DNA of 32,375 nucleotides. Origin: Treponema sp. (lineage in GTDB: Bacteria > Spirochaetota > Spirochaetia > Treponematales > Breznakiellaceae). The stretch is from the NCBI GenBank assembly GCA_031256445.1, contig JAIRQN010000003.1:1-32375 (forward strand), read 5' to 3'. The notes below the pieces were generated by a model, which searched no databases, was not told where the DNA came from, and worked only from the letters and a program-made list of their open reading frames with translations. Positions 1 through 32,375 of the stretch are shown piece by piece; positions within the stretch are counted from its first letter, which is position 1, and every line of letters starts with the position of its first letter. The position numbers and the translations under genes are program-made.

Positions 1-70
1 GGACTGTCGCACGCTGTCTGGGAAGAGTGCCTATTGTACTCCGTACAAGCCGGATTTTTATTTTAGCCAT
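1..70 (-). CDS. rpmD: Ribosomal protein L30 (partial, 3' end outside window)
   Basis: The reverse strand from 70 reads MAKIKIRLVRSTIG and continues TLPRQRATV before the window ends, the typical N-terminus of bacterial L30 in the large subunit. The ATG at 70-68 lies two bases after the rpsE stop, which matches the usual spc-operon order rpsE-rpmD. Only about 23 codons are visible, so the C-terminal part cannot be assessed. Confidence 0.85.
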   Translation of the reverse strand, partial: MAKIKIRLVRSTIGTLPRQRATV

Positions 71-72
71 TT

Positions 73-699
73 TTAACCCCACAGCTCGTTGAGGGACTTA
101 CCCCTGTTTCTTGATATCGTCCTTGCGTCCATCATTTTAGTAATACAATCGAACGTTGCCTTTACAACATTATACTGGCTGGATGACCCAATGGATTTTG
201 AAAGCACATCAGTAACACCGCCGGCTTCCATAATTGCCCGCACAGGACCCCCTGCGATAATTCCGGTTCCAGAACACGCAGGTTTTAATAACACCTGCGA
301 AGATTTAAAAAGCCCTGTTACTTCATGCGGAATTGTGCCGTTCTTGACAGGAAGTTTTATCATATTGCGTTTCGCTTTATCTATACTTTTGCGTATAGCT
401 TCCGATACGTCATTAGCCTTACCGAAACCATAACCTACTTTGCCTTTACGATCTCCGATTACGGTCAGGGCAGAGAATGAAAAACGCCTTCCGCCTTTTA
501 CAACTTTTGCAGTACGGTTCAGTTTAACAAGTTTTTCTACAAATTCCTTTTCAACATATTCCCTGTCACGCCCGCGATCACGATCACGCCGCCGACCTTC
601 GCCTCTTGCGCCTCTTGACTCGGAACGAACTTCTTCAGAGGCAGTTTCAATTGAAACTTCAACTTCGTTATCTTCCAACATACCTTCGGTTTTTGCCAC
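73..699 (-). CDS. rpsE: Ribosomal protein S5
   Basis: Small-subunit protein S5, which takes part in decoding fidelity. The S5 double-stranded-RNA-binding-like core starts near residue 50 (VKGGRRFSFSALTVIGDRKG) and the C-terminal domain follows (GTGIIAGGPVRAIMEAGG). The protein is 208 residues because about 45 residues precede the core: an acidic stretch, then an Arg/Asp-rich run (RRRDRDRGRDRE). The codon at 699 is GTG with AGGGGG upstream; an ATG six codons in (681) preceded by GAAGG is an alternative start. It lies ten bases after rplR and two before rpmD in the spc segment. Confidence 0.95.
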   Translation of the reverse strand: MAKTEGMLEDNEVEVSIETASEEVRSESRGARGEGRRRDRDRGRDREYVEKEFVEKLVKLNRTAKVVKGGRRFSFSALTVIGDRKGKVGYGFGKANDVSEAIRKSIDKAKRNMIKLPVKNGTIPHEVTGLFKSSQVLLKPACSGTGIIAGGPVRAIMEAGGVTDVLSKSIGSSSQYNVVKATFDCITKMMDARTISRNRGKSLNELWG

Positions 700-709
700 C
701 AGCTGCCCC

Positions 710-1072
710 CTAAAACTCTATTCCGGCTTTGCGACTTCCGTCAGCTAAAGCCTTTATAATTCCATGATATAAATATCCGTTGCGATCAAAAACAACAGAC
801 TTGATATTTTTTTCCAGAAGGCGTTTCCCCATAATTTCACCTAACTGACCCGCTCCGGCGACAGTCGCTTTTACCTCCCGGAGTTCCTTTTCAAGAGTTG
901 AAGCGGCGGCAATAGTATGCCCTTTGGCATCATCAATAACCTGAGCCGAGATGCGGCGGTTACTTTTGGTAATGGTCATCCGCGGCCGCTCAGTTGATCC
1001 ATAAACCCTTTTGCGAATGTGAATCTTTCGTCTCAGCCGTTTTCTGTCTTTCTCCAGCATTTTACGTAACAT
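710..1072 (-). CDS. rplR: Ribosomal protein L18
   Basis: Large-subunit protein L18, which binds 5S rRNA with L5. The 120-residue length is normal. The basic N-terminus ([15 protein letters not shown]) and the core ([20 protein letters not shown], then a [26 protein letters not shown] segment ending in the usual [11 protein letters not shown]) are recognisable. The ATG at 1072 has only a weak upstream GGTAAG; an ATG four codons later is possible. The gene sits between rplF (8 bases away) and rpsE (10 bases away). Confidence 0.95.
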
Positions 1073-1080
1073 ATTCTTAC

Positions 1081-1617
1081 CTACTTAACACCTGATTTGC
1101 CGACTTTCCGCCTGACAATTTCATTATCGTAACGGATACCTTTGCCCTTATAAGGCTCAGGAGATCTGAGTTTCCGGATTTGGGCGGCAAACTCTCCAAC
1201 CCGCTGTTTGTCAATTCCGCTTACCGTTAATTTTCCGCCTTCGGATGTAACAGAAAGGCCGTCCGGAATGGCGACATAAATGTCATTTGAATACCCAAGA
1301 CTCATGGACAGGAGCTTTCCCTGCACTTCCGCGCGGTAACCGACTCCGGTTACAACAAGCGATTTATTAAAACCAGCGGATACACCGGTTACCATGTTGT
1401 TAAGGAGGTTACGGTACAAACCATGAAACGCCTTTACCTGTTTTTCATCGCCTGACCGGCTGACAATTATTTCCCCGTTTTTTTCCTCAAAAGATATTAC
1501 AGGATGGTACTTCTGTTTAAGTTTTCCTTTCGGGCCTTCTACGGTCATTTCATCATTTTGAAATGTAACCTTGACCCCGCCTGGAACCTTGACCGGTATT
1601 TTTCCGATTCTCGACAT
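1081..1617 (-). CDS. rplF: Ribosomal protein L6
   Basis: Large-subunit protein L6 near the factor-binding site. The 178-residue product begins [17 protein letters not shown] and has the two-fold L6 repeat, ending with the conserved signature near residues 150-165 ([16 protein letters not shown]). GAGGG lies at normal distance before the ATG at 1617. It is 20 bases downstream of rpsH and 8 upstream of rplR. Confidence 0.96.
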
Positions 1618-1637
1618 ATAACCCTCGTTTTAGCCCT

Positions 1638-2036
1638 TTACCATACGGTGCAGATTACTTCGCCGCCGACTTTTTTCTCTGCGGCTTTTTTGCCTGTTGT
1701 TACTCCCTGAGACGTAGAAACGATCAGGGTTCCATAGCCATTGTATACCCTCGGCATGTTTTTATACCCCATGTACACACGCCGTCCAGGTTTTGACACC
1801 TTTTCAATGCCGTGAATAATCGGGATAGTATCGTCATCGTATTTAAGGAAAACCCGGATGACATTGGAACCTTCCTGATTTGCCTTCTTAAAATTTTTGA
1901 TATATCCCTCTGTCTTCAATATCTTGACTATTTCAAGTTTCAGCCTGGAGGTGGGAATATCAACTTTTTCATGTTTTGCCATGCCGGCATTCCGTATCTT
2001 TGTCAGCATGTCTGCAACGGGATCTGATACGCTCAT
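1638..2036 (-). CDS. rpsH: Ribosomal protein S8
   Basis: Small-subunit protein S8, which binds helix 21 of 16S rRNA and in E. coli also represses the spc operon by translational feedback. The start [20 protein letters not shown] and the C-terminal signature [20 protein letters not shown] are diagnostic; length 132 is normal. GGAGAAAAGG precedes the ATG. Whether feedback control exists here cannot be told from the sequence alone. Confidence 0.96.
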
Positions 2037-2045
2037 CCTTTTCTC

Positions 2046-2231
2046 CTACCAACTTGATTTTGTTACGCCGGGAATTAGCCCTTCGCTCGCGAGTTTACGG
2101 AAGCAAAGACGGCACATTTCATATTTCCGCAAAAAACCCCGGGGTCTTCCGCAGATCCTGCAGCGGTTTACTTTCCGCGTTTTATATTTTGGCGTCCTCT
2201 GTGCTTTGATTATCATTGCCTTGCGTGCCAT
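2046..2231 (-). CDS. rpsN: Ribosomal protein S14, short zinc-binding type
   Basis: Short (61-residue) S14 of the zinc-binding (C+) form. Two Cys pairs, CRIC at about residue 23 and CRLC at about 40, form the Zn site; the surrounding [13 protein letters not shown]-like and [11 protein letters not shown] segments are family-typical. It lies between rplE and rpsH, the usual place. A Zn-independent paralogue is not present in this window. Confidence 0.96.
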
Positions 2232-2239
2232 TATACCCC

Positions 2240-2794
2240 CTATTTCCTGAAAGGCATTCCGAATTTCGACAGGAACGCTTTCGCTTCCGCGTCAGTCTTT
2301 GCCGTTGTAACGATAACGACATTTAATCCGGCTACCTTTTCTATTTTATCAAAATCAATTTCAGGAAAAATAATCTGTTCCTGAATACCAAGCGAATAAT
2401 TTCCCCTGCCGTCAAAAGCGTTCTGGTTTATGCCGTGAAAATCTTTTACGCGCGGAAGAGCGACATTTACAAGCCTGTCAAAGAACTCGTACATCATTGT
2501 TCCGCGCAGCGTCACTTTTGCGCCGATTTCCTGCCCTGCCCTTATCTTGAAATTCGCAATGCTCTTTCGGGCTTTGGTTTTTACGGCTTTTTGGCCGGTA
2601 ATCTGGGTCAACGTATCAATCGCGGCGTCCAGAAGTTTCTTGTTCTGCAGGGCTTCGCCTACGCCCATGCTTACAATAATTTTATCCAGTTTGGGAATCT
2701 GCATATTTGATTTATAGGCAAATTCCTTAAAAAGCTCCGGAGCTATCTGCTCCCTGTAAATCTTTTTTAATCTGGGCACATAATTTTTATCCAT
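2240..2794 (-). CDS. rplE: Ribosomal protein L5
   Basis: Large-subunit protein L5, a 5S rRNA and P-site tRNA contact. The start chosen is the ATG at 2794 ([16 protein letters not shown]), because GGAGAGG lies seven bases upstream and the preceding rplX stop overlaps it by one base (TGATG), which suggests translational coupling. A longer frame to 2821 would run into rplX and adds residues unlike L5. The product is 184 residues with the L5 signatures [20 protein letters not shown]-like and RVKDFHGI. Confidence 0.96.
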
Positions 2795-3141
2795 CACAGG
2801 ACCTCTCCGCATTTTTTGCAAAACCGCACTTTTTTATTATCGCGGGAAACATCGCTGACTGCGCCGTCAAATTTATACCCAATGCGGGTAGGCCCGCATT
2901 TTTTACATACAATCATCAGGTTGGAAGAATGAAGCGCGGCTTCGATCTCGATAATGCCGCCACGATCTGTCTGTTTTCTTTTCTTCTTCGCTTTCTTGAC
3001 GAGATTTACTCCTTCGACAACTATCCGGTCTTTCCCGCGAATTATCTTTAATATCCTGCCGCGTTTGCCTTTATCTTTTCCGGCGATAACTTCGACAGTA
3101 TCTTCTTTCTTTAACTTAAACTTATGCGCTGCTTCAGTCAT
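2794..3141 (-). CDS. rplX: Ribosomal protein L24
   Basis: Assembly-initiating large-subunit protein L24 with an N-terminal KOW motif ([17 protein letters not shown]). The ATG at 3141 ([16 protein letters not shown]) follows AGGAGGG; the longer frame to 3180 includes residues not found in L24. The C-terminal part carries two CxxC pairs (VCKKCGPT and FCKKCGEV), a zinc-ribbon-like form. It is 115 residues, 10 bases after rplN and overlapping rplE by one base. Confidence 0.95.
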
Positions 3142-3151
3142 ACATACCCTC

Positions 3152-3523
3152 CTATAAAACTTCCGGGGCAAGGGATACAATCTTCATGAATTCGCTTCTT
3201 TCCCTTAATTCCCGCGCTACAGGCCCGAAAATACGCTTGCCTTTTGGATTTAACGCCGCGTCAATAATTACGCAGGCGTTATCGTCAAATCTGATATAAG
3301 TTCCGTCAGGCCTGCGGTATTCTTTGTGAGTGCGAACGACAACCGCCTTTTCCACAGTACCCTTTTTTATTGTGGATGTCGGCAAAGCTTCTTTTACTGC
3401 AACTACAACAATATCTCCGATACTTGCGTATTTGCGCCGGGTACCACCCAATACCTTGATACACTGAACCATTTTAGCGCCTGAATTATCCGCCACGTTC
3501 AGGAAGCTCTCTACTTGAATCAT
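3152..3523 (-). CDS. rplN: Ribosomal protein L14
   Basis: Large-subunit interface protein L14, which forms bridge B8 and is the docking site of the silencing factor RsfS, also encoded in this window at about 24 kb. It starts [17 protein letters not shown] and carries [20 protein letters not shown]; 123 residues is normal. A GGGGAGATAG sequence precedes the ATG. Neighbours rpsQ (12 bases) and rplX (10 bases) follow the standard order. Confidence 0.97.
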
Positions 3524-3535
3524 TTTCTATCTCCC

Positions 3536-3817
3536 CTACCTGGCGCGCTCAATAACTTCTACCAGTTTCCAGCATTTTTCCTTGCTGATTGGCCGGCACT
3601 CTATTACACGGACACGATCGCCTGTTTTGGCTTCGTTTTTCTCGTCATGCGCTTTTACTTTCTTGGCGCGTTTAACATATTTCTTGTAAAGCGGATGCAG
3701 CTTAAGCGTTTCGATTGATACAACGATTGTCTTTTCCATTTTATCGCTCTTTACGATTCCGATAAATTCCTTTTTACCGCTTTTAGCCGCGACTGTCCGG
3801 TCTTTGTTATCTGACAT
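3536..3817 (-). CDS. rpsQ: Ribosomal protein S17
   Basis: Small-subunit primary binder S17 with an OB fold. The core [17 protein letters not shown] and [16 protein letters not shown] are typical. At 93 residues it is slightly long, owing to about 16 extra residues at the N-terminus. Its ATG overlaps the last base of the rpmC stop (TAATG), so the two are probably translationally coupled; AGGAGGCC lies within the end of rpmC. Confidence 0.95.
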
Positions 3818-4041
3818 TATCTGGCCTCCTCATGCATAGTTTGGGCCTTTTTTGCCGAAGTTTCGTGCGCATGGATTAGAGTATTAAGCCGCGCAATCTG
3901 GCGGCGCATAATACGCCTCTGAAGGGGATTGTCTACATGACCGATTACAATTTTAAAACGGAATTCCATGTACTTCTTTTTTAAATCGTCCCTTTTAACC
4001 TTAAGTTCGGGATAAGATAAATTTTTGAATGAATTTTTCAT
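3817..4041 (-). CDS. rpmC: Ribosomal protein L29
   Basis: Large-subunit protein L29 at the peptide tunnel exit, part of the docking site for trigger factor and SRP. The helical hairpin core [20 protein letters not shown] and the ending [19 protein letters not shown] are recognisable. Length 74. It lies 8 bases after rplP and overlaps rpsQ by one base. Confidence 0.93.
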
Positions 4042-4049
4042 ATATACCC

Positions 4050-4478
4050 CTAAGCTCCAAGTTCCATTTCCGAGCGCGCTACAAATTTGGTTTTAATGGG
4101 CAGTTTTGATCCAGCCAAAGCCATAGCTTCTTCCGCAAGAGAGCGGGCAATTCCTCCGCCCAGTTCAAACATAACTGTTCCAGGTTTTACAACAGCTACC
4201 CAGTATTCCGGCGCGCCTTTTCCCTTGCCCATGCGGGTTTCCGCTGGCTTCTTGGAAAACGGTTTATCACAGAAAATGCGTATCCACATTTTTCCGCCGC
4301 GTTTAACATGGCGGTTTATTGCGATACGGGCAGCTTCAATCTGCCTGTTTGTGATCCACATTCTGTCTAATGATACCAACCCGTAATCGCCAAATACAAC
4401 ATTGTTGCACCTGGTGGCGTTTCCGGGCATATTACCCCTTTGCACCTTTCGGCGCTTTACACGTTTTGGACTCTGCAT
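4050..4478 (-). CDS. rplP: Ribosomal protein L16
   Basis: Large-subunit protein L16, which contacts A-site tRNA and is the likely start of late 50S assembly. The ATG at 4478 ([15 protein letters not shown]) matches the normal L16 N-terminus and gives 142 residues; the longer frame to 4523 would overlap rpsC. The signatures [20 protein letters not shown] and [20 protein letters not shown] are clear. It is four bases after the rpsC stop. Confidence 0.96.
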
Positions 4479-4482
4479 ATAT

Positions 4483-5187
4483 CTACCCTCTGGCAGGAAC
4501 CCGTTCCCGCCGTTTGCGGACAAGAACGCCTGCGTCTTCCTTCTGTTCTTTACCGTACTTCATGCCGTTATAAACCCAAACCTTAACGCCGATTGATCCG
4601 AAAGGGGTATGCGCTTCGGCAAAACCATAATCAATATCCGCCCTTAGAGTATGAAGAGGTATGCGCCCTTCTTTTGTTTCTTCGGTGCGGGACATTTCCG
4701 CGCCGCCAAGCCGGCCGGAAAGACGGACCTTTACGCCCTGGGCGTTGCCCTTTTTAATCGCGTTGGAAATAGCCTGCTTCATTGTACGCCTGAATGATGA
4801 ACGCGCCAAAAGCTGGCGGGAAATATTCTGCGCTATAATCTGCGCGTTATTGTCCGCGTTTCTTACTTCTTTAATTTTTATCTGCACTTTCTTGCTGACT
4901 TTTTTCTGCAGATCGCTGCCGATTTTTTCAATGTTCGCGCCTTTGACGCCTATAATTACGCCGGGCCGGGCCGTATGAATTGTAATTGTTATGCGCTGCG
5001 GATGACGTATAATTTCCAGTTCCGCGATATCAGCGCCTTTAGTCTCCGGCATATCCATAATAAGCTTGCGCAACTGAAGATCTTCGTGAAGGGCATCGAC
5101 ATACTCTTTGGGATCAACATACCAGCGGGAACCCCATGTCTTGTTAATACCGATCCTAAGCCCCGTAGGGTTAACTTTTTGTCCCAT
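4483..5187 (-). CDS. rpsC: Ribosomal protein S3
   Basis: Small-subunit protein S3 at the mRNA entry channel. [18 protein letters not shown] is the standard N-terminus; the KH-domain loop [11 protein letters not shown] is near residue 80 and the C-terminal signature [15 protein letters not shown] near 160. Length 234 is typical. The ATG overlaps the rplV stop by one base (TAATG). Confidence 0.97.
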
Positions 5188-5588
5188 TATTTAGCCGCCT
5201 TTTCTTTACTGACCGGCGCCGCGCCCTTCGGTTCAGCGCCGGCTGTTTCGTCAACTACAACAGTTATGTGACATAAACGCTTCAACTGCATATCCGCGCG
5301 GCCTCTGCCGCGGAACCAAATCCTTTTTAAACGAGGACCTTCGTCAATATAAATTTCGCGCACATAAAGCATGTCCTCGTCAAGTTTCTTGTTATCCGCA
5401 AGCGCGTTTGACGCGGCGGATTTAACGGTTTTACGGATAAGCCGCGCTCCCTTCTGAGGCATATTTTCCAGCAGGGAAACAGCTTCCGGATAGGGCTTAC
5501 GGCGGATAATATCCGCAACCGGCCTGATTTTATAGGGCGAACCGATTAAAAATTTACTGATAGCCCTGTAACCTGTTCTAGTATTCAT
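5187..5588 (-). CDS. rplV: Ribosomal protein L22
   Basis: Large-subunit protein L22, whose loop lines the exit tunnel. The start chosen is the ATG at 5588 ([14 protein letters not shown]) because AGGCGGG then sits six bases upstream; the ATG two codons earlier would touch this ribosome binding site. The signature [20 protein letters not shown] is near residue 90. About 20 residues at the C-terminus (Ala/Lys-rich, [12 protein letters not shown]) extend beyond the usual 110-115. Confidence 0.95.
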
Positions 5589-5599
5589 AATCATCCCGC

Positions 5600-5881
5600 C
5601 TATTTTGCCGCAGCTTTCTTGTCGGAACCCGCGTGTCCGCGGAAAATCCGCGTGGGAGCAAATTCGCCAAGCTTATGGCCGACAAGGTTTTCTGTAATAT
5701 AAACAGGTATCCAGGCCTTGCCATTGTAAACGGAAATAGTTCCGCCGACCATTTCAGGAATAATAGTAGAACAACGGGAATAGGTCTTAATCATTTTCCT
5801 TTCCCCGGACTTGCTCAACTCCAGCACCTTTTTATACAGGCTCTTTTCTATAAAAGGACCCTTCTTAACGGATCTTGACAT
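5600..5881 (-). CDS. rpsS: Ribosomal protein S19
   Basis: Small-subunit head protein S19. It starts [18 protein letters not shown] and ends with the conserved block [19 protein letters not shown]; length 93. It is preceded by rplB (29 bases) and followed by rplV, as in other S10 operons. Confidence 0.97.
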
Positions 5882-5910
5882 ACTTCCTCATTTCTCCCTG
5901 TTTCTTATCC

Positions 5911-6741
5911 TTATTTTTTCTTTCCTCTGCTGACAATAAACCTTGACGAAGGCTTATGCTTTTTCCTTGTTTTATAACCCTTTGTTGGCTGACCCCAGGG
6001 AGTAACAGGATGAATACCCTTGCTTCTTCCTTCGCCGCCGCCGTGCGGATGATCTACCGGGTTCATTGCCATACCGCGGACTGTCGGGCGGACGCCAAGC
6101 CAGCGTTTGCGGCCCGCTTTTCCAAGCGTCGTGTTCATGTGGTCTTCGTTGCCTACGCTGCCGATTGTCGCATAACACTTTTTGAACACCATCCGCATTT
6201 CGCCGGATGGCAGCTTGAGCGTGACATAATCGCCTTCTTTGGCGGCGATTAACGCGCCCGCTCCGGCTGAACGCACCATCTGTCCGCCCTTGCCGAGCGT
6301 TAGCTCTATATTGTAAACATTAAAACCCAGAGGAATATTTTCCAGAGGAAGCGCGTTTCCCGGCTCTATCGGAGCGTCAGGACCGCTTACAACAGTAACG
6401 CCCGGTTTTAATCCCCTGGGAGCGATAATATAGCGCTTCTCGCCGTCTTTATAAAAAATGAGAGCGATATTGGCGCTGCGGTTCGGATCGTATTCCAGCG
6501 AAGCGACCTTGCCGGGAATACCGATTTTATCACGTTTAAAATCTATGTCCCTGTAGCGCCTCTTGTGGCCGCCGCCCTTGTGCCTGACGCTGATTCTTCC
6601 GAATGAATCACGGCCGGAGCCGCTCTTTTTTCCCTTTACAAGGGATTTTTCCGGTTTTTTACCTTTTGTTAATTCCGAAAAATCCAGGCTGGTATACTGC
6701 CTCATTCCCGGCGTAATTGGTTTGTATGTTTTTATAGCCAT
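5911..6741 (-). CDS. rplB: Ribosomal protein L2
   Basis: Large-subunit protein L2, needed for peptidyl transferase centre assembly and subunit joining. The 276-residue product starts [20 protein letters not shown], contains [20 protein letters not shown] near residue 50, and ends with the conserved loop [17 protein letters not shown] holding the functionally important His. It lies 24 bases downstream of rplW. Confidence 0.98.
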
Positions 6742-6765
6742 AATTTACTGCCTTCTTACCTTTAC

Positions 6766-7053
6766 TTATACGCCTTCGAAGATGGCAATCTTTTCGTCTT
6801 TGGGAAGCTTAATGATTGCTTTCTTCCAGGTTGAAGTATAACCTCTCCGGTAGCGCTGCCTCTTTGGCTTACCGCCTACCACCATTACCGTACAGGCAAT
6901 CGGGTGCACATTGAATAACCTGCGCACCGCTTCTTTAATCTGCGTCTTGTTAGCCGATTGGGCTACTCTGAAGACATACTTTCCTTCTTCGCGCAGAAGA
7001 TTTGCTTTTTCTGAAAGCACCGGCTCCAGTAAAATATCTTCGTATTGAATCAC
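6766..7053 (-). CDS. rplW: Ribosomal protein L23
   Basis: Large-subunit exit-site protein L23. The first codon is GTG at 7053 and overlaps the rplD stop by four bases (GTGA); an AGGAGG sits within the end of rplD. The sequence contains ILLEPVLSEKANLLRE, NKTQIKEAVRRLFNV and the loop KPKRQRYRRGYTSTWKKA. Length 95 is normal. Confidence 0.96.
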   Translation of the reverse strand: MIQYEDILLEPVLSEKANLLREEGKYVFRVAQSANKTQIKEAVRRLFNVHPIACTVMVVGGKPKRQRYRRGYTSTWKKAIIKLPKDEKIAIFEGV

Positions 7054-7709
7054 TTTCCGGCCTCCTGTGCCTTATCAGCGCCCGCTGTGTCAGCGTAAAA
7101 ATCATTTAAATTCTTCGCGGCGGTTTCCAGCATTATTACCTGACGGCCGTAAAATAATTCATGAGCTTCCAGGCGGTTATAGGAAAGATATTTAAGCCAG
7201 GGAATATTAGCCGCCGCTCGTTTGACCATTGGATCGTCATCTTTAAGAATTAACACCGTCCGTAAACCCGGCTCGAAATTATCCAGTAATTTAACGAGGT
7301 CTTTTGTCTTCCCGGACTCAATTGAAAAATCTTCGATTATTTTTAATGTATCGCTTTGCGCTTTTAAACTGAGAATAGTTTTAAGGGCCGCTCTTTTCGC
7401 TTTTTTCGGTATTGAATAGGAATAATCTTTTGGTTTGGGTCCGAATATTGTGCCGCCGCCGACAAGTATCGGTGATTTTTTGTCTCCCCGGCGGGCGCGG
7501 CCTGTGCCTTTTTGTTTATAAGGTTTGGCGTTTGAACCGTTAATTTCGGCGCGTCCCTTTGTATTGGCGCTTCCCTGCCGTTTGTTTGCAAGTTCGTTAT
7601 TTATAGCGTACCAGATAAGATCGTCATTCACAGGAAGGCCGAAAACACTATCATTAAGATCCATTGTGCGCAACTCTTTGCCTTCTTTGGAGTATACTTT
7701 AATGTTCAT
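7050..7709 (-). CDS. rplD: Ribosomal protein L4
   Basis: Large-subunit protein L4, whose loop lines the exit tunnel; in E. coli it also represses its own operon by binding the S10 leader. The ATG at 7709 ([14 protein letters not shown]) begins one base after the rplC stop; the longer frame to 7742 lies inside rplC. The conserved loop [19 protein letters not shown] is near residue 65. Length 219, with an Ala-rich C-terminal tail. Autoregulation here is only a possibility; see the structured spacer upstream of rplC. Confidence 0.96.
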
Positions 7710-7710
7710 T

Positions 7711-8349
7711 TTAGTGCCCCTTCTTGACAGCTGCCCGCACAAGCACCAAGCCTTTGTTGATGCCAGGAACAGCGCCCTTTACCATAATAAGCTGTTTTTC
7801 GGGGTCTGTTTTTATAACTCTCAGGCTTAAAACTGTGACGCTTTCGCGTCCCATGCGCCCTGGCAATTTTCTGTTTTTAAATGTTTTGTGCGGGTATGTG
7901 TTCTGACCTGTTGAACCAGGTTCACGGTGAAATTTGGAACCGTGGGTTTTGCGCCCGCCGCCGAAACCATAACGTTTAACAACGCCCTGAAAACCTTTAC
8001 CCTTGGAGACGCCGGATACATCAACATACCTTACGCCTTCCAGCACCTCTATCCCAAGAGCGTCTCCCACAGCGACATCCTTCTTCCAGGAAAGTTCAAA
8101 ATCGCGCAGCTCGCATATTTTCTTTTTGGGCGGAATATTTTCCGGGAACTGACCCGCCCTGGCTTTTGTTACGCGATTTTTCTTTGCGTCGTCAAGACCG
8201 ACGACAACCGCCGCGTAACCGTCCTCTTCTTTTGTTTTTTTGGCAATGACCACATTCGGATCAAAACGCATTACCGTTACAGGCAACAGGTTCCCCGAAG
8301 CGTCAAAAACCTGGGTCATTCCAACTTTTCTGGCATACAGCCCTAACAT
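7711..8349 (-). CDS. rplC: Ribosomal protein L3
   Basis: Large-subunit protein L3, an assembly initiator near the peptidyl transferase centre. The ATG at 8349 (MLGLYARKVGMTQVFD) is the standard L3 start, with AGGAG eight bases upstream; the longer frame to 8385 runs into a hairpin region. The signature GKGFQGVVKRYGFGGG is near residue 125, and the Gln loop that PrmB methylates in E. coli is present (GSTGQNTYPHK). It is one base upstream of rplD and about 200 bases after rpsJ, the largest gap in this S10 block. Confidence 0.97.
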   Translation of the reverse strand: MLGLYARKVGMTQVFDASGNLLPVTVMRFDPNVVIAKKTKEEDGYAAVVVGLDDAKKNRVTKARAGQFPENIPPKKKICELRDFELSWKKDVAVGDALGIEVLEGVRYVDVSGVSKGKGFQGVVKRYGFGGGRKTHGSKFHREPGSTGQNTYPHKTFKNRKLPGRMGRESVTVLSLRVIKTDPEKQLIMVKGAVPGINKGLVLVRAAVKKGH

Positions 8350-8362
8350 TGTAGCACTCCTA

Positions 8363-8383
8363 GCATGCCGCACAGCGGCTTGC
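8363..8383 (-). promoter_or_regulatory. Stem-loop directly upstream of the rplC ribosome binding site
   Basis: On the minus strand GCAAGCCGC, loop TGT, GCGGCATGC form an eight-pair stem with one A-A mismatch. It ends one base before the AGGAG of rplC (8357-8361). This position could affect ribosome access or mRNA processing between rpsJ and rplC. The pairing is seen directly; the role is inference. Confidence 0.5.
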
Positions 8384-8455
8384 AACGCACGTTATTCAAG
8401 GGACGCACCCCGGAACCGTCTACGTTTAATACAGAGACAAAAGCCTCCGTGTATG

Positions 8456-8515
8456 GCGGTTTACGACGTTCCACCGAAGATGGAATGTTGGGTGGTGAAA
8501 CCGCCCGTAAACCGC
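8456..8515 (-). promoter_or_regulatory. Long inverted repeat in the rpsJ-rplC spacer
   Basis: GCGGTTTACG (8456-8465) and CGTAAACCGC (8506-8515) are perfect 10-base complements around a 40-base loop. The loop contains a smaller pair TTCCA/TGGAA and a second partial copy of the right arm (AAACCGCC at 8498-8505), so alternative pairings exist. No reading frame of note occupies the spacer. It may be the core of a structured mRNA segment in the S10 operon. Confidence 0.5.
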
Positions 8516-8548
8516 GCCAATAAGCGACATTAAAACGCCGATTATTGG

Positions 8549-8857
8549 TTATTGCTTGATCTCCACATCCACACCGGCAGGCAGCTCAAGTTTCATTAAC
8601 GAATCCATTACTTCCGCAGAAGGATTAATGATATCAATCAACCGTTTATGAGTCCGCATCTCAAATTGTTCGCGGCTCTTTTTATTCACATGAGGTGAAC
8701 GTAATACAGTAACTTTATTAATTCGGGTTGGCAGCGGGATAGGACCGGTAACTTTCGCGCCGGCTTTCCGCACCGCTGTGGCTATCGATTTTGCGCTCTG
8801 ATCTATCAGCTCTACGTCAAAACCGCGCAGCCTCACTCGAATTCCTTCTTTAGCCAT
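8549..8857 (-). CDS. rpsJ: Ribosomal protein S10 / transcription factor NusE
   Basis: Small-subunit protein S10, also NusE in transcription antitermination and NusG coupling. The start is one of two adjacent ATGs; the second (8857, [17 protein letters not shown]) is preferred because TAGGAGGA is too close to the first. This gives 102 residues, the usual length. Signatures: [20 protein letters not shown] and [16 protein letters not shown]. It follows tuf after 71 bases and is separated from rplC by a long spacer. Confidence 0.97.
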
Positions 8858-8928
8858 CATTCCTCCTACAATCCGTCCGGCATAAGCCCGATGCCCATTT
8901 AAAAAACAAGCGCCGGGCAAACGCAGAA

Positions 8929-10119
8929 CTACTCAATAATCTCCGTAACCTGGCCGGATGCTACTGTTTTGCCGCCTTCGCGGATAGCAAAACGAAGCCC
9001 TTTTTCCATGGCAATCGGGTGAATCAATTCGCCGATAATTTCGGTATTATCGCCGGGCATGACCATTTCTTTGCCTTCCGGAAGTTTAACAGTCCCTGTG
9101 ATATCAGTGGTACGGAAATAAAACTGCGGCCTGTACCCTGTAAAGAACGGGCTGTGGCGTCCGCCTTCTTCCTTGGACAGACAGTAAATCTGGCCCTTGA
9201 ATTTGCTGTGAGGCGTAATTGAACCGGGTTTTGCGAGAACCTGACCGCGTTCGACTTCCTTTTTCTCTATGCCGCGCAGAAGAGTGCCTACATTATCGCC
9301 TGCCTGCGCTTCGTCGAGCAATTTGTTGAACATTTCGATACCGGTAATAACCGTCTTCTTTGTGGGTCTGATGCCGACAATTTCCACTTCTTCGTTAAGT
9401 TTAAGAACGCCGCGTTCCACTTTTCCGGTTACGACCGTACCGCGCCCCTGAATGGTGAAAACGTCTTCTATCGGCATAATGAAAGGCTTGTCTGAATCGC
9501 GCTGAGGATCGGGGAAGTAAGAGTCCATTGCATTTAACAGCTCGTCAATGCATTTTGTCTCTTCGGCATTATCCGGTTCTGACATTGCCTTGAACGCGGA
9601 ACCTTTAATAATGGGGATTTTATCGCCGGGGAAACCGTTCTGCGTAAGAACGTCTTTGATCTCCTCTTCGACCAGTTCAAGAAGTTCAGGATCATCAACA
9701 AGATCCACCTTGTTAAGGAATACGATCATATGAGGTACGCCGACCTGGCGCGCCAAAATGATATGTTCGCGCGTTTGGGGCATTACAGAGTCGGGTGCCG
9801 AAACAACGAGAACAGCGCCGTCCATCTGGGCCGCGCCTGTGATCATGTTTTTAATATAGTCGGCATGCCCCGGACAGTCGATGTGCGCGTAATGGCGCTT
9901 GTCTGACTGATACTCAAGGTGTCTGGTATTAATGGTAATACCGCGCGCTTTTTCTTCCGGCGCGTTGTCAATGTCATCATAATTCATTACCTTATCGCCA
10001 AATTTCTTCGCGCAGTGCATGGTAATAGCCGCAGAAAGAGTGGTCTTACCGTGATCAACGTGACCAATCGTTCCGACATTCATGTGGATCTTTGTTCTAT
10101 TAAATTTATCCTTTGCCAT
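8929..10119 (-). CDS. tuf: Elongation factor Tu
   Basis: GTPase that delivers aminoacyl-tRNA to the ribosome. The 396-residue protein has G1 GHVDHGKT (19-26), the switch I segment [10 protein letters not shown]3 DCPGH (about 82), G4 NKVD (about 137) and the later domains II and III ([28 protein letters not shown]). The sequence after G3 reads [13 protein letters not shown] rather than the more common ATDGPMPQT. GGAGGACACAAA precedes the ATG. It lies between rpsG and rpsJ; no fusA intervenes as it does in many bacteria. Confidence 0.98.
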
Positions 10120-10178
10120 TTTGTGTCCTCCTTCATGGGCACTAAATATTTTCTTCGTACTTACAGTACTATTAATAC

Positions 10179-10207
10179 ATATTATGAGCGGGAAACGATT
10201 AATACAA
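10179..10207 (-). promoter_or_regulatory. Possible promoter for tuf in the 253-base rpsG-tuf spacer
   Basis: On the minus strand TTGTAT (10202-10207) is followed after 17 bases by TAATAT (10179-10184), or after 15 by CATAAT. An inverted repeat GTACT-TAC-AGTAC (10157-10169) lies in the would-be leader. The rest of the spacer (10208-10372) has small hairpins (ACAAGC/GCTTGT; GGCAG/CTGCC; GCAGC/GCTGC) but no gene and no clear terminator. The match is only moderate. Confidence 0.35.
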
Positions 10208-10372
10208 GCTTTGCTTGTTTGCGGTAAATCAGCAGGTTAACGCAGAATATACGTCACTAATCTATCCACATCGTTCCACCTGTCTCATGGCAGCAAAACT
10301 GCCTGCCGCAGCGCGGCTGCATATAAAGCAAATTTGCCTTACATGTAATGATCGGTTTGGAAACCTATAAAA

Positions 10373-10843
10373 TCACCAGCGGTAATGGGCGAAAGCCTTG
10401 TTGGCCTCGGCCATTTTGTGGGTATCCTCCTTCTTTTTAAAGGCGGTACCGGTATTATTATAGGCATCAAGAAGCTCCGCCGCAAGGCGGTCTCCCATGC
10501 CTTTTCCTGAACGGGCGCGGGCGGCGCTGATTATCCACCTCATACCAAGAGCTTCGCGCCTGGTTTCCCGAATCTCCACAGGAACCTGATATGTAGCCCC
10601 GCCGACACGGCGGGACTTGACTTCGATAACAGGTTTTACATTTTCCAATGCTTTTAAAAAAACTTCAAGGGGTTCTTTTTCAGTTTTTGTCTGAAGAATA
10701 CCCAATGCGTCATGAATGATACGCAACCCTAAAGAGCGCTTGCCTTCCCACATCATCCTGTTCACAAATTTTGAAACAACAACGCTGTTGTACTTTGGAT
10801 CCGGTAAAATCCCGCGATCAATAGTTTTCTTCTTTCTACCCAT
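10373..10843 (-). CDS. rpsG: Ribosomal protein S7
   Basis: Small-subunit head assembly protein S7. It carries [21 protein letters not shown] near residue 16, [18 protein letters not shown] near 75 and [14 protein letters not shown] near 95. Length 156 is normal. It starts six bases after the rpsL stop, with TTAGG as a weak ribosome binding site, so coupling to rpsL is likely. Confidence 0.97.
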
Positions 10844-10849
10844 ATATAC

Positions 10850-11224
10850 CTAAGCCTTGGGCCGTTTAGCGCCGTATTTTGAGCGGCTTCTCTTGCGATC
10901 CGCTACGCCCAATGTATCTTTTGCGCCCCGGATAATATGATAACGTACGCCGGGAAGGTCTTTTACACGCCCGCCTCTGACCAAAACAACAGAGTGTTCC
11001 TGTAAATTATGTCCGATTCCGGGAATATAGGCGGTAACTTCGGTTCCGTGGGAAAGACGCACGCGCGCTACTTTCCTGAGCGCTGAATTGGGCTTTTTGG
11101 GTGTTACAGTCATAACGCGGGTACAAACTCCGCGTTTTTGCGGGCAGGACTGTAAAGCCGGAGATTTCGTCTTGGAAGTTACCTTTTGCCGTCCAAAACG
11201 AACCAATTGGTTAATAGTAGGCAT
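10850..11224 (-). CDS. rpsL: Ribosomal protein S12
   Basis: Small-subunit decoding-centre protein S12. It begins [12 protein letters not shown] and contains [19 protein letters not shown] and [16 protein letters not shown]. The lysine in TPKKPNSA that is changed in many streptomycin-resistant mutants is present, so the protein has the wild-type form at that site. Length 124. GGAG lies nine bases before the ATG. It is the first gene of the str segment. Confidence 0.98.
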
Positions 11225-11253
11225 TCGTCAAAAACTCCTTAATATGTTCGCAT

Positions 11254-11281
11254 ATTATAAGCTCGCTATTATCTGTGTCCG
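11254..11281 (-). promoter_or_regulatory. Promoter candidate for rpsL (str operon)
   Basis: A perfect TATAAT on the minus strand (11254-11259) is preceded at 16 bases by CGGACA (11276-11281, four of six -35 matches). The predicted start lies about 20-25 bases before the rpsL ATG. The rest of the spacer to the zinc-ribbon gene (11282-11411) is AT-rich; I see no gene in it. Confidence 0.5.
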
Positions 11282-11411
11282 CACATAAATTGGACGCAAT
11301 CAATAACTCCCTCAAGAAAAGGGGTTAGAGATAGAATGTATCAAAATGAATAAAAAAGATCAAGTAGAAAAAAGAAAAAGGTGTCAGACAAGTATAGGGA
11401 ATTTTACCTAT

Positions 11412-11437
11412 AAGAGAATAAAACCGGCTACCTGGTT
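11412..11437 (-). terminator. Intrinsic terminator overlapping the stop of the zinc-ribbon gene
   Basis: On the minus strand AACCAGG, loop TAG, CCGGTT (one bulged A) is followed by TTATTCT. The loop TAG is the stop codon of the upstream membrane-anchored zinc-ribbon gene. It would separate the ileS-lipoprotein-fmdB unit from the str operon. The stem is short, so termination may be partial. Confidence 0.45.
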
Positions 11438-11718
11438 ATGAACCATGAAAGAAACGCGATAATGAGAAGCAGGATTATTATGGGGAGAATGTAAACATTG
11501 GCGGACGGCGAGCCGGACGGTTTTTGCCTGTTTTTAAGGGAGGAATCAGAATAACCGCATGAAGGACAGCCTTTCAGAAAAAGCTTATCATCGCCGGAGA
11601 AACCGCAGGAGGGGCAGCGGACTGAAGAAAAAAAACGGCCGCATCCGGGGCAGGTTTTCGCGCCGTTATCAACTTCACTGCCGCAGTTATCGCAAAAAAA
11701 ACGCGGTTTCTTTTTCAC
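11428..11718 (-). CDS. Membrane-anchored double zinc-ribbon protein
   Basis: 96 residues with four CxxC pairs (Cys 9/12, 23/26, 35/38, 51/54), i.e. two zinc ribbons, then a Ser/Lys-rich linker and one C-terminal hydrophobic segment (about 75-94, ending WFITR). The topology suggests a cytoplasmic zinc-binding head with a C-terminal membrane anchor. The start is GTG (11718) with no strong ribosome binding site. It follows fmdB by 79 bases. Function is unknown; such domains are common in proteins of unknown role. Confidence 0.75.
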   Translation of the reverse strand: MKKKPRFFCDNCGSEVDNGAKTCPGCGRFFSSVRCPSCGFSGDDKLFLKGCPSCGYSDSSLKNRQKPSGSPSANVYILPIIILLLIIAFLSWFITR

Positions 11719-11797
11719 AAGACTACTGCCACGAATAAAATCATTTTAAATCACCTCTGACTTTAACAAGCGAAAATACGTGTTTTTCCGCAGAACC

Positions 11798-12160
11798 TTA
11801 CGCATGACATGAAGCGGAACTATCAGCGGAAACGCCCCTGGCAGGACACCCGCTGCACGGAGAAGGCGCCGCCGCGGAAGAAGAATTTTCCGTAACAGTT
11901 TCCGGTTTGGAATCCGCCTTTTTCGATGATGAATCAGTTTCTGTTCCGCCTGTTTCCTTGCGGGATGATTTTGCATTGCTTTTATTTCTGTCGGTAACAT
12001 AAAACCCGGAACCTTTAAAAATAACCCCGGTCCCGCCAAAAATCAGCCGTCTGACTTCCATGCCGCATTCGGGGCAATTCTTGAGAGGCGGGTCACTCAT
12101 GGACTGAAAAATTTCAAAATTGTGCGAACAGCTTTTACATTCGTATTCATAAGTTGGCAT
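11798..12160 (-). CDS. FmdB-type zinc-ribbon regulatory protein
   Basis: 120 residues. The N-terminal 45 match the FmdB/CxxC-CxxC-SSSS family: MPTYEYECKSCSHNFEIFQS with Cys 8/11 and 29/32, then RRLIFGGTGVIFKGSGFY. The rest is a low-complexity Ser/Thr/Lys tail ending in extra cysteines (CSGCP, SCHA). FmdB was named as a putative regulator of formamidase; the biochemical role of the family is unsettled. It starts eight bases after the lipoprotein gene, in the same unit. Confidence 0.85.
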   Translation of the reverse strand: MPTYEYECKSCSHNFEIFQSMSDPPLKNCPECGMEVRRLIFGGTGVIFKGSGFYVTDRNKSNAKSSRKETGGTETDSSSKKADSKPETVTENSSSAAAPSPCSGCPARGVSADSSASCHA

Positions 12161-12168
12161 AATTAACC

Positions 12169-13245
12169 TTAATATAATAAAAACATTCCCAAAAGTAAAG
12201 ACATCTCTTTTTTTCCCAGGGGAGCCGACCTGATATTAATGAAGCGATCGTTTCGAACTGGAGGATGAGCCAAAAAGAGCAGAGAAAAAACAGAATTGGA
12301 ATCGGCGGGTGACAATGAGGCGGCAATGCCAAGAATGGATGTTACGCCGCGCGCCTGAGCGGCGCTATCAAATTGAATTCTGGCGATAATTTCATACTTT
12401 TCAGGGTCGGAAGTTTTTTCATTGCCGTCCGCGGCGGCGTAAGGAATAACATTGACAAAAAGTTCTTTCGCGGGGATCTCAATCGGCAGTCCGTTGCCGC
12501 TGAGCAGTCTGTTCATAATTGAGCCGGGAGCGCTGAACCAGCAGGAAATAAAGGCTTCTTCTGCAGAGCGCCGGAAAGCGATAAAGCCTTCGGGTATTTT
12601 TGCCATATTTTCGGGAGCGGTAACTGGTTCTGCCGGCGGCTGCGCGCGCGGTTCTTTAGCCTGCGGTTCGGGAGCAGCGGCGAGTATGAATGCCTGTTTC
12701 GCGTTTAAAGTTATGGAAAGCCCGTTAGCTGAAGAATACCAGTATGTATACGGCGCCGTGCCGTTATGCGCCACTTTAACACGGCGTTTTTTCCATTCTT
12801 TGCTCATGCCAAATAAAAACCTTGCGCTGTTATCGGGATAATTTCCCCATGTTACAAGCTGGAATTGCCGTCCGCTCTCCTGAGGAAACAGCGCCGCCAC
12901 GGTAAACTCCGTTCTTTCAATCACCGGCTTTGCCTGTATGGCGTTCATTTTCATAATGGGCAACAGTTCCAGAATTGGCAGCGCCTGCTGCATATTTGCA
13001 AAAAGATAAACCGACGCGCCGGTTTCAAGCGGCACTGTTTCCGCTTCCACAGGAGGACTGCCTGCAATTTGCACAGCGGACTGACAGGAGAGCAGAAGAA
13101 TAGCGAGAACAACGAGAACAACGAACAGTGAACCATGAACAATAAAGAGCGAAAAGAGTTTAGCGCTGAGTGCGGAGTGCGGAGCGAAATTAACTAAAGA
13201 TCTGTCACTGGTCAGTTTTAATTTTTCACTATTCGTACTAACCAT
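12169..13245 (-). CDS. Lipoprotein of unknown function
   Basis: I do not recognise the family. A hydrophobic segment ends in a lipobox-like LLLSC (Cys 54), followed by a Pro/Glu-rich stretch and a mixed alpha/beta region; a second Pro/Ala/Glu-rich linker lies near residue 190. The start used is the ATG at 13245 preceded by GGGAGAAG, which is inside the last 28 bases of ileS. It gives an unusually long pre-lipobox region (53 residues), partly encoded by short repeats (CACTCCG repeated; GTTGTTCTC twice). A frame extending to 13293 exists but is less likely. The C-terminus ends in a second hydrophobic stretch (MSLLLGMFLLY). Confidence 0.65.
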   Translation of the reverse strand: MVSTNSEKLKLTSDRSLVNFAPHSALSAKLFSLFIVHGSLFVVLVVLAILLLSCQSAVQIAGSPPVEAETVPLETGASVYLFANMQQALPILELLPIMKMNAIQAKPVIERTEFTVAALFPQESGRQFQLVTWGNYPDNSARFLFGMSKEWKKRRVKVAHNGTAPYTYWYSSANGLSITLNAKQAFILAAAPEPQAKEPRAQPPAEPVTAPENMAKIPEGFIAFRRSAEEAFISCWFSAPGSIMNRLLSGNGLPIEIPAKELFVNVIPYAAADGNEKTSDPEKYEIIARIQFDSAAQARGVTSILGIAASLSPADSNSVFSLLFLAHPPVRNDRFINIRSAPLGKKEMSLLLGMFLLY

Positions 13246-16200
13246 GCGTCTTCTCCCGCTTCTATCGGGATTTGGCCTTCCGTTTTTGCCCATTCAGTTT
13301 TAACGGCAAGGGTTTCCGCGGCGGCGGTTTCACCGAAGCAATCCCAGGCTTCTTTAAGGGAACCGCTTCCGTAAACTGTCAGGTGAATGCGGTCTGTGAC
13401 AGACAGGCCTGTCTCTTTTCGGGCGTTCTGTATTCCGCGGATTAAATCGCGTATATCGCCTTCCATTGAAAGTTCGCGGGTGATTTCAGTATCAAGGCCG
13501 ACTGTCAATGTTCCTTCGTTAAGTACGCGCAGCGCCGCTTTTTCTATGCGTCTGATGTCAAGTTTTTCAGCCGTTATTTCAATTGTTCGTGCGCCGCCTT
13601 CAGCCGGAATTTCAATTGATAAGGAAGCCCCTTCCATGACGCTTTGAATTTCACGCGACGTAAGCGATTCGATGCGAGCGGCCGCGGCTTTCATGTCTTT
13701 GCCAAGTTCTTTTCCAAGGACGCGGAAATTGGCCTTTACCTCGTACTCTATAAGGTCTTCTTCGTTATCTGAAAATATCACTTCTTTTACATTGAGCTCT
13801 TCGCGGATAATGTCCGCCATGCCGGCAAGAGCCTTCTTTTCTTCTGGATTGCGCGTAACAAGTTCCGCCTTTCTCAGCGGCTGGCGCGCTTTTATGCTGT
13901 ACTGCGAACGAAGAGCGCGTCCGATTGAAACGGCGGACATAACGGATGCCATCCGGAACTCAAGCGGTTTGTTGCGGCGTTTTTCGATTGGAGAGGGAAA
14001 ATCCGCAAGGTGCACAGATTCTCTGTCCGTATCAAGGCGCAGATTCCGCCAGATTGCCTCGGTAGTAAACGGCATGAAGGGGGCGGCTACCGTAATTAGC
14101 GTTTTTAAAGCGTAATAGAGCGTACCGTAAGCTTCAATTTTATCGCTGTCATTTTCGCTCCTCCAGAAACGCCGGCGGGAACGCCGGATATACCAGTTGT
14201 TAAGAAGGTCGATAAAACGCAGGAACGGATCGACAGCGCGGCTGAGATCGTAATCATCGAGCGCGCCGACTGCTTTCTCCACAAGGGTCTGCGCTTCTGA
14301 AAGTATCCATTGATCAAGGGGATTAACCGGATTTTCCGGTGCACCCGCGGGAGTTACTTTATCAATATTGGCGTATGTAACATAAAAACTGTACGCGTTC
14401 CACAGCGGGATGATGATGCTTTTTAACACCTCACGTACGCCTTCGTCGCTGTAACGCAGGTCGTCCGCTTTTACCACTGCGGAGTGCACCAAAAAGAGGC
14501 GCAGCGCGTCCGCGCCGAAAGAGTTAATCACTTCGTTGGGGTCCGTGTAGTTGCGAAGACTCTTGCTCATTTTTTTGCCGTCGCTGGCGAGCACAAGGCC
14601 GCTGACGACGCAGTTTTTAAAAGCCGGCCTTTTAAAAAGCGCGGCCGCGAGAATTGTCAGAGTGTAAAACCAGCCGCGTGTCTGATCCAGCCCTTCGCTG
14701 ATAAAATCCGAAGGAAAGTGATTTTCAAAAAACTCCTTGTTTTTAAAAGGATAATGATTCTGTGCGTAGGGCATCGCCCCCGATTCAAACCAGCAGTCCA
14801 GAACTTCCGGCACGCGCTTCATTGTTTTTCCGCATTCGCACGGAATTGTAATTTTATCTACAAAGTGTTTATGAAGATCTTCGGGGTAAACTCCGGAAAG
14901 TTCCTTCAGTTTTTCGCGGCTGCCAACGCAGATTATTTTTCCGCATTCTTCGCATTTCCAGACGGGAAGCGGGTTGCCCCAATAACGGCTTCGGCTGATT
15001 GCCCAGTCGCGCGCGCCTTCCAGCCATTTGCCGAACCTTCCGTCTTTTATATGACCTGGCACCCAGCAGATTTGGTTATTTGCGTCTAACATATCCTTCT
15101 TGATTTTTTCAACATTTACAAACCATGAACCTACTGCGCGGTAGATAAGCGGACTTGAACATCTCCAGCAGTGAGGATAGGAGTGAAGAATCTGATCTCT
15201 TTTAAACAGTTTTCCCTCGCTTTTTAACCTTTCCATGATTGCCCTGTCGGCATCCTTGACAAAGATACCCTGATAATCGCTTACCTCGCCTGTGAATTTA
15301 CATTCAGCGTCCACAGGGCAGATGACCGGAATGCCGGTTCCCTTGAGTACGCGTGCGTCATCTTCGCCGAATCCGGGCGCTGTGTGCACTATGCCTGTGC
15401 CGTCTTCTGTTGAGACAAAATCGCCGAGGAAGGTGCGGAAGGCAAAAGGCGCGTCTTTAAAGTACGGAAAAAGCGGCTCGTACTGCATGCCTTTTAAATC
15501 GCCGCCTTTTTTTGTCCAGATTATTTTATATTCGGTTTCGTTTTTAAAATACTCAGGCAATCGGGATTTAGCGAGTATATAGTGAGAGGAAGGAGACTTG
15601 GGAGCCAGTTCTTCGATTAAGACATAATCAATGTCAGCGCCAAGAGTCAACGCGAGGTTTGAAGGCAGCGTCCACGGCGTTGTCGTCCACGCGAGAAAAA
15701 ATGTTTCAGGAGGAATTTCAATTCTTTCTGTCCCGCTGATCGCTTTAAATTTGATGGTTATCGCAGGATCATGAACGTCCCTGTAACCGCCAAGATTAAG
15801 CTCGTGGTTGGAGAGAACTGTGGCGCAGCGGGGGCAGTACGGCAGATTGTAATAACCTTCGTATAACAGGCCCTTTTCCCAGAGGGAAGAAACTATCCAC
15901 CATATTGTTTCCATGTAATCGCTTTCCATGGTTTTATAATCGTTGTCAAAATCCACCCAGCGGCCAAGGCGGGTGATTGTTGAGCGCCATTCTTTCACAT
16001 AACGGAGTACGGATGAGCGGCAGGCTTCGTTAAAATTGGCGATGCCGTATTCTTCGATGGCGGTCTTTGAATTAAGGCCGAGTTCCTTTTCAATCAGGTT
16101 TTCTACAGGAAGGCCGTGACAGTCCCAGCCGAAGCGGCGCTCGACTCTTTTGCCTTTCATGCACTGGTAACGGGGAATTATGTCTTTTATTGTGCTTGGT

Positions 16201-16379
16201 ACAAAGTGCCCGAAGTGAGGCAGCCCCGTGGCAAAAGGAGGCCCGTCGTAAAAAACGAACTCCTGTGATTTTTCCCGCTGCGACAGGGATTTTTCGAAAA
16301 TATGGTTTTGTTCCCAGAATTTAAGTATTTCTTCTTCAAGTTTGGGGAAATTTACTTTTGTATCTACCGGTTTATACAC
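13218..16379 (-). CDS. ileS: Isoleucyl-tRNA synthetase (long, eukaryote-like type)
   Basis: Class I synthetase charging tRNA-Ile, 1053 residues. The HIGH motif appears as HFGH (55-58) in GLPHFGHFVPSTIKD, and KMSKS at 603-607 (DGKKMSKSLRNY). The editing domain lies between (FLAWTTTPWTLPSNLAL). Cys pairs (CPRC, CEECGKIIC, CECG) occur in the catalytic insertions. The length and the long C-terminal region point to the ileS2-like class, which in several bacteria is less sensitive to mupirocin; this is inference. The start is GTG (16379) with AGGAGAA seven bases before it. Confidence 0.97.
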   Translation of the reverse strand: MYKPVDTKVNFPKLEEEILKFWEQNHIFEKSLSQREKSQEFVFYDGPPFATGLPHFGHFVPSTIKDIIPRYQCMKGKRVERRFGWDCHGLPVENLIEKELGLNSKTAIEEYGIANFNEACRSSVLRYVKEWRSTITRLGRWVDFDNDYKTMESDYMETIWWIVSSLWEKGLLYEGYYNLPYCPRCATVLSNHELNLGGYRDVHDPAITIKFKAISGTERIEIPPETFFLAWTTTPWTLPSNLALTLGADIDYVLIEELAPKSPSSHYILAKSRLPEYFKNETEYKIIWTKKGGDLKGMQYEPLFPYFKDAPFAFRTFLGDFVSTEDGTGIVHTAPGFGEDDARVLKGTGIPVICPVDAECKFTGEVSDYQGIFVKDADRAIMERLKSEGKLFKRDQILHSYPHCWRCSSPLIYRAVGSWFVNVEKIKKDMLDANNQICWVPGHIKDGRFGKWLEGARDWAISRSRYWGNPLPVWKCEECGKIICVGSREKLKELSGVYPEDLHKHFVDKITIPCECGKTMKRVPEVLDCWFESGAMPYAQNHYPFKNKEFFENHFPSDFISEGLDQTRGWFYTLTILAAALFKRPAFKNCVVSGLVLASDGKKMSKSLRNYTDPNEVINSFGADALRLFLVHSAVVKADDLRYSDEGVREVLKSIIIPLWNAYSFYVTYANIDKVTPAGAPENPVNPLDQWILSEAQTLVEKAVGALDDYDLSRAVDPFLRFIDLLNNWYIRRSRRRFWRSENDSDKIEAYGTLYYALKTLITVAAPFMPFTTEAIWRNLRLDTDRESVHLADFPSPIEKRRNKPLEFRMASVMSAVSIGRALRSQYSIKARQPLRKAELVTRNPEEKKALAGMADIIREELNVKEVIFSDNEEDLIEYEVKANFRVLGKELGKDMKAAAARIESLTSREIQSVMEGASLSIEIPAEGGARTIEITAEKLDIRRIEKAALRVLNEGTLTVGLDTEITRELSMEGDIRDLIRGIQNARKETGLSVTDRIHLTVYGSGSLKEAWDCFGETAAAETLAVKTEWAKTEGQIPIEAGEDAWLVRIVKN

Positions 16380-16481
16380 GATGTTCTCCTGCTTTTATGT
16401 TTAAAAAAAGTATGCCATAAAGCGGGATTTTTTTCTATGCCAGGCAGCAGTTTTATAACTGAAGTTATCGAACAACTCTAT

Positions 16482-17237
16482 TTACTGTTTTTCCCGTTCG
16501 AGTAAAATCCGTATCGCTTCCACCGCAGTCTTTATACCCTGTTCAGTTTCATGATTACGCGAATTGGACAAGCCGATTTTTTCACGTTCCTGATTCCAGA
16601 CAACATTGAGGACGCAGCCGGCTCTTGCGCCCAGGATCTGGCTTACGATGAACAAAGCCGCGCTTTCCATTTCTGAGGCAAGGCATCCCGCTTTCTTCCA
16701 GGCATCCCATTTGCTTCTCAGTTTATAACCGGCCGGCATTCTGTCCGGCGAGTGCTGTCCGTAAAAGGAGTCCTTGCATTGCACAATTCCGGCATGCCAT
16801 TTTTGACCAAGATTTTTCGCGGCCTCTACCAGCGCATTGGTTACATCCAGATTTGCGACAGCCGGGAATTCAACCGGCACATACTCGCGGGTGGTTCCCT
16901 CCATGCGGATTGCGCCCGTAGCGATTACAATGTCTCCGCCAATCACGGGAAGCGCAATACCGCCGCAGGTGCCGACTCTTATAAAATTGCGCACTCCTGT
17001 TACATAGAGCTCCTCCACGGCAATGGCCGTCGAAGGGCCGCCCATACCGGTCGATATTACCATGACAGTTCTGCCTGACAGTTCTCCAAGCCATGCAGTG
17101 TATTCGCGGTTCTGGTGAAAAAAACGCGGGTTATCCAGACAGGAGGCGATTTTTTCCACGCGGCCGGGATCGCCTGGAAGGATCGCGTACTGCGCGCCGT
17201 GGGAGTCATCAAAGTCTATGTGGTATAGTTTTTCCAT
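16482..17237 (-). CDS. udp: Uridine phosphorylase / nucleoside phosphorylase
   Basis: 251-residue PNP/UDP-family phosphorylase that splits a nucleoside with phosphate to base and ribose-1-phosphate. Family motifs: AILPGDPGRVEKIA at the N-terminus (phosphate site), VISTGMGGPSTAIAVEE, FIRVGTCGG near residue 87, and ASEMESAALFIV near 190 (ribose-binding Glu and Met). The start is the ATG at 17237 with GGAGG upstream. The sequence resembles Udp more than purine phosphorylase, but specificity is not proven by motifs. It lies just downstream of the nucleoside ABC transporter, which fits salvage of imported nucleosides. Confidence 0.88.
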   Translation of the reverse strand: MEKLYHIDFDDSHGAQYAILPGDPGRVEKIASCLDNPRFFHQNREYTAWLGELSGRTVMVISTGMGGPSTAIAVEELYVTGVRNFIRVGTCGGIALPVIGGDIVIATGAIRMEGTTREYVPVEFPAVANLDVTNALVEAAKNLGQKWHAGIVQCKDSFYGQHSPDRMPAGYKLRSKWDAWKKAGCLASEMESAALFIVSQILGARAGCVLNVVWNQEREKIGLSNSRNHETEQGIKTAVEAIRILLEREKQ

Positions 17238-17258
17238 ATTTTTACCTCCGTAAAAAAG

Positions 17259-17373
17259 CGGATGCTCTACCTGCGTCCGCGGCGCCCGTATAAGGATAAA
17301 TCCTTTACGCATTGTAACAAATTAAACATTTTACTGCGCGCCGGCGCGTGTTAATTTTATCCATCCACACCCC
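17259..17373. repeat. Dispersed intergenic repeat, copy A
   Basis: This 115-base segment aligns end to end with 23754-23867. Shared blocks include CGGATGC, GCGTCCGCG, ACGCATT-TAACAA and GCGCCGGCGCGTGTTAAT. An internal hairpin AAGGAT/ATCCTT corresponds to AAGCT/AGCTT in copy B. On the minus strand a TGTTACAAT box (extended -10-like) is directed toward udp. It fills most of the gap between the second permease gene and udp. Confidence 0.8.
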
Positions 17374-17384
17374 TTAACGGGGTG
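17368..17384 (-). promoter_or_regulatory. Short perfect hairpin after the nucleoside permease stop
   Basis: CACCCC, loop of five, GGGGTG form a perfect six-pair stem three bases after the permease stop codon. There is no U-run after it on the minus strand, so a 3'-end stabiliser or processing site is more likely than an intrinsic terminator. Confidence 0.4.
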
Positions 17385-17387
17385 CTG

Positions 17388-18341
17388 TTAACGGCGCCCC
17401 TTGTCATACGGAATGCCTTCGGCTTTGGGGGCTTGCGAGAATTTTGAACTGAAGGCCAGTATTATCAGGGTGGCGACGTAGGGAATCATTTTGTACACCA
17501 CGATGGGAACCGGCATGGCGCTGAAAAACGGAATGCCGGAAGACGCTGAAGAAATCGCCTTCATCAGGCCGAAGAAGAACGCCGCCATAAGTATGCGCCC
17601 CGGCCTCCACTGGCCGAAAATTAAAACCGCAAGAGCCAGAAAGCCGTAACCGGAAACTTCCGGGTTGAATTCGATTGATGTCGGAATAACAAAGACAAGC
17701 CCTCCAAGGCCGGCAAGAGCGCCGGAGATCATAACGCCGGCGTAGCGCATAGCGTATACGTTAATGCCCGCTGAGTCCGCCGCCTGGGGATGCTCTCCGC
17801 AGGAGCGCAGGCGAAGGCCGAAGCGCGTTTTGTAAAGAACAAACGCGGACAGTCCAAGGATGAGGAAACCGATGAATGTGGTGATGTATGTGTTCCTGAA
17901 GAACATGGGTCCGAAGAACGGAATGTCGCCCAACAGCGGCACTTTATCAATGCGGAACTGGTTCACAAAGGGAATCTGCTGCACAGTCCTGATCATCCGC
18001 GCGATGTAAATAGTTACGGCGGGAGCCAGCATATTTATCGCCGTCCCGCTGATTATCTGATCGGCTTTCATGTTAATGGAAGCGTATGCGTGAAGGAGCG
18101 AAACAGCGACGCCTGCCGTGCAGGATACCATTACCGCCATAAGAAGAACTGACTGTCCCGGAATGAACGGCTGCACAAAGTGGATGAATAAAATGCCGGA
18201 AAACGCGCCCATGATCATTATGCCCTCTAGCGCGATATTGATTACGCCGGAGCGCTCGGAAAACATTCCTCCAAGAGCTACAACCAGCAGCGGTATGGAA
18301 AAAAACATTGTCTGCTGGACAAGGAAGTAAAGTATGCTCAT
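17388..18341 (-). CDS. Nucleoside ABC transporter permease (second)
   Basis: 317-residue polytopic permease of the branched-chain amino acid / simple sugar family, NupQ/YufQ-like. It has about eight to ten hydrophobic segments, the family block GGMFSERSGVINIALEGIM near residue 24 and AGALAGLGGLVF-like residues near 205. Its ATG overlaps the preceding permease stop by four bases (ATGA), so the two membrane subunits are probably made in equal amounts. By gene order it corresponds to PnrE of T. pallidum. Confidence 0.88.
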   Translation of the reverse strand: MSILYFLVQQTMFFSIPLLVVALGGMFSERSGVINIALEGIMIMGAFSGILFIHFVQPFIPGQSVLLMAVMVSCTAGVAVSLLHAYASINMKADQIISGTAINMLAPAVTIYIARMIRTVQQIPFVNQFRIDKVPLLGDIPFFGPMFFRNTYITTFIGFLILGLSAFVLYKTRFGLRLRSCGEHPQAADSAGINVYAMRYAGVMISGALAGLGGLVFVIPTSIEFNPEVSGYGFLALAVLIFGQWRPGRILMAAFFFGLMKAISSASSGIPFFSAMPVPIVVYKMIPYVATLIILAFSSKFSQAPKAEGIPYDKGRR

Positions 18342-19435
18342 AACTTTCCTTCCTTTCGTTTTTTAAGCGAGTTGATGAAACCTCTTACCAGCAGGGCGAA
18401 AGCGCTGAAGTAAATAATTACGCCGATGATTATTTCTATTACCTGGGGAGCGAAACTGTAAAGCTGCATATTAAAACCGCCCACATTGAGGTATGCCACA
18501 AGCAGGCCGGAAAAGATTATACCCAGCGGATTGTTAAGCCCCAAGAGCGCGACCGGAATGCCGTTAAAACCTTCCTGCGCCAGTATATCGACAACGGTGA
18601 TGCCTTTGCCTGAACCCGCCAGGTACAGCAAAGCGCCGCCGACTCCCGCAAGAGCGCCGGCGATTACCATTGACATAACAATGCTGCGCTTTTCGTTGAT
18701 TCCCGCGTAACGGGCCGCTTCGCGGTTAAAGCCGCACGCTTTAAGCTCGTAGCCAAAGGATGTTTTTTCAAGGATAAAATAGATCAATACCGCAAACGCA
18801 ATTGCGATAAATATTCCCGAATTCGCGCTTGATACGATAAAGCCGTCTTTAAAGATTTTATCCATTCCCATTTTCGGAAGATTCGCCGATGTCATTACGC
18901 GCATAGTCTGATTTCGCAGGGAATCAAACATCGTCCTTGTTATAAGAAAATTTACCAAATAGGTGCCGATATAATTTGTCATTATACAGGCGATAACCTC
19001 GTTTACATTGAAGAATGCCTTGAATATGCCCGGAATTGCTCCCCAAAGAGCGCCCGCAAGCATTGCCGCGGCGAGAGCCATAATCCAGTGCAGATGCCCC
19101 GGCAGAAAACCGCATTTAACGCCGACAAGAACCGCCGCGTACGCGCCTGCTATAAACTGACCCGCCGCTCCAATGTTGAAAAGCCCCGTCTTGCTGGCGA
19201 AGCCGACAGAAAGGCCTGTCATGATAACAGGAGTGGCAAAGTAAAAAACCTGGCCGACATTCCTTAAACTGGACAGGCCGCCGGACAGTATAGCCCAAAA
19301 ACCCTGCAACGACTGAGACGCGTTACTGAGCAAAAGAATGATAAAACCTGCAAGAAGGCCAACAAGAACCGCGACAACAGAAGAAAGCGCGTTAACCATA
19401 GGAGTTGTAAGTTTAAATTTCAGCGTCAGCTTCAT
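18338..19435 (-). CDS. Nucleoside ABC transporter permease (first)
   Basis: 365-residue polytopic permease, NupP/YufP-like, forming the membrane channel with the neighbouring permease. Features: an N-terminal transmembrane helix, TKTGLFNIGAAGQF-like block (SKTGLFNIGAAGQFIAGAYA) near residue 82, and VIAGALAGVGGALLYLAG near 250. It overlaps both the upstream ATPase gene and the downstream permease gene by four bases (ATGA). By order it corresponds to PnrD. Confidence 0.88.
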   Translation of the reverse strand: MKLTLKFKLTTPMVNALSSVVAVLVGLLAGFIILLLSNASQSLQGFWAILSGGLSSLRNVGQVFYFATPVIMTGLSVGFASKTGLFNIGAAGQFIAGAYAAVLVGVKCGFLPGHLHWIMALAAAMLAGALWGAIPGIFKAFFNVNEVIACIMTNYIGTYLVNFLITRTMFDSLRNQTMRVMTSANLPKMGMDKIFKDGFIVSSANSGIFIAIAFAVLIYFILEKTSFGYELKACGFNREAARYAGINEKRSIVMSMVIAGALAGVGGALLYLAGSGKGITVVDILAQEGFNGIPVALLGLNNPLGIIFSGLLVAYLNVGGFNMQLYSFAPQVIEIIIGVIIYFSAFALLVRGFINSLKKRKEGKL

Positions 19436-20949
19436 GCGATCTCCTGCTTTACAGCGCCTGCCATATAAAGACCGAGATCCTTAAATGTAACATCCTTTGG
19501 TTTTACATTGGCGACAATTTTTCCTTCAAAAATAACAAGAATTCTGTCGCTTACATCCATTACTTCGTCCAGTTCAAGCGAAACAAGCAGTACTCCCCTG
19601 CCCTTGTCCCTTTCCGCCACAAGCTGCTTGTGAATATATTCGCACGCTCCGACATCCAGCCCTCTTGTCGGCTGAACCGCAATCAGCAGATTTGAGTTTC
19701 TGGAAATTTCCCTGGCGATTATTGCCTTCTGCTGGTTGCCGCCCGACATGCTGCGCGTAACGGTATTCGCTCCCTGTCCTGACCGGATATCAAAAGCGCT
19801 GATCAGGGAATTCGCGAAACTGAAAATTTCGGCGAATTTCAAAAATCCCCTGTTCTGGAAACGGGGGGTATAGTAATTCTGAAGCACAAGGTTGAAGGCA
19901 AGATTGTAATCCAGCACAAGCCCGTGTTTGTGCCTGTCTTCGGGAATATGCGCCATGCCCCTTGAGCGTATATCGTTACGTGTAATTTCTTTTCCGTCAA
20001 GGAAAACGCGTCCGCCGTCAGGCTCAAGCATTCCGGCAAGGGCAAGTGTCAGCTCCTGCTGTCCGTTTCCGTCAATTCCCGCGATACAGACAATCTCTCC
20101 TGCGCGCACTTCAAAACTGGCGTTGTCAACAAGCGCCTTTCCGTGAGTTTTACTTTTAACTGTAAGGTTTTCAACTTTAAGTATGACGCCTTCCGGCTGT
20201 TTTTCCGATTTTTCAACAGAAAGATTTACCTTTCTGCCGACCATCATTTCAGACAACTCTTCTTTGGAAACGGAAGCCACGTCTACAGTGCCTATTCCCT
20301 TGCCTTTGCGCAAAACTGTGCAGCGATCTGCGGCCGCTTTTATTTCGTCCAGCTTGTGGGTAATAAAAAGGATCGACTTGCCTTCCGCCACAAGATTTTT
20401 CATTATATGCATTAACTCTTCGATTTCCTGCGGAGTTAGAACCGCGGTAGGTTCGTCGAAGATCAAAATTTCATTTTCACGGTAGAGCATTTTAAGGATT
20501 TCGACCCTCTGCTGCATTCCGACAGTAATATCGGAAATATAGGCGTCAGGATTAATTTCCAGTTTGTAGCGTTTTGATAATTCAATTATTTGTTTACGGG
20601 CGTCGTCAAGTTTCAGCATTCCGTATTTGACAGTCTCAGCGCCCAATATGATATTTTCCAGAACTGTAAAATTATGAACAAGCTTAAAGTGCTGGTGAAC
20701 CATTCCGATCCCCAGCTTTCCGGCGTCATTCGGTCCGTGAATTTGAACCGCTTTTCCATCTTTTTTAATTACGCCCTTTTCGGCCTGATACAGACCGAAA
20801 AGGATGCTCATCAGAGTGGATTTACCGGCTCCGTTTTCACCTAACAGCGCGTGGATTTCGCCTTTTTTTAACTGCAGAGTAACATCGTCATTGGCGATAA
20901 TGCCGGGAAATACTTTCGTAATCCCGGCCATTTCAATTAAGTACTCCAT
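19432..20949 (-). CDS. Nucleoside ABC transporter, double ATP-binding subunit
   Basis: 505-residue protein with two ABC domains. The first has Walker A GENGAGKST (37-45) and Walker B LIFDEPTAVLTP; its signature is unusual (DITVGMQQRVEIL). The second has a degenerate P-loop (GIDGNGQQEL, no GKS), a normal signature MSGGNQQKAIIARE, and a Walker B-like segment with Gln in place of the catalytic acid position (IAVQPTRGLDVGA). Such asymmetry is usual in RbsA-type transporters. By order it corresponds to PnrC. It follows pnrA after a 60-base spacer with a strong stem-loop. Confidence 0.92.
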   Translation of the reverse strand: MEYLIEMAGITKVFPGIIANDDVTLQLKKGEIHALLGENGAGKSTLMSILFGLYQAEKGVIKKDGKAVQIHGPNDAGKLGIGMVHQHFKLVHNFTVLENIILGAETVKYGMLKLDDARKQIIELSKRYKLEINPDAYISDITVGMQQRVEILKMLYRENEILIFDEPTAVLTPQEIEELMHIMKNLVAEGKSILFITHKLDEIKAAADRCTVLRKGKGIGTVDVASVSKEELSEMMVGRKVNLSVEKSEKQPEGVILKVENLTVKSKTHGKALVDNASFEVRAGEIVCIAGIDGNGQQELTLALAGMLEPDGGRVFLDGKEITRNDIRSRGMAHIPEDRHKHGLVLDYNLAFNLVLQNYYTPRFQNRGFLKFAEIFSFANSLISAFDIRSGQGANTVTRSMSGGNQQKAIIAREISRNSNLLIAVQPTRGLDVGACEYIHKQLVAERDKGRGVLLVSLELDEVMDVSDRILVIFEGKIVANVKPKDVTFKDLGLYMAGAVKQEIA

Positions 20950-20964
20950 GCACCATCCGTTTTT

Positions 20965-20998
20965 GTGAGCCGTGCGGGTAAATTTCCCGCAGGTTCAC
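20965..20998 (-). promoter_or_regulatory. Stem-loop between receptor gene and transporter ATPase gene
   Basis: On the minus strand GTGAACCTGCGGG, a seven-base loop, and CCCGCACGGCTCAC pair almost fully. It is not followed by a U-run. Such stems after solute-binding protein genes often protect the upstream mRNA and give more receptor than transporter; this role is inference. Confidence 0.55.
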
Positions 20999-21009
20999 GC
21001 TGCGCAAAA

Positions 21010-22107
21010 TTATCTGACTTCTGTTACCCTTGTAATTTCAACAGGAACTATCCTTGGACTTCCGTCGCTGTCAAGAGTTTCCATTCTGGGGATTTCGCCT
21101 TTGGCCAGTCTCTGGAATACAGCGTCATAATCGGCTTTGCTGAATGTCCGGAATTTTGAAGTCGCCATCGGAAGGCCTACGCCGTTATTTGCCGCTTCAA
21201 AAACAAGCGTCTGTCCGCCGGGGAATCTGTTATCGTAAAAAGCTTTGATACAGTCATAAACGGACGATTGCAGTCCTTTCATTGAGGATGTAATAACGGT
21301 GGGAGATTCGCCTGACTGATCTACGTCAACGCCGATGACTTTTTTCCCTGCCTGCTCAGCCGCCGCCATGACAGAGTTTCCGACCGCGCCGCCACATGCG
21401 AATATGACATCAACGCCCGAGTTAAACCACGAAGCCGCAAGCGTCTGGGCTTCGGGAGTAGCGGCAAATCCGCCTGTGTAGTGGTAGTTCATCGTAATCG
21501 CGCCGCGGGCCAGTCCCAGTTCTTTGGCCGCGAATTCCGCGCCCTGGACAAAGCCGTAACCAAAGCGGACAACAGCGGGAACCGCCATTCCGCCAACAAA
21601 GCCGAGGCTCCTGTTGCCGTCTTTAACCGCCGCGTATCCGGCAAGGAATCCGGCCTGATCTTCAGCATAAAGAACGCCCACTACATTGTTCGCCGTTCTG
21701 AATGTTGAATAATCCGCACTGTGCGGAACGCCGTCAACCAGAATAAAACGCACATTCGGATAACGATCCTGGGCTACATAAATCGGCACTTCAAAAAGGA
21801 AGCCGGGGGTAACTACGATTTTCGCGCCGCCCCTGACCGCCAGATCGATTGCCGTAAGATAGGCGTCATCGCTCTGTTCTGAGGGCTGGTAGTATTTATG
21901 AGAAATTCCCTTCTCTCTGGCATATTGAACAAGCCCTTCCCATGAACCCTGATTGAAAGATTTATCATCAATAGTGCCAAGATCGGTTACGAGCGCAAGA
22001 TCGAAGGTATCCGTCTGCGCTGCCGATTGCTGCTTTTGCCCTCCTGAACGGCTGCATGCCGTTAATAATACTGCCACAGTCAGCATAATAATAATGATTT
22101 TTTTCAT
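21010..22107 (-). CDS. pnrA: Purine-nucleoside receptor lipoprotein (BMP family, PnrA/TmpC-like)
   Basis: 365-residue solute-binding lipoprotein of the basic membrane protein family, known in T. pallidum as PnrA (TmpC), a purine nucleoside receptor. A signal peptide ends at lipobox LLTAC (Cys 18). Family motifs: DLALVTDLGTIDDKSFNQGS near residue 36, GGMAVPAVVRFGYGFVQGAE near 170, VIFACGGAVGNSVMAAAEQ near 235, VIGVDVDQS near 257 and TSSMKG near 275; the Asp and Lys in the last two match nucleoside contacts in the family. AGGGAGAAG precedes the ATG. It heads the transporter operon. Confidence 0.92.
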   Translation of the reverse strand: MKKIIIIMLTVAVLLTACSRSGGQKQQSAAQTDTFDLALVTDLGTIDDKSFNQGSWEGLVQYAREKGISHKYYQPSEQSDDAYLTAIDLAVRGGAKIVVTPGFLFEVPIYVAQDRYPNVRFILVDGVPHSADYSTFRTANNVVGVLYAEDQAGFLAGYAAVKDGNRSLGFVGGMAVPAVVRFGYGFVQGAEFAAKELGLARGAITMNYHYTGGFAATPEAQTLAASWFNSGVDVIFACGGAVGNSVMAAAEQAGKKVIGVDVDQSGESPTVITSSMKGLQSSVYDCIKAFYDNRFPGGQTLVFEAANNGVGLPMATSKFRTFSKADYDAVFQRLAKGEIPRMETLDSDGSPRIVPVEITRVTEVR

Positions 22108-22145
22108 GTTTTCTTCTCCCTTGGATTAATTTAAGATGAATTCAG

Positions 22146-22173
22146 GTTACAGGTTTAATAGCGTATCTGTCAA
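22146..22173 (-). promoter_or_regulatory. Promoter candidate for the nucleoside transporter operon
   Basis: On the minus strand a perfect TTGACA (22168-22173) is followed after 16 bases by TGTAAC (22146-22151). This predicts a start about 30 bases before the pnrA ATG. The -35 is strong and the -10 moderate. Confidence 0.55.
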
Positions 22174-22230
22174 GGAGAAAATTACCTTTGAAAAGGCAAG
22201 GCATCCAGTCTCAGATAATTATTACAGCAA

Positions 22231-22254
22231 ATATGTATGAAAAATTATACATAT
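22231..22254. promoter_or_regulatory. AT-rich palindrome upstream of the pnrA promoter
   Basis: ATATGTAT and ATACATAT are perfect eight-base complements around an eight-base A/T-rich loop. The site is about 60 bases upstream of the -35 and about 55 bases after the ispE stop. It could be a protein-binding operator or a hairpin at the ispE 3' end; no U-run follows. Confidence 0.35.
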
Positions 22255-22310
22255 TTTATGATAATAACCTTAAAAGCTGCGCAAAACCCTGCCGGCTCCA
22301 GGCTGCTGTG

Positions 22311-23231
22311 TCAGGAAAAAGAAGCGCAGCACTTAACAAAAGGCCAATTGCCGCGAAGAATCGCGGCCGCCTTTTGAGCGCGTTCCATTTCCCCGAAAAC
22401 GCCGAAGCAGGTTGAACCAGCCCCGGAAAGACCGGCGAAAACAGCGCCTGTTTCGCGTAACATTGAAATTATCTTTACATATACGGATTTTTCAGGGTCT
22501 TTAAAAACCGGTAAAAAATCATTCCTGAATGCGCCGGATTCCAATGATTCAAAAAACCAGGAACCGGAAGAACCCGTATTGTTAAATATATTTTCAATAT
22601 GAGGCGATTGGTCTTCGTTAAAGGTTTCACTAACCCTGTATTCGTCAAGGAGGCGGAAGGCGGCGGCGGTTCCGCTGGGGAAACCGGGATTCACCAACAC
22701 CAGAAAAATACGCGGTATATCAAGCGGCCTTATACATTCGCCGCGCCCTGTGACCCAGGCAGCCGCTGCCCTGTGAATAAAAAAAGGCACATCGCTTCCC
22801 AAACAAGCCGCTATTTCCAAAAGACCGCAGCGATTCGGCAAGCCGCCGGAAAGCTCATTCAAAGCCAGAAGCGCCGCCGCCGCGTCTGAAGAGCCTCCGC
22901 CAAGACCGCCGCCGGAAGGGATACGTTTTTCAACTTTTACATTAAAACGCCTGCCAAAACCGGTTTTTTCCATATAAAGGAACAATGCTTTAAAAATTAT
23001 GTTTTTTTCGGAGGGAATTGCACAGGCTGCCTGATCATCTTCCCATTCCATGGAAATTTCGCTTTTTTTTTCATTTGAAACAGGCGTAAAATGCAGAGTA
23101 TCGCCAAAATCCAATGATAAAAATATACTTTCTAGGTTGTGAAAGCCGTCTCTGCGTAAATCTTTAACAGCAAGATGAAGGTTCACTTTAGCCGGAGCGA
23201 AAATCGTCAGCTCCGGGATAACAATTGACAT
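22311..23231 (-). CDS. ispE: 4-diphosphocytidyl-2-C-methyl-D-erythritol kinase
   Basis: GHMP-family kinase of the MEP isoprenoid pathway, phosphorylating CDP-ME. The N-terminus FAPAKVNLHLAVKDLRRDGFHNLES is diagnostic, with the ATP loop PSGGGLGGGSSDAAAAL near residue 95 and the C-terminal AGLSGAGSTCFGVF. Length 306 is normal. The ATG at 23231 lacks a clear ribosome binding site; a strong GGGAGG lies about 55 bases upstream in front of an 11-codon mini-ORF. It implies that the organism makes isoprenoids by the MEP route. Confidence 0.95.
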   Translation of the reverse strand: MSIVIPELTIFAPAKVNLHLAVKDLRRDGFHNLESIFLSLDFGDTLHFTPVSNEKKSEISMEWEDDQAACAIPSEKNIIFKALFLYMEKTGFGRRFNVKVEKRIPSGGGLGGGSSDAAAALLALNELSGGLPNRCGLLEIAACLGSDVPFFIHRAAAAWVTGRGECIRPLDIPRIFLVLVNPGFPSGTAAAFRLLDEYRVSETFNEDQSPHIENIFNNTGSSGSWFFESLESGAFRNDFLPVFKDPEKSVYVKIISMLRETGAVFAGLSGAGSTCFGVFGEMERAQKAAAILRGNWPFVKCCASFS

Positions 23232-23244
23232 CAAAAATACTTTA

Positions 23245-23280
23245 TCACAAATTGCTCAAAATACCAGTTGACAATTTCAT
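23245..23280 (-). CDS. Possible 11-codon leader ORF of ispE
   Basis: AAGGGAGG, four bases, then an ATG (23280) open a frame encoding MKLSTGILSNL followed by TGA. It ends 13 bases before the ispE ATG, which has no good ribosome binding site of its own. The mini-ORF could supply ribosomes by reinitiation. The pattern is visible, but it may be chance: the GGGAGG is also an arm of a plus-strand hairpin. Confidence 0.25.
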   Translation of the reverse strand: MKLSTGILSNL

Positions 23281-23297
23281 ATTTCCTCCCTTATGTT
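23268..23297 (+). promoter_or_regulatory. Promoter candidate for the acidic-protein gene
   Basis: TTGACA (23268-23273), 18 bases, TATGTT (23292-23297). The predicted start is near 23304, giving a leader of about 65 bases before the ATG at 23371. The -10 lies in the loop of the hairpin at 23285-23309. Confidence 0.45.
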
Positions 23298-23316
23298 TCA
23301 AGAGGGAGGCTTTTTT
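23285..23316 (+). terminator. Terminator-like hairpin in the ispE / acidic-gene divergent region
   Basis: CCTCCC (23285-23290) pairs with GGGAGG (23304-23309), followed by C and six Ts on the plus strand. No plus-strand gene ends here. If transcription begins upstream of 23285 it would act as an attenuator of the acidic-protein gene; if it begins at about 23304 only the right arm is transcribed. Confidence 0.45.
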
Positions 23317-23370
23317 GCCTTTCCACTCAGTTTAGATTCAAGGAAAAGACCAATTTCAAGGGAGAGCATT

Positions 23371-23700
23371 ATGGTTCTGAACGGAGCTATGAATCAAGAA
23401 GAACTGGCGCTCGTTGCTTTAGCTACGCAAATGCCGGTTGATGGGTTTGAAACCGAAGCTTACGGATCGGATGGCAGCCAATTGCCTGTTTTCATTTTTG
23501 GTGATGATGATGACCTGGATGAAGATGATGATTTTGAAGACGAAGACGACGACTACGAAGACGAAGATGACGATCTGGATGATGACGAAGAAGACGAAGA
23601 TGACGACTACGAAGATGACGACTACGAAGATGAAGAGGAAGATCTGGATGACGACGAAGACGAAGACGACGTAGATTACGACGATTTCGATGAATCATAA
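23371..23700 (+). CDS. Extremely acidic small protein, function unknown
   Basis: 109 residues. The first 45 are ordinary (MVLNGAMNQEELALVALATQ, then a Gly/Ser-rich turn); the remaining 60-odd are almost only Asp and Glu, with a single Leu, Phe, Tyr or Val about every seven residues (DDDDL, DDDF, DDDY, DDDL and so on). GGGAGAG precedes the ATG at 23371; a longer frame to 23293 lacks a ribosome binding site. It is one of two plus-strand genes. I do not recognise a family. Composition would suit a disordered binder of basic proteins, a cation buffer or a nucleic-acid mimic; none is shown. Confidence 0.7.
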   Translation: MVLNGAMNQEELALVALATQMPVDGFETEAYGSDGSQLPVFIFGDDDDLDEDDDFEDEDDDYEDEDDDLDDDEEDEDDDYEDDDYEDEEEDLDDDEDEDDVDYDDFDES

Positions 23701-23753
23701 TACGTGATTTTGCTGTGCGCCAGATAGTTTAAGTATTACCCATCTACATCCTA

Positions 23754-23867
23754 CGGATGCTTTATTGGCGTCCGCGACGCGCCGTTCAAGCTAAAGCTTT
23801 CACGCATTATAACAAGTTATTAATTTTTCTGTGCGCCGGCGCGTGTTAATGTATTTCATCCGCACCC
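23754..23867. repeat. Dispersed intergenic repeat, copy B
   Basis: Second copy of the 17259-17373 repeat, same orientation, 114 bases. On the minus strand it carries TGTTATAATG (a perfect extended -10) pointing toward the 3' end of the acidic gene, i.e. antisense to it. Its right end provides the last six codons and the stop of rsfS. Directly at its left edge CATCC/GGATG with CTTTATT may form a weak plus-strand terminator for the acidic gene. Confidence 0.8.
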
Positions 23868-24229
23868 TTCGGCCCCTTAATTGGCGCCCAAAGTTTTTCA
23901 AGTTCATAAAAATCGCGCGTTCGTTTGTTCATTAAATGGATAATTGATGATCCAAGATCGATAAGATGCCACTCGTCATCAGCGCTTTTGAGCGAGCTGC
24001 CCATAATTGCAAGATCCTTTTGTCGGCAGAAATCCTTAATGTGCCGTTCCAGCCCGTCCATATGGGTTTTGCTTGAAACAGTGGCAATAATAAAAAAGTC
24101 AGTCCAGTTATTTATACCGCGAAGGTCAAGCACAGAAACATCTTCTCCTTTATGCTCGCGCAAAAGTTCACCCAGAGCGGCGCTCAGAGCGCCGCCGGTA
24201 CTTTCAATTTCCAATAACGTATCTTCCAT
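23846..24229 (-). CDS. rsfS: Ribosomal silencing factor RsfS
   Basis: 127-residue RsfS/Iojap family protein that binds L14 and blocks joining of the 30S and 50S subunits under starvation. Core: VSVLDLRGINNWTDFFIIAT, then SSKTHMDGLERHI and DDEWHLIDLGSSIIHLM. The ATG at 24229 follows AAGGA and lies 26 bases inside the LCP gene; a TTG five codons earlier is less likely. The last residues (GADEIH) and stop lie in a dispersed repeat, so the C-terminus may have been altered by it. Confidence 0.94.
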   Translation of the reverse strand: MEDTLLEIESTGGALSAALGELLREHKGEDVSVLDLRGINNWTDFFIIATVSSKTHMDGLERHIKDFCRQKDLAIMGSSLKSADDEWHLIDLGSSIIHLMNKRTRDFYELEKLWAPIKGPKGADEIH

Positions 24230-25448
24230 TGAAGTTCCTTCCAATAATCAGGGTAAAGTCAGCTTTATACTCAAAACTCTGGGGTGAAAAATTTCCCGTA
24301 ACAAAATTCTGCATCTCTTCCAGTTCATCCTGCCTGTCCTGCAAAGACAGCTCGCGGCGGATGTTGGTGCAGCGAATAACACTGGCAAAATCGTTCAGCA
24401 TGCTGTCATCTCCTGAACGGTGAATTATAAGCGTACTGTCATAATTACCGCGATCCGCGTTGCCAATCGAGATAACGTCAAAACCAAAACTCCTAAGCAT
24501 TTCCGCGGTTCTTCCGGCAAGCCCTGTAATCGCCGTTCCATTTAACACTTCAACGGTAGGAGTCCTCTCGTTCATGGAACCTTCAACTTCCCGGGTAAGA
24601 GTTCCCAATGTCTGGCGCACAATTTCCTTTACAAGGCTTCCATCCCAATGCGGAATAATCAGAGTCTGCCCCGACACTTCCCGCAGGTTGCCTCCTACTG
24701 ACTGAATATTAAAACGGGAGGTATCAATATGAGCCAGTTCATCAAACAGACGCATCATTGTGCGCTGATTCATTGAAGTTTTAAAAAAAGAATAGTACAG
24801 CCTGGCCGCTTCTTTATTTTTAAGAATTTCGTTAACCCTGAGCCAGCGATCCAAAAGGCCCTGGAAAAAACGCTGCCTGCGGAACACTTCCATTTCCAGA
24901 TCTTCATCACTCAGGCTGTATGTTATATACACGCCGGCTTTATCGCCGTCCAGAACAGTTATACCGGAAGGAAACATGATAAGCTCATCCTCGTCCCTGT
25001 ACGACACAGGCGAAGGAATAAAAAGTTCAACGCCCTCAAGAAGATCGACAAGGGAGATTAGTTTATCTTTTGTTATTACAATTGTAAAATTTAATTCGAT
25101 ACCCAAAAGTTTCTGCACTTCCAGTTCATAAGCGCCGATTTTGGCTGGATCGTACACCCTGTCTATACGATCAACGCGGTTAATTTTTGTGAGCAGCAGC
25201 CCGAGTTCTCCGGGTATGTCAAAAACAGCCGCGCGTCTTGTAGAAGGATAATACATCAGCGCGTAAGTGCTCAAAGGCATTTTATTGTCTTCAATTATAA
25301 AAAGAATGTTTATTACGCGGTTGCCCGCAAGAGCGTCATCTACAGGATTGGAGCGCAGAGTATACAGACCAATAATTATTCCGACAGAAAGTAAAATTAT
25401 TATAAGGGCAAGCAAAATGCCGGAAGCGTCTTTTGTCAGTAATCTCAA
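24204..25448 (-). CDS. LytR-CpsA-Psr (LCP) family protein with LytR C-terminal domain
   Basis: 414 residues. One N-terminal transmembrane helix (about 9-30), an LCP-type region (NILFIIEDNKMPLSTYALMY, later RVDRIDRVYDPAKIGAYELE and RRQRFFQGLLDRWL), then a LytR_C-like domain (VEVLNGTAITGLAGRTAEML). LCP enzymes attach polymers to peptidoglycan in Gram-positives; the usual strongly conserved Arg/Asp pattern is not complete to my eye, so activity is uncertain. The TTG start overlaps the nadD-yqeK stop (TTGA), with AAGGAC upstream. It lies between nadD-yqeK and rsfS. Confidence 0.8.
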   Translation of the reverse strand: MRLLTKDASGILLALIIILLSVGIIIGLYTLRSNPVDDALAGNRVINILFIIEDNKMPLSTYALMYYPSTRRAAVFDIPGELGLLLTKINRVDRIDRVYDPAKIGAYELEVQKLLGIELNFTIVITKDKLISLVDLLEGVELFIPSPVSYRDEDELIMFPSGITVLDGDKAGVYITYSLSDEDLEMEVFRRQRFFQGLLDRWLRVNEILKNKEAARLYYSFFKTSMNQRTMMRLFDELAHIDTSRFNIQSVGGNLREVSGQTLIIPHWDGSLVKEIVRQTLGTLTREVEGSMNERTPTVEVLNGTAITGLAGRTAEMLRSFGFDVISIGNADRGNYDSTLIIHRSGDDSMLNDFASVIRCTNIRRELSLQDRQDELEEMQNFVTGNFSPQSFEYKADFTLIIGRNFNGRYVIGN

Positions 25449-26677
25449 TGTTCTTTGTCCTTCATCATTTCAAGCAGCCGCAGCGTATCTGCGGATAAAT
25501 TAAGATCCCTGGATTTAAGCTTATGAACGGTTTTCTTTAAAACAGCGTAAAGAATATTGTCCAAATCTTCTTCGCTGCACATTTTCCTTAAGGAAGAGTC
25601 TATATTTCTGGATACTTCGGTTTTATCGGCTATATAAATCACTTTGGCCAGAGGACCCATGTTTTCTCTTCCTGATGTATGAGCCGCAACCGCTTCAAGA
25701 ATTTCATTATTTTGAATATTAAAACGCTCCCTCAGTATGGTTACGGCGGCTCTGCCATGCAGCAAATTCGGCTTGCTTTTTTCCAGATCGGAAATTTCCT
25801 TTCCGTCATTTTTTACAAGTTTAAGCTGCTGTTTATTATCAAGCTGCTTTGCCAAATCATGCGCTATTCCGGCAAGATATCCGGCCATTGGATTTAGCCC
25901 GAAACGGCAGCATAGATCATAAGCATGAAGGGCGGTATTCCTGGAATGAATGAAACGCTCGGTAGTGAGGGTTTCCCTCGCTTCCGTTTCAACGCGCTGA
26001 ATAACAGCCAGCGAACTGTCTTTGTCCCAATCAAATGGTTTGCTGGCAACGCCTTCGCCAGACAACTGCTCTTTCAGGGAATAATCCTTTGCGCCGGAAG
26101 CCAGACCATAGAGTTTTTTATCTTCGATGATTGCCCTGACAGCGGAAGGAACAAGCGATCTCCAGTCTTTTCCTTCTTTTATCTTTATCCTGATCGCATG
26201 AGAAGAAATGTTCATAACATCATTTTCTATAACGGTATGAGGGAAGGGATATTCAATATGCCGGGCGCTGTTTCTCCGCGCAATTACAACATCCGCCAGC
26301 TGCAGGATTTTTTCATAATGACGCCATCTGGGAAAATCAAGGGCAAGATCATCGCCTATTAAAAGACCTGGTTTCCCGTCAGGCTGATAACGCCCAATAA
26401 TGTCCTCCAGCGTATCTATTGTATAGGAAACTCCTTCCCGCTTTATTTCGCAGTCGTCTATTGTAAGCCTGGCATCGCCGGAGATTGCCGCCAAAAGCAT
26501 CATGATTCTGTCGCTTGCCGTGCTTCCTATGCCCTGCGCGGACAGTTTAAAAGGAGAACGGTATGCAGGGATAATAACTACCCTGTCATAATCCAGTGAT
26601 GAAAGCGCAGTATCCGCCAAAAAAAGATGTCCCAGATGAACCGGATTAAAACTACCGCCCAATATAGCCAGCTTCAC
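25445..26677 (-). CDS. nadD: NadD-YqeK fusion: nicotinate-nucleotide adenylyltransferase with HD-domain phosphohydrolase
   Basis: 410 residues with two domains. Residues 1 to about 195 are NadD (GGSFNPVHLGHL at 7-18, GDDLALDFPRW, NISSHAIRIKI), which adenylates nicotinate mononucleotide in NAD synthesis. After a linker, about 225-405 is an HD domain of the YqeK type (HSRNTALHAYDL, AGIAHDLAKQL, LLHGRAAV, VAAHTSGRENMGPLAK, IYIADKTE); YqeK proteins hydrolyse diadenosine tetraphosphate. The two are separate adjacent genes in many Firmicutes. The GTG start overlaps the obgE stop (GTGA). Confidence 0.92.
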   Translation of the reverse strand: MKLAILGGSFNPVHLGHLFLADTALSSLDYDRVVIIPAYRSPFKLSAQGIGSTASDRIMMLLAAISGDARLTIDDCEIKREGVSYTIDTLEDIIGRYQPDGKPGLLIGDDLALDFPRWRHYEKILQLADVVIARRNSARHIEYPFPHTVIENDVMNISSHAIRIKIKEGKDWRSLVPSAVRAIIEDKKLYGLASGAKDYSLKEQLSGEGVASKPFDWDKDSSLAVIQRVETEARETLTTERFIHSRNTALHAYDLCCRFGLNPMAGYLAGIAHDLAKQLDNKQQLKLVKNDGKEISDLEKSKPNLLHGRAAVTILRERFNIQNNEILEAVAAHTSGRENMGPLAKVIYIADKTEVSRNIDSSLRKMCSEEDLDNILYAVLKKTVHKLKSRDLNLSADTLRLLEMMKDKEH

Positions 26678-27780
26678 TCTTCCTCTCCTTCAAAATCCCC
26701 AATTGATAAATCAGTTAAATCCCCGATAACTTGTTCACTCTCCTGCGCGGAACCGCCTTCGCCATCAAATTGCGTATCAGGCGGCGAAACCTCCCGCGCG
26801 TTTTCTGTCAGATTCAGGAATTTATCAGCCAGTTCTTTTATGCCATTGCCATTATAAACTGAAATGCCAAAAATATCTTCCCCCGGAAATTTAGCCGCCA
26901 GTTTCTCAAGCCGCCCGTCTGTTTCCTCAAGGTCGGTTTTTGTTCCGACAAGCAGTCTTTTTTTAAGAGATAGTTCCTCCGAGAAAGATTTTAATTCATT
27001 CAGCAGAATGTCAAAAGCATCAAGGTAATTGTCTTCTGAAAGATCGACAAGAAAAGCGAGAGCCTGAGTCCTGGAAATATGTTTAAGGAAACGTATACCG
27101 AGTCCGGCTCCCTGTGACGCGCCCTTAATAAGGCCGGGGATGTCGGCGATAATAATATCCCTGTCATCAGCCGATAAAACTCCCAAATTGGGGATTTTTG
27201 TTGTGAAAGGGTACGGCGCTATCTTTGGCCTTGCGTTTGTAAACCGGTCAAGAAGACTGGATTTTCCCGCGTTGGGAAAGCCCACAAGACCGATATCCGC
27301 CATTATCTGCAATTCTATTTTTAGTTTTACAGTTTGCCCCGGCTTTCCAGGGTGCGCTTTGCGCGGCGCCTGGTTTACGGACGATTTAAAACGGATATTG
27401 CCCCAGCCTCCGTTTCCGCCTTTAAGGAAAATAAAATCATCCTGCTGGCGCGAAAAATCTCTTATAAGTTTTTGCGTCTGCGCATCGCGAATTAAAGACC
27501 CAGGCGGCAGGGGAATTATAACATCCGAGCCGTTATGCCCGTAACGTCCCCAGTTTTCCCCGTCGTGGCCGTTTTCAGCTTTATATTTGTTTTTATACCG
27601 TAAATGCGAAAGGGTGCGCAAATTGCGCCGAACGGTGAAAACAACGGCTCCTCCCCTGCCGCCGTCTCCGCCTGACGGCCCTCCCTTTGGAATATATTTC
27701 TCCCGCCGGAAAGCCACACAGCCATTGCCGCCGGCGCCGGAGGATACTTCAATTACTGCTTCATCCGCAAATTTTTCCAT
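26674..27780 (-). CDS. obgE: GTPase Obg/CgtA
   Basis: 368-residue Obg GTPase acting in late 50S assembly and stress response. The glycine-rich Obg domain (1-158: GAGGNG, GGPSGGDGGRGG, GHDGENWGRYG) precedes the G domain: G1 GFPNAGKSS (167-175), G3 DIPG (213-216), G4 in the unusual form TKTD (280-283) and G5-like SVYNGNGI. A short acidic tail ends DFEGEEE. The ATG at 27780 is preferred over a TTG two codons earlier; no clear ribosome binding site is seen for either. Confidence 0.96.
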   Translation of the reverse strand: MEKFADEAVIEVSSGAGGNGCVAFRREKYIPKGGPSGGDGGRGGAVVFTVRRNLRTLSHLRYKNKYKAENGHDGENWGRYGHNGSDVIIPLPPGSLIRDAQTQKLIRDFSRQQDDFIFLKGGNGGWGNIRFKSSVNQAPRKAHPGKPGQTVKLKIELQIMADIGLVGFPNAGKSSLLDRFTNARPKIAPYPFTTKIPNLGVLSADDRDIIIADIPGLIKGASQGAGLGIRFLKHISRTQALAFLVDLSEDNYLDAFDILLNELKSFSEELSLKKRLLVGTKTDLEETDGRLEKLAAKFPGEDIFGISVYNGNGIKELADKFLNLTENAREVSPPDTQFDGEGGSAQESEQVIGDLTDLSIGDFEGEEE

Positions 27781-27786
27781 GCACAA

Positions 27787-27873
27787 ATAAGGGACTGGGG
27801 ATCAGGAAAACCCGATCAATGATCCTGTTTTTCGGATATTCCGGAAAATGAAATATTTCAAAAATCAGGAAAA
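27787..27873. other. rpmA-obgE spacer with small inverted and direct repeats
   Basis: GGATCA (27799-27804) and TGATCC (27820-27825) are complementary, and ATCAGGAAAAC occurs twice in the spacer. No gene and no U-run. The stem could be an mRNA processing or attenuation point between rpmA and obgE. Confidence 0.3.
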
Positions 27874-28131
27874 CTAATCAGCTTCCTGAATGACAGACGC
27901 CAATCTGCGGCCGCGGCGCTGGTGGAAATTGACTTTTCCGTCAGCAAGGGCGAAAAGGGTATAATCACCGCCGCAGCCTACATTTGTTCCGGGATGGATT
28001 TTAGTTCCGCGCTGACGGGCAATAATGGTTCCCGCCTTTACCAAAGTTCCGTCCGATGCTTTTATTCCCAGATACTGGGGGTTTGAATCTCGTCCATTTT
28101 TTGCGCCGCTTCCGCCGCGTTTCCGTGCCAT
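27874..28131 (-). CDS. rpmA: Ribosomal protein L27
   Basis: 85-residue L27, whose N-terminus reaches the peptidyl transferase centre. It begins [18 protein letters not shown], with GGAGG at normal distance from the ATG at 28131. A GTG four codons earlier would lie on that binding site. So there is no N-terminal extension for proteolytic removal, although a Prp-like protease gene is next to it. The rest ([23 protein letters not shown]) is typical. Confidence 0.96.
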
Positions 28132-28148
28132 ATAATCCTCCACAACAA

Positions 28149-28484
28149 CTAGAAATTTGAATTTCTAATCGTCAATTTGCAATTTTGCGGAAATTCCTGA
28201 GCTACAGAAGAAAGCCCGTTAATCAGAAATTCTCCCGCGGCAAAAAGGAAGTTCTTTCCTTCCGCATTATAATCAGCTTCCAGCCAAACCTGACCCGGCG
28301 CAGGCGCTCCGCCTTTTATAACAATCCCTTTCCGGTTGGAAAGGGTATTAATGGCGGTTCTCATCAAAACAGACACAGCGGCGCAAACAATGTCATTACC
28401 CGCTCTGCCCGCTCCGGCGTGACCTGCAGCTTTACAGTTCCTTATAACATTGTCCTGATCCAGGACAGCATCAATTTCAATCAC
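28149..28484 (-). CDS. prp: Prp-type ribosomal-processing cysteine protease
   Basis: 111-residue protein of the Prp/YsxB family, which in Firmicutes trims the N-terminus of L27. The catalytic-type His 22 and Cys 34 are present in [20 protein letters not shown], in the family spacing. It lies between rplU and rpmA as usual. The start is GTG (28484) with a distant GGAG; an in-frame stop lies shortly upstream. Its presence beside an L27 without an extension raises the question of its substrate. Confidence 0.88.
28150..28167 (-). promoter_or_regulatory. Small hairpin at the prp stop codon
   Basis: TAGAAAT, loop of four, ATTTCTA; the final TAG is the prp stop. It lies 15-20 bases before the rpmA start region and could limit ribosome flow or serve RNA processing. 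Stem of seven A/T-rich pairs; weak. Confidence 0.3.
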
Positions 28485-28519
28485 CTGTACCGGAAACTCC
28501 GATGTAAATACCGCGGCGC

Positions 28520-28828
28520 TTAAGCCGAGATTTCCCCAATTTTAATTACTGAGTACTGCTGCCGGTGCCCCTGTTTACGACGATAATCTTTTTTTGGTTT
28601 ATACTTAAAAACTACGATTTTATCATCTTTTTCATGAGATTCCAGCGTTGCGGTTACTTTTGCGCCCTCTATATAGGGAGCGCCGACTTTAATCGTATCG
28701 CCGGAAACAAGAAGAACCGTATCGATATTTACAGCGGTTCCGGGTTCGGCGTCAATTCTGTCTACTTTAAGAAGGGCGCCTTTTTCGGCCTTGTACTGTT
28801 TACCCTTAAATTCTACGAGCGCATACAT
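28520..28828 (-). CDS. rplU: Ribosomal protein L21
   Basis: 102-residue L21, large-subunit protein. It starts MYALVEFKGKQYKAEKGALLKV at 28828 with GGAGA upstream; the frame continues upstream four codons without support. The C-terminal signature KPKKDYRRKQGHRQQYSVIKI is clear. It is first in the rplU-prp-rpmA-obgE-nadD/yqeK-LCP-rsfS unit and has a good promoter. Confidence 0.97.
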   Translation of the reverse strand: MYALVEFKGKQYKAEKGALLKVDRIDAEPGTAVNIDTVLLVSGDTIKVGAPYIEGAKVTATLESHEKDDKIVVFKYKPKKDYRRKQGHRQQYSVIKIGEISA

Positions 28829-28859
28829 GATCTTCTCCAAATATCTTCAATGTCTTTAA

Positions 28860-28888
28860 TCTATAGCCAAAAAAGAATAAAAAGTCAA
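28860..28888 (-). promoter_or_regulatory. Promoter candidate for the rplU operon
   Basis: On the minus strand TTGACT (28883-28888), a T-rich spacer of 17, then TATAGA (28860-28865). The predicted start is about 25 bases before the rplU ATG. The T-run in the spacer follows the end of the upstream gene and could also help to end its transcript. Confidence 0.6.
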
Positions 28889-28896
28889 GTATACGC

Positions 28897-29379
28897 TTAA
28901 TGACTGCCGGCGAGAAGACGGTCTATGTTGGCTAATTCGGGTATTTGACTGAAGACCGGTTTGTTTTTACCGGCGTTGTGTTTGTCCAAATCAACCAGGG
29001 TAATATAAAGCTCATTCAGGAGATCGGTAAAAACCTTAAGATTTGAAGCAAAGTTATTGGCCGCCATATCCCTGAGAATTTTATCAGGACTTTTTGGATC
29101 GGCGTTAAGCCTGTTTTTAAGGGACGGCATTCCATTCCGGGCAATGTCCGCAAAACGGGCGCAGGCGGCAATCTGCCGGTAAAGCTCATCCAAATGAAAA
29201 CCCTGGTTATTAAAGGATTCTATTTTTTCTGTAATGATTTCCATTAAATCCAATGTATTTTTATCGACCGGAAGCTGCAACAGGAGAGGGCGTAAAAAAC
29301 GATTCGAAATATTTGACCGGTAATGCTCGCCGATCTGTTCCACAAGCCTTTCAACATGAGCATCCTTAATCCGCTGCAT
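28897..29379 (-). CDS. Conserved-looking cytoplasmic protein of unknown function
   Basis: 160 residues from the ATG at 29379 (MQRIKDAHVERLVEQIGEHY), chosen for the strong GGAGGGG before it; the longer frame to 29520 overlaps the divergent promoters. No signal peptide or membrane segment; mostly helical, with charged and Leu-rich stretches (LRPLLLQLPVDKNTLDLMEI; NLKVFTDLLNELYITLVDL). I do not recognise the family. It has its own promoter and lies divergent from the solute-binding lipoprotein gene. Confidence 0.75.
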   Translation of the reverse strand: MQRIKDAHVERLVEQIGEHYRSNISNRFLRPLLLQLPVDKNTLDLMEIITEKIESFNNQGFHLDELYRQIAACARFADIARNGMPSLKNRLNADPKSPDKILRDMAANNFASNLKVFTDLLNELYITLVDLDKHNAGKNKPVFSQIPELANIDRLLAGSH

Positions 29380-29398
29380 AACCCCTCCTTCCGGTTTA

Positions 29399-29427
29399 AA
29401 TATAACATCACTAAAACAGATTGACAA
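29399..29427 (-). promoter_or_regulatory. Minus-strand promoter of the 160-residue protein
   Basis: TTGTCA (29422-29427), spacer 17, TATATT (29399-29404), each five of six consensus bases. The -35 overlaps the -35 of the plus-strand promoter. Confidence 0.6.
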
Positions 29428-29450
29428 GTATATAAAGTCCAAAATACTAT
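29421..29450 (+). promoter_or_regulatory. Plus-strand promoter of the solute-binding lipoprotein
   Basis: A perfect TTGACA (29421-29426), spacer 18, TACTAT (29445-29450). The -10 ends five bases before the chosen ATG (29456), so the mRNA probably starts at or next to the start codon. No ribosome binding site is seen. Confidence 0.5.
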
Positions 29451-29455
29451 TGATA

Positions 29456-30688
29456 ATGCGCTTTTTTACCGGCTGCTTTTGCATTTTTTCTTTTTTTTTA
29501 ATTTCATGCGGCGGAAGCAAAACAATTCATATTTGGACAGACAGACCTGAATTCGCATTCTACAGCGAGTATTTTAACTCCACACAGGACCAATACAAAG
29601 CGGTGGTAAGGTATCATGAATTCCCGGCCGAAGAGATGGAAAAGTCAAACCCATGTCCGGATATTATAGCCGGAGGGCGGATGAAAAATGTTTCAATCGT
29701 GACAGATTTCAGGGCGCTTGACAATGTCTTTGGCGCCAAAAAATTATCAAGAAATATTTTTTACCCCCGCCTGCTGGCAGTCGGCAGGATAGACCGTTAT
29801 CAATACCTTCTGCCGGTATCGTTCAATATTCCTGCGCTGGTTTTTCTTAAAGACAGGGAAAATGAGCTTTCAAATTCATTTACAATTAATTTTGAAGAAA
29901 TAAAAACGCTAAGTAAAAGTTTTAATATTGAAACCCGCGGAACTTACACCCGTATGGGTTTTTCACCCCTGTGGAACGATGACTTTCTGCTTGTAGCCGC
30001 TACTCTTTTTGACGCGTCATTCAGGGAAGACATGCCTTTGGCATGGGATCAGCGGGCGCTGGACAGATCAATGAATTTTATTTACAACTGGACGCATGAA
30101 ATCAACACAAACAATCAAATGGAAGGCGATTTTACATTCAAATATTTTTTTGAACCTCCTGAAAAACTGATTCAAAGCGGCCGCATTCTTTTTTCGTATA
30201 TGGCGTCAAACAGCTTCTTTACGTTAAATGAAGATATTAAAAACAATCTTGATTTCCGCTGGCTCATGGAAGATAACAGAATTCCAATTACAGAAGGCAC
30301 TGTATACATGGGTATCCCAAAAAAAAGCAAATCCCAAAAAGCGGCAATGGCTTTTATGCAGTGGTTTTTCAGGATAGAAAGCCAGCGTCAGATACTGGAA
30401 TATTGCAGATCAAAAAGAATTAATGAATCTGTTTTTGGCATTTGCGGCGGATTTTCCGCATTAAACTCTGTCACTGAACAGATATTCCCCCAATTTTATC
30501 CCGATCTTTTGGGCAGTATACCGCCATCAGAAAACCTTGTTCCGCACAATAACCTCCCCCCCAATTGGGCTGTAATCAAGGAAAGGGTTGTTCTTCCTTA
30601 CCTTCATGACCGCGCCAGAAGCGCGGGCCCGGACGAGGTTACCCCCCTGGAGAAGCGCCTTAACGACTGGATACGGGTGAATCACTGA
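29456..30688 (+). CDS. Extracellular solute-binding lipoprotein (ABC family 1-like)
   Basis: 410 residues. Signal peptide with lipobox FLISC (Cys 18). The mature part resembles sugar-type solute-binding proteins: TIHIWTDRPEFAFYSEYFN near the N-terminus, YLLPVSFNIPALVFLKDREN near residue 120, and a C-terminal block GTVYMGIPKKSKSQKAAMAF followed by MQWFFR near 300. No transporter genes adjoin, so the partner and substrate are unknown. The start is the ATG at 29456; no ribosome binding site. It ends five bases before the convergent minus-strand gene. Confidence 0.8.
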   Translation: MRFFTGCFCIFSFFLISCGGSKTIHIWTDRPEFAFYSEYFNSTQDQYKAVVRYHEFPAEEMEKSNPCPDIIAGGRMKNVSIVTDFRALDNVFGAKKLSRNIFYPRLLAVGRIDRYQYLLPVSFNIPALVFLKDRENELSNSFTINFEEIKTLSKSFNIETRGTYTRMGFSPLWNDDFLLVAATLFDASFREDMPLAWDQRALDRSMNFIYNWTHEINTNNQMEGDFTFKYFFEPPEKLIQSGRILFSYMASNSFFTLNEDIKNNLDFRWLMEDNRIPITEGTVYMGIPKKSKSQKAAMAFMQWFFRIESQRQILEYCRSKRINESVFGICGGFSALNSVTEQIFPQFYPDLLGSIPPSENLVPHNNLPPNWAVIKERVVLPYLHDRARSAGPDEVTPLEKRLNDWIRVNH

Positions 30689-30693
30689 GAATT

Positions 30694-31077
30694 TCAGGCT
30701 GCTATATTGAAGAGCATCCCGGTGGCGGGAGCGGCAGGGGTATACGGCGCGGCAGCCTGGGCGGCTTTTATCTGTTTTTGATACTGCTCAATCAGGGCGT
30801 TAATGCGCTTTTCGTCCTGTTCGCTGTTTATACCTAAACTCACGGCTTCCTGTTTTTTCATCTTGGATAGCTGTTCAATCAATGTGTCGAGGATTTTTAA
30901 CCTGGTAATATTAACGCCCTGGGTTCCCTCCGGAGCCGGAACGCCGGAAACATGCTTAAAATGGGAATAAATAACCATACCAGGAGCGACCGGAAGAGAT
31001 GTTCTGCCGTTACCGGCTGCGCTTATGGCATAACCCATGCTTGGGAAGGCATGATATGGAACATTTCCGACATTCAT
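30694..31077 (-). CDS. Uncharacterised protein with charged helical C-terminal half
   Basis: 127 residues from an ATG with AGGAG upstream. The N-terminal half is Gly/Pro-rich without a signal peptide (MNVGNVPYHAFPSMGYAISA); the middle is a possible coiled coil (LIEQLSKMKKQEAV; INALIEQYQKQIKAAQAA), then a Pro/Ala tail. I do not recognise it. It ends five bases from the convergent lipoprotein gene. A weak promoter (GGGACA, 17, AATAAT) may lie in the 71-base gap upstream. Confidence 0.65.
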   Translation of the reverse strand: MNVGNVPYHAFPSMGYAISAAGNGRTSLPVAPGMVIYSHFKHVSGVPAPEGTQGVNITRLKILDTLIEQLSKMKKQEAVSLGINSEQDEKRINALIEQYQKQIKAAQAAAPYTPAAPATGMLFNIAA

Positions 31078-31148
31078 AATACAGACTCCTGTTTTTAATA
31101 TCGGAAAAACAGATTATTAGTTTAGTATCAGGAAATGTCCCCTGGGTT

Positions 31149-31673
31149 TTATAACCAGATGCGCACGCCTAAATTAACCGGAGCGTCCCAAAAAAATTCG
31201 GTACCGTCATGTATTAAAACACCTGCCTGCGGCACTACCTGCAAATATACTTCAAACAGGCTTAACAAATGCCAGCATACGCCAACAGGAACCCGGCCTG
31301 TAACAGCGCCTCTTAAGTAATTATCTTCAGTATCTCTGTCATATAACCAGACAAATCCGCCGAGACCGGCGCCGAAGTACCAATAAAGACCAAGAGTCCG
31401 TAATAATGGCGTATCAATAAAGTAAAAATCCCCTGAGAGTCCTATACCGTAATACAAATCCGAGAATGCATAATCGACTGCCCAGAAAACCGGCACACCG
31501 GGAAGCTTCAACGATAAAGCCGCCCCAAGGCCAAATTCATTTGTCGCGAAATTGCCGCTAAACTGCGCTCCAAAGGCAAATCCATCATGATGATTATAAA
31601 AACGAATATCCGCAAATACCGTTCCTGTTGCAATAATCGCCGCAAGAACCAACACTAAACCTAACCTTTTCAT
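31149..31673 (-). CDS. Small outer-membrane beta-barrel type protein
   Basis: 174 residues. A clear signal peptide (MKRLGLVLVLAAIIATGTVFA, cleavage after residue 21) is followed by alternating polar/aromatic strands with many Gly, Tyr and Phe (LGLYWYFGAGLGGFVWLYD) and a last strand ending VRIWL. About 150 mature residues suit a barrel of eight strands. No precise family assigned. It has a candidate promoter and the AGGAG-like start region TAAGGAGCAAAG. Confidence 0.75.
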   Translation of the reverse strand: MKRLGLVLVLAAIIATGTVFADIRFYNHHDGFAFGAQFSGNFATNEFGLGAALSLKLPGVPVFWAVDYAFSDLYYGIGLSGDFYFIDTPLLRTLGLYWYFGAGLGGFVWLYDRDTEDNYLRGAVTGRVPVGVCWHLLSLFEVYLQVVPQAGVLIHDGTEFFWDAPVNLGVRIWL

Positions 31674-31713
31674 CTTTGCTCCTTATAGGAAATAATTCCA
31701 TTGCTACCGGTAA

Positions 31714-31742
31714 ATAATACAAAAAAAACTGTAATTCGTCTA
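31714..31742 (-). promoter_or_regulatory. Promoter candidate for the outer-membrane protein gene
   Basis: On the minus strand TAGACG (31737-31742), spacer of 17 with a run of eight Ts, TATTAT (31714-31719). Leader of about 35 bases. Confidence 0.45.
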
Positions 31743-31851
31743 CTATATTTCATATGAAAATTCCAAATAATCTTTATTTTAACCTTTAAGGGATGATCCA
31801 GTGATCCTTCGATTTTATTAACATCAGTGCTGGAAGCAGCATTAAACATGA

Positions 31852-31989
31852 AAAGGATGAATGATATGGATCGGGCTCGCGAGCCTAGAAACGTTGGCGT
31901 CCGTGAAGTAACCAACTCCCCACTACTCACTGCTTACAGGTTCGGTTTTGTTCGTGTGGTGCGGCTCGCGGTAAAATTCTTCATCCTTT
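31852..31989. repeat. Nested inverted-repeat element
   Basis: Outer arms AAAGGATGAA (31852-31861) and TTCATCCTTT (31980-31989) are perfect complements. Inside, the palindrome GGCTCGCGAGCC (31874-31885) has a second GGCTCGCG at 31963-31970, and GTTGG/CCAAC form a hairpin near 31894-31917. The roughly 320 bases from 31674 to 31994 hold this element and the promoter above but no convincing gene. Confidence 0.55.
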
Positions 31990-31994
31990 CTTTC

Positions 31995-32249
31995 TCACTC
32001 TATAACAAGGGTTGCGCTTACGATGCCGAGATCATCTACAGAACTGCCGCCGTAATAAGCGATGGTAAAATTTAAAGAAGGTTGAGCGGTAAAGCTGCTG
32101 TAATCATCCGCTGCGGACATGTTGATCGTAAGAGTTTTAGTTTCACCGTCCCATGCTGCTTTATTTGAATCTAAAACATTTCCGCTGTTACCAAGAATAT
32201 CCGCCTGTTGCCACCAAATTTGATTGACAAGCGAAGTGAGAGTCGTGCC
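31995..32249 (-). pseudogene. ORF remnant lacking a start (C-terminal fragment)
   Basis: The minus strand from 32249 to the TGA at 31995 is open for 84 codons, reading for example QIWWQQADILGNSGN, NKAAWDGETKTLTINMS and a last part AYYGGSSVDDLGIVSATLVIE-like ending in IE. Codon use and composition look like real protein (perhaps a secreted or surface protein). No ATG, GTG or TTG precedes the conserved-looking part; a TAG in frame (32250-32252) lies in the first hairpin of the palindromic element. So it looks like the C-terminal end of a gene cut by that element. Confidence 0.6.
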
Positions 32250-32269
32250 CTAGTTTACTCGGGCACGAC
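32242..32269. repeat. Nine-pair perfect hairpin at the edge of the palindromic element
   Basis: GTCGTGCCC and GGGCACGAC are perfect complements around a ten-base loop. It joins the ORF remnant to the multi-branch element, and its loop side carries the in-frame stop of the remnant. Confidence 0.7.
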
Positions 32270-32295
32270 CGAACGAGCGCAGTCACCGAAGGGGT

Positions 32296-32374
32296 TCATA
32301 CCCCGCGGCTTGCCGCGGAAAGCCAGACCACTTGTAAGTGGTCTGGCGGGTGCAGGGCTTGCCCTGCGGTATGA
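32296..32374. repeat. Multi-branch (cloverleaf-like) palindromic element
   Basis: TCATACC (32296-32302) pairs with GGTATGA (32368-32374). Enclosed are three hairpins: CCGCGGC-TT-GCCGCGG (32303-32318), a 12-pair stem GCCAGACCACTT-GT-AAGTGGTCTGGC (32322-32347) and GCAGGGC-TT-GCCCTGC (32352-32367). Almost every base is paired. As plus-strand RNA, two arms end in CUUG tetraloops closed by G-C. It is not a tRNA: arm lengths are wrong and no tRNA consensus bases are seen. It may continue past the window. Confidence 0.75.
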
Positions 32375-32375
32375 T

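Follow-up and report, generated by a model that had tools for sequence, protein, structure and literature searches.

Transposition by the IS200/IS605 superfamily is marked by the lack of a terminal inverted repeat, the lack of target duplication and a fixed 5′ oligonucleotide (PMC7290912, PMC2806898). Derivatives without a transposase gene form a class that is already known, from the PATEs (PMC3119063) and from one bacterial case that consists of ends only (PMC7290912). We analysed a 32,375-nt stretch of Treponema sp. DNA (the whole of which we call the window), which is contig C6 of a 2.79-Mb, 107-contig assembly. At its edge we found a palindromic element that is very probably a non-autonomous member of the IS200/IS605 superfamily, i.e. 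a PATE, with the end hairpins and right terminus of an insertion sequence (IS), a hairpin (arm 2) replacing the transposase gene, and an added 5′ domain.

The element is 160 nt long, and 151 of these lie inside the window, at positions 32225–32375 of the plus strand. Its boundaries were set by conservation across copies, by empty sites, and by the complete internal copy on contig C73, which shows the missing end; this end, ACCATTCAT or a near variant of it, is also visible in internal and right-half copies on C30, C97, C106, C107 and C52. The preliminary description had placed the structure at 32242–32375; the structure itself stands, but not its extent, since the repeated unit starts at 32225 and its last nine bases (ACCATTCAT) run past the contig end. 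The left end reads TGACAAGCG and the right end CCATTCAT, the final bases being ATTCAT. Conservation across copies ends abruptly on both sides, the limits being TGAC (left) and CTT[CT]AT (right). The two ends show no inverted match to each other, i.e. no terminal inverted repeats. The pentanucleotide TTGAT (32220–32224, plus strand) forms the 5′ flank, outside the element. The sequence immediately before the element is.TNAT in 73 of 82 unique copies, TTTAT being the commonest variant (30 copies), followed by TTGAT (13), which is the usual target in the window's own genome. Left and right often differ in the base that precedes AT, and their resemblance is therefore not a duplication. On C52, a right and a left end meet in tandem, ATTCAT being joined to TGACAAG.

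The 5′ domain (32225–32285, plus strand) is closed by TGAC (32225–32228) pairing with GTCA (32282–32285). It includes hairpin 1 (span 32242–32269, plus strand), a 9-bp stem of GTCGTGCCC (32242–32250) and GGGCACGAC (32261–32269) that is longer in most other copies, via CGAG/CTCG. The cloverleaf follows on the same strand (32296–32374), with a 7-bp outer stem (TCATACC, 32296–32302, with GGTATGA, 32368–32374) around three arms. Arm 1 (32303–32318, plus strand; CCGCGG-CTTG-CCGCGG) equals the left-end hairpin of related IS200-type elements, and arm 3 (32352–32367, plus strand; GCAGGGC-TT-GCCCTGC) their right-end hairpin. Arm 2 (32322–32347, plus strand) is a variable stuffer hairpin where the transposase gene would sit. 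All the hairpins named previously were located at 32242–32375, together with the CTTG loops reported for two arms (arms 1 and 3) and the alternative 5-bp pairing of GGGGT (32291–32295) with ACCCC (32300–32304). The 176-nt stretch folds at −85.9 kcal/mol, compared with −60.8±4.6 for shuffled sequences (z −5.5; none of 200 shuffles was as low).

We found that pairing is conserved. Among 17 diverse full copies, 98.1% of cells pair and nine pairs are changed on both sides. The covariation score of these copies was 0.164, versus 0.102 after shuffling, and none of 500 shuffles reached the pairing, two-sided or covariation measures; the count of further pair types in the same 17 copies was not in excess over the shuffles. 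Since relatedness inflates covariation scores, the stronger evidence comes from a control in which the partners were slid, which destroys the pairing signal, and from independent middle arms. Indeed, the sequence of arm 2 differs among species with its pairing kept (CCAGACC/GGTCTGG, CCTAACC/GGTTAGG, GCCGCC/GGCGGC and GGCGAC/GTCGCC). Compensatory changes were also seen in the stems of the 5′ domain, and the hairpin 1 helix has two-sided changes at 6 of 13 pairs in the copy alignment.

About 14 copies or remnants of the element were found in its own genome by DNA search, most of the copies at 93–100% identity. Copies lie at contig ends (the window's, C5, C52, C107 and C85) or near them (C49 and C86). 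Short-read assembly typically breaks at repeats, and, because several contigs, the window's included, end in a copy, the window edge is an assembly break in a repeat. The DNA query matched 16 of 60 related genomes, with no match outside the genus in this sample. The left-end pattern TGACRARCGRAGYGAG was present in 12 of 40 genomes of the genus, with 33 copies in genome G009, and the reversed pattern, used as a control, gave almost nothing. Family-wide, the pattern occurred in 20 of 200 genomes and 7 of 57 genera. Among the places read, full elements outside the genus were seen in G219, G069, G294 and G297; a pattern match in G221 looked like coding sequence. The named records carrying the element are MAGs called Treponema sp., and from isolate codes we take the element-bearing genomes to come from termite guts. 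We infer from this distribution that the element is mobile. The preliminary description had proposed a palindrome, mobile or extragenic, whose fold as a single strand is maintained, and had named a lone copy with pairing lost in relatives as what would refute this. The search of the own genome and of relatives that it suggested gave the opposite of the refuting outcome, and the many copies, clean insertion sites and compensatory changes support the proposal.

Pattern matches in unrelated phyla were about as many as estimated by chance and mostly lacked the body of the element. The exception (L144, from position 5138 onwards) lies in an Oscillospiraceae MAG, Lab288P3bin192, and has a similar layout, TTAT followed by TGACGAGCGAAGTGAG, hairpins and CCTCTTTAT, then T; the bin is named as a Firmicute, and this may reflect horizontal transfer or a mis-binned contig. 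A scan of viral contigs gave one TnpA relative (L243) and no lead to an element-bearing phage.

Four empty sites were found in relatives (L104/L127, at CGTAT followed by CAAAACTCC; L130/L178; L147/L046; and L040/L163), where the joined flanks match uninterrupted relatives with zero bases duplicated or lost at the junction. Target duplication was likewise absent from the window's own site, as read from the join of C107 to C6. At the khpA site, genome G000 reads CTTGAT followed by TGAC, and relatives mostly have GAY and then a stop; the target sequence is native, as relatives read CTTGAY. The suspicion that the window's copy had cut a gene proved justified, since in relatives this domain closes long frames and the C107–C6 join restores the codons. 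The C-terminal fragment of this gene (31995–32219, minus strand; WWQQADILG...) matches the C-terminus of 468–768-aa frames in relatives and would encode the C-terminal beta domain of a cellulase-like protein, a name that comes from our own reading of the sequence rather than from a family search. C107 ends in the right half of the element and carries the preceding part of the gene; the join gives GPANQIWWQQ, where a relative has GPANAIWWEQ. Upstream, C107 contains a frameshift as well, which is either genuine or an assembly error.

The origin of the cloverleaf is indicated by related insertion sequences. On contig C189 of G010, a broken IS200-type transposase gene lies beside a copy of the element, with TTTTAT followed by TAGGCGAAGCCGATACGGTTTAATACCCCGCAGCTCTGCTGCGG upstream of the gene. 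Homologues of this transposase were found in 11 of 149 genomes of the order, and the one homologue tested was a strong match to Y1_Tnp (PF01797, E 1e-38). We read and compared the ends of these IS by eye. About 15 of the 18 readable left ends are preceded by TTTAT or ATTAT, and the left hairpin comes after sequence like TTTAATACC; the layout, TTTAT and then ...GGTTTAATACC-CCGCGGCTTGCCGCGG, carries arm 1 of the cloverleaf. The left end of L218 has the 27-mer GGTTTAATACCCCGCGGCTTGCCGCGG of relatives' copies, i.e. arm 1 with its 5′ flank. In most of the IS, TT[CTG]AT closes the sequence no more than about ten bases after a right hairpin. Arm 3 and the terminus are both found in this right end, GCAGGGCTTGCCCTGCGG...TTCAT, and the 18-mer GCAGGGCTTGCCCTGCGG (arm 3) is present in the right ends of L218 and L252. 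ATACC, a candidate guide sequence, makes up the bases 5′ of the hairpin at both IS ends. GATACC precedes the right hairpin in the IS, and in most element copies it is on the other side of arm 3. The IS have a short TAGGC-GAA-GCCTA stem where the element has its 5′ domain, which was found in none of the related IS. In G297, copy L277 forms a bridge: its right end, GCAGGGCTTGCCCTGAGGATGTTCAT, is of the IS type, and its 5′ domain and arms are those of the element. G219 holds both the element and transposase genes of the G010 type, two of them with stop-free frames over most or all of the match; in most element-bearing genomes a close relative of the G010 transposase was not found.

Since arms 1 and 3 and the terminus are common to the element and the Y1 (PF01797) IS, we conclude that the element is a non-autonomous IS200/IS605 derivative. 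By this comparison of ends, the cloverleaf is the left and right ends of a Y1 IS joined, with a stuffer hairpin between them; the extra 5′ hairpin domain and the variable middle arm are the element's own features. It is not an autonomous IS200/IS605 member, as 160 nt is too short to encode a transposase and PF01797 gave no match in its own assembly, nor a classical MITE, as it is without terminal inverted repeats and target duplication. It agrees with PATEs in its ends, absence of duplication, 5′ oligonucleotide, near-terminal palindromes related to the IS605 type, and short length. By analogy with IS200/IS605 transposition, a Y1 TnpA acting in trans would bind the hairpins on single-stranded DNA and cut 3′ of TTNAT at the left end and 3′ of TTCAT at the right end; the strand would then be excised as a circle and inserted 3′ of another TTNAT. 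The element is presumably moved in trans by such a Y1 TnpA, and, judging from the transposon family, its working form would be single-stranded DNA rather than RNA. Its own assembly offers no candidate enzyme, so the element could be orphaned there; alternatively, assembly gaps may have swallowed the gene. An IS200 of G009 (L178), 32% identical to the G010 TnpA, was considered and rejected, since its ends differ; the bodiless left ends L117, L152 and L114, considered as autonomous versions, looked like remnants. About eleven weak PF01797 matches with similar frames near 162 aa in a single genome, G028 (L181–L184), represent a diverged, multiplied Y1-like gene. A second repeat family (L085–L089, L033–L036 and L045–L048; G028, G029, G030 and G023) has a TTNAT-like flank followed by TCGAAAGTCTGGTTTAATACCCCGCGGCTTGCCGCGG, and shares the arm 1 module with the element but differs in its ends; it is probably another derivative of the same IS group.

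Short copies without the cloverleaf were found in several species (C97 and C106 in the own genome, L069, L070, L076, L079 and L153). They would fit a composite history, in which a short mobile element, made up of the 5′ domain and a terminal hairpin, GAAGGGTATNATACCCTTC, came first and later received the cloverleaf, as an IS end pair, within that hairpin; replacement of arms by other palindromes is seen in C49 and C86. We regard this history as unlikely. Deletion between short repeats on either side (ATACC or GGT) also accounts for the short forms, and deletion derivatives are frequent, that on C30 having arisen between GGCTTGCC repeats and those on C97 and C106 apparently between ATACC repeats. 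Furthermore, the TTNAT target and TTCAT terminus, which are those of the IS, are common to short and long forms, and the mover would be the same either way. A very short form in the own genome (L090:904–940, on C53) consists of ends only, TGAT followed by TGACTGCGGCTTGCCCTGCGGTATGATACCATTCAT, with both termini and one hairpin. In L019 and L021 (own genome, C49 and C86) and L014 (C52) the right part is swapped for an unrelated palindrome, GGGGCTGTCCGAGAAGTTGGTTACTTCACGGACAGCC or similar; these copies are nested or recombined palindromes.

It is highly improbable that the element is a palindrome of the REP/BIME type that owes its spread to a domesticated transposase, a RAYT (TnpA-REP). RAYT-like Y1 genes do occur in the genus, and single-strand movement has been proposed for REPs too (PMC8266576). 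However, the RAYT genes of G009 and G007, considered as partners, have different palindromes on their flanks, and no ends of the element lie around them; the element has no GTAG-type motif, its own genome has no Y1 match, and its ends match IS200-type elements instead. Of the suggested tie to IS200-like or REP-associated transposases, only the former is supported, the ends matching those of PF01797 IS in sister genera. The RAYT-type genes L177 and L176 (G009, C87 and C27) are flanked by palindromes of their own, GTGACTGTCACC and GTGCCTGACACC, that is, REP systems separate from the element. We give equally little credence to a structured RNA or intrinsic terminator that persists because it acts at gene ends, with mobility incidental, for, although the fold is very stable, changes are compensatory and many copies lie directly at gene 3′ ends, the covariance models of Rfam 15 gave no match in the window at gathering threshold, copies also interrupt genes (the window's included), their neighbours vary, close relatives have empty sites, and pairing is equally expected of a transposase recognition site.

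We counted 25 copies that follow an open frame of 70 codons or more, and in 17 of them the in-frame stop is the first TGA of the element. Since TGAT targets exclude one frame, between one third and one half of such copies would be expected to show this. The surplus is suggestive, and could be due simply to harmless insertions having survived. Tentatively, the TGA tip and the TTGAT or TTTAT target might form a host-sparing device, in which insertion between the last GAT or TAT codon and the stop restores TGA in place, though we consider this doubtful; if it were true, gene ends would be safe harbours for the element. With the element, a class of repeats at which assemblies of termite-gut spirochaete genomes fragment has an explanation. 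The family also offers, in bacteria, a set of IS200/IS605 derivatives that lack a transposase, exist in tens of similar copies and come with mapped ends and empty sites, and sister species still carry transposase-bearing relatives. Trans-mobilisation can therefore be put to the test, as can the tolerance of single-strand transposition to additional hairpins.

The family, its cloverleaf layout and the 5′ domain appear to be undescribed in the literature searched, of which coverage was partial. REP/BIME sequences with TnpA-REP (PMC8266576) are alike in being many small palindromes, possibly non-autonomous, with a presumed HUH-type enzyme; REPs, however, carry a GTAG-type tetranucleotide and lie beside their own tnpA-REP, whereas the element follows TTNAT and ends in TTCAT. 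ISDra2 and other IS200/IS605 members (PMC2806898) likewise insert 3′ of a pentanucleotide, carry subterminal hairpins at either end and cause no duplication. The ISDra2 target, TTGAT (PMC2806898), is that of most copies in the window's genome, which may be coincidence; the element lacks tnpA and tnpB, and its homology is to the Y1 IS of sister genera (L218 and others) rather than to ISDra2. The PATE-like sequence of Halanaerobium hydrogeniformans (PMC7290912) likewise has IS605-type ends without a transposase in a bacterium, but is a single 271-nt sequence with a tnpB remnant, whereas the family seen here is compact, with copies in the tens per genome. The PATEs of Haloquadratum walsbyi (PMC3119063) have no terminal inverted repeats or target duplication, a short 5′ targeting oligonucleotide and near-terminal palindromes related to the IS605 type, are too short for a transposase, and show repeat-mediated core deletions and other palindromes nested inside, all as found here. 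In contrast to them, the element is bacterial (from a spirochaete), targets TTNAT, has an extra 5′ hairpin domain, and carries its left and right hairpins adjacent as arms of one cloverleaf, with the stuffer arm between.
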